Assembly: GCF_014652695.1 (NCBI RefSeq)
Contig: NZ_BMZH01000012.1
Coordinates: 1-64,000, forward strand
Direction of reading: 5' to 3'
Length of the DNA stretch: 64,000 nt
Source: Algimonas arctica
Lineage (GTDB): Bacteria > Pseudomonadota > Alphaproteobacteria > Caulobacterales > Maricaulaceae
This document shows positions 1-64,000 of this stretch, in pieces. The translations under genes were made by a program, and so were the position numbers. Below the pieces are notes generated by a model. The model had not been told where the DNA came from and did not search any database. It was given only the letters and a program-made list of their open reading frames with translations. Each line of letters opens with the position of its first letter. Position 1 is the first letter of the stretch.

Positions 1-84
1 ACGTTGTTTTAGTCTGTCTCATGCTTCACTCCATAAGGATGGAGGTGAGCAAAGTCTCTCTTAGCCCAGGCTCAAATCTGTGCC

Positions 85-1020
85 ATGAGCGCTGACGTCA
101 GACAAATGACCCGCGCACTGGACAAACGCGTTTTCGAAGGTCCGCAGTTAGAGAGCTTCCATCTGCAAACCTCACGCGACGGAGCCGCGATGCCGCGCGT
201 TTTTGGCCGCGTCCGTTTAGCAGGACAGGTTATTTGGGCCAGTCAGGTGCGCGAGAAAGTCAGTGATAAAAGCGTTGGCGGCAAAGGCGGCGGCCCGACA
301 GAGCGAACCTATTCCTACACTATCAGCTTCGCCGTTGGTTTGTGTGAAGGTGAAATATTGGGTGTGGACCGGGTTTGGGCGAATGGCGAAATCCTGCAAT
401 GCGCGGGCTTAACCGTGCGCATCCACACGGGGTCCGATACGCAAGGGCCTGACTCGGTTATTGCGGCGACAGAGCCGGGTGCTGTGCCCGCATTTCGCGG
501 GACAGCCTATATCGTCTTTGAGGACTTCCCATTGGATGAGTATGGTGCGCGCCTTCCAATTATTAACGCGGAAGTCGTGCGCGGCGTGAAACGCGGTGGC
601 CGCATGGAGGATCTGATCCAATCCGTAAACCTTCTCCCCGGGACGGGTGAGTTCGCTCTTTCGCCGACGATTGTCGAAGAAACTCCCAGCATAGGCGTGA
701 CGGTTCCGTCAAATATGAATAGCTTTTCCGGGCAAGCAGACTTGCTGACCTCGCTCGATCAATTGCAGGCCGAACTCCCTCATTGTCACCACGTCAATAT
801 TATTTGTGCGTGGTTTGGGACTTCGTTGGACGCGGGAGACTGCCTTATCCAACCCGGAGCGGAACGACGTGAAAGGCGTTTACCAGACGTTGAATGGCGG
901 GTCGCAGGGCAAGACCGCCATAGTGCCTACATTGTAAGCGCGAATAGTGAAGGGCGGCCGAATTATGGCGGCACGCCCTCGGATGAAAGCGTGATTGATT
1001 GCATTCGGGAGCTGAAATAA
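85..1020 (+). CDS. GTA baseplate/host-specificity protein (g15-like), N-terminal fragment, ends at in-frame stop
   Basis: This is the first part of the large baseplate (megatron) protein of a Rhodobacter-type gene transfer agent, which forms the tail tip of the DNA-carrying particle. Recognisable family stretches are PRVFGRVRLAGQVIWAS near residue 37, YSYTISFAVGLCEGEI near residue 76 and NYGGTPSDESVIDCIRELK at the end. The frame closes at TAA 1018-1020, but the same frame stays open afterwards and continues with the expected family sequence (RGFAVTLHPF), so the two pieces are one gene broken by a nonsense codon. The N-terminus also looks short: family members usually begin with a glycine-rich hydrophobic segment, while an in-frame TGA at 46-48 limits this one. 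No clear ribosome-binding site is seen. It may be a decaying gene, a read-through product or a sequencing error. Confidence 0.8.
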   Translation: MSADVRQMTRALDKRVFEGPQLESFHLQTSRDGAAMPRVFGRVRLAGQVIWASQVREKVSDKSVGGKGGGPTERTYSYTISFAVGLCEGEILGVDRVWANGEILQCAGLTVRIHTGSDTQGPDSVIAATEPGAVPAFRGTAYIVFEDFPLDEYGARLPIINAEVVRGVKRGGRMEDLIQSVNLLPGTGEFALSPTIVEETPSIGVTVPSNMNSFSGQADLLTSLDQLQAELPHCHHVNIICAWFGTSLDAGDCLIQPGAERRERRLPDVEWRVAGQDRHSAYIVSANSEGRPNYGGTPSDESVIDCIRELK

Positions 1021-1032
1021 CGTGGCTTCGCC

Positions 1033-3531
1033 GTGACGTTGCATCCATTTTTACTGGTGGATACGCCCGGCTTTCCTTGGCGTGGACGAATAACGGCAAC
1101 CTCGGTCTCGGATGTGTCTGCCTTCTTTGGGGGCGGGGATGACTTCCGCTTTCGGCACCACATCTTGCATCATGCAGGCCTTGCGCAACAGGCGGGCGGT
1201 GTTGACGCTATTGTCATTGGCTCAGAACTCAAGGCGCTGATGGCGTATCGGTTCGGAGAGAGCTTTCCGGCGGTCGCGCAGATGCAAAGCTTAGCGGCCG
1301 CAACCCGCGCCATTGTCGGACCCAGCACAAAAATCACCTATGCCGCTGACTGGTCTGATTATTTCGGTCTGCGGGACGGTGGGGATGTTCGCTATCACCT
1401 TGATCCGCTTTGGGCCGACAATAATATCGATGCCGTTGGGATTGATGCCTATTTTCCTTTGTCTGACTGGCGTGACGGGGATCATCTTGACGGTGATTCA
1501 GGGCGTCGCGCGCATGATTTTGACTATCTGTCGCGCAATGTCGAAGGCGGCGAGGGGTATGACTGGTACTATGCCAGCGAAAGCGACCGAAATGCGCAGA
1601 CCCGCTCGCCAATTGATGACCCGATCTACCGATATAAGGATATGCGCCATTGGTGGAGCCATCCCCATATTGAGCGGCGCAATGGCTTCGCTGCGGGGCA
1701 GAGTGCGTGGGTACCGCGATCCAAACCCATCTGGTTGCTCGAAATCGGCTGCCCCGCCGTCGATAAGGGCGCAAACCAGCCCAATGTGTTCAATGATGCC
1801 AAATCTATCGATGCGGCGCTGCCCTATCATTCGGACGGGACCCGCGATGATCTGATTCAGCGGCGTTATATCGAAGCGTTCCTCAGTCATTATGACGCAA
1901 CAAATGAGCCTGGCTTTCTTGACCTCGCGCGGGCCTCCGTTTGGGCATGGGATGCACGGCCTTATCCGGATTTCCCCGCGCGAAAGGCTGTTTGGTCAGA
2001 TGGCGATAGCTGGGCGCGAGGCCATTGGCTTAATGGGCGAGCCGGCTTGATGCCTGTCGCGGATGTGATTGAAGAGTTGGCCCACGATAGCGGACTGATG
2101 GCCCTTGATGTGTCTGGTATCTCCGGCGTTTTGCCGGGGTATGTAGTTGATCGTCCGATGAGTGCGCGCGCCGCGCTCGCTCCGTTAATGCAGCTTTTCG
2201 CTGTCGAACTCACAGAACACAGTGGAAATGTGGTCTTTGCAATTGGCGGCCCGGAGAGCTTAACCCTCTTGGCCGCTGATCTTGTGCATGGACCCGTTCT
2301 TCGCGCGCGAGGCGACGCGGAAACGCGTATCCGTGATGTTCGCCTGACCTATATCGACGCGGGACGTGACTATCAGCTTGGCACCGCGTCGGCGCGTGAC
2401 CAATCGGCGGAGTCCGTTGCGGTTGCGGATTTAGGGGTGCCGGCTGTTCTGGACGAAGGTTTCGCCCGTTATGTTGCACAAAGAGAATTAGAGGTCGCGC
2501 ATGCGGGCGAAGAAACGCTCAGTATCAATTTGCCTTTAGAAACAGGGCTTCGGCTAAAAATTGGGGATCGGGTTCGGATTGAAAACACCGTCTGGTCTAT
2601 TGAGACATTAGAGATTGGCGCAACTGTATCCGTCACGGCGCGTCGTGATGTGCCTAGTGGACCAGCCTGGGTCTCCGGAACGACGCCGATCGAGCCAGCC
2701 CATATTTCATACGCGGGTGCGCCGCAATTGTTCGCATTTGATCTGCCGGGGCGGGATGGGGTGAGCGCGGGCGCCATGCTCGAACCGTTCTCTTCCGTGC
2801 TAGTGCAAGTCTCTGCCTCCGAGGCTACGCTTGAAACTCCCGTTCGTCTCGGCGTAACGATGACGGACTTTCCGGCCGGACGACCCGAGTTTCGCGATAT
2901 CGTTTCGGAAGTTGATGTTCTGTTGCCGGGGTTAACGCTCAGCGCGCTCGGCGACGGGGAGTTTCTCGCGCGGGGCAATCGATTTGCCGTCGAAACACCG
3001 TTGGGGTGGGAGATTTTTGCGGCACGTGATGTCATGCTTATCGAACCGCAGACATATCGTCTGTCTCACTTGTTACGCGGTCTAGAGGGGAGTGACACGT
3101 TTATTGCTGAGAGTTTGGCCAGCGGCGCGCGCCTGCTGTGGCTCGCGGCTGGCGTGGTCACATTACCGATCTCTGATGAATGGCGAGGCGAGGGCGTTAC
3201 TCTAACGGGAAATACTGCGGACCGTACCGCGCGGTCGGCGGTGCTGGTGTGGAATGATTTAAACGGAATCCCGTTAGCGCCGTGCCATCTAAAGTGGGAT
3301 GGGACCGTTCTGACATGGATCGGGCGCGATCCGGCTTTCACAGAGTGGACAGAAGATGCGTCCCATCTTCGGTACCGGCTCAAGCTTTATCGTGGGGAGT
3401 CCGAAGAAACGATAGAAACCACAGACACATCTATTGCCATTCAGCCCTTTGACAGAGCGGAGGTTTATCAATTTTCGCAGGTCGGACGCGAGAGTATTTA
3501 CCCTGCGGCGTTGAATGTCACTGATGGGTGA
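1033..3531 (+). CDS. GTA baseplate/host-specificity protein (g15-like), C-terminal part with TIM-barrel-like domain
   Basis: This continues the g15-like gene in the same reading frame after the TAA at 1018-1020; the frame is open from 1021, and GTG 1033 is only the first possible start. It holds the GTA TIM-barrel-like region, with GGVDAIVIGSELKAL, KITYAADWSDYFG, HLDPLWADNNIDAVGIDAY and a tryptophan-rich WAWDARPYPDFP segment, then the phage tail-tip beta domains. Two loops seem shorter than I recall for the family (VDTP running straight into FPWRGRIT, and RGRITATS running straight into VSAFFG). The C-terminal region (TYRLSHLLRGLEGSD) is intact to the TGA. In Rhodobacter-type GTAs this gene ends the structural cluster, and here a chaperone gene follows 14 bases later. 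Separate translation of this half seems unlikely to give a working baseplate. Confidence 0.8.
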   Translation: MTLHPFLLVDTPGFPWRGRITATSVSDVSAFFGGGDDFRFRHHILHHAGLAQQAGGVDAIVIGSELKALMAYRFGESFPAVAQMQSLAAATRAIVGPSTKITYAADWSDYFGLRDGGDVRYHLDPLWADNNIDAVGIDAYFPLSDWRDGDHLDGDSGRRAHDFDYLSRNVEGGEGYDWYYASESDRNAQTRSPIDDPIYRYKDMRHWWSHPHIERRNGFAAGQSAWVPRSKPIWLLEIGCPAVDKGANQPNVFNDAKSIDAALPYHSDGTRDDLIQRRYIEAFLSHYDATNEPGFLDLARASVWAWDARPYPDFPARKAVWSDGDSWARGHWLNGRAGLMPVADVIEELAHDSGLMALDVSGISGVLPGYVVDRPMSARAALAPLMQLFAVELTEHSGNVVFAIGGPESLTLLAADLVHGPVLRARGDAETRIRDVRLTYIDAGRDYQLGTASARDQSAESVAVADLGVPAVLDEGFARYVAQRELEVAHAGEETLSINLPLETGLRLKIGDRVRIENTVWSIETLEIGATVSVTARRDVPSGPAWVSGTTPIEPAHISYAGAPQLFAFDLPGRDGVSAGAMLEPFSSVLVQVSASEATLETPVRLGVTMTDFPAGRPEFRDIVSEVDVLLPGLTLSALGDGEFLARGNRFAVETPLGWEIFAARDVMLIEPQTYRLSHLLRGLEGSDTFIAESLASGARLLWLAAGVVTLPISDEWRGEGVTLTGNTADRTARSAVLVWNDLNGIPLAPCHLKWDGTVLTWIGRDPAFTEWTEDASHLRYRLKLYRGESEETIETTDTSIAIQPFDRAEVYQFSQVGRESIYPAALNVTDG

Positions 3532-3545
3532 CTAAGTAGTGTCTT

Positions 3546-4502
3546 ATGGCAACAAAAAATCCATATGATCTTCTGGGTGTAAGCAAGTCAGCAACGGATA
3601 AAGAAATCCGTTCGGCTTACCGTAAGCTCGCGAAGAAACTGCACCCGGACGTCAACCCGGACGACGACAAGTCTGGGGATCGCTTCAAGGAAGTCACCGC
3701 AGCTTATAATCTCTTGTCGAACGAAGATTTACGCCGTCAGTATGACAGCGGAGCAATCGACGACCAGGGTCAGCAACGCAATCCTTATGCAGGCGCCGGA
3801 GGGTTTGGCTCGCGCGGCGGCGGCCCGGGCTATGAAACAGGCTTTGGCGGCTTTGAAGGCTTTGGTGGACGAGGGCGCGGTGGCGCCGGACAGGACGATA
3901 TGTCCGACTTGTTCGGTTCGCTCTTTGGTATGAACACAGGGCCTTTTGCTGGCGGCGCGCGGGGCGGCATGAACCGACCATCCAAAGGAGCAGATGTACA
4001 ATATTCCGTCGTGTTGTCGCTCCCGGAATCGCTGACCGGCGGAACGCGGCAGCTTCCTTCCGGAACTAAAGTGCATTTTCCGGAGGGTGTCCGGGACGGT
4101 CAAACCTTGCGTGTGCGGGGCAAAGGACAGCCCGGCCTATATGGTGGCCAAGACGGTGATGCGTTGGTTAAAGTGTCTGTCCGCGAACACCGGACCCTCT
4201 TGCGGCGCGGCGATGATCTTCACCTACAGCTTCCAATCAGTTTGAAAGAAGCGTTGAGTGGCGCAACCATCCGTCTTGATATGCCCACGGGGGCGGTTAG
4301 CTTTAAGGTCTCTCCCGGCTCTAACACAGGGAAGAAAATGCGCCTTAAGGGTAAGGGTGTGAAAGGTAAGGATAAGAAACGAGGCAATTTGATTGTCGAA
4401 CTTGTCATTACTTTGACCGATGCAGAGTTGACGAAATCTGACGATATTATCTCGCGTCTTCCAGACGAAAACGGTGAGAGCTTACGGAAGGGCTTAATTT
4501 GA
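3546..4502 (+). CDS. DnaJ-class co-chaperone without zinc finger (CbpA-like)
   Basis: A type II Hsp40 that should stimulate the ATPase of DnaK and present client proteins in the cytoplasm. The J domain spans about residues 5-70, with the HPD motif at residues 33-35. A glycine/phenylalanine-rich linker runs from about 80 to 140 (repeated GFGG/GRGG units), followed by the two DnaJ C-terminal substrate-binding barrels to about 300. No CxxCxGxG repeats are present, which separates it from DnaJ proper; 318 residues fits CbpA-type proteins. It starts 14 bases after the GTA baseplate gene with no strong Shine-Dalgarno sequence, so it might share that transcript. Whether it has anything to do with GTA assembly is unknown. 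Confidence 0.9.
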   Translation: MATKNPYDLLGVSKSATDKEIRSAYRKLAKKLHPDVNPDDDKSGDRFKEVTAAYNLLSNEDLRRQYDSGAIDDQGQQRNPYAGAGGFGSRGGGPGYETGFGGFEGFGGRGRGGAGQDDMSDLFGSLFGMNTGPFAGGARGGMNRPSKGADVQYSVVLSLPESLTGGTRQLPSGTKVHFPEGVRDGQTLRVRGKGQPGLYGGQDGDALVKVSVREHRTLLRRGDDLHLQLPISLKEALSGATIRLDMPTGAVSFKVSPGSNTGKKMRLKGKGVKGKDKKRGNLIVELVITLTDAELTKSDDIISRLPDENGESLRKGLI

Positions 4503-4533
4503 CCGTGATGGCTCAACTGTATCTAAACGCACT

Positions 4534-4550
4534 ATTCAGTCTTCGTTCAG
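4534..4550 (+). promoter_or_regulatory. PhoP/OmpR-type direct-repeat box in front of the PepSY-regulator-kinase operon
   Basis: ATTCAG at 4534-4539 and GTTCAG at 4545-4550 form a hexamer, 5-base spacer, hexamer direct repeat (11-bp phase). That is the architecture bound by dimers of PhoP/PmrA-type OmpR-family regulators. It lies 26 bases upstream of the PepSY start codon, so autoregulation by the operon's own response regulator is a reasonable inference. Confidence 0.5.
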
Positions 4551-4575
4551 AGGTGGGGCCCTACAGAGGCATATC

Positions 4576-4878
4576 ATGACCCGTAAAACCCTTATATCCG
4601 CCGCTGTGTTGGTCGCTCTGATGAGCGCGCCTGCGTCCGCCGCGATCCCGCAAGGGGAGGCGGTGAACACAGCGTCACCGTTGAACGCGCAGTCTTGGCA
4701 GCTAGTTCAGCGCGAAATCAGTGCGCGTGAAGCGAAAGCAATAGCGCTTGCGCGTGTGCCGGGCGGCGAAGTGGTTGACATTCGCCGGACGTCTGATGCC
4801 TATCGCGTCCGGATTATCGCTCGCGATGGCCGTGTCGTTGATATAATCGTTGACGCGGCAACTGGCCGTATTCGATAA
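4576..4878 (+). CDS. Small periplasmic PepSY-domain protein
   Basis: A 100-residue secreted protein with a signal peptide (about residues 1-22, ending APASA) followed by one PepSY domain. The recognisable core is ISAREAKAIALARVPGGEVVDI near residue 48 and the closing VVDIIVDAATGRI. PepSY domains sit in the periplasm and are thought to inhibit or modulate partners, such as the sensor of a neighbouring kinase. It is the first gene of a PepSY / response regulator / histidine kinase operon, an arrangement common in alphaproteobacteria, and has the PhoP-like direct repeat just upstream. Modulation of the adjacent kinase is inferred from position only. Confidence 0.85.
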   Translation: MTRKTLISAAVLVALMSAPASAAIPQGEAVNTASPLNAQSWQLVQREISAREAKAIALARVPGGEVVDIRRTSDAYRVRIIARDGRVVDIIVDAATGRIR

Positions 4879-4935
4879 CTCTCTTGTTGGCCCTGAATGG
4901 GGTCAATTGCTCTGATACCCCCGCGGAGACCCCCT

Positions 4936-5613
4936 ATGCGCATTCTCGTCGTTGAAGATGATCCAGACCTGTCCCGACAACTCAAGCAAATGCTCAAAGA
5001 GCAAGGCTACGCGGTCGATGTGGCGACGGACGGGGTCGAAGGTCATTTTCTAGGTGATACAGAGCCCTATGACGGGGTCATCCTTGATCTGGGTTTGCCG
5101 CAAATTGACGGTGTGTCGATCTTGCAAAAATGGCGCGCGGATGAGCGCAAAATGCCGGTCCTGATTTTGACAGCGCGCGACCAGTGGAGTGAAAAAGTCG
5201 CTGGGTTTGATGCCGGTGCTGACGATTATCTAACCAAGCCGTTTCACACGGAAGAACTTATGGCCCGGTTGCGGGCGTTGCTGCGACGCGCTGCAGGTCA
5301 TACGACGGACGTTATCGAGATTGGCGATTTGGTCGTGGATAACCGGGCGGCTCGCGCCTTTGTCAACGGTATGGGCATCAAACTGACAAGCCATGAATTC
5401 CGTCTGCTCGCCTATATGGCAACCCACAAAGGGCGCGTTATTTCTCGGACTGAAATGGTCGAGCATATTTACGATCAGGATTTTGATCGGGACAGCAATA
5501 CGATTGAGGTCTTTATCGGGCGGCTACGAAAGAAGATTGGCACGGACCGGATTGAGACCGTTCGCGGCCTCGGCTACCGGCTGGTCGATCCAGACGCGCC
5601 GCAAACGTCTTAG
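4936..5613 (+). CDS. OmpR/PhoP-family response regulator
   Basis: A two-component DNA-binding regulator of 225 residues. The receiver domain has its acidic pocket at E7-D8-D9, the phosphoacceptor D51 (ILDLGLPQIDG), T79 and K101; a winged-helix DNA-binding domain follows (about 125-222, with the FRLLAYM and DSNTIEVFIGRLRKKI segments). I chose ATG 4936, which gives the standard MRILVVEDD opening, over an upstream ATG at 4897 that would add 13 unrelated residues. It lies 57 bases after the PepSY gene and 9 bases before the kinase, so the three genes should be co-transcribed. The nearest named type is PhoP, but the signal is unknown. Confidence 0.93.
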   Translation: MRILVVEDDPDLSRQLKQMLKEQGYAVDVATDGVEGHFLGDTEPYDGVILDLGLPQIDGVSILQKWRADERKMPVLILTARDQWSEKVAGFDAGADDYLTKPFHTEELMARLRALLRRAAGHTTDVIEIGDLVVDNRAARAFVNGMGIKLTSHEFRLLAYMATHKGRVISRTEMVEHIYDQDFDRDSNTIEVFIGRLRKKIGTDRIETVRGLGYRLVDPDAPQTS

Positions 5614-5622
5614 GCGACCTCT

Positions 5623-7017
5623 TTGGCCACCGGCCCTAATCCCTCTCTCGTCTCGCGGCTCGTTCGGGCGGCGCTTCTCTGGACCGTGCCGGCCCTGATC
5701 ACCGCGCTTATCTTATTGACTTGGTTCTACCGGAATACGGTCTACACATCATTCGATGATCCGCTTGAATCCGCCGTCACCGCGCTCATCGCCTCCGTCG
5801 AAGTCACGGAAAATGACGGTCTCGCCCTGACGCGAGAACCACTCGATCCCCGGTATCAACGGGCCTTATCAGGTCGATATTGGTTGATCGGGACAGTTGA
5901 CGAAACTAATGACATAATTCCGTTGCTCGCCTCTCGGTCGCTTTATGGCGAGACACTCCGTATCAATGGGGTGGACCGAATAAAACTGACGCAGGCGACA
6001 GGCGAAGCCGTGAGATTTTCTGGCGCGGGTCCGAATGTCGACGAACCTTTACGAATTGTGGGCCGGGAAGTTCTCTTGCCCGGTATGACGTCCCCTGTTG
6101 TGGCGATGGCGGCAGCGGATCGCCGTCCCGCGACGCGCTCTATACAACAATTTGCAGGGTCGGCATTGTTCCTGATGGGCCTTCTGACCGCGGGGCTTCT
6201 GGCGGCCATTTATGCGCAAGTACGTCTTGGGCTGCGACCTCTGTTTGCATTGGCTGAACGCGTTGCCGATGTGCGCGAAGGACGGTCTATTAGTCTTGAA
6301 GGGCGGTACCCCGCAGAAATCGCGGGCGTTGCGGATGAGCTAAATTCGTTGATTGCGCATAATCGCAATGTCGTGGAACGGGCACAGACCCATGTTGGCA
6401 ACTTGGCCCACGGGTTGAAAACGCCCATTGCTGTTTTGCAGAATGAGGCGGGTTTGAGCGCGTTGGTTGATGCCAGCGTCGTCAAACGACAAACAGACGC
6501 CATGTCGGCCCAAGTGGACCATCACCTGCGCCGCGCTCGCGCTGCCGCGCGCGGTCAGGCAATTGGCCTGTCTTGCGATATGGACGACGTCATCAGTGCG
6601 CTTGCTCGGACGTTGCCACGAATTCATCGGGATAAGGACCTTATTATTGATGTCGATGGGGAAGCAGGTTTGCGGTTTCGAGGCGATAAGCGCGACTTGG
6701 AAGATATGATTGGCAACCTAATGGATAATGCCGCGAAATGGACGCGCTCACAGGTCGATGTAAGCCGGACGGCTGACGACGCCTTGGTCCGAGTCGTGAT
6801 TGAGGATGATGGTCCTGGTATTCCGGAAACGGAGATTGAAACGGCGCTTAAACGCGGCGCGCGATTGGACGAAGCGACTCCGGGGTCTGGGCTTGGTCTG
6901 GCCATCGTCAATGATCTCGCGGAAGCTTATGGGGGGTCGCTGGTCCTAACCGGGTCATCCCTCGGCGGTCTCAGGGCTGAGTTATCCCTGCCGCGTGCCG
7001 TACAGGATACCCGATGA
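5623..7017 (+). CDS. PhoQ-like sensor histidine kinase
   Basis: The membrane kinase partner of the preceding regulator (464 residues). Two membrane segments (about 13-36 and 179-201) flank a periplasmic sensor region of about 140 residues. A HAMP linker follows, then a phosphoacceptor box with H263 in LAHGLKTP, an N box (IGNLMDNAAKW near 363-373), and the G boxes EDDGPGIPE and GSGLGLAIV. The HGLKTP rather than HELRTP form is typical of PhoQ-type kinases. Translation must begin at TTG 5623 or a nearby non-ATG codon, since no ATG precedes the first membrane segment. Its stop overlaps the start of the methyltransferase gene (ATGA at 7014). Confidence 0.92.
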   Translation: MATGPNPSLVSRLVRAALLWTVPALITALILLTWFYRNTVYTSFDDPLESAVTALIASVEVTENDGLALTREPLDPRYQRALSGRYWLIGTVDETNDIIPLLASRSLYGETLRINGVDRIKLTQATGEAVRFSGAGPNVDEPLRIVGREVLLPGMTSPVVAMAAADRRPATRSIQQFAGSALFLMGLLTAGLLAAIYAQVRLGLRPLFALAERVADVREGRSISLEGRYPAEIAGVADELNSLIAHNRNVVERAQTHVGNLAHGLKTPIAVLQNEAGLSALVDASVVKRQTDAMSAQVDHHLRRARAAARGQAIGLSCDMDDVISALARTLPRIHRDKDLIIDVDGEAGLRFRGDKRDLEDMIGNLMDNAAKWTRSQVDVSRTADDALVRVVIEDDGPGIPETEIETALKRGARLDEATPGSGLGLAIVNDLAEAYGGSLVLTGSSLGGLRAELSLPRAVQDTR

Positions 7018-7634
7018 CTGAAAAACCAATCGCGCTTGAAGACAGTGGTCGTGACGGGAATCGGCTGTTTTCGCCGAGTGCTGGTCGTAACAAGCACCTC
7101 ATTGCAGCGTGGCTGGCGGAGCATCTCTCAAATAAGGCGCGCATTCTTGAAGTTGGATCAGGCACAGGTGAGCACGGCGCGGCATTGGGGACTGTCTGTC
7201 CTGACGTTATCTGGCAGTATAGTGATCCGGACGCGAACTCGCGCGCGAGCCAATCTGCGTGGAAACAAGATAATTGGCCTGAGCCGCTCGCTCTGGACCT
7301 GACGGTGCCGGACTGGGCGGCGCCGCTTGGTTCTTTTGACGCGATTTATTCCGCCAATATGATCCATATTGCGCCAATAGAGGCCGCAGTCGGACTGGCG
7401 AGAGGGGCTGCACAGCTCACAGACACGGTTTTTCTCTACGGTCCATTCCTGTTTGGTGAGCGCAGCGCGGCCTCGAATATCGATTTTGATGCGTCGCTCA
7501 AACGTCGCGATATGCGTTGGGGTGTAAGAGAGTTTGCAGATGTTAAGCATATCTTTGAAAATGAGGGGTTTAAGCAAAGTGAACGCTTTGACATGCCTCG
7601 CAACAATCACATTGTGAGGCTATCCAAGCACTGA
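7014..7634 (+). CDS. DUF938 family SAM-dependent methyltransferase-like protein
   Basis: A 206-residue protein with a class I methyltransferase fold: the SAM-binding glycine motif ILEVGSGTGEHG lies near residue 44 and an acidic turn, QYSDPD, near 72. The opening RLFSPSAGRNKHLI and the FLYGPFLFGE segment are hallmarks of the DUF938 family. No substrate is established for this family to my knowledge. It is translationally coupled to the kinase gene by an ATGA overlap, an odd partner that may be read as part of the same operon, and the Do-protease gene follows 15 bases later. Confidence 0.88.
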   Translation: MTEKPIALEDSGRDGNRLFSPSAGRNKHLIAAWLAEHLSNKARILEVGSGTGEHGAALGTVCPDVIWQYSDPDANSRASQSAWKQDNWPEPLALDLTVPDWAAPLGSFDAIYSANMIHIAPIEAAVGLARGAAQLTDTVFLYGPFLFGERSAASNIDFDASLKRRDMRWGVREFADVKHIFENEGFKQSERFDMPRNNHIVRLSKH

Positions 7635-7649
7635 ACATTGGAGCCTGCA

Positions 7650-9179
7650 ATGCGCGCCCCCCTCAAAGCTGCAAGATTGCTCATGGCTGGCTTAGCTTTA
7701 ACAGTGTTCGCAGCGCCCGTATTGGCGCAGACCACGCCAGCGATCGACATTCGACGTCCGGATCAGGCACAACCCTATACACCGTTACGCAATGGTGCGG
7801 CAGTCCCGCAGGTCCAAGACCCTGCGCCCCAACGGGCCCTTTCGCAAAACCCGCAGGCTCAGCCACAACAAAATATGATGATGACGCCGATTGCGGCCCT
7901 GCCGTCCATTGCTAACCTTGTGGAACGGGTCAGCCAATCAACGGTCAATATTATCGTCACGACATCAAATGGTGAAATGCTCTCAGAAGGGCAGGGCTCG
8001 GGCTTTGTGATTAGTCCGCAGCGTGAAGTGGTCACAAATTACCACGTCATTGAAGGCGGTGAGACGATTGAGATCGAATTTAATGACGGGCGCCGGTATC
8101 CCGCGCGAACGCTAGGTACGGACGAAGAAACCGATCTGGCCCTCTTGACGTTCGATACGAATGAAACAGTTCCCTATGTACAGTTCCACCAAGGAACGCG
8201 GTCGCGGATTGGTGATTGGGTTGTCGCGATTGGGAATCCGTTCGGGATTGGCCAATCAACGTCGCTCGGCGTCATTTCTGCGATAGGCCGGAAACGCGTC
8301 GATAGTGGCTCCTATGTCGATTATATCCAAACAGATGCGACCATTAACCGGGGGAACTCGGGGGGGCCGTTGTTTAATCTAAATGGCGACGTCGTCGGCG
8401 TGAACTCAGCCATTTACTCACCCACTGGCGCGTCCGTCGGGATCGCCTTCGTTATTCCGCACGAAACAGCGGCATCCGTCGTCACGGCACTTCGGTCTGA
8501 GGGTCGGGTCCGACGCGGTTATCTGGGAGCGGGCTTACGAGACGCTGTCTTTGAAATGGATGGACGTCCGGGCATTCTCAAATCTGGCGCTCTAGTCAAT
8601 AATTTGGTGCCGGGAAGCCCCGCTCAGACGTATGGGTTGGAGATTGATGACATCATCCTGCGTATCAATGATTATCCTGTCCGAAACTCCGTCGAGGCAA
8701 CTCGCGCCATTGGATTACTTGCACCGGGTGATGTCGCGAATATTATCTATGAGCGGCTAGAGAAGACATATGAAATCAAAGTCTCTATCGGAGAACGGCC
8801 TGAAAAAGCCGATGTCGAACGCGACGCCGCATTAAGCCGGGGTTTGCCACCGCCCGCCCCGAAAAGCGAACCGCATGCGCGCATCAGTATCAATACGGGC
8901 GTTCATGTCCTCGATATTTCGGCTGAGTTCCGTACAGCCATCGGGATGCGATCTGATCAAGTCGGCGTCTATGTCGAAAGTGTCGATCCGGGATCGGAAG
9001 CAGAAATGGCGGGCTTCAAGATTGGGCAAGTTCTGCTGGAAGCCGACGGCATGCCTATTGCCGAAGTTGATAAATGGCGGTCCATGGTTCTGAATGCGAA
9101 GCTCGACAAGAAATCGAGCATGAAAATCAAGCTTCGCCCAAAGGACGGTGGCGAGAAAATACTTGATCTACCAACTTAA
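7650..9179 (+). CDS. Do-family (DegP/DegQ-like) periplasmic serine endoprotease
   Basis: An envelope quality-control protease of the HtrA family (509 residues). A signal peptide ends near residue 26 (APVLAQ) and a proline/glutamine-rich linker reaches about residue 75. The trypsin-like domain has the triad H132 (TNYHVIEGG), D162 (TDLALL) and S237 (GNSGGP). Two PDZ domains follow (about 275-365 and 400-500). ATG 7650 is preferred over a TTG 12 bases upstream because it starts the signal peptide and has GGAG at 7640-7643. The regulator/kinase pair 170 bases downstream points to an envelope-stress module, which is inferred from location. Confidence 0.93.
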   Translation: MRAPLKAARLLMAGLALTVFAAPVLAQTTPAIDIRRPDQAQPYTPLRNGAAVPQVQDPAPQRALSQNPQAQPQQNMMMTPIAALPSIANLVERVSQSTVNIIVTTSNGEMLSEGQGSGFVISPQREVVTNYHVIEGGETIEIEFNDGRRYPARTLGTDEETDLALLTFDTNETVPYVQFHQGTRSRIGDWVVAIGNPFGIGQSTSLGVISAIGRKRVDSGSYVDYIQTDATINRGNSGGPLFNLNGDVVGVNSAIYSPTGASVGIAFVIPHETAASVVTALRSEGRVRRGYLGAGLRDAVFEMDGRPGILKSGALVNNLVPGSPAQTYGLEIDDIILRINDYPVRNSVEATRAIGLLAPGDVANIIYERLEKTYEIKVSIGERPEKADVERDAALSRGLPPPAPKSEPHARISINTGVHVLDISAEFRTAIGMRSDQVGVYVESVDPGSEAEMAGFKIGQVLLEADGMPIAEVDKWRSMVLNAKLDKKSSMKIKLRPKDGGEKILDLPT

Positions 9180-9188
9180 AATCCGCGG

Positions 9189-9207
9189 CGGACATGCCAA
9201 ATGTCCG
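9189..9207 (+). terminator. Weak hairpin after the Do-protease gene
   Basis: CGGACAT and ATGTCCG form a 7-bp stem with a 5-base loop, 9 bases after the stop codon. No T run follows, so it may be an mRNA 3' stabiliser or a poor terminator. The rest of 9208-9350 shows no other structure I can support beyond a good ribosome-binding site (GGAGTAGG) before the next gene. Confidence 0.3.
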
Positions 9208-9350
9208 TCGTAATAGTGGTAATATACCCAGTCTTTACCGTGCCTTAGACGCTACTTTTCAAACCTTACCGAATGGTCGTTATCTTTCTGCTTTCTCTTG
9301 CGTTACCCACATGGACAAAGCATTACGAGTGAAGATCACGGAGTAGGTCA

Positions 9351-10022
9351 ATGAGAATATTAGTAGTCGAGGACGACGAAGTCGCCGCTGAATATGTCAA
9401 GAAAGGCCTCTCCGAGGCTGGGCATGTGGTGGACCTTGCGACAGATGGGGATACAGCCTTAGAAATGGCGCAAGCCGCCGATTATGATGCCCTTATTCTG
9501 GATCGTATGTTGCCCAAACGGGATGGCTTGCAAGTTTTGATGGACCTTCGCGAAGGGGGTGATGCGACACCTGTGCTGATATTATCAGCGCTTGGAGAAA
9601 CAGATCATAAGGTCGAAGGTCTGCGCGCTGGCGGCGATGATTATCTCGCCAAGCCTTATTCGTTTATGGAGCTCCTGGCCCGCGTCGAAGCCATCGGCCG
9701 ACGATCCGACCCGACAGCGGCTGTGACGAAGCTGAAAGTCGGTGATCTCGAAATGGATTTATTAGCGCGGACGGTGCACCGGGGCGGCCAGAAAGTTCTC
9801 TTGCAACCGCGCGAGTTCCGCCTCTTAGAATGTTTGATGCGCAATGCCGGACGCGTTGTAACCCGCACCATGTTGCTTGAAAAAGTTTGGGATTATCACT
9901 TTGACCCCCAGACCAATGTCATTGACGTTCACATCTCACGCCTACGCGGCAAGATTGATAAAGAGTTTGGCACCCCATTGCTGCACACTGTGCGCGGTGC
10001 TGGCTACCGCTTGCAACCCTAG
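9351..10022 (+). CDS. OmpR-family response regulator, partner of the next kinase
   Basis: A 223-residue regulator with receiver domain (E7-D8-D9, phosphoacceptor D51 in ILDRMLPKRDG, S79, K101) and a winged-helix output domain (REFRLLECLMRNAGRVVT near 148, then NVIDVHISRLRGKID). It resembles the CopR/CzcR/QseB group of OmpR-type regulators. The start is supported by GGAGTAGG a few bases upstream. Its TAG stop directly abuts the TTG start of the kinase gene. It is a separate, second two-component system from the one at 4.9-7.0 kb, placed behind the Do-protease gene. Confidence 0.92.
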   Translation: MRILVVEDDEVAAEYVKKGLSEAGHVVDLATDGDTALEMAQAADYDALILDRMLPKRDGLQVLMDLREGGDATPVLILSALGETDHKVEGLRAGGDDYLAKPYSFMELLARVEAIGRRSDPTAAVTKLKVGDLEMDLLARTVHRGGQKVLLQPREFRLLECLMRNAGRVVTRTMLLEKVWDYHFDPQTNVIDVHISRLRGKIDKEFGTPLLHTVRGAGYRLQP

Positions 10023-11687
10023 TTGGGGTCTTCGTCCAAATCCGCGGATGCTCAGCCTCTCGGCGATCTCGCTGAGACGCTGGGCCGGCTTCTCAAAAAC
10101 ACAGTGTTCCGACTATCCCTAGTCGGAGCACTTCTTTTTGGGGGCTCGCTGCTGGTTGCTCAGCTGATTGTTTATGACCGGATCGTTTCGGCAGAAATAC
10201 GCCGGATTGATGATGGATTACGAAGTGACTTGATTGAACTGCAGTCCCTGTTCGAAAAAGGCGGAGATCGCGTTTTTCAAGAAGCAAAGCGGATTGGCGC
10301 TCTACCAATCGATACGCCAGAAACCTCACCGCTCGCGCAGCCTTACTTTGATCAAGGGGCCCGTGAGACTGTTGAAAGGGTGGTGACACTGCGCGACCTG
10401 TCAGACGACACATATTCTATGTTCGTGTTTAAAGGCCGTAAGTCAGGAAAACTCGTCACCGAGGAAATCGCCGCGCTGGGCATGGATGCCCCGTCGCTCG
10501 CGGGATTTGTGTCGCGCGGTTTAATTCGTGAACGCGCGATTGCGACTGTGTCCGACATTGAGACTGACCGGACAGAGGAGCGCCGTGTCCAAGTTCTGGG
10601 CTTAGTCATCTATGAAGATGAGGTGCGTGTCGGCATTTTGTTTGTAGGCCGTGATATCGAAACCATCATGCGGACAGGCGAACGCATGCGGAGCGCGATG
10701 ACAACCTCATCTTTCATCGCTCTGTTTCTCGGTATTCTATCATCAATCTTTGTGGCGCGTCGTTTTGCGCGTCGCGTCGATATCCTCAATAAACTCGCCA
10801 CGGATGTCCAAGCCGGGCATTTGGACCGCCGAGCGCCAAGAACCTATTCTGAAGATGAGATGGACCGTTTGGCGGAACATCTGAACGGTATGCTCGACCA
10901 TATTGATCGCCTGATGCAGGCGATGCGCTACGCAGGCGATTCTGTGGCACATGATCTTCGAACACCGTTGACTCGGCTGAGGACTCGTCTTGAAACGGCC
11001 GCTGTTGAGGCAGGGGATAGTCCGGAGGGGGATGTTCTCTATGCAGCTGCGGGGGACGCAGATGAATTGCTGAGCACGTTTGATTCCGTTCTGCGGATTG
11101 CAAGACTCGAGGCCGGTGAACGCCGTGAACTTCTCAAGCCGCTCGACCCAAAACCTATTTTGGACGACTTGGCAGAACTGTATGAGCCTGCCTGTGAAGA
11201 TGCAGGCCTGTCCTTCACTTACGACATAGAGAGTGGTCTCACGATTATGGCCGACCGTGGTTTACTATCTCAGGCGGTCTCTAATCTCGTTGAAAATGCG
11301 ATTAAATATGCGGGGGGCGGCGGCGGGTCCCGCATTCATTTGTCAGCGCAAAAAGGACAGCGCGGCCGGGTTCGGATTTTTGTCGTGGATGACGGCCCCG
11401 GTATTCCCGTTTTTGATCGGGAGCGTGTCAGAGAGCGGTTCGTACGTTTAGACAAGAGCCGAACCTTGCCCGGCTCTGGTCTTGGTCTGGCCTTGGTTGA
11501 TGCGATTGCAGATCTTCACCAAGCCGAGCTTATTTTAGATGATGGGCTTGGATCAGACGCTGTCTTGGCTGGACACGATGATCATGATGGACGCCCCGGA
11601 TTGAAAGTTGAGCTGGTTTTCCCGCGGGCCAAAAGCGTAAAAACTGACGATAGCCCGTCAGACGGCCGCAAAGGCGGGTCCGCTTAA
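10023..11687 (+). CDS. Sensor histidine kinase (OmpR-type system, HAMP)
   Basis: A 554-residue membrane kinase. One membrane segment lies at about 30-51 and a second near 228-246, with a periplasmic sensor of about 175 residues between them. A HAMP domain leads to the phosphoacceptor H310 in SVAHDLRTPLTRLR, followed by the N box SNLVENAIKYAG, then DDGPGIP and GSGLGLALV. It starts at TTG 10023 immediately after the regulator's stop, indicating tight coupling. An unusual feature is an acidic/histidine insertion near the end (AGHDDHDGRPG) and a polar tail after the last ATP-binding strand. Its last 4 bases overlap tail-to-tail with the PleC-like gene on the other strand. Confidence 0.92.
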   Translation: MGSSSKSADAQPLGDLAETLGRLLKNTVFRLSLVGALLFGGSLLVAQLIVYDRIVSAEIRRIDDGLRSDLIELQSLFEKGGDRVFQEAKRIGALPIDTPETSPLAQPYFDQGARETVERVVTLRDLSDDTYSMFVFKGRKSGKLVTEEIAALGMDAPSLAGFVSRGLIRERAIATVSDIETDRTEERRVQVLGLVIYEDEVRVGILFVGRDIETIMRTGERMRSAMTTSSFIALFLGILSSIFVARRFARRVDILNKLATDVQAGHLDRRAPRTYSEDEMDRLAEHLNGMLDHIDRLMQAMRYAGDSVAHDLRTPLTRLRTRLETAAVEAGDSPEGDVLYAAAGDADELLSTFDSVLRIARLEAGERRELLKPLDPKPILDDLAELYEPACEDAGLSFTYDIESGLTIMADRGLLSQAVSNLVENAIKYAGGGGGSRIHLSAQKGQRGRVRIFVVDDGPGIPVFDRERVRERFVRLDKSRTLPGSGLGLALVDAIADLHQAELILDDGLGSDAVLAGHDDHDGRPGLKVELVFPRAKSVKTDDSPSDGRKGGSA

Positions 11688-14563
11688 GCGGCGTGATCTG
11701 ACCGGGTGTTTTTTGTCGCGTTATTGTTATCTTGTTGATCACTCTGGCCGAGAACATTGGCAATGTCTTGCGCGAGGCGTGTGATTTCGTCGCCAACTTC
11801 TGTCTTCTCAGCCTCAACGACTTTAACGATCGGTTTGTTGGGCAGAGTAAAGGTGACGGTCGTGCCTACACCCAGTTCAGACGAGATACTAAAGTTGCCG
11901 CCATGCAGTTCCACGAGTGATTTAGAGAGCGCCAAGCCAAGACCTGTGCCTTCATGTTTACGGGAATGCTGACTATCAATTTGTTCGAACGGCTGGGCCA
12001 GGCGACTAATATCGTCTTGGGAAATTCCGATGCCTGTATCGCAGACATGGATGATGATCCCGGACACTTTTGACTCGACCTTAAGCGTGACAGTCCCGCC
12101 TTCAGGCGTGAACTTAATCGCATTGGTCGCAAGGTTAAGAAGGACCTGTTTCACGGCCCTCGGGTCAGCTTCGATATCATGCGCTTCAATGTCATCATGA
12201 ACAAGTTTGAGACGGTTCTCATCGGCACGGCCGCGTACGATCCTAAGAACCTGTGTAATCATGTCGGCGATCGACATCTGTTCCGAGTTCAATGACATTT
12301 TCCCGGCTTCAATTTTCGACATGTCGAGAATATCATTGATCAGGCTGAGAAGATGTTGGCCCGAAAAGAGAATGTCCGAAATATATTCACGGTAACGGGG
12401 ATCGCCAAGCGGACCGAACATTTCCTTTTTCATAATGTCAGAGAAACCATTGATCGCATTGAGCGGAGTCCGAAGCTCGTGACTCATATTGGCTAAAAAT
12501 TCCGATTTAGATTGGTTGGCTTCCTCGGCCCGGATTTTTTCTTGCTCATAATTTTCGGCGAGCTCTACAATCCGGGTTTGTGACTCGCGTAGAATGTTGA
12601 TGGTCGATTGCAAACGGTCTCTGTTCGCTTCTAATTCGACTTCGCGGGCGCGAATGCCCGTGACATCTGTGCCCATGGAAACGCGGCCGCCATCAACGGT
12701 TTGCGTTTCAATGTAACGAAGCCAACGGCCATCATTCAATTGAATTTCACGCCCCGTATGGTTGTCCAGTTCCCGATCGCTTTCAATAACTTGTCTCGCG
12801 TAATGATCAACGATCGCATATTCCATGCCGGGTTGAAGGTTGCCGGCTTCGAAACCAAAAAACTCTTCGAACTTGCGGTTCCAAAGGACGAGCCGGTCCA
12901 TTTGATCCCAGATGACGAAACTATCGTTCATGGACCGTAAGGCATCAAAAAGACGCGCTTCGGCGGCTTTAAGGCGACGTTGCGTGCTGCGCGCTTCGGT
13001 GACATCAATGGCCATGCCAATGATGACTTTTGCTTGATCATGCCCGCGCGTTGATGGCACACCGCGGCAAGCCACGATTAAAGGCAGTTTTTCCAGCGAG
13101 AGTTCCATATCGAAACCACCGCTGACATGCGCGCGTCGAATGGTGTTGTAGAGCTTGTCCCGGTCGGCCCCTTCGAAAAGCCCGAGAAATTGAGGGAGCG
13201 TGACAAGCGCTTCTTGATCGCCAAGGCCTAGCATTTTAGCAAGCGAGGCGCTGACATAGGCCATGTTTACGGACAAATCGATTTCCCAAACGCCGCCGCC
13301 CGAGCCTTCGACAGCCGCTTGATAGCGTTGACGTGATATTTCATCATCCGTGCTACTGGCTTTTAGGGCTCGCATTTGCGCGACTAATTGATTGGTCAGC
13401 ATCCACCCTAACCAGACCAGTCCAGCCAGCAGCAAACCGAGCATGAGTAAGTTTTGCGGCAAGAAGCTCGGCATAGAGCGATCATGCTGATCCAGCAAAA
13501 GCATTGACCCGCCTGACTTCGGGATTGGGCTTGCCCCGAGCCATACAGACTCACCTGCATTCGTCGATTGGGTGATTTCTGTCCCGCCCAGTTGGGCGAT
13601 AGCCGTCATCCGTGCGGGGCTTAATTCGAAATAGCTATACGCGCCGACTTTGCCGATATGAGGCGGCGCATCGATCAAACGGCCATTGGATAATACCAAA
13701 GCGCCGTTGCGTTGATCCGTGCCAGCCAGCGTTCCGGGATGAAGAGCGGCGAGGACATAGAAGTTTCCTGCCCGTTGCACGATGACAGGAGTTGTTTGGC
13801 CGGACTCAGGCTGGATCAGTGATGCAATTCGTGTTTGTCCCTCGTTGATGCCACTCAGGTCGATTTGGGATAATGCGGCGCCGGACCGGTCTGTCTCTGC
13901 GAGAATTTGCCCTTGTGCATTGAGTACGGCAACGCCTCTAACTGAGTCTGATTGACGCGTTAGAGGCGCGATCACAGCAGGGTCCCGGGATACGGATAGG
14001 GCTAAATTAATGAGAGATGTCTGGGCATCAATCGCGCGTGAGACAGATTGAGCCCGTACTTCGAGGTCGGACGAAATCGCCGATTTCGTCTGGTTTGTGA
14101 AGCGGCTATAATCGCTCACGGTCATCGTTGTGAACAAGATGGCGACAAGAATGATAAAGGCGAGGGCCGCCAGCAAAAGTCTTCGGACCGCTTGTCCGCC
14201 ACCAATGCTTTCGGAAAAACTATCTTCGCCTGATGCGACTTTCGTACCGCCGCCCGTGTGGGTGCGCGACATCGTCCGGGATCGCCGAGCTTTCATGATG
14301 CTGTTTTGATCTGGTTTCGGCTGCGCTTGGTTTGGGGGTGGGGCCGCGTGCGGCGGAGCATTATAAGGCTGTCCCGGCATGGGAGGGTGGACGGTTCCCG
14401 CGACGTACGGTCTTGCGGTATACGCAGTCGTAGGTTGCGGCGATTGAGGCACAAATTCGACAGGACCCGCATAAGGCTGTGGCGCATGCGAATGGGCTTG
14501 GCCGGACGTCGGAGCCGTAGGCGGGGGTCTATAACCCTCAGGATATGTGCGGTTGGCCGCCAT
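11684..14563 (-). CDS. PleC-like membrane sensor histidine kinase with two PAS domains
   Basis: A 959-residue kinase. A proline-rich cytoplasmic N-terminus (about 1-90) with PYxxP-type repeats is followed by a membrane segment near 127-149, an extracytoplasmic sensor of about 215 residues, a second membrane segment near 369-392, and two PAS domains (about 410-525 and 535-640). A coiled coil then leads to the kinase core with H695 in FLANMSHELRTPLNAINGFS, the N box LNLATNAIKF near 809 and G boxes CDTGIGIS and GTGLGLALS. The H-box region through DILDMSKIEAGKM closely resembles PleC/DivJ of Caulobacter, kinases acting on DivK and PleD in polar cell-cycle control. There is no receiver domain. PleC rather than DivJ is my preference. 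A GANTC site lies 29 bases upstream. Confidence 0.85.
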   Translation of the reverse strand: MAANRTYPEGYRPPPTAPTSGQAHSHAPQPYAGPVEFVPQSPQPTTAYTARPYVAGTVHPPMPGQPYNAPPHAAPPPNQAQPKPDQNSIMKARRSRTMSRTHTGGGTKVASGEDSFSESIGGGQAVRRLLLAALAFIILVAILFTTMTVSDYSRFTNQTKSAISSDLEVRAQSVSRAIDAQTSLINLALSVSRDPAVIAPLTRQSDSVRGVAVLNAQGQILAETDRSGAALSQIDLSGINEGQTRIASLIQPESGQTTPVIVQRAGNFYVLAALHPGTLAGTDQRNGALVLSNGRLIDAPPHIGKVGAYSYFELSPARMTAIAQLGGTEITQSTNAGESVWLGASPIPKSGGSMLLLDQHDRSMPSFLPQNLLMLGLLLAGLVWLGWMLTNQLVAQMRALKASSTDDEISRQRYQAAVEGSGGGVWEIDLSVNMAYVSASLAKMLGLGDQEALVTLPQFLGLFEGADRDKLYNTIRRAHVSGGFDMELSLEKLPLIVACRGVPSTRGHDQAKVIIGMAIDVTEARSTQRRLKAAEARLFDALRSMNDSFVIWDQMDRLVLWNRKFEEFFGFEAGNLQPGMEYAIVDHYARQVIESDRELDNHTGREIQLNDGRWLRYIETQTVDGGRVSMGTDVTGIRAREVELEANRDRLQSTINILRESQTRIVELAENYEQEKIRAEEANQSKSEFLANMSHELRTPLNAINGFSDIMKKEMFGPLGDPRYREYISDILFSGQHLLSLINDILDMSKIEAGKMSLNSEQMSIADMITQVLRIVRGRADENRLKLVHDDIEAHDIEADPRAVKQVLLNLATNAIKFTPEGGTVTLKVESKVSGIIIHVCDTGIGISQDDISRLAQPFEQIDSQHSRKHEGTGLGLALSKSLVELHGGNFSISSELGVGTTVTFTLPNKPIVKVVEAEKTEVGDEITRLAQDIANVLGQSDQQDNNNATKNTRSDHAA

Positions 14564-14687
14564 CGTCGGATGCAGTTAGCCTCCCCTATCGAATCACCGT
14601 GAATAGGTATCCGGCAGCAATTGCTCTGTCGAACCAAATTAAGGTTAATAGTTTGGTAAAGTTTGGGGTTTGGGTCGTAATTACCTG

Positions 14688-15422
14688 TTATTTTATCCGA
14701 GTTTCGGGTTCAGGCTTGCCGAGCGCATAGCCTTGGCCAGCATCAATGCCGAGACGGCGGACAAAATCGAGCAATTCAATGGTTTCTATGCCCTCAGCAA
14801 TAAAGCGGACGTCCAAGGGTTCCCGTAAGGTCAACAGTGCCATTAAGATCGCACGGTCTCGTTTGTTATTATAGGCGGCGGCCACGAAAGCGCCGTCGAT
14901 TTTCAACCAGTTTGCGGGCAGGGCGCGCAGATAGCGTATAGAGGCCGCACCGGCACCGACATCATCCAAACAGACCGGGTGGCCCCGTGTTTTGAGCTCG
15001 GTCAGCAAGCTTTCCGCAAGTTCAATTCGGTCCATGTCCCAACTCTCTGTCAACTCAATGACGAGCTTCGTCGGGGACGCGGTCAATGCTGTCAGGCAGG
15101 CCAGGACAGAGGGTTTGAAGTTTTCTCGGTCAACGGAGGCCCCCGAGAGATTAATCGCGATGCCAGGATCGTTAGGGTATTCATTTAAAATCAGGATCGC
15201 CTGTGCGAGCATAGAGAGATCAAGGTCCCGGATGACGCCTGAAATTTCAGCGGGCCGGATGACGCCTTCCGTGCCTTGCCCTTTAAATCGAACAAGCCAT
15301 TCGTAATGGTGGATTTCGCCCGACGTTAAATCGATAATCGGCTGACGCATAACGCGGTAGCGTTGCTCTGACACATGCTCGCGGAAGCCTGCAGCGGTGA
15401 GGACATTGGATAATTCTGGCAT
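14688..15422 (-). CDS. EAL-domain protein, probable cyclic-di-GMP phosphodiesterase
   Basis: A stand-alone 244-residue EAL domain without GGDEF or sensor domain. The signature is altered to EWL (E41 in HYEWLVRF), but the metal and catalytic positions look kept: the N in AINLSG, the E in ELTES, the DD in DDVGAG (usually DDFGTG), K in LKIDG, E in AEGIE, and Q in AGQGYALG. Hydrolysis of c-di-GMP to pGpG is therefore plausible. It lies upstream of the PleC-like kinase on the same strand with 124 bases between them; in Caulobacter-like cells PleC feeds c-di-GMP through PleD, so a functional link is possible but inferred. Confidence 0.85.
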   Translation of the reverse strand: MPELSNVLTAAGFREHVSEQRYRVMRQPIIDLTSGEIHHYEWLVRFKGQGTEGVIRPAEISGVIRDLDLSMLAQAILILNEYPNDPGIAINLSGASVDRENFKPSVLACLTALTASPTKLVIELTESWDMDRIELAESLLTELKTRGHPVCLDDVGAGAASIRYLRALPANWLKIDGAFVAAAYNNKRDRAILMALLTLREPLDVRFIAEGIETIELLDFVRRLGIDAGQGYALGKPEPETRIK

Positions 15423-15476
15423 CTGCGAAGAGGTCGCACAGACACGCTAAGATCGTGTGAACGGGGCTTAAAGGAA

Positions 15477-15497
15477 CGGTTAGCCACAGCCTAACCG
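15477..15497 (-). terminator. Hairpin downstream of pepN
   Basis: CGGTTAG and CTAACCG form a perfect 7-bp stem with a 7-base loop between the EAL gene and the pepN stop. Read on the minus strand it lies 35 bases after pepN and is followed by a T-rich but interrupted tract, so terminator function is possible but weakly supported. Confidence 0.35.
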
Positions 15498-15531
15498 CGC
15501 CCCCCTTTAACGTCTGCCCAACAGTTTCTAA

Positions 15532-18141
15532 TTATGCGCGGGTCCGTTGCGCAATTTCTAGAACGTTTTTGCTGGGTTTTGCCGCAATGATGCGGTCGAG
15601 CTCAGCCCGAACGAGCGCTTGTCGTGTCGGGTCCAGTTTCCGCCAAATCTCGAATGACCCGAGCAAGCGGGCTGCGACAGAGGGGTTTCGTGTATCCATG
15701 TCGAGAACTTGATCCGCGAAAAAGCGATAACCCGAGCCATCTATTTTGTGGAACAGCTTCGTGTTGCCAAACGCAAACCCACCCACGAGCGCGCGCACAC
15801 GGTTAGGGTTGTTACGTTCATAGCTCGGCATTTCGGCGAGGCGTATGATCGCTTGGATGCCGTCGGCATGGTGACGCATTGATTGCACCGAATACCATTT
15901 ATCAATCACCAGTGGTTGATCTTTCCATTTCTCAAAGAATTGAGTCATGGAGCTTTCAACGCGTTGCCCGCCAAGGCGTGACAGGGTGACGAGCGCGCCA
16001 ATTTCGTCCGTCATATTGGTCGCGCCGTCGAGTTGGTTAGTCGCCAAAGAGGCGGCGAGCGGATCAAACCGCGCCGCCAAAAGTGAGAGGCAGCGCCCTT
16101 TGAGCGCGCGTCGCCCGGCGGCTTTCGCGTCAGGCGAAAACGGTCCGTCATCATTTTTCACTGTGTAAGTGGCGACAAGGTCATCGCGGAGCGTATCGGC
16201 GATTGCGCGGGACAACCAATTGCCAGCTTCGTGCACGGCAATAGGATCGACAGGGGCCGCGACCATCAACACTTCCATCGCGGATGGCGGCGTCAACACG
16301 AGCGCTTTGAACGCATCGTCAAATTGTGGGTCGCGCAAGGTGACGGCTAGGGCATTTGTATAATCGCGCAGTGCCGTATCCATTTTCGGCATTCTGCCCG
16401 CTTCTAGCGCTTTCGCGAAATCTGCCAGTAGGCGGCGGGCCAAGGTTTGACCCGCTTCCCATCGATTAAAGGCGTCTGGATCTTGGCCCATCAAGCGAAT
16501 GAGATCTTCCGTCGTCGCGTCTGAATTCAATATCACGGGCGCGGAAAATCGCTGCAGCACAGAAAGGGAATGCGGCACGTCGAAACGCGGGTAGGATATG
16601 GTGGTTTCATCGGTTGTCATGACCGTGAGTTGTGGTTCCATCAACGGACCGTCATCCCCAATTGCCTGCCAACGGATCGGTAGTAACATCGGTTTCTTAT
16701 TGGGCTGTCCCGGTGTGGGCAGGGTTTCTTGATAGAAGGAAACTGTCTGGCTGATGACCGGAGTCGTTGGTGTCTGATGGCGACGAACCGTAAGACGCGG
16801 TGTTCCGGCCTGTTGATACCATTGAATAAATTGAGACATGTCTTCACCAGACGCGTCGGCGTGGCAATCCAAGAATTGTTCGATGGTCGCCGCCGTACCG
16901 TCGAGGCGCGCAAAGTAGAGGTCACTACCTTTGCGGAACATGTCGTCGCCTAACCAGGCTTTGAGCATGCGGATCAATTCTGCGCCTTTTTCATAAATCG
17001 TCGCTGTGTAGAAATTGTCGATTTTGACATATTCGGTTGGGCGCACAGGATGGGCGAGCGGTCCGTTGTCTTCGGCAAATTGACGTGCCCGCAAAGCGCG
17101 GACGTCTTTGATCCGTTGCACCGCTGCGCCGCGTTGGTCGGCCGAAAACTCTTGATCGCGGAAGACTGTAAAGCCTTCCTTTAAGCAGAGTTGGAACCAG
17201 TCCCGGCAGGTGATGCGATTGCCGGTCCAATTGTGGAAATATTCGTGCGCGACGACGGATTCGATCCGCTCAAAATTCATATCTGTTGCCGTCTGCGCAT
17301 CGGCGAGCAGGAGTGAAGAGTTGAAAATGTTCAACCCTTTATTTTCCATGGCCCCGAAATTGAAATCGCGCACCGCGACGATCATGAAAATATCAAGATC
17401 ATATTCCCGGCCAAAGGCGCGTTCGTCCCACGCCATTGACCGTTTCAGACTGTCCATCGCATAGGCGGCTTTAGGCGCGTCACCTGGATCGACATAAATT
17501 TCTAGCGGGATGTGACGTCCGCTCATGGTCGTAAAACTATCGTCCAAGCGATCAAACTGTCCGGCAACGAGCGCAAAAAGGTAGCAGGGCTTGCGGAAAG
17601 GGTCATGCCAGACAGCAAAGTGACGCCCGCCATCAATCTCTCCACCGTCGATTTTATTGCCATTGGATAGTAGCGTTGGATAGGTGGATTTGTCCGCATC
17701 AATTAGGATCGTATAAACACTCATGACATCCGGGCGGTCTGGAAAATAGGTAATGCGACGGAATCCTTCGGCCTCGCATTGTGTGAAAAAGCGTCCCCCG
17801 GAGACATAGAGCCCCATGAGCGTCGTATTGGCGCTGGGGTCGCAGACCGTCTCTATGTTCAATGTAAATTCGTCGGGTGTTTCAGCCACAATCAGCTGCG
17901 TTTGCGTCAGCCGATATTCGCTGCGCTTGAGCAGACGTCCATCAATCTCAACACTGACGAGTTTGATGTCTTCGCCGTCTAGTTCCAAAGGTCCGGGCGC
18001 GATCCGTTTCATCGTCAGTAAAGACCGGACTGTCGTTGATTTCGGATCTAGCCGAAAATCGAAGCGCGCTTCGGCAATTTCGAAATTATAAGGGACATAG
18101 TCCGACAATCGGGTCGGCATGGGGGCTGCATCAGTTTTCAT
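15532..18141 (-). CDS. pepN: Aminopeptidase N (M1 family)
   Basis: A cytoplasmic zinc aminopeptidase that removes N-terminal residues during protein turnover (869 residues, normal for bacterial PepN). The substrate-binding GAMEN motif is at 263-267, the zinc motif HEYFH at 299-303 and the third ligand E322 in LKEGFTVFRDQEFS. The C-terminal helical regions typical of the DUF3458 part extend to the end. It stands alone on the minus strand between an EAL gene and a divergent PfpI gene. Nothing in its sequence is unusual. Confidence 0.95.
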   Translation of the reverse strand: MKTDAAPMPTRLSDYVPYNFEIAEARFDFRLDPKSTTVRSLLTMKRIAPGPLELDGEDIKLVSVEIDGRLLKRSEYRLTQTQLIVAETPDEFTLNIETVCDPSANTTLMGLYVSGGRFFTQCEAEGFRRITYFPDRPDVMSVYTILIDADKSTYPTLLSNGNKIDGGEIDGGRHFAVWHDPFRKPCYLFALVAGQFDRLDDSFTTMSGRHIPLEIYVDPGDAPKAAYAMDSLKRSMAWDERAFGREYDLDIFMIVAVRDFNFGAMENKGLNIFNSSLLLADAQTATDMNFERIESVVAHEYFHNWTGNRITCRDWFQLCLKEGFTVFRDQEFSADQRGAAVQRIKDVRALRARQFAEDNGPLAHPVRPTEYVKIDNFYTATIYEKGAELIRMLKAWLGDDMFRKGSDLYFARLDGTAATIEQFLDCHADASGEDMSQFIQWYQQAGTPRLTVRRHQTPTTPVISQTVSFYQETLPTPGQPNKKPMLLPIRWQAIGDDGPLMEPQLTVMTTDETTISYPRFDVPHSLSVLQRFSAPVILNSDATTEDLIRLMGQDPDAFNRWEAGQTLARRLLADFAKALEAGRMPKMDTALRDYTNALAVTLRDPQFDDAFKALVLTPPSAMEVLMVAAPVDPIAVHEAGNWLSRAIADTLRDDLVATYTVKNDDGPFSPDAKAAGRRALKGRCLSLLAARFDPLAASLATNQLDGATNMTDEIGALVTLSRLGGQRVESSMTQFFEKWKDQPLVIDKWYSVQSMRHHADGIQAIIRLAEMPSYERNNPNRVRALVGGFAFGNTKLFHKIDGSGYRFFADQVLDMDTRNPSVAARLLGSFEIWRKLDPTRQALVRAELDRIIAAKPSKNVLEIAQRTRA

Positions 18142-18286
18142 AAGTTAGATATGCGTCCTCGTGAGCGCACTGGCAATGATAGGCGCAATCGAAATGCGGT
18201 GCTCACAGGCAGGATTGCGATACAATGTTGAAAAGCCGAAGTTTTTTGGAACGATCAACCCGACCCACTCATTGAGTAGGCAAGGC

Positions 18287-18304
18287 GAGCGCATTTATGC
18301 GCTC
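18287..18304. other. Short perfect inverted repeat in the pepN-PfpI intergenic region
   Basis: GAGCGCA and TGCGCTC with a TTTA loop form a 7-bp stem, 71 bases upstream of the PfpI start. It lies in a 233-base divergent promoter region that otherwise contains only unremarkable sequence and a GAAGGAG/GAGGAG-rich stretch near the start codon. It could be an operator or an mRNA leader hairpin. Confidence 0.3.
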
Positions 18305-18374
18305 ATCGCGACGACAATAGCGTCTATTTCGAAGGAGAGAGACGCCGCGGTTACTCTTAGTACTGAGGAGTACC

Positions 18375-18950
18375 ATGACAAATTTGAATCAAAAGAAACT
18401 ACTCATCATTGCCGCTGACGGTTTTCAGCAGGAAGAATTTTTTGAACCGTTGGAATATATGCGCAATCAAGGCGCAACGGTCCACGTGGCCTCAATGAAG
18501 AAAGAGCCGATTAAGGCCGATAGTGAAGAGCAACGCGAGTATACGCCCGAACTCACTTTCGCTGAGATCAATGTTGCCGATTACGAGGGTCTGATAATTC
18601 CCGGTGGTTTAAAAAACCCCGATACGCTGCGCCAACAAGATGATGCGGTGCAATTGGTCCGAGACTTTGCAGAACAAGGTAAGACGATCGGCGCAATCTG
18701 CCACGGTCCGTGGCTCTTGATCGAAGCCGATTTGATTCAGGGCCGGGAGCTGACTTCATTCCCATCCCTTAAAACCGATATCCGTAATGCGGGGGGGCGC
18801 TGGACGGACGGTGAAACAGTGACAGACAATGGTTTTGTCACCAGCCGTAAACCCTCAGACATTCCAGCGTTTAATCGCAAGCTGGTCGAAGAGATTAACG
18901 AGGGTCGTCACGAACGGACCTTCTCGCGCGAATTTAAACGCGCCGCATAA
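18375..18950 (+). CDS. DJ-1/PfpI family protein (YhbO/YraA-like)
   Basis: A 191-residue cytoplasmic protein of the DJ-1/PfpI superfamily. The nucleophile elbow is C109 followed by H110 (GAICHGPW), and the conserved acidic partner is E20 (GFQQEEF). The segment LIIPGGLKNPDTLR is typical of the YhbO/PfpI subfamily associated with general stress resistance; proposed activities are protease or glyoxalase/deglycase, still debated. It has its own promoter region and a good terminator downstream (19016-19049), so it is probably a single-gene unit. GAGGAG is placed just before the ATG. Confidence 0.9.
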   Translation: MTNLNQKKLLIIAADGFQQEEFFEPLEYMRNQGATVHVASMKKEPIKADSEEQREYTPELTFAEINVADYEGLIIPGGLKNPDTLRQQDDAVQLVRDFAEQGKTIGAICHGPWLLIEADLIQGRELTSFPSLKTDIRNAGGRWTDGETVTDNGFVTSRKPSDIPAFNRKLVEEINEGRHERTFSREFKRAA

Positions 18951-19015
18951 ATTCTCAAAATATTGAACGACGAACAGGTCAGCCCTTCAATCAGTTTGAA
19001 ACCATTTGTCATTGA

Positions 19016-19049
19016 GCTGCCCTCATCCTCGTGATGGGGCGGCTTTTTT
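19016..19049 (+). terminator. Rho-independent terminator after the PfpI gene
   Basis: A GC-rich stem (GCTGCCCTCATC against GATGGGGCGGC, with one wobble pair and one bulge) around a CTCGT loop is followed by six T residues. This is a classical intrinsic terminator for the gene ending at 18950. Confidence 0.75.
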
Positions 19050-19105
19050 CTTGCTTCAAGTCTCTGTGATTAGGATGTGAGACTTTGATGCCGTAGGAGC
19101 CCGCC

Positions 19106-19951
19106 ATGACACAAACACTATCAGATTATACACCCGCCAAAATTTGGACATGGGACAAGGAAAGCGGCGGTCGTTTCGCCAATATAAATCGCCCGATTAG
19201 CGGGGCTACCCATGACAAGGACCGCTCCGTTGGCGAGCACCCGATGCAGCTTTATTCACTCGGCACACCCAATGGCGTTAAAGTCACGATTATGCTCGAA
19301 GAGCTGCTGGCCGCCGGTCACTCCGGCGCAGAGTATGACGCATGGCTTATCAATATTGGCGAGGGTGACCAATTCTCATCCGGCTTTGTTGAAGCGAACC
19401 CAAACAGTAAAATCCCGGCCCTTATGGATCATTCAGAGGACCCGCATGTGCGCGTATTCGAGTCTGGCGCGATCTTGACTTATCTGGCGGAGAAGTTCGG
19501 TATGTTCTTTCCGACCGAGCGGGCGGCTCGCGCCGAGTGCCTATCATGGCTTTTCTGGCAAATGGGCAGCGCGCCTTATCTTGGCGGCGGGTTTGGCCAC
19601 TTTTACGCTTATGCGCCGATGAAGATTGAATATGCCATTGACCGCTTCGCGATGGAAGTGAAGCGTCAGATGGATGTTCTGGACAAACAATTGGCCAAAC
19701 ATGAATTCATTGCTGGTCCCGATCTGACCATCGCTGATTTGGCGATCTACCCGTGGTACGGCGCTTTAGCGCGCGGAATTCTCTATAGTTCTGAGGAGTT
19801 CTTGCAGGTGAAAGATTATACGCATGTCATGCGTTGGGCCAAGCAATTGGGCGCGCGGCCAGCGTTTCAGCGCGGACAACTCGTGAACCGGACGTGGGAT
19901 GATAAAGGACTGCCGGAAAGACATAATGCGAGTGATTTCGACAAAGAGTAA
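19106..19951 (+). CDS. yghU: YghU-like glutathione transferase / disulfide-bond oxidoreductase
   Basis: A 281-residue glutathione transferase of the Nu/YghU type, active in the cytoplasm as a glutathione-dependent disulfide or peroxide reductase. The long N-terminal extension (IWTWDKESGGRFANINRPISG) is diagnostic for YghU. The thioredoxin-like domain contains LYSLGTPNGVKVTIMLEEL and the gamma-glutamyl-binding FESGAILTYLAEKFG; the all-helical domain carries LTIADLAIYPWYG. GGAG lies 9 bases before the ATG. Strong terminators lie on both sides, so it is transcribed alone. Confidence 0.93.
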   Translation: MTQTLSDYTPAKIWTWDKESGGRFANINRPISGATHDKDRSVGEHPMQLYSLGTPNGVKVTIMLEELLAAGHSGAEYDAWLINIGEGDQFSSGFVEANPNSKIPALMDHSEDPHVRVFESGAILTYLAEKFGMFFPTERAARAECLSWLFWQMGSAPYLGGGFGHFYAYAPMKIEYAIDRFAMEVKRQMDVLDKQLAKHEFIAGPDLTIADLAIYPWYGALARGILYSSEEFLQVKDYTHVMRWAKQLGARPAFQRGQLVNRTWDDKGLPERHNASDFDKE

Positions 19952-19957
19952 CGCATA

Positions 19958-19985
19958 AAAAACCCGGCCTTGGCCGGGTTTTTCG
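19958..19985 (+). terminator. Intrinsic terminator between yghU and a convergent gene
   Basis: AACCCGGCC and GGCCGGGTT form a near-perfect stem with a 2-base loop, preceded by A residues and followed by T residues. The symmetry lets it work for both yghU (plus strand) and the convergent gene ending at 20000 (minus strand). Confidence 0.85.
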
Positions 19986-19999
19986 ATTCTATCGGTTAT

Positions 20000-20386
20000 C
20001 TATGCGGCTTCGAGCCAATCTTCGGCACGGGCCAGATCGACAATGCCGAAACTATCGACTTCCATCTGCGGCATGGCGGTGCCTTCGATTTTCGCAGTCG
20101 AGCGCAGGAACGGGCTGTCGGTGACAACGGCGCATTTCTCGCAGGCTTCAAGACCGCGCATAATGTCTGCGAGGGACAGGAACGTTTTTCTCACGGACCC
20201 AAGGTCGGGGAAGTGCATCTTCGGAATTTCGAGATAAAGTTGGTAGCTGTCTTGGCTTTCGCCGAGTGTTTCAAACCATTCTATCGTTTGGATGGTTTCT
20301 TCCCGGTCGACAGGTCCATTCACGGACAGCCAGACAATCGGGGCTTCAAATTTAGCGGTAAGATTAGCGGTGTTTAAGTCATTCAT
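20000..20386 (-). CDS. Small cytoplasmic protein, possibly SpoIIAA/STAS-like
   Basis: A 128-residue soluble protein with no signal peptide or membrane segment. The strand/helix pattern (IVWLSVNGPVDREETI, YQLYLEIPKM, KCAVVTDSPFLRSTAKI, ending in the helix ARAEDWLEA) resembles the SpoIIAA-like group of STAS-fold proteins, where the last helix also often has an A-x-x-WL pattern. That assignment is from overall pattern only. It is convergent with yghU and shares the bidirectional terminator. The 204 bases upstream, shared with the next lipoprotein gene, hold no element I can firmly name. Confidence 0.6.
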   Translation of the reverse strand: MNDLNTANLTAKFEAPIVWLSVNGPVDREETIQTIEWFETLGESQDSYQLYLEIPKMHFPDLGSVRKTFLSLADIMRGLEACEKCAVVTDSPFLRSTAKIEGTAMPQMEVDSFGIVDLARAEDWLEAA

Positions 20387-20590
20387 AAAGGCGGTTTTCT
20401 CCTGTGGTTACAAATGCAACGTGACGAATATGAATTTGTTCCGAGAAATCCATGGAACTTGAACATGATGATTCCGAATTTTTAAGGGTTGTCGGCCTAA
20501 GTCATCCCGTCGCTGTCCGGTGGGCCATTGCAAACATCGCTTCCCTTTTGACTCTATTGGGCGACTTTCGAATTCTTGGCGGAGTATCCC

Positions 20591-21268
20591 ATGACTAAAT
20601 CAAAATTACGTTTTCTCGCATTGACGACCTGCTGCGCGGTGCTGGGGACCGGATGTCTGTCCACGCCGGGCGTTGGTATCGGCGTGACGGGCGGCACAAC
20701 GGGTGTGGCAGCTGAGGTCAAAGCTAATCCGCTTCCGTCCAGTCGATTACTTGTTCGCGGTAGTTATAATTTCGCGGAATTTTCTGGCGACGTTGAAAGT
20801 GATGGTATTCAGTATGATGGTGATTTCACACTCTCCAACTTTGGTGCGGTCGCCGACGTCGCGCCATTCGGCGGACCGTTCTATATTTCAGGCGGTGCCT
20901 ACGTCGGGAAAAAAGAAGCCGACTTAATTGCGACGCCTGCGTCAAATGTCACAATTGGAGGAACAAGCTTCACACCGGCAGATGTCGGCTCATTAATTGG
21001 GAAAGCCGAATTCAAAGATGTTGCGCCTTATGTTGGCGTGGCGTTCGATAATTTCGCGAACAGTATTGGTGGATGGTCATTAAATGCGCGCGCCGGTGTC
21101 ATGTTTGTTGGGTCGGCCGATGTAAGCCTGACGTCTGCGAATGGCTTGCTCAGCTCTGATCCGGTCTTGCTGAATGAACTCATCGAGGAAATCGAGTCGA
21201 TTGAACAAGATGCGGAAGACTATAAATATTTTCCTGTCGTGACGCTCGGCATTACGCGCAGATTTTAA
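20591..21268 (+). CDS. Outer-membrane-associated lipoprotein of unknown function
   Basis: I do not recognise a specific family. The protein (225 residues) has a lipoprotein signal with lipobox LGTGC at about residues 18-22, then alternating polar/hydrophobic strands (RLLVRGSYNFAEFSG, PFYISGGAYVGKKEAD, YVGVAFDNF, LNARAGVMFVGSADVSL) and a terminal aromatic residue (GITRRF). This pattern suggests a small outer-membrane beta-barrel of the OmpW or porin-like kind carrying a lipid anchor, although a lipidated barrel is unusual. ATG 20591 is chosen for its GGAG 7 bases upstream. A strong terminator follows, so it is a single-gene unit. Confidence 0.75.
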   Translation: MTKSKLRFLALTTCCAVLGTGCLSTPGVGIGVTGGTTGVAAEVKANPLPSSRLLVRGSYNFAEFSGDVESDGIQYDGDFTLSNFGAVADVAPFGGPFYISGGAYVGKKEADLIATPASNVTIGGTSFTPADVGSLIGKAEFKDVAPYVGVAFDNFANSIGGWSLNARAGVMFVGSADVSLTSANGLLSSDPVLLNELIEEIESIEQDAEDYKYFPVVTLGITRRF

Positions 21269-21296
21269 ATCCCCAAAGACGCCCCCTCTTTGAAAG

Positions 21297-21324
21297 GCCC
21301 CGGGGATAAGCCGGGGCTTTTTTT
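21297..21324 (+). terminator. Intrinsic terminator after the lipoprotein gene
   Basis: GCCCCGG and CCGGGGC form a perfect 7-bp GC stem with a 7-base loop, followed by seven T residues. It lies 28 bases after the stop codon at 21268. Confidence 0.88.
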
Positions 21325-21417
21325 GCCGAGTTCGAATTCGCAGGTTTCGAGGTGTTTTCTAAGCGCTATTCACGCCAATGATCGCTGCGAGGGTTCTGTC
21401 GCAAACCTTAAAGTCGC

Positions 21418-22110
21418 TTAGCGCTCAAATTCGTGAGCATCGGCATAGGCAGCCTGCCAGCTCGGACGGGCTTTCAGGCGTTTGGCGTAATCCTGGACCG
21501 GACCGTCCTTTGCGACACCGTAGGATCGCATCCAGCCAATATTTTGCGCCATGATACAGTCTGCTGCGGAGAATTGAGGGCCGCAAATCCAATCTTGATC
21601 GAACAATCTGGCGTTTAATTGCGGGACGATTTCATTTTGCAATTTCGCCATGTTGAACGCCACAATCGTTTCGCTTCGCATCTGTTTTGGAAAGAGGTCG
21701 CGATTTAAGCGAATGTTCCAAAGGATCGTATCGAGATGGGCCGCATTAAAGGCGACCATTTGTAAATAGTCGCCGCGTGCGACCGGATCTGACGGAGGCG
21801 GGCTCAGCCGGGCGTCAGGGTAGAGATCTGCGAGGTGCAGGATCATCGCGCCACTCTCGAATAATGTCTGCTCGCGTCCATCGGTATATTTCAAATGCAG
21901 GACCGGAACAGCATGGTTTGGGTTTAGCGATAGAAATTTAGGCGCCATCCCTTCGCCTTTCATCAAATCGACACGGATCAGATCGTGGGGGATATCGAGC
22001 TCAATCAGGAGCATCCTGATCCGGACGGAGCGGGAGAGCGGGTAATGATAAAGCGTTGCGTGCTGAATGGGGCTCGGAGAGGGCGTTGTCTTTGTCATGC
22101 GCGCGAGCAT
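21418..22110 (-). CDS. Glutathione S-transferase family protein
   Basis: A 230-residue cytosolic glutathione transferase. The N-terminal thioredoxin-like domain has LYHYPLSRSVRIRMLLIELDI, where the serine or tyrosine near residue 21-25 would act on glutathione, the cis-proline motif HAVPVL, and LFESGAMILHLADLYP. The helical domain includes FSAADCIMAQNIGW. Substrate is unknown. The start is uncertain: ATG 22110 or ATG 22098, neither with a clear ribosome-binding site. It is divergent from the gamma-glutamylcyclotransferase-like gene with only 16 bases between, so their promoters must overlap or lie inside the coding regions. Confidence 0.9.
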   Translation of the reverse strand: MLARMTKTTPSPSPIQHATLYHYPLSRSVRIRMLLIELDIPHDLIRVDLMKGEGMAPKFLSLNPNHAVPVLHLKYTDGREQTLFESGAMILHLADLYPDARLSPPPSDPVARGDYLQMVAFNAAHLDTILWNIRLNRDLFPKQMRSETIVAFNMAKLQNEIVPQLNARLFDQDWICGPQFSAADCIMAQNIGWMRSYGVAKDGPVQDYAKRLKARPSWQAAYADAHEFER

Positions 22111-22126
22111 AGGCTAGCGCGGCACA

Positions 22127-22462
22127 ATGGAATACCTTTTTTCATACGGAACGCTCCAAACGCCCGCCGTTCAGATTGATACATTTGGCGAGACACTGGT
22201 CGGCCAATTCGACGCGCTGGTTGGTTTCACCCAAACACTCATTGAGATTACTGATCCCGATGTTTTAGCGCTCAGTGGCGAGCGCTTTCATCCGATTGTC
22301 AGCGAAACGGGAAATATAGAGGACCGCGTTACAGGGACAGTTTTCGCGCTGACGGCGGCACAGCTCGCCAAAACTGACGCCTATGAAGTCGATGATTATG
22401 AACGCGTAGAGGTGACGTTGGCGAGTGGGAAAACGGCCTGGCTCTACGTAGCCGTGCGTTAA
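22127..22462 (+). CDS. Gamma-glutamylcyclotransferase (AIG2-like) protein
   Basis: A 111-residue protein with the GGCT fold: substrate-binding FSYGTLQ at residues 5-11 and a probable catalytic glutamate in TDAYEVDDYERV near residue 86. Enzymes of this family release 5-oxoproline from gamma-glutamyl peptides or act on related amides. Its divergent pairing with a glutathione transferase fits glutathione metabolism, but this is inference. The stop is only 2 bases from the end of the convergent TRIC gene, and I see no terminator between them. Confidence 0.88.
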   Translation: MEYLFSYGTLQTPAVQIDTFGETLVGQFDALVGFTQTLIEITDPDVLALSGERFHPIVSETGNIEDRVTGTVFALTAAQLAKTDAYEVDDYERVEVTLASGKTAWLYVAVR

Positions 22463-22464
22463 AT

Positions 22465-23085
22465 TTACTTCGCTTGCGGCAAAGACCACCCAAATCGGAT
22501 CGCGCAGGCTCGCAGTGTGAACGCGAGGCTGAACCCGATCAGGGTCGAGAGTTCGAAGGATAGTCCAGCCCGGTCTGAGAGCGCGTAGCCCAATCCGCCG
22601 AGCAGTGCGGCCGTGGCGTAAATATCTTGTTTGAGCAGCATCGGCTCCCGTCCGGCCACGACGTCGCGCAGTAATCCCCCCGCAGACGCAGTCACGCCGC
22701 CCATAATGACGGCAATGGTGATGGAATGACCCAAGCCAATCGCTTTAGCCGTCCCGGCCACAGCAAATAAAGCCAAGCCGACGGCATCGGCCCATCGGAT
22801 CGGCTTAAAATCTTCGACGCGTGTGCCAAATATCCACGCCAAGATGGCCCCAAACATCACCATTAAAAGGTAACGCGAGTCTGAAAGCCAAAACACCGGT
22901 GCGTCGAGGATTAAATCCCGCAAAGTGCCGCCGCCTAGAGCCGGGAGGAAAGACAGGACGAGCACGCCGAGCGGATCCATTTTGGCGCGCACAGCAACAA
23001 TGCCGCCTGAGACGGCAAAGACGAGCACGCCGATTTGGTCGAGAAGGCCGAGAGCGAAGCCGAGGTTGATTGCATCCAAATTCAT
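22465..23085 (-). CDS. TRIC cation channel family membrane protein (UPF0126, YicG-like)
   Basis: A 206-residue integral membrane protein with about seven hydrophobic segments and the internal two-fold repeat of the family, each half carrying a glycine-rich motif followed by RD (GGGTLRDLILD near residue 51 and ASAGGLLRDVVAGREP near residue 138). Prokaryotic TRIC homologues form trimeric cation channels; some relatives are linked to glycine or other solute movement. No operon partner is seen. The 149 bases before the next gene on the opposite strand act as a divergent promoter region. Confidence 0.9.
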   Translation of the reverse strand: MNLDAINLGFALGLLDQIGVLVFAVSGGIVAVRAKMDPLGVLVLSFLPALGGGTLRDLILDAPVFWLSDSRYLLMVMFGAILAWIFGTRVEDFKPIRWADAVGLALFAVAGTAKAIGLGHSITIAVIMGGVTASAGGLLRDVVAGREPMLLKQDIYATAALLGGLGYALSDRAGLSFELSTLIGFSLAFTLRACAIRFGWSLPQAK

Positions 23086-23234
23086 GCGCCGCCCCTGACA
23101 ATTTGTTGGCGCTCTGGCAAGCCTTGTAAGAGGAAAGTCTATTCGTTTTTCGTTTTACACGACCTAACATTGCATAGATGCCCAATGTCGATTAGCCGAT
23201 TTAATGAGGTCAGCAGTCTTTGGGACGAATAGAG

Positions 23235-25307
23235 ATGAAGTCTATGAAATTCTGGTGGGTGACGGTGATGGCCGTTATTTTGGCACATCCTGTCCGTGCG
23301 CAAGATGTGGCGGATTATGTTCGCGTGGAACCGCGCCCAGATTGGACGATGCCGTTTGATATTCCTGACTTTGACCCCGCGGACGATGCGGACCGACAAA
23401 AAATCTTTCCCTTAGTCGATTATCAGAATCGATTCAGCCTCACGACCGACGAATACTCAACCCGCTATGTCGTGGACCTTCTGACCCCGGCGGCCGTCGA
23501 GGACGAAGGAACAATCAGTCTTGATTTCGATCCGGCTTACCAGACCGTGTCACTGCATACGGTCCAAATTATGCGGGACGGTCAATCGATCGATGCGATG
23601 GATTTGGCGGAAGCGATGGTCTTTCGAACGGAAACGGATCGTCGTCAGATGATCTTTAATGGAACGATGACGTTCACGCTGCCGATCCTTGATCTTCGTG
23701 TCGGCGACCGTCTTGAAATTGCGTATACAAAGGCTGGGCGAAACCCTGCGATTGGGATGGGATATTTGTCCCGCGAGACATTTGCCACGACGACTGAGAT
23801 TAAGCGGAGCGTTTACCGCATTTCCTTTGGTCCGGGTGTCCCGATTGAAACGCAGACCTTTAATGACCCTGTCGACCCGCAGCGGTCCGTTGAAAATGGT
23901 TGGACGGTTTTTTTATGGGACGCGCCCGACCCGAAAGCGCCCGACTATGATCGCGATACGCCGGATTGGACCTACACGCGCCCCACATTTGAGGCGTCTA
24001 ACTTCGGTAGCTGGTCTGAAGTCGGAGAGCTGTTCAAACCTTATTACGATGTGTCTGATGCAGACCGTGAGGCTGTGCGGAATATCGTGGCAGACATAGC
24101 GGCGGACCATGCCGAGCCTAAAGCCCGTGCCAAGGCGGCGCTCGATTGGGTGCAGACTCATATTCGCTATGTCGGATTAGAAATTGGCGAAGGCGGGTTT
24201 GTTCCGCGTCCACCCGCGCGCGTGCTGCGTCGCCGCTTTGGGGATTGCAAGGATGTGACCTTTTTATTGCTGACGCTCTTGGATGGATTGGACGTGTCCG
24301 CAGACCCCGTATTGGTTAATCTTGATGAACGGGGGGGCGAATTCAAAGGGCTCGCCAACCCTTATGCCTTTGATCACATTATGGTAGTCGCCGACGTAAA
24401 TGACGCGCTCTATCCGATGGATGCCACCCGCAATCCACAACTCGGGACGCTCGACACGATGGAAAAAGGCGACATTGAATTTGGGTTGCGGATGAGCGTG
24501 GACGGATCCGTCGTAACTCGCCTTCCGCAATCAGATTACGACGTGCGGGAACTGATTACAGAACGGTTCGACCTGATCGCGGAACCCGGAACAATTCTCT
24601 ATGATTTGACCTATCGGGAATATGGCGAAGACGCAGATGTTACATTGGCTTGGATTGTGCGCGAAGGGGAAGAGGGTGTGCATGAGAGCTTTGTTCGCTA
24701 TCTTGCGGACATATATCCGACGTTAGAAAAAGAGGGCGACTTGGCGTGGACGTCCAATGATGCAGAGGCGTGGACAGAGCTGAAGATGCGCTTTCGTCTT
24801 CCGGGTTATACGTCCGATGACCGTCGGTCATTAAACACCCGCGCCTTTCAATTACTGGCGGCGACCCCGAATTTTGAGGGTGGCACCCGCGTGGCCCCTT
24901 TTGCGTTGGAGCACCCTAGGCATATTCACCAAATTCGGGAATATGTAGTCAATGATGATTATGATTTCGACGCGCGTACTCGCACAGTAGAAACAGACTC
25001 CTTCCGTTTTTCCTATGATGAAACTTATGAAAACGCTCTGTTTCGCGAAGATTACCGCTGGCAAAGCAAGCTGGATCATATCAAAGCCAAAGACTTTGAA
25101 GACGACATGGCGAAAATCGATAAGCTTCAGGACTGGAGCTATTCGACGATCAATCTGTCGTTTGACGAGGAGGGGGGCGTCAGTGCGACGTCCATGTCCG
25201 CATCGGCCCTCTGGCTCGGATGGCTGGTCCTGATTGGATTCCCCATCGCAATCGTCTCTCTTATTCGCCGGTCAAATCGACGTGAGCGCGCCGTATCAGT
25301 CGATTGA
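23235..25307 (+). CDS. DUF3857 and transglutaminase-domain periplasmic protein
   Basis: A 690-residue exported protein. A signal peptide (about 1-23, ending HPVRAQ) precedes a DUF3857 beta-rich domain (about 45-260) and a transglutaminase-like domain with the catalytic set C338 (FGDCKDVTFLLL), the histidine in AFDHIMVV and the aspartate in YPMDATR. A C-terminal membrane segment (WLGWLVLIGFPIAIVSLI) followed by arginines would anchor it in the inner membrane. Family members occur widely in Bacteroidetes and Proteobacteria without a firm role. ATG 23235 was chosen because it opens the signal peptide; TTG 23220 is the upstream alternative. It appears monocistronic. Confidence 0.88.
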   Translation: MKSMKFWWVTVMAVILAHPVRAQDVADYVRVEPRPDWTMPFDIPDFDPADDADRQKIFPLVDYQNRFSLTTDEYSTRYVVDLLTPAAVEDEGTISLDFDPAYQTVSLHTVQIMRDGQSIDAMDLAEAMVFRTETDRRQMIFNGTMTFTLPILDLRVGDRLEIAYTKAGRNPAIGMGYLSRETFATTTEIKRSVYRISFGPGVPIETQTFNDPVDPQRSVENGWTVFLWDAPDPKAPDYDRDTPDWTYTRPTFEASNFGSWSEVGELFKPYYDVSDADREAVRNIVADIAADHAEPKARAKAALDWVQTHIRYVGLEIGEGGFVPRPPARVLRRRFGDCKDVTFLLLTLLDGLDVSADPVLVNLDERGGEFKGLANPYAFDHIMVVADVNDALYPMDATRNPQLGTLDTMEKGDIEFGLRMSVDGSVVTRLPQSDYDVRELITERFDLIAEPGTILYDLTYREYGEDADVTLAWIVREGEEGVHESFVRYLADIYPTLEKEGDLAWTSNDAEAWTELKMRFRLPGYTSDDRRSLNTRAFQLLAATPNFEGGTRVAPFALEHPRHIHQIREYVVNDDYDFDARTRTVETDSFRFSYDETYENALFREDYRWQSKLDHIKAKDFEDDMAKIDKLQDWSYSTINLSFDEEGGVSATSMSASALWLGWLVLIGFPIAIVSLIRRSNRRERAVSVD

Positions 25308-25365
25308 TATCATGCTGGCTGAGCCTTAAGTCTGCTCTATAAAATGTGTCAGAGGGATTGGTGAT

Positions 25366-26550
25366 ATGGACGATATTCAGAATGTTGAGGCCACGCACGC
25401 CCCCGTCCCAAAAACAAGCGTAAGGGATGATGTTAAGGACCGTTATAGCGCGGGCGCGCAGGCCGTTGAAGCGGCCCTGTGCTGTCCTATCGATTATGAC
25501 CCGCAATATTTGAAAATTATCCCGCAAGACGTTCTCGACCGCGACTATGGGTGCGGCGACCCCAGCCGTTATGTTCGCCCTGGCGATACGGTTTTAGACC
25601 TTGGGTCTGGCGGAGGAAAAATCTGTTTCATCGCGTCGCAAATTGTCGGCGCCGCGGGTCGCGTCATCGGGGTTGATATGACCGATGACATGTTGGCTCT
25701 GGCCAAGGACAATGCTCCCCTTATTGCTGACCGCGTGGGCTACGCCAATGTCGAGTTTCGACGCGGTCATATTGAAGATCTGAAGCTTGATTTGGACCAA
25801 CTTAATCTTTGGCTCGCGGATAATCCGGTCACGGATGCGAACGGCGTTGCCGCGATGGACGCTGAAATAGGGCGCTTGAAAACAGAGTTGCCTATGATCC
25901 CGGACAATAGTGTCGATGTGATCGTCTCTAATTGCGTGCTCAATCTTGTTTCCGACTCAAAGAAGAAGCAGCTTTTTGCGGAGATGTTCCGTGTGTTAAA
26001 AGTGGGCGGCCGCATCGCCGTGTCCGATATTGTTTCGGACGAAGACAGTCCGGACGCGATGAAAAACGACGCGCGGCTTTGGTCGGGCTGTATCAGTGGC
26101 GCGTTGCGCGAAGATCATTTTGGCGAAGCGCTGGAAGAGGCGGGATTTCACGGCGTCACGCTCGATAAATGGGACGCAGAACCGTGGCAGATTGTCGAAG
26201 GCATCGAGTTCCGGTCTGCGACCTATTTGGCGTATAAAGGCAAGCAGGGGGAGTGTCTGGAGAAGAACCAAGCTGTGATCTACAAAGGCCCGTGGCGTCA
26301 TGTGCAGGACGATGATGGCCATGTGTTCCGCCGCGGGGAACGCTCAGCGGTCTGCGCCAAGACCTTCGCGCTTATGCAGCGCGAACCCTATGCGGATCAA
26401 TTTTACTGTCTTGAGCCTTCTGTCCCAGTGGTCGATCGGATCGCGTGGCCAACTGACGATTGCGGAGTGCGCCGCCGTGATCCACAAGAAACAAAGCAGG
26501 GCGCGCCGAAGCGAACGACGGATCCATCGCAAGGCGCGAGTTGCTGTTAG
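25366..26550 (+). CDS. arsM: ArsM-like arsenite methyltransferase (arsenosugar type)
   Basis: A 394-residue SAM-dependent methyltransferase. Motif I is LDLGSGGGKICFIA near residue 78. The cysteines expected to bind As(III) appear as C190 (VSNCVLNL) and C242 (WSGCISGALREDHF), with further cysteines at 39-40 and 63. The C-terminal extension (YKGPWRHVQDDDGHVFRRGERSAVC) and the GASCC tail are unlike short ArsM proteins and match my memory of the variant found with arsenosugar biosynthesis genes. No arsR, arsS or other arsenic gene is adjacent, so it is an orphan here. Its last 4 bases overlap the convergent ppc gene. Confidence 0.8.
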   Translation: MDDIQNVEATHAPVPKTSVRDDVKDRYSAGAQAVEAALCCPIDYDPQYLKIIPQDVLDRDYGCGDPSRYVRPGDTVLDLGSGGGKICFIASQIVGAAGRVIGVDMTDDMLALAKDNAPLIADRVGYANVEFRRGHIEDLKLDLDQLNLWLADNPVTDANGVAAMDAEIGRLKTELPMIPDNSVDVIVSNCVLNLVSDSKKKQLFAEMFRVLKVGGRIAVSDIVSDEDSPDAMKNDARLWSGCISGALREDHFGEALEEAGFHGVTLDKWDAEPWQIVEGIEFRSATYLAYKGKQGECLEKNQAVIYKGPWRHVQDDDGHVFRRGERSAVCAKTFALMQREPYADQFYCLEPSVPVVDRIAWPTDDCGVRRRDPQETKQGAPKRTTDPSQGASCC

Positions 26551-29345
26551 CCAAACGCATCATAATGATGGGTCACGGCCACCGTTATCTGCCGCGCTAA
26601 ATCGCGCGCCCGGCTGAGCGGTTTAATGATTTCATCTGCAATGTGCGGGAAACCTGAACTGTCGGGCAAGTCTGTTTGCTCGGTTAATTGACGTGTCCAA
26701 TCCAGCGAGGGTTTGCTGGCGGGATAGCGGCTTTCCAGATCATCAATGATACCATCAATTTGGAATGTTTGCAGACGTTGCAGCACAGAAAGGCGCGATG
26801 TTTCAGAGTCAGACACAACGGGCAGTTCCGTCGCCAAAATCATCATCTTCATGACAACGGCTAATCGTAGCGCATGCAGCAATTCCAGAACCTCTCCGGA
26901 TGATGACTGACACTCAAACCGACGTCGCGTGTCCAAAACGTCGAGCCGCAATCGGTTCGTCAAATCCATGATTTGTGAGCGCCATGGGCTCGTCATCAAC
27001 GTATCAGCAACGATGGCAGAGCGGTCCGCCAACATAGGCTCTTCGCCCGATAGCGCCCGGGCAATCCAGAAACCCGGATCAAATAAACGGCCATAGCTGG
27101 TCAGGATCGACAGGTTGGTTCGGCACATCGTCGTGGCGACCAATTGGAAAATTGATTGCGCGCGGGCCGAGTTTTCCAGCAAATTATCGAATTTTTCCGG
27201 ATCTATCGAGGCGGCACGACCGACCCCGTAAAACAGGTTCGCGGGGCAGCCGAACTGCTGCAAAATAGCATTATGTGGAATGGCGCGCAGCTGGCGCGGA
27301 TCAAACGTGTCGGCGCCGCTGGCCGACTTGGCGCGTTTCACAGCCCGTGAGCCCGTCGGGATCAACAGGTTCTGACCGAACCCACCCAAAATGGTGACAT
27401 AATCCGGATCATCATAGAGCTTTTCCTGTGCGTTCTGAATGGTCCGGTAGAGATCCCAAGAAAAATCACGCTCCGTATAGAATGGATCGTTTTCGGCCTC
27501 TGTGCGGTCCGCAAACCGCGCGTCGATAAGGCTGAGCACGGTCGCGTCAGAGAGCGCTTGTGATTGGAACCAAAGAAAGCCGTCTCCGCCTTGAAAGCTG
27601 GTTTCGTGGCGCAAAGAAATATCGCGTTTTTCAAACTGACGGATGGCATAGGGGCTCATCGCATAATCGACGCGTTGGCCGACTGTTCCGGGGTGGCCAC
27701 CCCGGCCGAGGCCTTCGCCATGTGTATTGAATACGATGGCGGTCACGTCGGACATATCTGCCTTGGCTAACTCGCTGGCGAGTTGGCTTTGCACGCGCTC
27801 AATCGCCAAAGTTGCTGGAAGTTGCCCCATAAAGCGACCTGCGTCAGAGAAACCCGTCTGAACCGCAAACACGCCGCGCGCTTTGACATAATCGCGATAG
27901 GCCGGGTTCTCGAGCATTTTACCGATGATCCGACCCCCATTATTGAGGGCATCGGATGTCTCAAACAAAGGCGAAATGTCGATATGGTCCTCAAGCCCGT
28001 AAAGCTTGGCCAAATAGAGCGCGCCAAGGGGAACAAGGCTGTCTTCCGTCTCTGCGATCAACAGACGGATGGGCGTTTCAGAATCGATATATTTGTAAAT
28101 TTGCGCGCTAAGGATCATTTTCTCATGCGCGGTCGAGCGTTCTAAGGCGAGGCTCGCGAAATTGACGGGACGCGCGGTTGTGGCCAGGGTCATTTCTGTG
28201 GCGCGGCGCAGTAAGGTGCGTTGATCCGACGTATTGTCTTTCAACCCAAACGCGGCGCGCATGGCCGCATTAATGTGCCGGGCATTCACGCGGAAGTGGA
28301 TACGAGCCGTGCCGAGGCCAAAGGCTTTCATACGGGCTTTTAAAGTCAGAATATCGAGCGCGAGATCATCACTTGCAGTCTCGCAGGCTTGATCGAGTAT
28401 CGTGCTTAAACCTTCAGTCGATAGAAGTCGTCGATCCGATTGCCGGGTGAGGTTATTCGCCGCTGCAACAAGGTTTTCCGGGGCATTCAGATTGGTTTCA
28501 AACAAAGTCAGATCGCGTCGGGCTGAAATTAATCCGTCCTGCAACCGTTCTGCTAAGGCGGAGAGGTTTGCGCCATTGGCGGTGAGAGTCTCGGCCTGTT
28601 CGAGATAGCGCGCGATTTGGTCGCGTTTCTCAGAGAGGCGAAGCCGTAGCGCGTCGCCCCAGCTAATATCTGTGCGGCCATCGATGTCGTAGCCGACCCA
28701 GCTATAAGCGTCCGCGAGGTGCGGGGTGAGGGCAGTCCATTGGTTTGGGAATTTCGCTTTCGCGACACGCAGCACGATTTGGTTGAGTGTGTCGAGTGCC
28801 GCCTGAATGCGCGTAAGCGTAGCCTGCGTATCCTCATGTTCTTCGAGCAGAGTCGGCGCACGTTTTGGCAGGTAGGGAAATGTTTTCAGCGCGTCTACGC
28901 TGGCCGTCGGCGTTTCTTTTGCCGACGCAATATCGCCCAACGTATTGCGGATGTCGCGGGATAGCGAGAAAGTCGGGTGCGCGGTTAATACGATGCCTGA
29001 TGCCGGCGCTTCGGCCCATGCTTTGAACGCGTCCCAGCCCTCTTTCGCTTTCGCTTGAGAAACGGCTGATATCGAGGCGCGTAGGGCGTCGATGCGGTCC
29101 AAGCCGGCGCGCTCACGCAGTCTTCGGGCGCGATCAATGGCCGCTTCATCAGAGAGCTGTTTGACCAAGGCTTCAATATCACGAAATGCGATGGAGCGGT
29201 CTTCGACTTCGCGTGAAATATCATAGGCCAACCGTTTGACAGGATTGGCCTGCGGATCGGACTTTAATCCATCTGCATGGGCTTTAAGTTGTGCGGATAG
29301 CCGCGCTCTGAGCTCTGTAAGGGTCTCGCGTTTGTAAGTTGTCAT
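26547..29345 (-). CDS. ppc: Divergent phosphoenolpyruvate carboxylase
   Basis: A 932-residue homologue of PEP carboxylase, the enzyme that makes oxaloacetate from PEP and bicarbonate. It keeps the histidine of VLTAHPT near residue 120, SWVGYDIDGRTDI, the metal ligands in PLFET and GFSDA, and LRAIPHNAILQQFG. Several active-site signatures deviate from the E. coli pattern: GFSDAGR for GYSDSAKD, HGEGLGRGG for HGRGGSIGRGG, and glycine where IPWIFAWTQNR has arginine. The usual RNTG C-terminus is missing. It follows gap by 1 base and should be co-transcribed with it. A carboxylase with changed kinetics, or a related enzyme with another acceptor, are both possible. Confidence 0.8.
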   Translation of the reverse strand: MTTYKRETLTELRARLSAQLKAHADGLKSDPQANPVKRLAYDISREVEDRSIAFRDIEALVKQLSDEAAIDRARRLRERAGLDRIDALRASISAVSQAKAKEGWDAFKAWAEAPASGIVLTAHPTFSLSRDIRNTLGDIASAKETPTASVDALKTFPYLPKRAPTLLEEHEDTQATLTRIQAALDTLNQIVLRVAKAKFPNQWTALTPHLADAYSWVGYDIDGRTDISWGDALRLRLSEKRDQIARYLEQAETLTANGANLSALAERLQDGLISARRDLTLFETNLNAPENLVAAANNLTRQSDRRLLSTEGLSTILDQACETASDDLALDILTLKARMKAFGLGTARIHFRVNARHINAAMRAAFGLKDNTSDQRTLLRRATEMTLATTARPVNFASLALERSTAHEKMILSAQIYKYIDSETPIRLLIAETEDSLVPLGALYLAKLYGLEDHIDISPLFETSDALNNGGRIIGKMLENPAYRDYVKARGVFAVQTGFSDAGRFMGQLPATLAIERVQSQLASELAKADMSDVTAIVFNTHGEGLGRGGHPGTVGQRVDYAMSPYAIRQFEKRDISLRHETSFQGGDGFLWFQSQALSDATVLSLIDARFADRTEAENDPFYTERDFSWDLYRTIQNAQEKLYDDPDYVTILGGFGQNLLIPTGSRAVKRAKSASGADTFDPRQLRAIPHNAILQQFGCPANLFYGVGRAASIDPEKFDNLLENSARAQSIFQLVATTMCRTNLSILTSYGRLFDPGFWIARALSGEEPMLADRSAIVADTLMTSPWRSQIMDLTNRLRLDVLDTRRRFECQSSSGEVLELLHALRLAVVMKMMILATELPVVSDSETSRLSVLQRLQTFQIDGIIDDLESRYPASKPSLDWTRQLTEQTDLPDSSGFPHIADEIIKPLSRARDLARQITVAVTHHYDAFG

Positions 29346-29346
29346 T

Positions 29347-30354
29347 CTAAAGGAACTTGGCCATCACGGCGGCCGTGTCCAGCATCCGGTTCGAAAAACC
29401 CCACTCATTGTCATACCAGGACAAAATTCGGACCATATTGGGGGCAGGAACCATCGTTTCTGTCGTCATTAAAGACGACGAATAGGGATCATGGTTGAAA
29501 TCCGTGGAAACGGTCAGGTCGTCCACGATCTGAAGAACGCCCGGCATGGCCTCTGCGGCTTTGCGGAAGGCCGCATTCACGGCGTCAACGTCTGTGGCCT
29601 CGCGCGTGTTCACAACAAGGTCGACAACGGACACATTGGGGGTCGGGACGCGGATCGCTTTGCCATCCAGCTTGCCTTCGAGTTCAGGCATGACCAGACC
29701 GATAGCTTTTGCGGCGCCTGTGCTGGTTGGGATCATGGACAGGGCGGCGGCGCGCCCGCGGTTGAAATCTTTGCGGTGGACACCGTCCAGCGTTGGCTGA
29801 TCGCCTGTGTAGCTATGGATCGTTGTCATGAAACCGGATTCAATTCCGAACGCGTCATTTAAAACTTTCGCGAGTGGCGCCAGGGCGTTGGTCGTGCATG
29901 ACCCGTTGGACACAACATGATCGTCTGCCGTGAGGACATCATGGTTCACACCATAAACGATGGTTTTATCGGCGTCTTTGCCGGGGGCTGAAATCAGAAC
30001 CCGTTTCGCGCCAGCGGCAAGATGTTTGGCGGCTGCGTCGCGCGCGGTAAAAATGCCTGTGCATTCCATCACAATGTCAACGTTGTTATCCGCCCAATTT
30101 TGCTCTGACAGATCCCGGATTGCGGTGACTTGGATCGGACCGTTGCCAATATCGATGGAGGTATCTGTTGATGTGATCGTGCCTGGAAAGCGACCATGCA
30201 CGCTGTCATATTTCAGCAAATGCGCGAGATTTTCCGTTGAGGACAAATCATTGATGGCGACGACTTCCATGTCATCGCGACCTGATTCATGCAAAGCGCG
30301 CAAAACGTTACGACCGATCCGGCCAAAACCGTTAATGGCAATTCTCGTGGTCAT
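29347..30354 (-). CDS. gap: Glyceraldehyde-3-phosphate dehydrogenase, type I
   Basis: A glycolytic/gluconeogenic NAD-dependent dehydrogenase (335 residues, normal length) that forms 1,3-bisphosphoglycerate. The Rossmann motif INGFGRIGRN opens the protein, the catalytic cysteine is C153 in SNGSCTTNALAP, and the activating histidine is H180 in TIHSYTGDQ. The phosphate-site residues around RGRAAALSMIPTSTGAAKA are intact. It is the first gene of a gap-ppc operon and has a perfect LacI-type palindrome 29-42 bases before its start codon, suggesting carbon-source control. Confidence 0.96.
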   Translation of the reverse strand: MTTRIAINGFGRIGRNVLRALHESGRDDMEVVAINDLSSTENLAHLLKYDSVHGRFPGTITSTDTSIDIGNGPIQVTAIRDLSEQNWADNNVDIVMECTGIFTARDAAAKHLAAGAKRVLISAPGKDADKTIVYGVNHDVLTADDHVVSNGSCTTNALAPLAKVLNDAFGIESGFMTTIHSYTGDQPTLDGVHRKDFNRGRAAALSMIPTSTGAAKAIGLVMPELEGKLDGKAIRVPTPNVSVVDLVVNTREATDVDAVNAAFRKAAEAMPGVLQIVDDLTVSTDFNHDPYSSSLMTTETMVPAPNMVRILSWYDNEWGFSNRMLDTAAVMAKFL

Positions 30355-30382
30355 AGGGGTGTGCTTTCGGAGGGTTTATCTT

Positions 30383-30396
30383 TGACAGCGCTGTCA
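30383..30396. promoter_or_regulatory. Perfect 14-bp LacI-type operator palindrome upstream of gap
   Basis: TGACAGCGCTGTCA is its own reverse complement and has the central CG step typical of LacI/GalR-family operators. It sits 29-42 bases upstream of the gap start codon on the minus strand, overlapping the likely promoter of the gap-ppc operon. No LacI gene is present in the window, so the regulator would act in trans. Confidence 0.6.
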
Positions 30397-30563
30397 TAAC
30401 TGATCTTGCACGATTCTGAAAGGCCTCATCATCAGGATCGTCTCAGAGCCTGTTCATATAGGGGTATATAAGAGGGTTTTTTAATAGTCTGGGTTGTGTT
30501 GGCCAGGCGCAGACAAGCCTGATTTCGTGGCTTATAAAACAGATAATTCGATTGGGAGACGTT

Positions 30564-31445
30564 ATGTCCATTTTCAAATGCCTTGTGGTGTCATCTGTTG
30601 TGATTCTGGCGGCCTGTGCGGACGACAGCGCTGAATTTGAGACGTCTTCAGGTTTTGCGGCTCCCGCGCCTATGATGTCCAAATCATCAGCGCCTCAAAT
30701 GGATGAGTTTGCGGGTGACGCAGGGGAGGTCGAACAGGCCACCTATATGGCCTATCGCTACAATTACGATTTCGCTTTGCCTGTCGGGTCCGTTCCGTCT
30801 TCCATTGACCGTCACGCGCAAATCTGTCTCGATGCGGGGCCAAAGCTTTGCCAAATTATCTCGCGCTCTACGCAAGAATATAATCCCGACAACGTGTCGG
30901 CATCGCTATATTTACGCGCAGAGCCGACGTGGTTGGTTGGCTATACGCAGACGATCATGGACACAGTTGAAGGAGCCGATGGGAAAATGACATCGTCATC
31001 TGTCTCCGCCGAAGACCTGACCCGTCAAATCTTAGATGTTGATGCCCGACTATCGGCACAGATTACCTTGCGGGAACGACTGACCGCTTTACTTGAAACA
31101 AGAGATGCATTGCTGCCGGACCTGCTTGCGCTTGAGCGGGAGTTAGCCCGGGTCCAAGCCGAAATTGAAAGCGCCACATCCAATCTAAAAGCGCTCCGCC
31201 AGCGGGTCGGCATGTCGATCGTCAATATCAATTATCAAACCCGCAGTCGGGCCGTATCCAACTCTGCGGTGGCGCCGATTGGGCGGGCGTTAAAGCAATT
31301 CGTCGGGACTGTCTCGGAAGGCCTAGCCAGCGTGATTACGTTCTTGGCGATGATGCTGCCGTGGTTCCTGTTGGTTATTCTGCCGGGCATCTTCAGCTTG
31401 GTCTGGCTCAAACGACGCCTGACTAAAAAATCGTCAAAATCATAA
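30564..31445 (+). CDS. DUF4349 lipoprotein
   Basis: A 293-residue membrane lipoprotein: signal with lipobox LAAC (cysteine near residue 18), a serine/alanine-rich linker, then the DUF4349 region with a long coiled coil (about 160-220, ERLTALLETRDALLPDLLAL) and a C-terminal membrane segment (WFLLVILPGIFSLVWL) followed by lysines. This layout, with a central beta/coiled-coil region between two membrane anchors, is typical of DUF4349 proteins, whose function is unknown. ATG 30564 follows GGGAG by 5 bases; an earlier TTG at 30552 is disfavoured. A perfect 16-bp palindrome lies just after the stop. Confidence 0.85.
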   Translation: MSIFKCLVVSSVVILAACADDSAEFETSSGFAAPAPMMSKSSAPQMDEFAGDAGEVEQATYMAYRYNYDFALPVGSVPSSIDRHAQICLDAGPKLCQIISRSTQEYNPDNVSASLYLRAEPTWLVGYTQTIMDTVEGADGKMTSSSVSAEDLTRQILDVDARLSAQITLRERLTALLETRDALLPDLLALERELARVQAEIESATSNLKALRQRVGMSIVNINYQTRSRAVSNSAVAPIGRALKQFVGTVSEGLASVITFLAMMLPWFLLVILPGIFSLVWLKRRLTKKSSKS

Positions 31446-31450
31446 GCGGC

Positions 31451-31466
31451 GGGTTTATATAAACCC
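31451..31466. other. Perfect 16-bp AT-centred palindrome
   Basis: GGGTTTATATAAACCC is fully self-complementary and lies 6 bases after the DUF4349 stop and 88 bases before the FAD oxidoreductase start. As RNA it would fold into a 6-bp stem with a 4-base loop, but no T run follows. It could be a weak terminator or an operator for the downstream gene. Confidence 0.5.
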
Positions 31467-31553
31467 TTCGAGTGGTCCGGTCGTATGCAAGGTCAGATTA
31501 TGACCGCTTCACCTTCCGACAGACTCGACTCCATTCGCCGAAAGAACGCCGCC

Positions 31554-32519
31554 ATGAAAATCGCAATTATTGGGACGGGCATGGCGGGTCTTTCGGCGGC
31601 TCACCATTTGAGCGGCGATCACGATGTCGTTCTGTTTGATAAAAGTCGCGGCGTCGGTGGTCGCATGAGTACGCGCTATGCGGGCGCATATGAATTCGAT
31701 CATGGCGCACAATATTTCACCCTCTCTGATCCTGAATTCGAAGCCCTTGTCGATACGCTAGGCGAAGCGACTGCCCCGTGGGACAGCCGTGGGCTTTACC
31801 TCCGCGCCGGCGAAATGATGGCGGATACCGGGCGACCACGATGGGTTGGTGCGCCGCGCATGAATGCGCTTCCGAAGGCGATGGCGAACGGCCTGAATAT
31901 TCAGCTCGGACGGCGTGTCGCGCGAATTGCGGGCCAGCCGGGAGAGCTAACACTACGCTTCGAGGACAAATCGACGGACGGACCGTTTGATCGGGTCATT
32001 TGCACGGCCCCTGCGCCGCAAGCCTCCGACATATTACCACAGCGCTCGCCATTGCAGGTTATTCTTGCCGATGTTCGGATGCACGCGTGTTTTGCGCTAA
32101 TGGTAGGGTGGCTAGATCCGTTCGATCCGGGCTGGGATAGTCTACGCGTCAGTGATCTGCCGATAAGTTGGATGGCGCGCAATAGTTCCAAACAGGGCCG
32201 AGATGAGACGATTTCGACTTTGGTTGTCCATGCGGCCCCAGAGTGGTCAGATGTCCATGCAGAGGCAGATCGCGAATGGGTTCAAACCATGATGCTAGAC
32301 GCTGCATCGGCTCTCTGTGGACGACCGCTCAATCAAGCGCCGCATATCGCGTTGCACCGCTGGCTCTACGCCTACGCCAATGAGGGGGTCGGACAGAATT
32401 GTCTGATTGATCCGGCCTTGGGCGTTGTTTTGGCGGGGGACTGGTGCGTCGGCGGGCGCGTCGAAGGGGCTTATATCAGCGGTCGGGCGGCGGCAAACGC
32501 CATCAATCTGTTGGGTTAA
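31554..32519 (+). CDS. Renalase-like FAD/NAD-dependent amine oxidase family protein
   Basis: A 321-residue flavoprotein of the renalase-like oxidoreductase group. The FAD dinucleotide-binding motif is IAIIGTGMAGLSAAHHL at the extreme N-terminus, followed by LFDKSRGVGGRMSTR and FDHGAQYFT, which are hallmarks of this group. The C-terminal FAD segment is GVVLAGDWCVGGRVEGAYISG. The physiological substrate is not clear; characterised bacterial renalases oxidise isomeric dihydronicotinamides. ATG 31554 is preferred because upstream candidates (31485, 31500) add residues before the dinucleotide fold that the family lacks. A hairpin follows the stop. Confidence 0.88.
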   Translation: MKIAIIGTGMAGLSAAHHLSGDHDVVLFDKSRGVGGRMSTRYAGAYEFDHGAQYFTLSDPEFEALVDTLGEATAPWDSRGLYLRAGEMMADTGRPRWVGAPRMNALPKAMANGLNIQLGRRVARIAGQPGELTLRFEDKSTDGPFDRVICTAPAPQASDILPQRSPLQVILADVRMHACFALMVGWLDPFDPGWDSLRVSDLPISWMARNSSKQGRDETISTLVVHAAPEWSDVHAEADREWVQTMMLDAASALCGRPLNQAPHIALHRWLYAYANEGVGQNCLIDPALGVVLAGDWCVGGRVEGAYISGRAAANAINLLG

Positions 32520-32522
32520 GAT

Positions 32523-32544
32523 GAGCGCCCCAAAGGGGGCGCTC
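32523..32544. terminator. Hairpin between two convergent genes
   Basis: GAGCGCCCC and GGGGCGCTC form a 9-bp GC stem around a 4-base loop (AAA plus one G), starting 3 bases after the FAD oxidoreductase stop. The tail is not T-rich. Its position between convergent genes (the other ends at 32565) suggests a bidirectional terminator. Confidence 0.5.
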
Positions 32545-32564
32545 AGTCTATCGTTAGTCTGTGC

Positions 32565-35500
32565 TTAGCTCTCAGACGGTGGGTCTAAGGCCTTCACATT
32601 GTCATTGATATTCCGTTCGATCAAACGTCGGGCGGGGTCCAAAACAATATGGGTTGGACGCTCATCAAGGGTCACGGTGATCGTGCTGTCGGTTTGATTT
32701 ACGCGCACGGTCTCCAATTTCATCGGTTTCGCGCCAAGATCATCATCAGGTTCTTCAGTATAGAAACCAATTTGAATAAACTCGTTGAGTGTGGCGTCAT
32801 CGATCTCTGACACAGATGTTTCCTTGCCATCCTCCTCGCTCGCATATTTCTTGTCCACGGAGAGGGGGATCGTGACTGTAAAGCGGTCACCGTCAGCGAC
32901 AATTACGACTTCAGCATCCTGTTGGAATGACAGATCCCAGAACGTGATCTTGTTCCAGTAATCATCGATCAGGTCGTGATATTGCGGATCAATTTCTTCT
33001 TTCAAAGTCGAAATCAATTCCAACGTGGTCGGATATGGGGCGCCTTTGTCCGCGCCATGCTCGATTAGGAACCGTTTTACGGCGCGCTGAACAGGCTCAT
33101 TTCCCATGATGCCACGCATGCCCCAGAATACCCAACTGGTCTTATTATAGTTGAGATAGCCTTGGCCCTCCGCTTCGGCGAGGACAGGCTCGTCATCGCG
33201 TTCAACGGTCCGACCCATGAGATATTGTTGGGTCGTACGCTCCTCATGCATCCGCCGCGCCTTGGCGAAGTCGTAATGACGTTCATAGGCGAGCATGGTC
33301 GCATTCTCTGTTAGGCCTTCCGACAGTAGGTTTGAGCCTTTGGCGAACGCGCCGATGACTTGATGCGCAAACCATTGGTGACCGATTTCATGCATGGTCA
33401 CATAGGTCGCGAAATCAACTCGTTTCGGATCGTCCGCATCGCCGGGGTCTTGCACAAAACCAATGGTCTCAGAGAACGGAACTGTGCCCGCAAACGCTTG
33501 CGCGAAGCTCGCAAAGGGGAATTCCATGATCCGCAATTGCGCGTATTGATAGGGGCTGAAGACTTCGTGATAGGTGTCCATCGCCGTTTTCATGGCGTCG
33601 AACATCAGGTCGATATTGAAATCATGGTCCGGGTGGAAGTAGATTTCCAGATCAACACTGTGACCCTTATCATCTGCCCAGACGTCCTTACGCACCTCAT
33701 ATTCCGCTGTCAGGAAAGAGAAGAAGTTAAGGATCGGATTGATCGATTTATAGGTCCGGCAGCGACGACCATCAGCGATAGTCTCGGCCCGAAATTTGCC
33801 GGGGGCGACAGGGATTTGATTCTCGACGGTGCAAACTTCTGCGTCAAAATCGACATAATCCGCAAACCCTGAAAAAGATGTCAGCAGATGTTTACGGCGT
33901 GCGACCATATCATCGCGTTCTGGCCACTGAATCCGTTCGCCCAGATCATATTTGCGGCGCGTATCCGGATTCGATATGAAGCCTTGGTTCAAATTGCCAA
34001 AGATGAGCAGAGCATCGGTATTGTTCACAAACGTCCCGTTGCGCGCGACACTCGAACTATTCGTCAGCGTCGGTGCTTTAAACTGCGTCGTGAACGTCAC
34101 GGTGCGGCTCTCGCCCGGCTGCAAAGGCGGGTCGAATTCGACCATCAAAATCTCATGATCGTCACGGAGTTCATCCGCGATACCTTCGCCTTTGATGATG
34201 CGTGCGCCTTCGATGTCGAGACGGGTGATATTATCAGGGCCAACACCAGAGAAGACCGTCGTGCGGACAATCGGAACCGCATGCGGGTTGTCGATGGTGT
34301 AAGTGCCGTCAAATTGTGCGGTCTGGGACGTCGGGTAAAAGTCAGCTTTTACCGAGACATCCGTAACACGCGGCTCGGGTAACTCCCAAATATCGGCGAC
34401 GAGTGTTTCGAAGGCTGCTTGGTTCGCCTCACGCTGATCGGAATTCATATATCCCGCGTCTTGGTAGCTCTGCAGGCCTGCATATCCGAACCCGACAAAG
34501 AGCGCCGTGCCTAAGACAGCCGTGGCGATTGAGGGCAGAGAGAGGCGTTTTCTCATTGAGCCTAAACGGTCCATCAGACCCGCCTGCATGCCGCGACGCC
34601 ACACCCAGACGGAGAGCGCGCCGAGGATCAAAATGAGACCCATCCAATAGGCGAATTCCCAGCCGAAACTCTTCGGGTTCGAGAAGCCGGCCATTTCGGA
34701 ATAGGCGCCCGCGCCCGCATTACCGAAATTCATCAAAGGGTGGTAGAAGGGCAGCTGTCGAATGAAGAATATCAGGCCAACAAGCACACCCGCGCTGACC
34801 AGCATGCCGATAATCCGGCTCGGCATGAAGTTCTGTAAGAACATGACGAGCATGCCCTGGAAGAAGAAACCGACGTAAAAGCTGATAATGCCAATCGCGA
34901 GGAAAGTGGTGGGCACCACGGGCACAACGCCTGCGCCAAGCATCAACTGCGCGATCATCCCCGCAATTAGCAAGCCGCCCACAAGCGTCAGCAGCAAGAG
35001 CGCCAGCGCGCCCCATTTTGCAAACAAGAGCGACACATCGCGAACGGGTGTTGCGTCCAAGATACCGTGCAAGTTTGCAGTCCGGTCGCGCCACATGATG
35101 TCAGAGCCAAAGAAGACCATAATGATCAACATCGGAAAAAGAAGTGAGCCAAGCGCGACCTGCGTCATGAAACGGCTGGTCGGAAGGGTCGTTGCTTCGT
35201 TCATAAATGTCAGGACCAGCAATGTGATGCCAAACAGGGCCAGAGCAATGCCGACCAAGATGATGAACGCTGTGCTTCGAACGGTCGAGAAATATTCGAA
35301 TTTGATCCGAGTCCAGAAGGTTTGGAGTGTGAACGTCGTCCCGAGGCGCGGCGTCACCGGGCTAACGCGGACGGGGGCTTCGAAGGCCTCGTCTTTCGTC
35401 AGTTTCTTGCTTTTACGGTTCATGATTCCGCGTGAAGATAGGACAAATGACGCCGCGAAAAGCACGAAGCCGACGACGCTATAAACCAAACGGTTCAAAC

Positions 35501-36221
35501 CAACCCAGCCAAAGGCCGGGGCCATATTTTCATTTTGTTCTGCAGCGGGCCAATATTGCGTTTCGACGGCCAATGAGGTCGTTCCAAACGGGTCAACAAG
35601 CGCGGCGATCCATTCGTCCGGGCGTTCACCCGCGATCACGCCGCCGATAAGATAGAGAACCAGTAGTCCAACCGCACTGACATAAACAATTGCCCGGTTG
35701 CGCGTAATGACGGCGATGGCGGTGTAGATGCCGGACACCAGAAAGGCATTGACGACAACAAACAACAGAAAGGGCTGCAAGTAGTGAATAAAGTTGAAGG
35801 TTTTGAACGTTTCGTCATCACCCCACGGCATAAAGGGACCTAAAATCGTCCCAAGAACGAGCCCAGAGAGGCTCAGAACTGTCACAAACCACACTCCGAG
35901 CATGCGCGAGAGCAACATGTCGCGGGTTTTGACGGGGGTCGCGTGGACGACTTCGACCGCGCTGTGCGTGTCGTCCCGCATGACGCCTGTAACGACAAAA
36001 ACAGCCGCAAAGAAGATTGAGAGAAGGCTGAAGGCAGAAAGGGTAATGGCAATCGGAATCGCCCCATTGACCTTAACACGCTCTCCACCTGCGACGCCGA
36101 TGGCGAAGTCTTCGTGGGAGGAGAAAAGCAGGCCAACCGCAAACATGATAATCAACGCAATCCAGAATCCAATCTGGCGCGTGTGGAGTTTTATTTCAAA
36201 GGCGAGAAGACTACGCAGCAT
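32565..36221 (-). CDS. ABC transporter permease fused to an M1-family metallopeptidase
   Basis: A 1218-residue fusion. The first half (about 1-600) has roughly twelve to thirteen membrane segments in two permease-like blocks (ABC-2 type), and the second half is a soluble M1 aminopeptidase-like domain with the zinc motif HEIGH at 944-948 and a downstream glutamate in LLSEGLTENA. The peptidase part follows the last membrane segment (LPSIATAVLGTALFVGFGYAGL) and should face the periplasm. Its start overlaps the end of the ATP-binding gene by 11 bases. Similar fusions are annotated in other alphaproteobacteria and Bacteroidetes without a known substrate; export or processing of peptides is a guess. 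Confidence 0.88.
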   Translation of the reverse strand: MLRSLLAFEIKLHTRQIGFWIALIIMFAVGLLFSSHEDFAIGVAGGERVKVNGAIPIAITLSAFSLLSIFFAAVFVVTGVMRDDTHSAVEVVHATPVKTRDMLLSRMLGVWFVTVLSLSGLVLGTILGPFMPWGDDETFKTFNFIHYLQPFLLFVVVNAFLVSGIYTAIAVITRNRAIVYVSAVGLLVLYLIGGVIAGERPDEWIAALVDPFGTTSLAVETQYWPAAEQNENMAPAFGWVGLNRLVYSVVGFVLFAASFVLSSRGIMNRKSKKLTKDEAFEAPVRVSPVTPRLGTTFTLQTFWTRIKFEYFSTVRSTAFIILVGIALALFGITLLVLTFMNEATTLPTSRFMTQVALGSLLFPMLIIMVFFGSDIMWRDRTANLHGILDATPVRDVSLLFAKWGALALLLLTLVGGLLIAGMIAQLMLGAGVVPVVPTTFLAIGIISFYVGFFFQGMLVMFLQNFMPSRIIGMLVSAGVLVGLIFFIRQLPFYHPLMNFGNAGAGAYSEMAGFSNPKSFGWEFAYWMGLILILGALSVWVWRRGMQAGLMDRLGSMRKRLSLPSIATAVLGTALFVGFGYAGLQSYQDAGYMNSDQREANQAAFETLVADIWELPEPRVTDVSVKADFYPTSQTAQFDGTYTIDNPHAVPIVRTTVFSGVGPDNITRLDIEGARIIKGEGIADELRDDHEILMVEFDPPLQPGESRTVTFTTQFKAPTLTNSSSVARNGTFVNNTDALLIFGNLNQGFISNPDTRRKYDLGERIQWPERDDMVARRKHLLTSFSGFADYVDFDAEVCTVENQIPVAPGKFRAETIADGRRCRTYKSINPILNFFSFLTAEYEVRKDVWADDKGHSVDLEIYFHPDHDFNIDLMFDAMKTAMDTYHEVFSPYQYAQLRIMEFPFASFAQAFAGTVPFSETIGFVQDPGDADDPKRVDFATYVTMHEIGHQWFAHQVIGAFAKGSNLLSEGLTENATMLAYERHYDFAKARRMHEERTTQQYLMGRTVERDDEPVLAEAEGQGYLNYNKTSWVFWGMRGIMGNEPVQRAVKRFLIEHGADKGAPYPTTLELISTLKEEIDPQYHDLIDDYWNKITFWDLSFQQDAEVVIVADGDRFTVTIPLSVDKKYASEEDGKETSVSEIDDATLNEFIQIGFYTEEPDDDLGAKPMKLETVRVNQTDSTITVTLDERPTHIVLDPARRLIERNINDNVKALDPPSES

Positions 36222-37104
36222 TGCGGATTCCTTCGCTCATAAGGCCATTGAGATGTGCAAAATACGCGTCTTCAAGCAGGGTCTCGCGCGACTCCCACCC
36301 GGCCCCCGGCGACCCGTCTGATAGGATCGATACGACCGTGCTGCCGCGCAGGCGACGCGTGGACAGGATCGGCAGCGTTTGTTTCATTGTTTCGACGTCG
36401 GCATCATCATCGACGCGTTTGGTCCAAACTTTACCTTCGACCTCAGAAACCAAGTCTTCTGGCGCGCCGCGCACGATCAGTTTGCCATCGCCCATAACGC
36501 CCATGTCGGTGCAAAGGTCGCGCACATCTTCGATGATGTGCGTTGATAGAATGATGATTTTTTCGTCGCCCGCCCTCGATAAAATATCTAGGAAACGCTG
36601 ACGTTCAAGCGGGTCAAGGCCGGCTGTCGGTTCATCAACGATGATGAGTTGTGGGTCGCCAAGCAATGCCTGCGCGACGCCAAAGCGCTGTCGCATGCCG
36701 CCCGAAAATGTTGCGACCGAGGCTGTGCGGTGCGTCCAAAGGTTCACCATTTTCAGCAGTTCTTCAACTTGACCCGTGCGCTCGCCCTTATTTCCGATCC
36801 CTTTCAGGATAGCGATGTGGTCGAGGAGTTGCAGCGCGCTCATGCGCGGGTAGACGCCAAAGTCTTGCGGTAAGTAGCCGAGAACGGTCCGAACCGTGTC
36901 GGGCTTTTCCGTAATATCCACGCCGTTGAAATGCACAGTGCCGCTGGTGGGTTCTTGCAATGTCGCGAGCGTCCGCATCAGCGTCGACTTACCAGCGCCG
37001 TTTGGACCTAGCAGCCCGAACAGGCCGGGACCGAGGGTCAAAGACACGTCGTCCAGAGCCTTAAAGGTGCCAAACATCTTTGTGAGATTGCGAATTTCCA
37101 ACAT
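36211..37104 (-). CDS. ABC transporter ATP-binding protein
   Basis: The 297-residue ATPase partner of the fused permease-peptidase. It has Walker A GPNGAGKST (about 33-41), the signature FSGGMRQRFG, Walker B LIIVDEPTAGLD and the H-loop STHIIED. The roughly 80 residues beyond the ATPase core are typical of ABC-2 type (CcmA/NatA-like) exporters. It is the first gene of a two-gene operon, overlapping the permease-peptidase start by 11 bases. GGAGACACC lies before its ATG. Together the two genes would form a complete half-size exporter dimer with attached peptidases. Confidence 0.93.
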   Translation of the reverse strand: MLEIRNLTKMFGTFKALDDVSLTLGPGLFGLLGPNGAGKSTLMRTLATLQEPTSGTVHFNGVDITEKPDTVRTVLGYLPQDFGVYPRMSALQLLDHIAILKGIGNKGERTGQVEELLKMVNLWTHRTASVATFSGGMRQRFGVAQALLGDPQLIIVDEPTAGLDPLERQRFLDILSRAGDEKIIILSTHIIEDVRDLCTDMGVMGDGKLIVRGAPEDLVSEVEGKVWTKRVDDDADVETMKQTLPILSTRRLRGSTVVSILSDGSPGAGWESRETLLEDAYFAHLNGLMSEGIRNAA

Positions 37105-37262
37105 GGGGTGTCTCCTGAATTCACCGCGTCAAAAGCATGGTTCTTATCGAATAACAACAAATATTATGATGTGAAATCGCTCGTGCGTCAGTGCGTATTC
37201 ACAAATACTCCCTTAATTCTCATCGTCTATGCGTCTGATACACCTCGCATCTGTGTCGGGGC

Positions 37263-37290
37263 CTTGCGCTAGGCTGATGGCTCTCCCACT
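37263..37290 (+). promoter_or_regulatory. Possible heat-shock (RpoH-type) promoter of lon
   Basis: CTTGCG at 37263-37268 and TCCCACT at 37284-37290, 15 bases apart, loosely match the RpoH pattern (CTTGAA, about 13-17 bases, CCCCAT). lon is a usual RpoH target. The match is imperfect and this call is tentative. Confidence 0.25.
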
Positions 37291-37305
37291 TTGCGTTAGA
37301 CTGAT
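37264..37305. repeat. Imperfect 15-bp direct repeat upstream of lon
   Basis: TTGCGCTAGGCTGAT (37264-37278) recurs as TTGCGTTAGACTGAT (37291-37305), 13 of 15 positions identical, 27 bp apart. The second copy ends 18 bases before the lon ATG. The placement suggests a binding site for a regulator, or a tandem duplication of the promoter element. Confidence 0.5.
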
Positions 37306-37323
37306 AATTAAAGGCCCATTTAC

Positions 37324-39714
37324 ATGACGCTGACGCTGCCCGTTCTTCCCCTCCGCGACATTGTCGTTTTCCCGCATATGGTTGTGCCGCTATTTGTGGG
37401 CCGGGATAAGTCGATCCTGGCGCTGGAAGAGGTGATGCGTGCGGACAAGCAGATTTTTCTGCTGACACAGCGTGATTCCGAGACCGATGAGCCCGTCGAG
37501 GGTGATCTCTTCATGTTTGGTTGCGTGGCGAAAATTATGCAATTGTTGAAGTTGCCGGACGGCACAGTGCGCGTTTTGGTCGAGGGTCAGAGCCGCGCAG
37601 GGTTGGAAAAATTATCTGAACGTGACGGCTTTATGGAAGCGGTCCTTGAGCCATTGCCAACGGAATTTGACAAAGCAAAATCAAAAGCGCTGGCCAAAGA
37701 AGTGCGCGATGCCTTTGGTGATTTTGGCAAAGTGAATAGCCGGATCGCCGAAGAGGTTGTGTGCTCTGTCGTTGAGACGAAGGACCCCTCAAAACTGGCA
37801 GATACTGTCGCCGTTCACTTGGGGGCAGACCTCGCCACAAAACAGACCTTGCTGGAAACAGCGGATCCGGCGGAACGCCTGTCCAAAATCATGGATGTCA
37901 TCGGCGGTGAAACGTCTGTGCTGAAAGTTGAGAAAAAAATCCGCAGCCGCGTCAAGCGCCAGATGGAAAAGACGCAGCGTGAATATTACCTCAATGAACA
38001 GATGAAGGCGATCAAGACTGAGCTGGGCGGGGATGAAACGGATGAAATTGCCGACCTCACTGAGAAGGTCGAGAAGACCAAGCTGACGAAAGAAGCGCAC
38101 GAGAAACTCACATCAGAAATCAAGAAGCTCCGTCAAATGAGCCCGATGAGCGCGGAAGCAAACGTGTCCCGGAACTACATCGATTGGATGTTGTCCGTGC
38201 CGTGGGGCAAGAAAAAGCGCGTGCAGAAGAATTTGAAAAAGGCGCAGGAAATCCTCGATCAGGATCATTATGGCCTCGACAAGGTCAAAGAACGCATCAT
38301 CGAACATTTGGCCGTTCAGACCCGGACCAATAAGGTCAAAGGTCCAATCCTCTGTCTTGTAGGTCCTCCCGGCGTCGGCAAAACGTCGCTCGGAAAATCT
38401 GTCGCGAAAGCAACAGGGCGTGAGTTTGTGCGGGTGTCGCTTGGCGGCGTTCGCGACGAGAGCGAAATTCGCGGCCACCGCCGCACCTATATTGGCTCCA
38501 TGCCGGGTCGCGTGATCCAATCGATGAAAAAGAGCAAATATACCAACCCGCTCTTCCTGTTTGATGAGATCGACAAAATGGGCAGCGATCATCGGGGTGA
38601 TCCGTCTGCGGCTTTGCTTGAGGTGCTGGATCCGGAACAGAACGATACGTTTAACGACCATTATCTGGACGTTGATTATAACCTGTCAGACGTGATGTTC
38701 ATCACGACGGCGAATAGTTTGAACATGCCGCAGCCGCTTCTCGACCGGATGGAAGTCATCCGTATCCCGGGATATACAGAAGACGAAAAGGTTGAAATCG
38801 CGCGGCGTCACTTGATCCCGGAACAAGTCAAAGAAAATGGCCTGAAAGACGAAGAGTTTGAGGTCTCTGATGAGGCCGTCCGCGAGATCGTCCGGTACTA
38901 TACGCGTGAAGCCGGTGTGCGCTCTTTGAAACGCGAAATCGCGCGCTTGGCCCGCAAAGCTTTGACCGTCATCATTAAGGGCGAAACAAAATCCGTTTCT
39001 GTCACGCCGGACAATATTGGCGACTATTTGGGTGTGAAATCCTTCCGCTTTGGTCGGACGGATACAGAAGACCAAATCGGCGTCGTGACGGGTCTGGCGT
39101 GGACATCGGTCGGTGGTGACTTGCTAACGATTGAAGCGGTGTCGATGTCAGGTCGCGGCAAGATGATGATTACGGGCAACCTCAAAGAGGTCATGAAGGA
39201 ATCCATCAGTGCAGCGAATAGCTATGTGCAAGCCCGCGCTCCAGAACTGGGGATCAACCCGCGTGAATTCCGCTCGCGTGATATTCACGTCCATGTGCCG
39301 GAAGGCGCAACTCCTAAAGACGGTCCATCCGCCGGGATCGCCATGGTCACGGCGATGGTGTCCGTTTTGACGGGTATCCCGGTGAAGTCCGAAGTTGCGA
39401 TGACGGGCGAAGTCACCCTGCGTGGTCGCGTCCTGCCCATCGGTGGGCTGAAAGAAAAGCTGCTCGCGGCGCTCCGTGGTGGCGTGAAGACCGTCCTCAT
39501 TCCGGAAGATAACGAAAAAGATCTCGCCGACATTCCGGATAATGTGAAAAACGAACTGCTTATCATACCGGTCGGCACAGTAGATGATGTTCTCAAACAT
39601 GCGCTGACCAAAGCGCCCGTGGCTATCGACTGGAGCGAAGCCGACGCGGCGCAACTCTCAGGTCTTATGATTGGCGGACCGCAGGGCATCGAGCCGGGCG
39701 CACAAGCTCACTAA
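37324..39714 (+). CDS. lon: ATP-dependent protease Lon
   Basis: The cytoplasmic quality-control protease that degrades misfolded and regulatory proteins (796 residues, normal). The N-terminal substrate domain (about 1-200) leads into a coiled coil, the AAA+ module with Walker A GPPGVGKTS at 347-355 and Walker B LFLFDEIDK, and the protease domain with the Ser-Lys dyad S669 (KDGPSAGIAM) and K712 (GGLKEKLL). In Caulobacter relatives Lon degrades DnaA, CcrM and SciP, so it probably shapes the cell cycle here too (inference). The next gene begins at the base directly after its stop codon. Confidence 0.97.
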   Translation: MTLTLPVLPLRDIVVFPHMVVPLFVGRDKSILALEEVMRADKQIFLLTQRDSETDEPVEGDLFMFGCVAKIMQLLKLPDGTVRVLVEGQSRAGLEKLSERDGFMEAVLEPLPTEFDKAKSKALAKEVRDAFGDFGKVNSRIAEEVVCSVVETKDPSKLADTVAVHLGADLATKQTLLETADPAERLSKIMDVIGGETSVLKVEKKIRSRVKRQMEKTQREYYLNEQMKAIKTELGGDETDEIADLTEKVEKTKLTKEAHEKLTSEIKKLRQMSPMSAEANVSRNYIDWMLSVPWGKKKRVQKNLKKAQEILDQDHYGLDKVKERIIEHLAVQTRTNKVKGPILCLVGPPGVGKTSLGKSVAKATGREFVRVSLGGVRDESEIRGHRRTYIGSMPGRVIQSMKKSKYTNPLFLFDEIDKMGSDHRGDPSAALLEVLDPEQNDTFNDHYLDVDYNLSDVMFITTANSLNMPQPLLDRMEVIRIPGYTEDEKVEIARRHLIPEQVKENGLKDEEFEVSDEAVREIVRYYTREAGVRSLKREIARLARKALTVIIKGETKSVSVTPDNIGDYLGVKSFRFGRTDTEDQIGVVTGLAWTSVGGDLLTIEAVSMSGRGKMMITGNLKEVMKESISAANSYVQARAPELGINPREFRSRDIHVHVPEGATPKDGPSAGIAMVTAMVSVLTGIPVKSEVAMTGEVTLRGRVLPIGGLKEKLLAALRGGVKTVLIPEDNEKDLADIPDNVKNELLIIPVGTVDDVLKHALTKAPVAIDWSEADAAQLSGLMIGGPQGIEPGAQAH

Positions 39715-41052
39715 ATGGGTCTAACGGAACAGATCGCAGCAGCCCTCTCGGTTGCGGGTCTGGGTCCGACACGATTTAATGAGATTGGCGAAGGGTCTTG
39801 GCCCTCCGCCTTTGCTGTTTCCGATTTAGCGGTCGCCTCAATTGGGGCGGCCTGCGCTGAGGCGGCGGCGCTTTCGGGCCGTAAAACGCCTGTTGATATT
39901 GATCGACGTCTCGCCTCGCTTTGGTTTTCTATGACGGTTCAGCCGCAGGGCTGGGACTTGCCACCTGTCTGGGATGACCTCGCAGGCATTTACCGCACGT
40001 CTGATGGCTTTGTCCGTCTGCACACCAATGCACCCCATCACAAAACGGCGGCGTTACGCGCGCTCAATTGCAAAGCCGATCGCGCCACTGTTGAGGCGAC
40101 TGTGGCAAACTGCTCGGCCTTAGCGTTAGAAACTGCGGTTGTTTCGCAACATGGCTGCGCCGCTCGGTTGATGAGTTTGGACGATTGGCGCGCCCACCCT
40201 CAAGGACAGGCCGTTAATAATGAGCCTCTGATCGCATGGACCCGTCATTCAGCCGTGCATGCGACGTGGGTTCCCGGTCCACAGTCACGTCCGTTAGCCG
40301 GGCTGAAGGTTCTTGACCTGACGCGCGTTCTCGCGGGGCCTGTCTGCACACGTACCTTAGCCGGGTTTGGTGCGGACGTTTTGAGGATTGATCCGCCCGG
40401 ATGGGGTGAGGCGTTGGTCGAAACTGAAGTGACGCCGGGGAAACGCTTGGCGACTTTGGATCTAAAGACGACACTGGATCGCGAGATATTTTTATCGCTT
40501 CTGAAAGAGGCTGATGTCCTAGTTCATGGTTACCGGAAAGACGCGCTGTGTGCGCTCGGTCTGGGCGCAGACGTACGGCGTGCGACGAACCCTGGACTGA
40601 TTGATGTCGCATTGAATGCCTATGGGTGGACGGGGCCGTGGTCGGACCGCCGCGGTTTTGACAGCCTGATGCAAATGAGTAGCGGGATCGCCCATAAGGG
40701 CATGACCCGGAAAAACAGCGACACGCCTGTGCCGCTCCCCGTTCAGGCGCTGGACTTCGCGACGGGCTACCTGATGGCGGCGGCGGTGCTGCGGGCGTTG
40801 CGCGTACGATTGGAGACAGGCGAGGCGCTGAGCGCACGTCTGTCTTTGGCCGGAACAGCCGCGCTGTTAGCCTCCGTCCCGGCCGATAATGACGGCGCTG
40901 AATTTGATCCGATCACGGACGATGATGTGTCCGCGGGGATTGAACACACCGATTGGGGCCCGGCGCGTCGCATCCGTTTTCCAGCCGACATGCCGATGGG
41001 CTGGTCCACGCCCGCCCGTCGGCTACACAGCGATCCTCCGCGCTGGGACTAG
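39715..41052 (+). CDS. CoA-transferase family III protein with permuted domain order
   Basis: A 445-residue CaiB/BaiF-type CoA-transferase. The motif that normally opens these enzymes (LAGLKVLDLTRVLAGPVCTR) is found only near residue 194. The preceding 190 residues instead resemble the second half of a canonical enzyme (VASIGAACAEAAALSG, then IYRTSDGFVRLHTN, then LDDWRAHPQGQA). The second half ends with another copy of the inter-domain helix (GYLMAAAVLRALRVRLETGEALS). The order therefore looks circularly permuted with part of the middle duplicated. ATG 39715 abuts the lon stop. The acyl-CoA substrate is unknown. It ends with a 4-base tail-to-tail overlap with the amidohydrolase gene. Confidence 0.82.
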   Translation: MGLTEQIAAALSVAGLGPTRFNEIGEGSWPSAFAVSDLAVASIGAACAEAAALSGRKTPVDIDRRLASLWFSMTVQPQGWDLPPVWDDLAGIYRTSDGFVRLHTNAPHHKTAALRALNCKADRATVEATVANCSALALETAVVSQHGCAARLMSLDDWRAHPQGQAVNNEPLIAWTRHSAVHATWVPGPQSRPLAGLKVLDLTRVLAGPVCTRTLAGFGADVLRIDPPGWGEALVETEVTPGKRLATLDLKTTLDREIFLSLLKEADVLVHGYRKDALCALGLGADVRRATNPGLIDVALNAYGWTGPWSDRRGFDSLMQMSSGIAHKGMTRKNSDTPVPLPVQALDFATGYLMAAAVLRALRVRLETGEALSARLSLAGTAALLASVPADNDGAEFDPITDDDVSAGIEHTDWGPARRIRFPADMPMGWSTPARRLHSDPPRWD

Positions 41053-42743
41053 GGGTAAACGACGCCGTCCTTGATGCGCCCAAGGACTTGAATGTCATCC
41101 CAATCGTCCGCCGCTGTGCTCAGGGGATTGCGATCAACGATGGTGAAGTCGGCCCGTTTTCCCGCTTCAATCGAGCCGATCTCGGTTTCCAGTCCAAGCG
41201 ACCATGCCGCGTCCAGCGTAATGGCGCGTAAGGCTTGTTCCGCGTTCAGTCGCTCATTCGGCAAGCTCACCGTTCCGGTTTCCGTATCGCGTAACATATG
41301 CGCTTGCGCGGCGAGCAGCGGGTAGGGCGGTGCAAGCGGCGCATCGCTGTGAAGTGTTGTCGGAATGCCAAGGCTCGCGGTGCTGCCCATGGGCGAGAGA
41401 TAGTCCGCTTTGGCTCCAATCGCGTCCGCCATCGTGCCGCCCATATAACGGACATAGTGGCTGGCCGCCGAGACGCCTGCGGGCAGTTTCGCGAGCCGCG
41501 CAATCTGTTCGGGCGTAAGCAAGGCGGCATGTTCGACGATCAGTCTTTGTCCTTCTTTGCCGGGGCTCTGCTGTTCTAGGGCCGCAAGCGTACTGTCCTG
41601 CGCGGCGTCTCCGTTTGAATGAATATGAATGTCCAATCCCGCATCCCAATAAGATGCCATCAGGTCAGGGAGGTCATCTGGCTGGATGACGAAGAGCCCG
41701 GTCGTGCCTTTGCTCTGTCCGCCGATATAACCGGGCGCGGTGAGTTTCATGGTCTGGCTATAGAAAGCTGCGTCGGAGAAAAGTTTGACTTGCGGCAAGA
41801 CGTCGTCGCGGGTCGCGGCCATGGTCGTCATGGCCTCGACGGTCGTCTCGCCGAATTCCTGTAGAAACGCCCGGTGTTCTGGGACGAGGTAGATCGTGTA
41901 ACCGTCCGTGTCGTCATGATGCGCGGCGAGGAATGCATCTTCGATATTGCGGCCAAAGATACCGTAGCCCATTTCGGCAACCGTCGTAACACCGGCATCT
42001 TGGAGCAAGGCTTCGTAACGGTCCCAGCCGCGTTTAATGTGGGTGGGGTGCATGATGACGGCGGCGATTTTTTCAAAAATCGCGAGCAAGGCGTCTTCGT
42101 AAATCCGTCCTGTCAGCTCTCCGTCCGCATCCAGCTCAATGCCGTGAAATTGATCTGCCAGCGCGGGTGTCGCGCCGACCATCTCAATGGCGGCACTATT
42201 GAGATAGAAGTCGTGGCCGGACCAGTGCCAGAGTAAAAGCGGGCGGTCCGTCGTAATGGCGTCCAGATCGGCGCGGCGAATATCACCTTGAATCAAGTCA
42301 TGATAACCCCAGAGAACAAGCGGCCCATCCGGCGCGGCGGCTTCGATCTCAGTGATCCGCGCGAGCAGCGCCTCGCGGGAGGTCAGGCCTTTAACCACGC
42401 CATCCGCCATTGGCACATCCCACGGCGGAACCATCTCTGCGCCATACATCATTGCGCCGAGCGTCATGTGCACATGCGGGTCGATTAAGCCGGGGAGGAG
42501 AACTTGGTCCGCATATTGTGTGTCGATGACCGCGCCGCGCAGTTGATCTTTTAGGGCGTCAAAATCTCCGACGGCGGTGATGCCGCCGTTTAAGACAGCG
42601 ACTCCCGTTGCGACGGGTTGATTCGGATCGGCGGTAATGGCGGTGGTTTGATAGAGCGTGACACCTGATAGCTCAGGGGTCGCATCGGGCGAGGCTGCAT
42701 TGCAGCTGGCGAGAATCACGGCCGCACACATAAGTTTCTTCAT
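41049..42743 (-). CDS. Secreted YtcJ-like amidohydrolase (lipoprotein)
   Basis: A 564-residue metal-dependent hydrolase of the amidohydrolase-3/YtcJ family. The start at 42743 opens a lipoprotein signal (MKKLMCAAVILASC, lipobox LASC), so it should be anchored on the outer face of a membrane. The metal motif PHVHMTLG follows VLLPGLID near residue 110, with HIHSNGDAA, VEHAALL and HSDAPLAPP further on; all are canonical. The frame is open far upstream, but a longer start would run antisense through rnpB and is rejected. Substrate is unknown. It is transcribed divergently from rnpB. Confidence 0.88.
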   Translation of the reverse strand: MKKLMCAAVILASCNAASPDATPELSGVTLYQTTAITADPNQPVATGVAVLNGGITAVGDFDALKDQLRGAVIDTQYADQVLLPGLIDPHVHMTLGAMMYGAEMVPPWDVPMADGVVKGLTSREALLARITEIEAAAPDGPLVLWGYHDLIQGDIRRADLDAITTDRPLLLWHWSGHDFYLNSAAIEMVGATPALADQFHGIELDADGELTGRIYEDALLAIFEKIAAVIMHPTHIKRGWDRYEALLQDAGVTTVAEMGYGIFGRNIEDAFLAAHHDDTDGYTIYLVPEHRAFLQEFGETTVEAMTTMAATRDDVLPQVKLFSDAAFYSQTMKLTAPGYIGGQSKGTTGLFVIQPDDLPDLMASYWDAGLDIHIHSNGDAAQDSTLAALEQQSPGKEGQRLIVEHAALLTPEQIARLAKLPAGVSAASHYVRYMGGTMADAIGAKADYLSPMGSTASLGIPTTLHSDAPLAPPYPLLAAQAHMLRDTETGTVSLPNERLNAEQALRAITLDAAWSLGLETEIGSIEAGKRADFTIVDRNPLSTAADDWDDIQVLGRIKDGVVYP

Positions 42744-42801
42744 TCCGGATAATCCCCTGAATATATTGGCCCTAACAACATCAGTCGTGAGCAGATGGGC
42801 C

Positions 42802-42831
42802 TTGACGAGATGGGGGCTAACACGATTTAGA
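42802..42831 (+). promoter_or_regulatory. Sigma-70 type promoter of rnpB
   Basis: TTGACG at 42802-42807 and TTTAGA at 42826-42831 are separated by 18 bases, and the RNA 5' end deduced from base pairing (42836) falls 5-7 bases after the -10 box. The agreement between the promoter and the RNA end makes this a good candidate. Confidence 0.6.
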
Positions 42832-42835
42832 GCGC

Positions 42836-43223
42836 GTGTCAGAGGGCCGGGCGGCCGCGTCACTTTTTTTAGTGCCGAGGAAAGTCCGGGCTCCAATAAA
42901 GCAGGATGCCGGATAACGCCCGGCGAGGGTGACCTCAGGGACAGTGCCACAGAGAGAAGACTACCCGGCGCGCCCATTTATGGGTTGTTCGGGAAAAGCT
43001 GAAAGGGTGCGGTAAGAGCGCACCGGGCCGCGTGTAAACGGGGCCGTCACGGTAAACCCCATCCGGAGCAAGACCAAATAGGGACGGCGTATATCGGGCT
43101 TTGTCGATGTCGTCCGGGTCGGTTGCATGAGGTGTCGCGTAAGCGCCGCCCCAGATGAATGGCCGCCCCTGCGGACCTTAACGGGTGCGTAGGACAAAAC
43201 CCGGCTTATAGGCCCTCTGACAC
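42836..43223 (+). ncRNA. rnpB: RNase P RNA, bacterial type A
   Basis: The catalytic RNA that removes 5' leaders from tRNA precursors. Conserved regions are present in order: GAGGAAAGTCCGGGCTCC (CR I), GGGACAGTGCCACAGAGAGA (CR II), GCGGTAAGAGCGCACCGG, GTAAACCCCATCCGGAGCAA, and AGGACAAAACCCGGCTTATA near the 3' end. The termini are set by helix P1: GTGTCAGAGGGCC at 42836-42848 pairs with GGCCCTCTGACAC at 43211-43223. A short T run follows. It lies 197 bases upstream of mraZ on the same strand, in front of the dcw cluster. Confidence 0.95.
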
Positions 43224-43267
43224 TTTTACCCCCAATCAGGACGTTGAATCCGTTATAGAACTCAATC

Positions 43268-43276
43268 TTATCCACA
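43268..43276 (+). promoter_or_regulatory. Consensus DnaA box in the dcw leader
   Basis: TTATCCACA is an exact match to the strong DnaA-box consensus. It is single, located between rnpB and mraZ, 144 bases before the mraZ start. DnaA acts as a transcription factor for division genes in Caulobacter, so a regulatory role is plausible; a chance match is also possible. Confidence 0.5.
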
Positions 43277-43349
43277 GGACTCACAGACTGTTAAGGGTTT
43301 GGAGATTATACCTAACAAAACCTCTATGCGGCATTGATGACCATGATTT

Positions 43350-43374
43350 CCCACGATATCCCATGGAATGCCAC
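43350..43374 (-). promoter_or_regulatory. mraZ: MraZ-type repeat box upstream of mraZ
   Basis: On the minus strand the sequence reads TGGCA, TTCCA, TGGGA, TATCG, TGGGA, so three TGGGN-like repeats (one with G to C) are spaced by exactly 5 bases. On the plus strand these are CCCAC, CCCAT and GCCAC at 10-bp phase. MraZ of E. coli binds TGGGN repeats with 5-base spacers in its own promoter. Autoregulation of the dcw operon is inferred. The orientation is opposite to the one I recall for E. coli. Confidence 0.6.
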
Positions 43375-43405
43375 GACTCGCCTCATCCCTGACCGGCGAG
43401 TCGTG
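43372..43405 (+). promoter_or_regulatory. 11-bp perfect inverted repeat in the mraZ leader
   Basis: CACGACTCGCC (43372-43382) and GGCGAGTCGTG (43395-43405) are exact reverse complements with a 12-base loop. The repeat ends 14 bases before the mraZ ATG and overlaps the last MraZ-type box by 3 bases. Each arm contains a GANTC site. As RNA it would be a stable hairpin just before the ribosome-binding site; as DNA it could be an operator. Confidence 0.6.
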
Positions 43406-43419
43406 CGCGGGGTAGTCTC

Positions 43420-43875
43420 ATGTTCCTGTCGACATCGACAAATACGATTGACGCGAAGGGCCGGACATCTGTTCCGTCGGCTTTTCGTGACACGGTCGGG
43501 GACGATGCGGCCATCTTCGTTTGGCCCAGTATGCGCGGCGAGTTTCTTGAAGGTGGGGGTAAGGCGTTAATGGAGTCTATTCAGTGCGAAATTTTCGACC
43601 GTGTGTCTGATGGCTCGCTCTCCCCTGAACAGGCCGAAGCCCAGCAAGTTATGTTGCTCGGTGAAGCGCGCCGACTTGGTTATGACAAGACGGGACGCTT
43701 CGTTTTGCCAGAGGCTTTTCGGGACCATGCCGCTCTGACCGACGCGGCGACCTTCGTGGGACTAGGAAATCGCTTTCAGATTTGGAATCCGGCTGCGCAT
43801 GAAAATCGCAAAGCGGAAATGCGCGAGCGGGTTAAAAACACCCCTCTCGTTATGGGCATTGTTCGTCCATCATGA
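43420..43875 (+). CDS. mraZ: Transcriptional regulator MraZ
   Basis: First gene of the division and cell-wall cluster. The 151-residue protein has the two AbrB/SpoVT-like swapped hairpins of MraZ (STNTIDAKGRTSVPSAFR at the start and DKTGRFVLPEAFRDHA near residue 88). In E. coli MraZ binds its own promoter and represses the dcw operon. Three TGGGN-like repeats upstream support autoregulation here. GGGG at 43409-43412 serves as ribosome-binding site. Its stop overlaps the rsmH start (ATGA). Confidence 0.95.
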   Translation: MFLSTSTNTIDAKGRTSVPSAFRDTVGDDAAIFVWPSMRGEFLEGGGKALMESIQCEIFDRVSDGSLSPEQAEAQQVMLLGEARRLGYDKTGRFVLPEAFRDHAALTDAATFVGLGNRFQIWNPAAHENRKAEMRERVKNTPLVMGIVRPS

Positions 43876-44864
43876 GTGATCGCCCCCATATCCCCGTTAT
43901 GCTGGCGGAAGTGCTGGCCGCAGCAAAGGTCACGGATGGCGACGTGGTTGTCGACGCGACGTTCGGCAATGGCGGCTATAGTGAAGCGTTGCTCAACAGC
44001 GCGGATTGTTCCGTGATTGGGCTTGATCGTGATCCCAGCGTGCAGCCCCGTGCGACGCAACTGTCAGACGCGTATCCGGGGCGGTTTCAATTGGTGGAAA
44101 CACCCTTCTCAGAGATGGATCAACATGGTCTGCCGATGGCAGATGTTGTTGTGTTTGATATTGGCGTGTCATCGATGCAGATTGATCAGGCCGAGCGCGG
44201 CTTTTCGTTTCAAAAAGATGGTCCGCTCGACATGCGGATGAGCCGCTCTGGCCCAACGGCGCGCGACGCTGTGATGACGCTGCATGAGGACGAGCTTTCG
44301 ACATTGTTTAAGTTTTACGGCGAAGAACGCCATTCGCGCCGTGCGGCGCAGCGCATTGTCGAAGCGCGGGGCGAAGACGACATCAATACGACAGGGCAGT
44401 TGGCGACCATTATCGAAAACGCCATCGGTCGCAGTGGAAAAATCCACCCGGCAACGCGGATATTTCAAGCGCTTCGCATCTATATCAATGATGAACTCGG
44501 CGAGCTCTATCGTGGACTTTGTGCGGCAGAACGGCTCCTAAAACCGGGTGGCCGTCTGGTCGTTGTGACCTTTCATTCGCTCGAAGATCGCATTGCCAAA
44601 CAATTCCTTCGGGACCGGGCAGGCGAAGTCGAGGGCGGATCACGCTATGCGCCGGCTGTCGTGAAAACCGGACCTGACGCCAGTTTTACTCTGCCGCGGC
44701 GATCAGTTGTAAAGCCGACTAAATCAGAAGAATCAGAAAATCCGCGCTCCCGATCAGCGAAATTACGGGTCGCCGTTCGAACGAACGCGGCGGCGCAAGT
44801 CCCGGAGCCAACGGCGTGGCACCCGGCCAAGCTCGTATTACCAACGCTGGAGCGTCTCACGTGA
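43872..44864 (+). CDS. rsmH: 16S rRNA m4C1402 methyltransferase RsmH (MraW)
   Basis: A SAM-dependent methyltransferase that modifies C1402 of 16S rRNA in the decoding centre (330 residues). The SAM motif is VVDATFGNGGYSEALL near residue 26, with FDIGVSSMQIDQAERGFSF and VVTFHSLEDRIAKQFL typical of the family. It starts within the mraZ stop (ATGA) and ends with the TGA of GTGA, where ftsL begins. The second gene of the dcw operon in nearly all bacteria. Confidence 0.96.
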   Translation: MSDRPHIPVMLAEVLAAAKVTDGDVVVDATFGNGGYSEALLNSADCSVIGLDRDPSVQPRATQLSDAYPGRFQLVETPFSEMDQHGLPMADVVVFDIGVSSMQIDQAERGFSFQKDGPLDMRMSRSGPTARDAVMTLHEDELSTLFKFYGEERHSRRAAQRIVEARGEDDINTTGQLATIIENAIGRSGKIHPATRIFQALRIYINDELGELYRGLCAAERLLKPGGRLVVVTFHSLEDRIAKQFLRDRAGEVEGGSRYAPAVVKTGPDASFTLPRRSVVKPTKSEESENPRSRSAKLRVAVRTNAAAQVPEPTAWHPAKLVLPTLERLT

Positions 44865-45181
44865 GCGGCGCGCCTTATGTCTACACCCCGGTCGAGCGCA
44901 CGTCGCGCCGCCTCGGTCTGTTTTTATTGATCGTGTTGGGGCTGGGCCTGACCATGATGTTATTCTTCGTGAAAACGCGGGCGCAGGATGCGCGAGATGA
45001 AGTCTCGCGTCTCGAAGCGCAGATTGAAGAGCATGAATTAGCGATTTCGGTGCTGTCGGCAGAGGCCGCGGTCTTGTCCAATTCAGAACGTCTGCGTCAA
45101 CTGTCCCGGGATCGACTTGCGCTTGCGCCTGTCACAACGGACACGACAGCAACACTGACCGAGTTGGAGGAGACGCCATGA
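44861..45181 (+). CDS. ftsL: Cell division protein FtsL
   Basis: A 106-residue bitopic membrane protein of the divisome that, with FtsB and FtsQ, activates FtsWI. One membrane segment (RLGLFLLIVLGLGLTMMLFF, about 19-38) is followed by a coiled coil with heptads (DEVSRLEAQIEEHELAISVL). Sequence identity in this family is low, so the call rests on length, topology and position between rsmH and ftsI. I take GTG 44861, which overlaps the rsmH stop in GTGA; an earlier ATG at 44816 lies inside rsmH. The stop overlaps ftsI. Confidence 0.85.
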   Translation: MSGAPYVYTPVERTSRRLGLFLLIVLGLGLTMMLFFVKTRAQDARDEVSRLEAQIEEHELAISVLSAEAAVLSNSERLRQLSRDRLALAPVTTDTTATLTELEETP

Positions 45182-46842
45182 GCCTGTCCCCCTTCGCGAA
45201 AACGAAATCTGTTGCGCTGGCCGATATTAATCACGCCGCTGTCTCTGAAGGGCGTATTCGCATTCGGATTAGTTTGGTTTTGTTTCTGACGATGATCGCC
45301 ATTGTTTTGGTGCGTTTGGCGGAAGTGTCCTTGCTATCGCCGGATGGGCATTTGCGTCTTGCCCCCGATGAGGTCATCCAGCATCGCGCCGATATCACCG
45401 ACCGCAATGGCTTGCTGCTCGCGACCACGCTGTCGAGCTATTCTCTTTATGCTGAGCCGTCGCGGATTTGGAATCCAGATGAGACGGCAGACGCCCTGGT
45501 CGCGCTCCGTCCCGGATTGGACGTTGCCGAGGTCGCTGAACAATTGGCCTCGGATCGCGCATTTGTCTGGGTTGATCGCGGGCTGTCCCCGAAAGAACGT
45601 CAAGCCGTGTTCGAGTTGGGCCATCCGGGTCTAGGGTTTCGGCGCGAAGCCAAACGCGCCTATCCGAATGCGCCCTTAGGGGCACATTTGATTGGCTGGA
45701 CCAATATTGATTTGATCGGAGCCGCCGGAGTTGAGCGGTCATTTGACGAGCGTTTGACGGCGGAAAATGCGCCGGAGTTAGCGGTGGCTATGGATGGGCG
45801 CGCCCAATTCGCGATTGCCGAAGAACTAAAAGCCAGCGTTGAGCATTTTTCTGCGCTCTCTGCGGCTGCAGTTTTGCTCGACATTCAAAGCGGCGAAATC
45901 ATTTCCATGGTGTCTGTCCCTGACTTCAATCCCAATAAATATGGCGCAGAATCGCCTGAAAGTCGTAAAAATCATGCCGCAATGTCGACCTATGACTTGG
46001 GTTCAGTGTTTAAACCGCTGACGATGGCGATGGCATTGGAGGATGGATTGACGACACGCGATGAAATGTTTGATGTGCACAAACCCTATAAGGTTTTGAA
46101 CAAATTTATCCGGGATGACCATCCGGCGACGGAGGCGCTGAGCCTCGATTATGTGCTCGCAGAATCGTCTAATCGCGGCACAGCCATGTTGGCGCAGCGG
46201 ATTGGCAAAGAGCGTCAGCAACATTATTTACGTGAACTCGGTTTGATGGGGCGTGTGCCTTACGAATTATCTGAGAGCGCCTATCCGCAAATTCAGGAAT
46301 TTTGGGGCGAAATGGCGACTGTGACTGTGTCTTATGGGCATGGGATTTCCGTCACCCCGCTCGCGCTTGCGACGGCGACGGGGGCCTTACTGAATGACGG
46401 CGTTTACGTTGTTCCAACCGTCTTGAAGCGCGATGCGACACGCCCCCCCGAGACGCACCGCGTATTCTCGTCGCAGGTCTCCCAAGATTTAGCTGACATG
46501 ATGCGTCTGACAGTTGTCGAAGGCACTGGTAAAAAAGCTAATATTCCGGGTTTCGGCGTGATGGGCAAAACGGGCACAGCGGAGAAACCCTCCCATGGCG
46601 GGTATGACCGGAATCGCCTGGTTTCATCCTTTATCGCCGCGTTTCCACATTCTGCCCCACGTTATGTTTTAATCGTGACTCTCGACGAACCCAAGGGGTT
46701 GCCAGAGACCTACAACTACGCGACGGCGGGCTGGAACGCAGCACCGACGGCGGGCGCTATCATCGAACGGATTGGACCTATGCTTCCAGGTGCGCGCGAC
46801 CTGCCGAAAACGGCCGCAATCCCGAAGGAGGCGCTACGATGA
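45178..46842 (+). CDS. ftsI: Septal peptidoglycan transpeptidase FtsI (PBP3)
   Basis: The division-specific class B penicillin-binding protein that crosslinks septal peptidoglycan (554 residues). It has an N-terminal membrane anchor (about 28-46), a pedestal domain opening with RADITDRNGLLLATT, and the transpeptidase domain with S276-V-F-K279, S330-S-N332 and K464-T-G. Start and stop overlap ftsL and murE by 4 bases each. No deviation from the family is apparent. Confidence 0.96.
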   Translation: MSLSPFAKTKSVALADINHAAVSEGRIRIRISLVLFLTMIAIVLVRLAEVSLLSPDGHLRLAPDEVIQHRADITDRNGLLLATTLSSYSLYAEPSRIWNPDETADALVALRPGLDVAEVAEQLASDRAFVWVDRGLSPKERQAVFELGHPGLGFRREAKRAYPNAPLGAHLIGWTNIDLIGAAGVERSFDERLTAENAPELAVAMDGRAQFAIAEELKASVEHFSALSAAAVLLDIQSGEIISMVSVPDFNPNKYGAESPESRKNHAAMSTYDLGSVFKPLTMAMALEDGLTTRDEMFDVHKPYKVLNKFIRDDHPATEALSLDYVLAESSNRGTAMLAQRIGKERQQHYLRELGLMGRVPYELSESAYPQIQEFWGEMATVTVSYGHGISVTPLALATATGALLNDGVYVVPTVLKRDATRPPETHRVFSSQVSQDLADMMRLTVVEGTGKKANIPGFGVMGKTGTAEKPSHGGYDRNRLVSSFIAAFPHSAPRYVLIVTLDEPKGLPETYNYATAGWNAAPTAGAIIERIGPMLPGARDLPKTAAIPKEALR

Positions 46843-48260
46843 TGAGTCTAACCCTCAAAGATTTAGGCCTAAAATCCGACGCTGTCGTGACGGGTCTGTC
46901 TTGTGATTCACGGCATGTTGAGCCGGGTCATGTTTTTGCGGCGCTACCGGGCACGGCTTTGGATGGACGGGATTTTATTCCACAGGCCATCAATAATGGC
47001 GCAATTGCAATTCTGAGCACACGAGACGCCGATACGCATGGCGTGCCTTTGTTGGCGTCGGATGAACCGCGCTTGGATTATGCGCGCCTCGCCAAACGGC
47101 TTTACCCCAATCAACCCGCAACGGTTATCGCGGTGACAGGAACCAACGGCAAAAGCTCGACCGTCGAATTTTTACGTCAAATTTGGCAATCCGCAGGCCA
47201 CGCAGCGGCGTGTTTTGGTACGTTGGGTGTTCGTAGTCCGAGCGGTCTTCTGTCAATGAGCCATACGACCCCAGACGCGCTCGCCTTGCATAAGACGCTG
47301 AACGACCTTCACGCTCAAGGCGTGACTCACGCGGCGATGGAAGCCTCGTCCCATGGACTTGATCAGCGTCGGATGGACGAAGTCGCGCTGAGCGCAGCGG
47401 GGTTTACCAATTTGACGCAAGACCATTACGATTATCACGAAACCCCAGAGGCTTATTTCGATGCGAAGGCCCGCTTATTTACGGACCTCCTGCCCGGACG
47501 CAGCCCAGTCGTGATCATGGTTGATGATCAAGCCGGACGCGACTTGTTCGCAACCTGTGAAACGGCGGGTTTTTATGGCCGATCTATCGGCTGGGCCGGG
47601 CGCGATATTCGCATTGCTGAAATTATGCCCCGCGCCGCATCCCAGACCGTAACACTGGTCATTGATGGCGAACGGGCTGTGGTTGAGCTTCCGTTGGCGG
47701 CTGAATTTCAGGCCTTGAACGCGGTCACCGCGCTCGGGCTGGCCCTGAGCACAGGCGTTCCGAAAGATGTTGCGCTCAAGGCGATGGAAAAATTATATGG
47801 CGTGGCCGGGCGTTTGGAAATGGCGGGTCGTAAAGCCAATGGGGCGCCAGTCTTTATCGACTTTGCGCATACAGAAGACGGGCTCAGCAAACTGCTTCGA
47901 TCCGTTCGCCCGCATGTCGAAGGCAAACTTCGCATCGTCTTCGGCTGCGGCGGTGATCGGGACCCGGATAAACGAGCAAAAATGGGGGCCGTTGCGGCAC
48001 GCCATGCTGACGACGTTATTGTCACAGACGATAATCCGCGCAGCGAAGTCCCGGACATGATCCGGGCCGCGGTGATGCAAGGGTGCCCCGACGCCACTGA
48101 AATTGGCGACCGTCGCGCTGCGATTGCCGAAGGCATTGCTCGACTCGACGCAGGTGATTGCCTCGTGGTCGCGGGTAAGGGCCACGAACAAGGACAGATT
48201 GTCGGCGACACGGTCATCCCGTTTAATGACGTGACTGTCGTGCAAGAGTTACTCGCATGA
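46839..48260 (+). CDS. murE: UDP-MurNAc-tripeptide synthetase MurE
   Basis: A cytoplasmic Mur ligase adding the third stem residue of peptidoglycan (473 residues). The ATP loop is TGTNGKSSTVEF near residue 97. The DDNPRSE motif near residue 398 indicates meso-diaminopimelate as the amino acid added, the normal Gram-negative choice. Two ATGs (46839 and 46842) sit in the ftsI stop region; the first gives a 4-base overlap. The stop overlaps murF. Confidence 0.96.
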   Translation: MMSLTLKDLGLKSDAVVTGLSCDSRHVEPGHVFAALPGTALDGRDFIPQAINNGAIAILSTRDADTHGVPLLASDEPRLDYARLAKRLYPNQPATVIAVTGTNGKSSTVEFLRQIWQSAGHAAACFGTLGVRSPSGLLSMSHTTPDALALHKTLNDLHAQGVTHAAMEASSHGLDQRRMDEVALSAAGFTNLTQDHYDYHETPEAYFDAKARLFTDLLPGRSPVVIMVDDQAGRDLFATCETAGFYGRSIGWAGRDIRIAEIMPRAASQTVTLVIDGERAVVELPLAAEFQALNAVTALGLALSTGVPKDVALKAMEKLYGVAGRLEMAGRKANGAPVFIDFAHTEDGLSKLLRSVRPHVEGKLRIVFGCGGDRDPDKRAKMGAVAARHADDVIVTDDNPRSEVPDMIRAAVMQGCPDATEIGDRRAAIAEGIARLDAGDCLVVAGKGHEQGQIVGDTVIPFNDVTVVQELLA

Positions 48261-49609
48261 GTATTCTTTGGTCATCCAAAGAGATTGCCGTCGCAACGGG
48301 CGGAACCGAAACTGCGGCATTCGGTGTCACAGGTTTGTCGATTGATACGCGCACATTGCAAGCGGGCGACTTGTTCGTGCCGTTGATAGATACGCGCGAT
48401 GGGCATGATTTTATTGATGCGGCAATGACAGCAGGCGCAACGGGGACTTTGACTGAAAAAGACGGGTTTTCAAGGGCCGTGAAAGTCGCTGACACCAAGG
48501 TGGCACTCCAAGCCTTAGGACAGGCGGGACGCGACAGAAGTTCAGCCAAGCGCATCGCGGTGACAGGGTCCGTGGGTAAGACCAGCGTCAAGGACGCGCT
48601 CGCGGTTATGCTCGCAACATATGGCGCCACCCATAAATCCCAACGCTCATTCAATAACCATCTCGGCGTACCGATCACACTGGCAACGCTGCCGCCAGAA
48701 GCCGAGTTTGCGGTTTTTGAAACTGGGATGAACCATACGGGCGAGTTGACCGATCTGTCCAAACAGGTCGCACCGCATATTGCGCTCATCACAACGGTTG
48801 CAGGCGCGCATCAGGCAAATTTCGAGAGTCTCGAAGCGATCGCTGACGCAAAGGCTGAAATCCGTCACGGTCTCATGCCTGACGGCGTGCTGATCCTGAA
48901 TGCGGATAATGATTACACGCCGCGCATACGCGCGCAGGCAGCCGGACTGAACATTCTTACGTTTGGGGTGGCTGAAGGGTCCGACGTCGCGATTGTGGCG
49001 TCTAACCATCACGCGCAGGGCGGTAATGTTCGCCTTCGCGTCGAAGGCCAACAAATCGACGTAACGTTGCAAGTGGCGGGACGTCACTGGGACCATAATG
49101 CAGCGGCTTGTATCGCCGTCGCCCATGCGCTGGGGCTGGATCTGCGTAAAGCCGCGCGGGCCTTACGCAATGTGACAGCGAGTGACGGTCGCGGAGATGT
49201 GACGCAGGTCGAGATTGCGGGTCAATCAGTGACGCTAATCGACGAAAGCTATAACGCCAACCCAACGTCCATGCGCGCTGCGATTTCTGCAGCGTCTTTA
49301 GTGGCCGGACGTAAGGTCGCCATTCTGGGCGATATGTATGAACTTGGGCCGGATGAATTGGAACAACATGCCGCGCTCGCAGGTCCATTAGTGGACGCGG
49401 GTTTTGCCCGGGTTCTGATGATTGGTGAATGTATGCGAGCGCTGCGTGGGGCGCTGCCACAGGGTTTGCGCGCGATTCAAGCCGATACAATCGATATGAT
49501 CGACGCGGCTTTAGACGACGAGATTCAGGCAGGCGATGTCCTGCTGATCAAAGGGTCAAATGCGACCGGGCTGGGGCGGCTCGCGAAGCGGCTGAAAGGG
49601 GAGGGCTAA
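48257..49609 (+). CDS. murF: UDP-MurNAc-tripeptide D-Ala-D-Ala ligase MurF
   Basis: The Mur ligase that adds D-Ala-D-Ala to complete the pentapeptide precursor (450 residues). It has the ATP loop VTGSVGKTSVKDAL near residue 98, the central motif FETGMNHTGEL, and LIDESYNANPTSMRAAI in the C-terminal part, a MurF hallmark. The start overlaps the murE stop (ATGA), and mraY follows 3 bases after its stop. The product is passed to MraY at the inner membrane. Confidence 0.96.
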   Translation: MSILWSSKEIAVATGGTETAAFGVTGLSIDTRTLQAGDLFVPLIDTRDGHDFIDAAMTAGATGTLTEKDGFSRAVKVADTKVALQALGQAGRDRSSAKRIAVTGSVGKTSVKDALAVMLATYGATHKSQRSFNNHLGVPITLATLPPEAEFAVFETGMNHTGELTDLSKQVAPHIALITTVAGAHQANFESLEAIADAKAEIRHGLMPDGVLILNADNDYTPRIRAQAAGLNILTFGVAEGSDVAIVASNHHAQGGNVRLRVEGQQIDVTLQVAGRHWDHNAAACIAVAHALGLDLRKAARALRNVTASDGRGDVTQVEIAGQSVTLIDESYNANPTSMRAAISAASLVAGRKVAILGDMYELGPDELEQHAALAGPLVDAGFARVLMIGECMRALRGALPQGLRAIQADTIDMIDAALDDEIQAGDVLLIKGSNATGLGRLAKRLKGEG

Positions 49610-49612
49610 CAT

Positions 49613-50707
49613 ATGCTCTATGAATGGCTCGCGCCGTTGAGCGAAGATTATCAGGTCTTCAACCTATTGAATTACATCACATTTCGTGTTGGCGGGGCGC
49701 TGATGACAGCGATGATTGTCGCCTTTATTTTGGGCCCGCGCATGATCGATTGGTTGCGCGCCAAACAAGGTAAGGGCCAACCCATCCGTGAGGACGGCCC
49801 GCAAAGCCATATCATCGCCAAGGCTGGAACACCGACCATGGGCGGTCTGATGATCCTACTGCCTGTTGTGATCTCGACCTTGCTCTGGGGCGATCTGAAA
49901 AGCCCATTTCTGTGGACCGTGTTTTTCGTCACGGTCAGCTTTGGCGCAATTGGGTTTTACGATGATTTCTTGAAAGTGAGCCGTCAGAGCCACCGCGGTT
50001 TCTCAGGTAAAATCCGTCTGGTCTTAGAAGTCGCGATTGCGGCGATTGCTGTCTGGCTATTGTCAGGCGCGATGCCGGCTGAAGGTGGGTTCGACACCGG
50101 GTTAGCTATTCCATTTTTCAAAGATTTTTGGATCAATTTGGGCGTCTTTTTCATCCCGTTTGGCTGCCTTGTTATTGTGGGGAGCGCCAATGCCGTCAAC
50201 CTGACCGACGGGTTGGACGGATTGGCAATCGTGCCAGTCATGATTGCGGCGATGGCCTTGGCTTTCATTGCCTATCTCGTTGGGAACGCTATTTTCTCAA
50301 ACTATCTCGGCGTTCCAAATGTGCCAGGAAGTGCGGAAATTACGATTTTCTTGGGCGCCATCATCGGCGCGTCACTCGGCTTTCTCTGGTTTAATGCGCC
50401 ACCGGCCATGATTTTCATGGGCGATACGGGCAGCTTGGCTTTGGGCGGCGCGCTCGGCACGACGGCCGTCGCCATTAAACACGAGGTCGTTCTGGCGATC
50501 ATTGGCGGTCTGTTTGTGCTCGAAGCCGTCTCAGTGATCGTTCAAGTCGCGTCGTTCAAGCTCACCGGCAAACGCGTGTTCCGTATGGCCCCGATCCATC
50601 ACCATTTTGAACAAAAGGGATGGGCAGAGCCGACGATTGTCATCCGTTTCTGGATCATTGCGATCATTCTGGCCCTCATCGGTCTATCTACGTTGAAGTT
50701 GCGATGA
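49613..50707 (+). CDS. mraY: Phospho-MurNAc-pentapeptide transferase MraY
   Basis: The inner-membrane enzyme that transfers phospho-MurNAc-pentapeptide onto undecaprenyl phosphate to make lipid I (364 residues). About ten membrane segments are visible. Catalytic and substrate motifs are [44 protein letters not shown] and the histidine-rich APIHHHFE. The stop overlaps the murD start in ATGA (50704). Confidence 0.97.
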
Positions 50708-52158
50708 TCAAAGCCACCACATTTAAAGGACGGCGTGTTGCCGTATTCGGCCTCGGCCGAACTGGCGTGTCTGCTGCGCTATCGCTGCAAGCGGGCGGGG
50801 CTGACGTCTGGGCGTGGGATGACCGCGAGGATGCGCGCAATGACGCGAAGGCGGATGGGGTCTCGATCCACGATCTGACGAATATTGACTGGTCGACAGT
50901 GGATGAATTCGTACTCTCGCCGGGTGTGCCGCACTCTCTCCCTAAACCGCATTGGACAGCGCTCGCGGCCATCGCCGCCAGTGTGCCGATCATTTGCGAT
51001 ATAGAAATTATGGCGCGCGAAATTAACGCGCGCCCAGTCGGTGACCGGCCAAAAGTCATTGCCATCACCGGGACGAATGGGAAATCAACAACAACGGCAT
51101 TGATCGGTCATATTCTTAAAGCCTTGGGTAAAGACGCACAGATTGGTGGCAATATTGGGCGCGGCGTTTTGGATCTCGATCGCATGCATGCCGGAACGCA
51201 TTATGTGATTGAGCTGTCATCTTACCAACTGGAGCGCACACAAAGTTTGCGTGCCAATGCGGCGGTTTTTCTGAACCTTAGTCCCGACCATCTTGATCGT
51301 CACGGCACAATGGAAGCCTACGGTGAAGCCAAGCAGGTTATCTTCAATAACCAAACATCGGATGATACCGTCGTCATTGGTGTGGATGATGCATACGGCA
51401 AAGCTCTGACGACGGACTTGAAAGCGCGCAATGGGCGTCGGATTGTCCCGATTTCTGCGCAACGCGCGCTTGGTCATGGCGTCTGCGCTTTGGGTGGACA
51501 GCTGGTGGACCGGACGGGCCGGAATGGCCGGGTTGTCTGTGACCTAACACAGGCGAAAGCACTGGAAGGTGCACATAATGCTCAGAATGCCGCCGCCGCC
51601 TATTCGGCAGTCTCCAGCCTCGGCATTGAAGCGCGGTTTATCGGTGAAGCTATTCTGAGCTTCCCCGGACTTGCGCACCGGATGGAAACCATCGGGTCTA
51701 TTGGGCCCGTTCGTTTCGTCAATGATAGCAAAGCCACCAATGCCGAAGCGGTGCGTCAGGCCTTGGGCAGTTATGAAAATATTTTCTGGATCGCGGGTGG
51801 CGTGGCCAAAGACGGTGGGATCGAGCCGTTGATGGATTTAAAAGATCGTATTCGCAAAGCTTACTTAATCGGTGAAGCCGCCCATGATTTTGCGGCAACG
51901 CTGGATATTGTCTCGGTTGAAAACAAGGTTTCGGGCGCGCTTAAGATGGCGCTGCTTTGCGCGACTCATGATGCGTTGGCATCGGGCATTAAAAATCCCA
52001 TTGTGCTGCTCTCACCTGCCTGCGCCAGTTTTGACCAGTTCAAGAATTTCGAGGTTCGCGGAGATGTCTTCCGGGATGAAGTCAATCAGCTCATTGATAT
52101 GTTCGCCTCCGCGGCCGCTAAGAATAACGCCCCTCGACACACAGGGTCGGTCGCATGA
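50704..52158 (+). CDS. murD: UDP-MurNAc-L-Ala D-glutamate ligase MurD
   Basis: The Mur ligase adding D-glutamate, second residue of the stem peptide (484 residues). It opens with a Rossmann-like [14 protein letters not shown], has the ATP loop [16 protein letters not shown] near residue 122, LSSYQLERT, and [14 protein letters not shown] in the middle/C-terminal part. I chose ATG 50704, which overlaps the mraY stop; upstream in-frame candidates lie inside mraY. The stop overlaps ftsW. Length is slightly above the usual because of loops near residue 110. Confidence 0.95.
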
Positions 52159-53303
52159 AGTTGGCCATCATGCCGACAACGCTGACCTCCCGGTCGCGGC
52201 GCTTTCTTCTGACGGAATGGTGGCGGTCGATTGACCAACTCACCTTGATGTTGCTTCTGTGTTTACTTTGTGCGGGATTAGTTTTGTCCATGGCCGCGTC
52301 CCCCGCAGCGTCGCATCGCTTGGGTATTCAATCGCCATTTTTCTTCCTGTTTCGCCACGCCGTCTTTGCGATCGTGGGATTTTCAGGCGCGGTGGCCGTG
52401 TCGCTGTTCAACCCCACGGGCGCGCGGCGTATTGGCGTTTTGGCATTGATTGGTGCCATTGTCGTCATGATGGCGCTACCAACGATTGGGTATGAAGTGA
52501 AAGGGGCCGTGCGGTGGGTCAAGCTTGGCCCATTCTCCTTGCAACCCTCGGAATTCGCCAAACCCGCCTTCATTGTCTTTGCCGCTTGGATGTTTTCTGC
52601 GGCAAAACGGGACCCAAATGTTCCCGCTGTTTTGATTGTTCTGGGTGTCTATGCCGCTTTAATTTTACTGCTCATCACGCAACCGGATTTTGGCCAATCG
52701 TTCTTGCTGACTCTATGTTTTGCTGCGGTCTTTTTCTTTGCTGGCATGTCGCTAGGCTGGCTGATTGTCATGTTGGGCGTGACGATGCTGGGGGCGTTTG
52801 GGGCCTATTTAGCCCTGCCGCATGTGCGGGCGCGGGTCTCGACATTCTTGTCGCCAGATCGATCCGATTCCTATCAGACGGACCGGGCCTTAGAGGCCAT
52901 CGCGGGTGGGGGGTTCTTTGGTCGCGGACCGGGTGAGGGCGCCGTGAAATATTCGCTACCGGACGGGCATACAGATTTTATCTTTGCCGTCTCCGTCGAG
53001 GAATTCGGGTTTTTGATTAGTGCTCTGCTGATTGTACTGATTGCGGCTTTTGTCGTGCGCGCTTTTTCCAATGCGCTGCGACTCAATGATCAATTCTGCC
53101 AACTGGCAACAGCGGGCCTCGCCACATTAATCGGTATGCAGGCGATCATCAATTTGTTCGTCAATCTGAACATGGCCCCAAGCAAAGGCATGACCCTGCC
53201 GTTCATCTCTTACGGCGGGTCATCGATGTTATCGCTCTGCTTTACGGCGGGGCTGATCCTCGCATTCACGCGCCGCCGCCCCGGCGCTTATCGGACGAAC
53301 TGA
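52155..53303 (+). CDS. ftsW: Septal peptidoglycan glycosyltransferase FtsW
   Basis: A SEDS-family polytopic membrane protein (382 residues, about ten membrane segments) that polymerises lipid II at the septum with FtsI. Recognisable features are KGAVRWVKLGPFSLQPSEFAK, FLSPDRSDSYQTDRAL, GRGPGEGAVKYSLPDGHTDF and the terminal NMAPSKGMTLPFISYGGSS; the catalytic aspartate falls in the region after HTDFIF. The start overlaps murD (ATGA), and murG begins 2 bases after the stop. Confidence 0.96.
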   Translation: MKLAIMPTTLTSRSRRFLLTEWWRSIDQLTLMLLLCLLCAGLVLSMAASPAASHRLGIQSPFFFLFRHAVFAIVGFSGAVAVSLFNPTGARRIGVLALIGAIVVMMALPTIGYEVKGAVRWVKLGPFSLQPSEFAKPAFIVFAAWMFSAAKRDPNVPAVLIVLGVYAALILLLITQPDFGQSFLLTLCFAAVFFFAGMSLGWLIVMLGVTMLGAFGAYLALPHVRARVSTFLSPDRSDSYQTDRALEAIAGGGFFGRGPGEGAVKYSLPDGHTDFIFAVSVEEFGFLISALLIVLIAAFVVRAFSNALRLNDQFCQLATAGLATLIGMQAIINLFVNLNMAPSKGMTLPFISYGGSSMLSLCFTAGLILAFTRRRPGAYRTN

Positions 53304-53305
53304 TT

Positions 53306-54376
53306 ATGCGTGCCTTGCTCGCAGCCGGCGGGACCGGCGGCCATATGTTTCCTGCTCAGTCACTGTCAGAGGAACTGACGCGCCTCGGCTGGGAGTGCGC
53401 GATGATTACCGATGCGCGCGGGCGCAAACATGCCGGACGGATCAAAGCAGACCCGATTATTGAGGTCAAAGCCGCCTCTATATCCCCACGCCATCCAATC
53501 AAAGCCGTCCGCGGGACCTGGCAATTGGCTCAAGGTGTGCGGCAATCCAAAGCCTTTATGCGGGCGTGGAAACCGGATGTAGTCATCGGTTTCGGTGGCT
53601 ATCCAAGTTTCCCGGCCCTGCGCGCCGCAGAGAGACTCGGCATTGCGCGCGTAATCCATGAGCAGAACGCCGTGCTGGGTCGGGTGAACCGCGTGTTTGC
53701 GAAGAAGGCGACTGTGGTCGCGAGTGGGTTTGCGGATTTAGCGAAACTCCCAGACGGCTCAAATCACCAGTTTATTGGTAATCCAATGCGGGACGCAATT
53801 TTAAAGGCGTCAAATAAGAGCGTCTCAGGCCCAGGAATAAATCTCGTCATTGTTGGCGGATCGCTTGGGGCGAACATCATTTCCGACGTCGTGCCTCAAG
53901 CTGTGGCGGCGCTCCCGGCCGAAATTCGAAAAATGATGACTGTGACGCAACAGACAACGAAAACCCATCTCGACGCAGCGCAAAAACAATATGCTGACGC
54001 GGGCGTTGCGGCAACTTTGGACACGTTTTTCTCGGATATCGAAGTTCACCTCGCCAAAGCCGACCTCATTATTGCGCGCGCGGGCGCGTCATCTGTCTCT
54101 GAAATCGCACTGATGGGAAAGCCCTCGATCCTTGTCCCGCTCGGCATTGCGATGGATGATCATCAAACCGCCAACGCAAAGGCGCTGGAACGCCTCGATG
54201 CCGCCAAAATTGTGCCTGAATCTGACTTCACCGTGGACCGACTGACACAGGTGTTGACGGAGATATTGAATGACACAGACTGGCTTGACCGCGCGGGTCG
54301 AAATGCGTCTAAGCTTGCCCGTCCAGACGCGTCGCGCGACTTGGCCGCGCTCGTCGTCTCAGCAGCTGGAAAATAA
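53306..54376 (+). CDS. murG: UDP-GlcNAc transferase MurG
   Basis: The membrane-associated GT-B glycosyltransferase converting lipid I to lipid II (356 residues). It has the N-terminal G loop [15 protein letters not shown], the second G loop [10 protein letters not shown] near residue 182, the [14 protein letters not shown] segment, and the UDP-GlcNAc binding [22 protein letters not shown] in the C-terminal half. It is followed almost immediately by murC, whose GTG start overlaps nothing but lies 1 base after the stop. Confidence 0.96.
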
Positions 54377-54377
54377 T

Positions 54378-55799
54378 GTGACAGATATGTCTCCTAAGAA
54401 CCTTGCGACCAAAGTCCCCTTCGATATGGGACCGATCCATTTTGTCGGAATCGGCGGGATCGGCATGAGCGGGATTGCCGAAGTCATGCTTAACCTTGGC
54501 TATGCCGTGCAAGGGTCCGATATGCGCGAGAGCGCGATTACAGAGCGGCTTAAAGCCCTCGGCGCAACAATTTTTGTGGGTCAAAAAGCCGAACAAGTCG
54601 TTGGCGCAGGCGCCATCGTCATGAGCAGCGCCATTAAACAGGACAATCCCGAATTAGTCGAAGCCCGCGCCCGTGCCATTCCAGTTGTGCGCCGCGCCGA
54701 AATGCTGGCGGAATTGATGCGCCTGAAATGGACCGTCGCTGTCGGCGGGACGCACGGTAAGACGACAACGACAACGATGATTGCGGCCCTGCTCGAAGGT
54801 GGTGGACTTGATCCGACAGTCATCAACGGCGGCATCATCAACGCTTATGGTTCCAACGCCAAATTGGGCTTGGGGAAATGGATGGTGGTGGAAGCGGACG
54901 AGAGCGATGGCTCTTTCCTCAAGCTGCTGCCGACAGTCGCTGTGGTCACCAATATCGATCCTGAACATATGGAACATTACGGTGAATTCGACACGCTTCG
55001 CGCCGCCTTTGACACATTTGTCGAAAACCTGCCGTTCTATGGCTTTGCGGTTCTGTGTACGGATCACCCTGAAGTGCAATCGCTCGTTGCCCGTGTCTCG
55101 GACCGCCGGATCATTACCTACGGTTTTAACCCGCAGGCCGACGTGCGCGCGGTTGATCTGAAACTGGAATCAACGGGAACGCGCTTTGATGTAGTATTTA
55201 GAGGTGAGGGCGGCGAAACACGGTGGCGTGATTTATTCCTGCCGATGGCCGGAAAGCACAATACGCAAAATGTCCTGTCCGCGATTGCTGTGGCCCGAGA
55301 ATTAGGCATGGATGAAGACGCGGTTCGCAAAGCGCTGACTGAATTTGGGGGCGTCAAACGTCGCTTTACGCCTGTCGGCAATTGGAATGGCGTCACGGTT
55401 ATTGATGATTATGGCCATCACCCGGTCGAGATATCCGCTGTTCTCCAAGCCGCGCGGCAAGTCTGTGATGGGCGCGTCCATGCGGTGATGCAGCCGCACC
55501 GCTATTCACGACTGCGCGATCTTTTCGAAGACTTCTCAACCTGTTTCAACGATGCCGACACCGTTCGGATCGCCGATGTTTTCGCCGCCGGAGAAGCCCC
55601 TATTGACGGGGTTTCCGCGCCTGCATTGGTCGAAAGCCTTCGCAGCCACGGGCACCGCGAAGTGTCCCTGACAACCAAAGCCTCGCTGGCGGCGGATTTG
55701 AAAGACGATCTTGCTCCGGGCGATTTAATCGTTTGTCTCGGCGCCGGTGACATTACCTATTGGGCCGCGGGTCTGGCTGCGGCGCTCGACACGGTATGA
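54378..55799 (+). CDS. murC: UDP-MurNAc L-alanine ligase MurC
   Basis: The first Mur ligase, adding L-alanine to UDP-MurNAc (473 residues from this start). It has the Rossmann-like [18 protein letters not shown] near residue 20, the ATP loop [13 protein letters not shown] near residue 121, [12 protein letters not shown] and the C-terminal [12 protein letters not shown] and [10 protein letters not shown]. Start choice: GTG 54378 has GGAAA 5 bases upstream, while ATG 54387 would shorten the protein by three residues; both remain possible. The frame is open further upstream, but only inside murG. The stop overlaps murB. Confidence 0.95.
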
Positions 55800-56692
55800 G
55801 CCTGATTGATCAGATGCCGCGTGTGCGGGGCTCTTTGAAAGCCAACGTCCCGCTTGCGCCCTATAGCTGGTTACGGGTGGGCGGTCCGGCGGATGTGTTT
55901 TTCATGCCGAAGGACGAAGCAGATTTGGCGCTGTTTTTATCGTCCATCGATCCCGCAATCCCTGTCACAGTTTTAGGGGTCGCATCGAATACGCTAGTTA
56001 GAGATGGCGGGATCGATGGCATTGTTATTCGATTGGGGCCCGCTTTTGGAACAGTAGAAACAGAGGGACTTCGCCTCACGGCCGGGGCAGCCGCTTTAGA
56101 CGCGCGGGTCGCGAAGACCGCCGCCGCCGCTGGCATCGCTGGGCTTGAATTTTACGCTGGCGTTCCCGGCACGATTGGCGGTGCACTGCGGATGAACGCG
56201 GGCTGTTACGGGACAGAGACGAGAGATGTTTTGGTCGATGTCGTGGCCATTGACCGGCGGGGCCGGCGGGTCGTTTTGTCTAATAAGGATATGCACTATA
56301 CTTATCGCAAAAGCGGGGCGTCGCCCGACCTGATTTTCACATCGGCGACATTCGAAGGCACGGCTGATAAGCCTGCGGCCATCAAAGCTCGGATGGACGA
56401 CATCACGAGTAAACGCGAAGGTTCGCAACCTATTCGGTCCAAAACGGGCGGGTCTACTTTTAAAAACCCAGACGGTCACTCGGCGTGGAAAGTCATTGAT
56501 GCTGCCGGGATGCGCGGCTTTCGCGTCGGTGGCGCGCAAATGAGCGAACAACATTGTAATTTTATGATCAATGCAGACAATGCAACGGCGGCGGACCTCG
56601 AAACACTGGGCGAAACTGTGCGGGCGAAGGTCTTTGAGACACAGGGCATTTCCCTTGATTGGGAAGTGCGCCGGATTGGACGGTCCCGATGA
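55796..56692 (+). CDS. murB: UDP-N-acetylenolpyruvoylglucosamine reductase MurB
   Basis: An FAD enzyme that reduces UDP-GlcNAc-enolpyruvate to UDP-MurNAc (298 residues). FAD-binding motifs are [14 protein letters not shown] near residue 60 and [19 protein letters not shown] near residue 123. The tyrosine of YRKS and the serine/glutamate region [11 protein letters not shown] and [10 protein letters not shown] complete the active site, fitting type I/II enzymes. Start overlaps murC (ATGA) and stop overlaps ddl (ATGA). Confidence 0.96.
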
Positions 56693-57678
56693 AAGTCGCA
56701 GTTCTAAAAGGTGGGATTTCTGCAGAGCGCGAGGTCAGCCTTGTGAGTGGTGCGGCCTGTGCCGCGGCTTTACGCGGGGAAGGTTATACGGTCGTTGAAA
56801 TCGACGCGCATCCCGACACGATTGTGGCAGATTTAAAGCGCGTTGCGCCGGATGTTGTGTTCAATGGTCTGCACGGCGACTGGGGCGAAGACGGTGAAGT
56901 CCAAGGCATCTTAGAGCAGTTACAGCTGCCCTATACGCATTCGGGCGTTGCGGCCTCAAAGCTGGCGATGAACAAGGCTTGGGCTAAGGACATCTTTGCT
57001 TTGCATGGAGTGACAGTGCCACAGGGCCGGGTGGAGACACGCGCCAGAATTGGGGCCGGAGGCATCCTGCCAACGCCGTATGTGGTCAAACCAAATGGAT
57101 CAGGCAGTTCAGCTTCTGTCTATATTGTGACTGAAGAAACACCGGCGCTGCTTGCGACAATGCGAGATGATGAAGGTTTGGGCGATGCGCCCGTGATCGA
57201 GCCCTTCATACCAGGCCGCGAACTGACCGTGTCCGTGATCGGTGGTAAGGCCTTGTGCGTGACTGAAATCGTGCCGCAAGGAGAATGGTATGATTATGAG
57301 GCGAAATATGTCGCCGGTGGCTCGCGCCATATCGTCAATGTGCCTTTGCCAGAGGGTGTGACGGAACTCGCTTTACGCAATGCAGAAATCGCGCACCGCG
57401 CGCTGGGATGTAGCGGTGTTACCCGGGCTGACTTCCGTCTGAATGATACGAACTGGTCAAATAGCGCAGATAAAAACCAATCAGAAATGGATGTGGTAAA
57501 TGGATTGGTAATGCTTGAGGTCAATACTCAGCCGGGAATGACTCCGACGTCGTTGGTGCCCGAACAATGTCAAAGCCACGGAATGAGCTTTGGGGCACTC
57601 TGTCGGTGGATGGTTGAGGATGCAACATGGCCAAGAACGCCAAAAAACCAACAAAAGTTAGACGCGTTAGCCCCTTAA
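56689..57678 (+). CDS. ddl: D-alanine--D-alanine ligase
   Basis: An ATP-grasp enzyme making D-Ala-D-Ala for MurF (329 residues). Motifs are [17 protein letters not shown] at the start, [16 protein letters not shown] near residue 63, [18 protein letters not shown], and the metal-binding [14 protein letters not shown] near the end. ATG 56689 is chosen because it overlaps the murB stop and begins the family-typical MKVAVLKGG. An insertion rich in serine, asparagine and lysine ([14 protein letters not shown]) just before the metal-binding strand is unusual. The last 52 bases overlap the start of ftsQ in another frame. Confidence 0.95.
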
Positions 57679-58502
57679 AGCCGGGCTTGAGCGGCGCTTC
57701 ACGCTTGGTCCAATCTCGCGTACACGCCGGCATGCGTGCGGCCACACTGTCGCGCTCATCCATGCTGCGCTTTAGTGCTTCTGTTCTGTTCGTATTTTTC
57801 GCCTTGGCTTTCGTCGCGCTATGGCTTGGCGGTCATCTGTCTGTCGTGCGTGACAATGTCGACGCTTTTAAACGCAACCAATTGATGGCCATGGGATTCA
57901 CGGTCGAACGGATTGATGTGACGGGCGAGGGACGGTTGAACGAAGCGGATGTGCGCGCGGCCGTCGGGATTTATGAAGGGGATTACTTCTTTGGCGCAGA
58001 TTTACGCCGCGCTCAGAGCAATACAGAGAGCTTGCCGTGGGTTGACCGGGCCGTCGTTCGACGCCTTTGGCCCAACCGCATTGTTGTGCAGCTGGTCGAA
58101 ACGGCGCCTTACGCGCTCTATCAAAAAGATGGCCAGCTCCACCTAACAGCCTATGACGGTGAAATCATCGCCCCCTACGATCCTGAAGCCGGTGACCTTC
58201 CGTCGGATTTACGCCTCTTTATCGGCGACGATGCGGCGCAGCATGCGCAATCGATCAGCGAGACCTTGCAACATCACCCGGCCGTCTGGGCGGATACGGA
58301 TGTTCTGACGCGTTATCCATCGGGACGATGGGATGTGACGTTCCGGGATGGCCGTGTCTTACGTCTGCCTCTGACGGACTTGGACGCGGCATTGCGCCGT
58401 TTTGTAGCCCTCAAGACTCACACAACCACGCGTTATGCGATCGTCGATTTGCGTCTGGCGGATCGAATGACGCTCACCCCTGCATATCCGATTGACGCGT
58501 GA
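57627..58502 (+). CDS. ftsQ: Cell division protein FtsQ
   Basis: A bitopic inner-membrane divisome scaffold (291 residues). A basic cytoplasmic tail (about 50 residues) precedes the membrane segment near 51-70 (VLFVFFALAFVALWLGG), a POTRA domain beginning FTVERIDVTGEGRLNEADV and the FtsQ domain with LPWVDRAVVRRLWPNRIVV. ATG 57627 has GAGG 8-11 bases upstream, inside ddl, giving a 52-base overlap with ddl, longer than the 4-base overlaps elsewhere in the operon. The ftsA GTG overlaps its stop. Confidence 0.93.
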   Translation: MAKNAKKPTKVRRVSPLKPGLSGASRLVQSRVHAGMRAATLSRSSMLRFSASVLFVFFALAFVALWLGGHLSVVRDNVDAFKRNQLMAMGFTVERIDVTGEGRLNEADVRAAVGIYEGDYFFGADLRRAQSNTESLPWVDRAVVRRLWPNRIVVQLVETAPYALYQKDGQLHLTAYDGEIIAPYDPEAGDLPSDLRLFIGDDAAQHAQSISETLQHHPAVWADTDVLTRYPSGRWDVTFRDGRVLRLPLTDLDAALRRFVALKTHTTTRYAIVDLRLADRMTLTPAYPIDA

Positions 58503-59758
58503 ACGCGCGTAGCTCCGACACGGTTTGCGTTATCGACATCGGGTCGAGCAAAGTCGTCTGCCTGATTGGTCGGCGTGACCCTGCGTTGGGCGTCCGTTTA
58601 CTCGGGAGCGGGACCGCCGTGAGCCGGGGCGTCAAAGGGGGCGCTGTTGTTGATCTTGATGCGGCCGAACAAGGTATTCGCCAAGCCGTCGAAAAAGCTG
58701 AGCGTGCGGCAGGCGTGTCGGTTCACGGTGTTATCGTGAATGTCGGCCTCCGATCTTTATCTTCGCGGCATTTGCGCGTTCAAACTGAATTTGCCTCCGG
58801 GGCCATTGCAGACCGGGATTTAAAACGTGTCATTGGCTCGTCCTTGTCAGAACTTTCTGAGCCTGATTATGCGATCCTGCACGCGATTCCGCGTGATTGG
58901 GAAGTGGACGGCGAAACGGGTATTCGCGATCCGCGCGGTATGTTCGGACAGCGCCTTGGTGTGGACATGCATTTCGTGACCGCTGGGATCGGCCCTTTGC
59001 GAAATCTCGCCCATTGTATCGAGCGCTGCCATCTCAGCCTGCGTAGTGTTGCGGTGAGTCCCTATGCGGCGGCGCAGTCCGTTCTCACAGAAGATGAGCG
59101 GGATTTGGGTGTGACGCTGATTGATTTGGGCGCAGGCCTGACAACGGTGGCTGTCTTTCGCGATAATACGCTCATCCATGTCGATGCGCTGGGTGTCGGT
59201 GGCCGCAACGTTACGGCAGACATTGCGCACGGGTTGAACACACCGTTGGAAGCGGCGGAACGGATCAAACTCTTTTATGGATCTGCGCTCCACGGCGCGC
59301 GCGATGAGTTTGAACAAATTCCTTGCCCGCCTGTTGGCGCGATGGATGAGCTGCAACATGCACCGCGATCACGCCTCACATCAATCATTCGCGCACGAAC
59401 CGAAGAGACAATGAAACTCGTCCAAAATCGGCTCATTGATGCGGGTCTTGATATTTACTCGGGTCGTCAGATCGTTCTGACGGGCGGTGCCGCGCAACTT
59501 TCGGGTCTGCGGGAACTGACGGAACTGGTGTTTAATAAAAGTGTACGGATCGGCTCACCCCACGGTGTCTTTGGCTTGTCAGACGCACAAGACGGACCGG
59601 ATTTCGCCGTGGCCGCAGGATTGCTCCGGCACGCGTTTGAACAGACGGGAGAGGCGGTTTCCGGCCCCCCTGACTTGTCTGGCCGTCGCTACCAAAACTC
59701 CCGATACACCGGGAACGCCTTGATGCGATCAGTGCAATGGTTGCGGGAAAATTTCTAA
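58499..59758 (+). CDS. ftsA: Cell division protein FtsA
   Basis: The actin-like protein that tethers FtsZ filaments to the membrane and recruits the divisome (419 residues, normal). ATP-binding motifs are VCVIDIGSSKVVCLIG near residue 9, VTLIDLGAGLTTVAVF near residue 202 and VLTGGAAQLSGLREL near residue 326. The membrane-targeting amphipathic helix closes the protein (MRSVQWLRENF). GTG 58499 overlaps the ftsQ stop (GTGA). ftsZ, normally next, is not present in the following sequence, so FtsZ must be encoded elsewhere. Confidence 0.96.
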   Translation: MNARSSDTVCVIDIGSSKVVCLIGRRDPALGVRLLGSGTAVSRGVKGGAVVDLDAAEQGIRQAVEKAERAAGVSVHGVIVNVGLRSLSSRHLRVQTEFASGAIADRDLKRVIGSSLSELSEPDYAILHAIPRDWEVDGETGIRDPRGMFGQRLGVDMHFVTAGIGPLRNLAHCIERCHLSLRSVAVSPYAAAQSVLTEDERDLGVTLIDLGAGLTTVAVFRDNTLIHVDALGVGGRNVTADIAHGLNTPLEAAERIKLFYGSALHGARDEFEQIPCPPVGAMDELQHAPRSRLTSIIRARTEETMKLVQNRLIDAGLDIYSGRQIVLTGGAAQLSGLRELTELVFNKSVRIGSPHGVFGLSDAQDGPDFAVAAGLLRHAFEQTGEAVSGPPDLSGRRYQNSRYTGNALMRSVQWLRENF

Positions 59759-59789
59759 TCTGACTCAACCAAACGACACAGAGCTGCCG

Positions 59790-60620
59790 TTGATCCTTTG
59801 GCTGCAGGACAAACGAGACGACTGGCGACACCGCTTTGTGCGGGGGCCTTATACGCGGGCATTCTTTGAATTTGTTAGTTTCGGCGTCAAACAGGCCTGG
59901 GCCTGCCTCTTTGGCGGGTTGATGCTGGGCTTACTGCTTGGAACGTATCTGTTCTATCCTGAGACCGCCGCCCTTGCGCGCTATGACTTCATCACGATTG
60001 TTGCGGTTTTAATCCAATTAGGGATGCTTCTGTTCCGGTTGGAAACTTGGGACGAAGCCAAAGTTATATTTATTTTCCATGCGGTAGGGACGGTTATGGA
60101 ACTGTTTAAGACGCAGGTGGGAAGTTGGACCTATCCAGAACCCGCGATGTTGCGGATTATGGAGGTCCCTCTGTTTACGGGCTTTATGTATGCCTGCGTC
60201 GGGAGTTATATTGCCCGGGTCTGGCGGTTGTTCGATTTCCAATTCATCCGATTTCCACCGCTGTGGGCGCAGGCATGGTTGGCCGTCGCGATTTACGTAA
60301 ATTTTTTCACGCACCATTATTTTATGGATGTCCGCATTCTGCTCTTCGGGATTGCGGCTCTCCTTTATGGACCATCAATCATCCGGTTTCGTCCGGATTT
60401 TACGTATCGATGGATGCCGCTACTGCTGGGATTGTTGCTGGTTGCGCTGTTCATCTGGTTTGCTGAAAACATCGCGACATTTGCCCGCGCTTGGACGTGC
60501 CCAAGCCAAGAAACAGGCTGGCATCTTGTCAGCTTTGAAAAGTTTGGATCATGGTTCTTGCTGATGATTATCAGCTTCGTTCTAGTTGCGGCTGTTCAGT
60601 TTCGGTCAAAGCCCGAATGA
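59790..60620 (+). CDS. DUF817 family integral membrane protein
   Basis: A 276-residue protein with about seven to eight membrane segments. Family features are FGVKQAWACLFGGLMLG, RYDFITIVAVLIQ, LFKTQVGSWTYPEPA, FTGFMYACVGSYIAR and the NFFTHHYFMDVR segment with its histidine pair. Function is unknown. It occupies the place where ftsZ would be expected after ftsA, starts at TTG 59790 (no ATG precedes the first membrane segment), and lies 31 bases after the ftsA stop with no obvious terminator, so it is probably transcribed with the dcw operon. Its end overlaps the convergent mipA-like gene by 15 bases. Confidence 0.88.
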   Translation: MILWLQDKRDDWRHRFVRGPYTRAFFEFVSFGVKQAWACLFGGLMLGLLLGTYLFYPETAALARYDFITIVAVLIQLGMLLFRLETWDEAKVIFIFHAVGTVMELFKTQVGSWTYPEPAMLRIMEVPLFTGFMYACVGSYIARVWRLFDFQFIRFPPLWAQAWLAVAIYVNFFTHHYFMDVRILLFGIAALLYGPSIIRFRPDFTYRWMPLLLGLLLVALFIWFAENIATFARAWTCPSQETGWHLVSFEKFGSWFLLMIISFVLVAAVQFRSKPE

Positions 60621-61403
60621 ACGTGAAATCCCGAGCAACATAAAGACGTCTGATGTCGTCCCGTCGGGCGCTTGTAAGATCGGGCTCTCGCGATAATCAC
60701 CAATATATTCGCGGTAAGACACGATGCCGTTGAGCTGCCAGCGGTCGTCCAATTCATACCAGCCGAGCAAGCTCACCGATGCGCGGTGAAAACCATTGCC
60801 AAGGTCATATTGCGGTAGACCAGAGGCGGCGGCTTGCTGCGCTGTGACGCCGTAGATTGTCTGCGTGTAGCGTTCATCTGCCCAGCTTAAGGTGAGGGCC
60901 GGTTGAATGGCGAGTTTGTCGACGAGGAGGCCTGCGGGAATGTAAGTGCCGAGAGAAATGTCCGCATTAAACCCGTCGTGGCCATCAATGACGTCCTGCC
61001 CGGCATCAATACGAAGGCCAAGGACGCCGTAGGTCGCGCGTAAAAAGCCTCCCGCCAGCAAACTCGCGCTAATGTCCTCAAACCCTGTTAGGGTTGGACT
61101 ATCCGCACTGTCGCGTCCGAAATCAAAGGCGGCTCGCGGACCGGCTTTGAGTGACCAGTTGCCCGGTCCTTGGCCTGTACCAATGTCGATGACAGGATAG
61201 GCCAGCGACAGACCGGATAATTCGAACCCGGCAATATCGTCAAAGCTAATCAGGGGGAGGACGCGAAGATCATAATCAGCAGAACCTGCATATTCAGGCG
61301 TATACAGCAGCGTTCCGCCGATCCGGATGTTGCGGTCGTCGCTTGCGAAGGCGGCGCTTGGAAATGCCACTGCAGTTAAGAATAGGGCTGTGATAAAGCG
61401 CAT
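60606..61403 (-). CDS. MipA/OmpV family outer-membrane protein
   Basis: A 265-residue outer-membrane beta-barrel. A signal peptide (about 1-21, ending AAFAS) precedes the barrel; MipA/OmpV features are RIGGTLLYTPEYAGSADYD, the LPLISFDD stretch, AGPRAAFDFGRDSADSP and the terminal VFMLLGISRSFGL. Relatives scaffold peptidoglycan enzymes (MipA) or are surface adhesins and channels. ATG 61403 is preferred over 61418 because the signal peptide begins there. It converges on the DUF817 gene with a 15-base overlap. Confidence 0.9.
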   Translation of the reverse strand: MRFITALFLTAVAFPSAAFASDDRNIRIGGTLLYTPEYAGSADYDLRVLPLISFDDIAGFELSGLSLAYPVIDIGTGQGPGNWSLKAGPRAAFDFGRDSADSPTLTGFEDISASLLAGGFLRATYGVLGLRIDAGQDVIDGHDGFNADISLGTYIPAGLLVDKLAIQPALTLSWADERYTQTIYGVTAQQAAASGLPQYDLGNGFHRASVSLLGWYELDDRWQLNGIVSYREYIGDYRESPILQAPDGTTSDVFMLLGISRSFGL

Positions 61404-61447
61404 TGAGGGTCCAACCATAAGTCAGCGCGAGGGCTGTTTCGTCTATA

Positions 61448-61705
61448 TTACGATTTAGACGCGCTAATGGGTTTCACCTTCACAACAAAAGACATGACTT
61501 TTTCGTCAGACATCTCGCAGGGTTTTAGCTGCGCGCCAGATTTCAAGCGGTAGAGATTGCCGCTGATCCGATCCGTGCCGCCAAGCGCTTCTGCCCAGAG
61601 CCAAGCTTGACGTCCGTCAGCGCGTTCTGTGCGGGTGACACCGTAGCGCTGCCCTTCATAGACGCCGTCAAAGTTACCGAGGGGAAGGGCGTCCCACGCG
61701 GACAA
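61448..61705 (-). CDS. Small protein of unknown function in the ArsR operon
   Basis: An 85-residue soluble protein I do not recognise. It is rich in charged residues, has one cysteine (KPCEMSDEK) and a strand-rich middle (GVYEGQRYGVTRTERADGRQAWLWAE). The real-gene case rests on its position: it begins 11 bases after the VOC gene stop on the same strand, as the fourth member of a tight operon, and ends 44 bases before the mipA-like start. No signal peptide or membrane segment is seen. Confidence 0.65.
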   Translation of the reverse strand: MSAWDALPLGNFDGVYEGQRYGVTRTERADGRQAWLWAEALGGTDRISGNLYRLKSGAQLKPCEMSDEKVMSFVVKVKPISASKS

Positions 61706-61716
61706 AACGCGTCCAC

Positions 61717-62109
61717 TTAAATGCGCCAGTCTGGGAATCGACGTGCACGTCCGGCTTTAAACAGTCGGATGCGATTGCCAGCGGGATCAAGGATATCCGC
61801 TTCTTCCCACGCATAAGACTTCATTTCAGGCGGCGAAAGCGGCGTGAGATCGGTCGCTTTTAAATACGCGTCCAAATCATCTAGTTCAAAATAGATGAGC
61901 GGCCCGTCGGCGGCGGTCCATCCGTCCTCAACAGCGTGCAGTGACAGTGTCGCAGGTTCTCCGCCATCCGGGGGGTTAGGAAATTCGAACCGGACATACC
62001 GCGGCGCACTATCGACGATCAACGTCAGGCCGAGGCGTTGATAAAACGAAATGCTCTCCGCCATATCTATGGCGCCGAGCGTGACTTGGTTGAGTCGTAG
62101 GCCGTTCAT
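61717..62109 (-). CDS. VOC-fold (glyoxalase/bleomycin-resistance) protein
   Basis: A 130-residue protein with the two beta-alpha-beta-beta-beta modules of the vicinal oxygen chelate superfamily. The first module runs LNQVTLGAIDMAESISFYQRLGL, and the second contains LIYFELDDLDAYLKAT and AWEEADILDPAGNRIRLFK, where the glutamate/aspartate could bind metal. The substrate is unknown. It overlaps the SRPBCC gene by 4 bases and belongs to an ArsR/SRPBCC/VOC operon, a combination often seen in proteobacteria for unassigned stress or detoxification roles. Confidence 0.9.
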   Translation of the reverse strand: MNGLRLNQVTLGAIDMAESISFYQRLGLTLIVDSAPRYVRFEFPNPPDGGEPATLSLHAVEDGWTAADGPLIYFELDDLDAYLKATDLTPLSPPEMKSYAWEEADILDPAGNRIRLFKAGRARRFPDWRI

Positions 62110-62606
62110 GTGGTGAGCTCCTGTTTGCTATTGTCCCATTGGTCATCTGAGAGAGGTTTCCCCGTTTCCAGCAAGGATTTCAGGTTAGACAGAACAGCCG
62201 GCCAGCCTTGGGTGACGCCTTTATGCATAACGGAGTCTATGTTGAGTTTGCTATGGGTCACAGTGAGTTTCGTGTCCGGCCCAAGCGCAAGCAACTCGTA
62301 AGTGACGACAGACGGGGTTGGTTCTTCCATTTTACTGCCGTCTGCCCCGTTCCATGTGACAACAAGTTTGTGTGGCGGATCGGACTCAAGCACCTGTCCA
62401 TGTACATCGACGATGTTGCTGTCATCGGCGCGTTGATGCTGCCATATAGATCCAACCGTCCAATCTGACTTATTGTGATGACCCCAGTATTTTTCGGTGA
62501 GTTCTTTCTGGATCAGCCCATTCCAAACGGTCTCGGCTCTAGCAGCGATATAGAGTGTGTAGACGAAATCGGGCGCGTCCCCATTGGGTGTGTCATCATA
62601 GGCCAT
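62106..62606 (-). CDS. SRPBCC (AHSA1-like) family protein
   Basis: A 166-residue protein with the helix-grip START/AHSA1 fold: FVYTLYIAARAETVWNGLIQ at the start, EKYWGHHNKSDWTVGSIWQHQ, and the long C-terminal helix VTQGWPAVLSNLKSLLETG. Such proteins bind hydrophobic ligands in an internal cavity and in bacteria are very often encoded next to an ArsR regulator, as here. Its start overlaps the end of the regulator by 11 bases and its stop overlaps the VOC gene by 4. Confidence 0.92.
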   Translation of the reverse strand: MAYDDTPNGDAPDFVYTLYIAARAETVWNGLIQKELTEKYWGHHNKSDWTVGSIWQHQRADDSNIVDVHGQVLESDPPHKLVVTWNGADGSKMEEPTPSVVTYELLALGPDTKLTVTHSKLNIDSVMHKGVTQGWPAVLSNLKSLLETGKPLSDDQWDNSKQELTT

Positions 62607-62943
62607 GTTGTTTTTTCTTCCTGTTTTCGGATTGATCTTTCGATTCAGATTGGGCTTTCAACTCGACTAGCATATCAAGTTGCGCTTCTTCGAAACGGCC
62701 GACCCAGCGGTGGACGATCTCGGCGAGGGGGACAGGGTTGAGGAAATGCAGTTTCTCGCGCCCTTGCCAATGAATCGACACCAAGTTGGCGGCCTCAAGA
62801 ATTTTCAGATGCTTCGTCACAGCTTGGCGCGACATATCGAGTGATTGGGTTAGCTGCCCTAATGTCTGGCCATTGTTATCAAAAAGCTGATCGAGCAAGC
62901 TGCGCCGCGTTTCATCCGCCATGGCTTTAAAGACATCACTCAT
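62596..62943 (-). CDS. ArsR-family winged-helix repressor
   Basis: A 115-residue dimeric winged-helix regulator. The DNA-recognition part is QTLGQLTQSLDMSRQAVTKH, followed by the wing ANLVSIHWQGREKLHFLN. No ArsR-type metal site (such as CxC in the recognition helix) is visible, which is normal for the subgroup paired with SRPBCC proteins. ATG 62943 is chosen because the longer alternative would start at TTG 62961, inside a perfect palindrome that looks like its operator. It is the first gene of the four-gene minus-strand operon and probably represses it. Confidence 0.9.
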   Translation of the reverse strand: MSDVFKAMADETRRSLLDQLFDNNGQTLGQLTQSLDMSRQAVTKHLKILEAANLVSIHWQGREKLHFLNPVPLAEIVHRWVGRFEEAQLDMLVELKAQSESKDQSENRKKKQHGL

Positions 62944-62956
62944 AGGCGTATTAATA

Positions 62957-62974
62957 GGCAACTAAATGGTTGCC
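62957..62974. promoter_or_regulatory. Operator palindrome of the ArsR/SRPBCC operon
   Basis: GGCAAC, six spacer bases (TAAATG), GTTGCC form a perfect inverted repeat, 13 bases upstream of the regulator's start codon. The size and position fit a winged-helix dimer site blocking its own promoter. Autorepression is inferred. Confidence 0.65.
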
Positions 62975-62998
62975 CGTCAAGGTCTTCCGTAAACCCAT

Positions 62999-63033
62999 AA
63001 AAAAACCCGCCTCGGATGATGATCCGAGGCGGG
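62999..63033 (-). terminator. Strong intrinsic terminator of icd
   Basis: CCCGCCTCGGAT and ATCCGAGGCGGG form a perfect 12-bp stem with a GATG loop (63006-63033). Read on the minus strand it is followed by seven T residues and lies 27 bases after the icd stop. Confidence 0.92.
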
Positions 63034-63060
63034 ATATTGTCAGCAAGAAAGTCGGTCAGT

Positions 63061-64000
63061 TTACGCCATCTTTTTCTGGAAGTTCTCGTCAATCGCTTCA
63101 ATATAGCCGGTTGTTGTCAGCCAGCCTTGCTTGTCACCAACGAGGAGCGCGAGGTCTTTCGTCATCTGACCGTTTTCAACGGTTTCGATGACGGTCTTCT
63201 CAAGGGTGTTCGCGAATTTCACGAGGGCTTCGTTGTCATCAAGCTTACCGCGGTGCGCCAGGCCCCGTGTCCAAGCAAAGATTGAGGCCGTCGAGTTTGT
63301 CGATGTGGCTTCGCCTTTCTGGTGGTTACGGTAGTGACGGGTCACTGTGCCGTGCGCCGCTTCGGCTTCCATTGTCTTGCCGTCTGGTGTGAGCAAGAAG
63401 GATGTCATCAGGCCGAGTGAACCAAAGCCCTGTGCGACAGTGTCGGACTGCACATCGCCATCATAGTTCTTACACGCCCAGATATAGCCACCGGACCACT
63501 TCATCGCGGCTGCGACCATATCATCGATCAGACGGTGCTGATATTCGCCGCCAAATTCAGCGAACTTCTCAGCGAACTCAGCATCGTAGACTTCTTGGAA
63601 GATGTCCTTGAAGCGACCATCATAGGCTTTCAGGATTGTATTCTTCGTCGACAGGTAAACAGGCCAGCGGCGTTGAACGCCATAGTTCATACAAGCCCGC
63701 GCAAAATCACGAATGGAGTCATCCAGGTTATACATGCCCATCAGGACACCGCCGCCGGGGAAGTCGAAAATCTTACGCTCAATCACTTCGCCGTCTGTGC
63801 CTTCGAAACGCATCGTCGCCGTGCCGGGGCCGGGGACAACGAAATCAGTCGCTTTATATTGGTCACCAAAGGCGTGACGACCGATAACGATGGGTTTTGT
63901 CCAACCGGGAACAAGACGCGGAATGTTGGAACAGATAATGGGCTCCCGAAACACAACGCCGCCGAGGATGTTGCGGATCGTGCCGTTAGGCGAGCGCCAC
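63061..64000 (-). CDS. icd: NADP-dependent isocitrate dehydrogenase (5' end outside window)
   Basis: The TCA-cycle enzyme converting isocitrate to 2-oxoglutarate and CO2. 313 residues are visible, the C-terminal part of a protein of about 400. The frame is open to the window edge ([14 protein letters not shown] is readable just before the first internal start). Features match the eukaryotic-like homodimeric class common in alphaproteobacteria: [67 protein letters not shown] with its metal-binding aspartates, and [11 protein letters not shown]. It ends in KKMA before TAA. The strong terminator downstream ends the unit. Confidence 0.95.

Follow-up and report, generated by a model that had tools for sequence, protein, structure and literature searches.

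RcGTA-like gene-transfer-agent (GTA) clusters are present in 78% of Caulobacterales OTUs, as listed in PMC6821227. In PMC9836097, GTA clusters are described as being located far from repeats, and recombination between repeats is given as the likely means by which such clusters were moved between replichores.

The window analyzed here (64,000 nucleotides, bases 1-64000 of contig C12) belongs to a draft genome, designated G000, that comprises 3,247,683 bases in 49 contigs and is 99.98% complete; the first base of the window is a contig end. The locus at this end resembles an RcGTA-type head-tail cluster in that two pieces match the baseplate protein g15 and in that the cluster order and the host flanks are as in relatives. 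It differs in that the N-terminus of g15 is lost, the gene contains an internal stop, and neither capsid, portal, g12 and g13 (as proteins) nor g3-g14 (as DNA) were matched. The features at the left end of the contig, compared with those of the same-genus relative G006 where noted, are:

1..104, minus strand: 5' terminus of a multicopy element called IS3-family, identical at ten contig ends, with flanks that diverge after base 104
22, read downward and running off the contig, minus strand: putative start of the IS OrfA, of which the N-terminus could be read
85..102, plus strand: apparent ATG start and initial residues of the called ORF, which lie inside the shared repeat and derive from the IS rather than from the GTA
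105..1017, plus strand: 5' piece of the g15/megatron remnant, with ca. 30 N-terminal residues missing (NF048004 positions 46-346; 77% identity to G006)
1018..1020, plus strand: in-frame TAA (a sense codon in eight of nine aligned relatives, the ninth being unreadable)
1021..3531, plus strand: 3' piece of the g15/megatron remnant, with the frame continuing as far as the gene's natural end (NF048004 positions 349-1218; 64% identity to G006)
3546..4502, plus strand: DnaJ-like host gene flanking the GTA cluster, on the same side in the relatives' loci

As an earlier note on this DNA had stated, the TAA at 1018-1020 stands in frame, and the reading frame from 1021 stays open to 3531. The 836-codon frame that follows the TAA has homology across almost its entire length, and its continuation is therefore not due to chance. 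Against the NF048004 (GTA_megatron) profile, the two pieces gave consecutive, nearly gapless, and non-overlapping matches of 383.8 bits (5' piece) and 700.4 bits (3' piece), which jointly constitute a match to the megatron profile; its whole-protein cut-off is 800 bits, and either piece falls below this value singly. With phrog_4271, the 5' piece was aligned to positions 43-349 and the 3' piece to positions 391-1229. The domains GTA_TIM, Phage-tail_3, and Rcc01698_C were located in the 3' piece. Judged by these matches, both sides of the TAA are a single GTA g15/megatron baseplate gene with an internal stop, and the earlier note's view that one g15-type protein spans the TAA is borne out. The gene is not a complete single open frame, given the IS end at 1-104 and the TAA at 1018. 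The latter is the sole stop or frame break within 105-3531, and no frameshift was observed. No tRNA genes were found in the 64-kb window, and the repeats in its first 4 kb were not telling.

The start of the gene had previously been placed at 85. When bases 1-95 were searched genome-wide, 32 matches were obtained, of which 11 (the window's own included) were at 100% and five of these began 1-2 bases in. A comparison of ten contig ends, the C12 start among them, revealed identity up to window base 104 and different DNA thereafter. Because an IS end makes up bases 1-104, the ATG at 85 lies inside the IS; this codon and the first six codons of the called ORF belong to the element, and GTA-derived sequence begins at about 105. 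The start at 85 was accordingly abandoned. Relatives' matches to the called ORF start at residue 5 or later, the sole exception being G004 (residue 2). The N-terminus of g15 in G006 differs, with ca. 30 starting residues that are absent from the remnant on C12.

The last ca. 101 bases of contig C9 are the opposite terminus of the same IS (29 matches, also at other contig ends). On contig C2, a copy of this C9-type terminus adjoins a transposase OrfB with an rve integrase core (PF00665, PF13683), and a C-terminal part of this OrfB (residues 175-198) matches at the C9 end. The two termini have the form TG...CA and make up an imperfect inverted repeat (93% over 42 bases). TG...CA ends with an inverted repeat, a small OrfA, and an rve-type OrfB are features of the IS3 family, and the element was called a member of it on the basis of the rve domains and these features. 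It is like that family in its rve-type OrfB, its small OrfA start, and its TG...CA inverted-repeat ends, and differs in being known here from termini and partial ORFs, with no whole copy read in the draft. When the two IS flanks on C9 and C12 were compared with each other, no matching target-site duplication (3-5 bp in the IS3 family) was seen, which fits a deletion. The same element occurs at no fewer than ten of the contig ends in G000, a sign of IS expansion in the strain. A second kind of IS is present in the GTA neighborhood: an ISXO2-like IS1595 transposase (PF12762, PF12760) is encoded on C9 (L043:3460-4419, minus strand) between the PAS-like and dnaA-like genes, upstream of the terminase.

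The remainder of the cluster was sought throughout the genome. C9 carries, in the same order as G006, PAS-like, dnaA-like, and DUF6456-like genes, g1, the terminase gene (a TerL frame of 431 aa, 64% identical to that of G006), and a 149-aa gene; these and the other cluster labels were assigned by resemblance and are presumptive. On C9, the opposite terminus of the IS interrupts the portal gene after ca. 42 residues (the stub was read by eye). The g15 and DnaJ side of the cluster, again in G006 order, is on C12. No matches were found when the g3-g14 proteins of G006 were compared by tblastn to the C9 end and the first 8 kb of the window. Genome-wide, the capsid protein query had 0 matches in G000 vs. 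14 of 17 same-genus relatives (the source G006 and a partial match in G017 counted). The same result (0 matches) was obtained with the portal, g12, and g13 proteins, which were found in 9 of 11, 10 of 11, and 10 of 11 same-genus relatives, respectively, with the source G006 counted in each case. A 16-kb DNA query comprising the G006 cluster matched only C9 and C12 and left the g3-g14 DNA unmatched (40 of 53 candidates scored); g4, g6-g11, and g14 were searched genome-wide as DNA only, which is less sensitive than the protein queries.

By these protein (capsid, portal, g12, g13) and DNA (g3-g14) searches, the portal, capsid, and tail genes g3-g14 of a functional RcGTA-type element were not found. 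Because they were not, it is very probable that this GTA is unable to form a particle, whether or not the stop is present, and the cluster appears to have been reduced to the terminase side, an IS, and a g15 stump. The upstream genes g1-g14 are thus not intact. The earlier note had also held that the single stop would cost the strain its GTA; that claim found no support, since g3-g14 are unmatched, an IS end stands in place of the g15 N-terminus, and the portal gene is cut by the other IS end.

By far the most probable account is an IS-linked loss of the middle of the cluster, with the TAA being a nonsense mutation in a dead g15 stump. The ancestor, a marine-type alphaproteobacterium, would have carried an RcGTA-type head-tail cluster, and IS3-family elements would have spread through its genome. 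A single event would have taken out the remainder of g3, the genes up to and including g14, and ca. 30 residues from the start of g15, leaving an IS between the remaining parts. The simplest route would be recombination between two like-oriented IS copies, one in the portal gene and one near the start of g15; alternatively, a deletion adjacent to one IS copy may have occurred. The g15 stump, with no particle possible, would have been free to decay, and the TAA at 1018 would be a nonsense mutation in that stump, fixed before or after the deletion. From synteny and the complementary IS ends, we infer that C9 and C12, which are unjoined in the assembly, are neighbors with a single IS copy between them; the route by recombination and the relative timing of the stop and the deletion are likewise inferred. 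An IS-linked deletion of the cluster is in keeping with the findings on repeats in PMC9836097. Overall, the stop looks like part of the ordinary decay of what is left of a GTA at a contig end bounded by an IS, not like a lone disabling mutation.

A different order of events, in which the TAA arose first and inactivated a GTA that was still intact, with the IS-linked deletion coming later, is possible but rather unlikely. The sequence is compatible with either order, and point lesions in g15 may come first: G004 has a largely full GTA cluster (L095) whose g15 is interrupted in frame by a stop at residue 627 and changes frame near residue 820. These lesions could be real decay or MAG errors, and nothing in the G000 genome favors such an order.

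The age of the inactivation was gauged by comparison to G006. Because the third positions of the remnant and G006 differ by ca. 0.60, which is near saturation, relative rates were used in place of dN/dS proper. The identity of the 5' piece to seven outgroups was 61.0-64.3% for the remnant vs. 62.3-66.7% for G006, with the remnant lower in six comparisons and equal in one. For the 3' piece and six outgroups, the respective values were 43.0-45.9% and 43.1-45.9% (the remnant lower in three and higher in the other three). At columns that are invariant otherwise, departures numbered 6/127 in the remnant and 3/124 in G006 for the 5' piece, and 4/189 and 7/192, respectively, for the 3' piece; when both pieces were summed, the remnant had 10/316, as did G006. 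Differences between the remnant and G006 at codon positions one, two, and three were 65/36/181 over 305 codons (5' piece) and 244/163/499 over 830 codons (3' piece), and it follows that nearly all of the divergence accrued under selection. About 3.4% of single-base changes in g15 (354/10,269) create stops; the presence of one stop thus suggests that some tens of changes have occurred after the gene was inactivated (ca. 160 at the upper bound), vs. 1188 differences to G006 in 1135 codons. By the measures available, which include near-normal conservation and the lack of a frameshift, the g15 remnant looks like a recent pseudogene, in agreement with the earlier suggestion of a recent inactivation. 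The lower conservation of the 5' piece may indicate that the inactivation is less recent than the summed figures suggest.

That the TAA arose from an error in sequencing or assembly, in a frame (105-3531) that is otherwise open, is improbable. Such an error would account for a sole stop flanked by two pieces of near-normal conservation. It would explain neither the IS end nor the absence of the N-terminus and of g3-g14, and the letters of the window contain no N. If there were an error at 1018, the reading of GTA loss would be unchanged.

Still less probable is the presence of a complete GTA whose middle went unassembled between IS copies. Many contig ends of this draft are indeed IS ends. However, a single-copy block of ca. 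7 kb would be expected to assemble (the draft includes a contig of 5251 bases), the high completeness of the genome and the failure of the DNA and protein queries also speak against it, and an IS end cuts the g15 N-terminus regardless.

Internal deletions of the cluster that keep the terminase side and the g15 end, as in G000, were also observed in three relatives, with other breakpoints. In G014, which is a single contig, g3-g10 are present, g11-g14 have no tblastn match, and g15 is kept from about residue 853; the cluster at L093:13151-14335 lacks g11-g14 and g15 up to about residue 852. In G017, the capsid protein is kept to about residue 113 and continues in frame into g15 at about residue 877, and g6-g14 have no match; this capsid-g15 fusion is one open frame of ca. 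430 residues (L094:9705-10955). A junction at g15 residue 760 had been indicated by tblastn but was rejected, as the beginning of that match extended into the capsid portion; the actual junction lies near 877. In G028, a member of another genus, there is no match for g3-g14, and the gap is filled by unrelated ORFs (L096:12853-16028), one of which resembles a BCCT-type transporter when judged by eye.

A small joint tree of TerL and DnaJ placed G000, G014, G017, and G006 together (support 1.000), with a weakly supported branching order among G000, G014, and G017 (0.691). G000 keeps g15 residues that are lost in G014 and G017, and the latter two keep portal and capsid parts that are lost in G000. 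Because the retained parts are complementary, the G000 deletion derives from neither that of G014 nor that of G017, nor do theirs derive from that of G000. The deletion in G017 could have arisen by extension of one similar to that in G014. A count of three independent deletions (G000, G014, G017) was withdrawn for this group, and at least two separate events remain. It is very doubtful that the g15 remnants in these three sister genomes, with the TIM-barrel part in G000 and as a capsid-g15 fusion in G017, were retained for a new use outside the particle.

The state of g15 was surveyed in 60 genomes, G000 included, using the 5' piece as the query; 48 matched. A single open frame of more than 1150 residues is present in 43 of the 47 matching relatives. 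Shorter frames were found in G004 (637), G016 (547), G032 (835), and G025 (406), those of G016 and G032 apparently being cut by contig ends. G040 has a long frame plus a short second match with an internal TGA. At the column of the stop, the residues are varied in the eight aligned relatives with a sense codon, and the ninth, G011, has an N there. The natural end of g15 was reached in six more relatives that were checked (G001, G003, G006, G009, G013, and G015). Gene content was read at the loci of 12 relatives (G001, G003, G004, G006, G009, G011, G013, G014, G015, G016, G017, and G028), of which those of G016 and G011 are truncated at contig ends (G011 has 110 N). The DnaJ-like gene follows g15 in 11 of these 12 loci, and the exception is the truncated locus of G016. 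Although the frame is open past the stop, the prospect that the TAA is suppressed, read through, or recoded, or that relatives split the protein at this point, is next to nil, given the one long frame in relatives, the lack of a conserved stop in a variable column, the use of TAA as the terminator of 12 of the 27 ATG ORFs of at least 300 aa in the window (a raw ORF count), and the failure to find the capsid, portal, g12, and g13 from which a particle would be made.

In a literature search conducted mostly at the level of abstracts, no description of this case was found, and no claim is made that it is unpublished. Attributing the loss of the GTA to a lone stop was a false lead, which has been replaced by a plainer and better-founded account. 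Three related genomes of the genus (G000, G014, and G017) have lost the middle of the cluster through no fewer than two separate events, and in G000 the break carries an IS. The locus thus provides a usable case for the study of the loss of GTAs, which are widely kept in Caulobacterales and Rhodobacterales.
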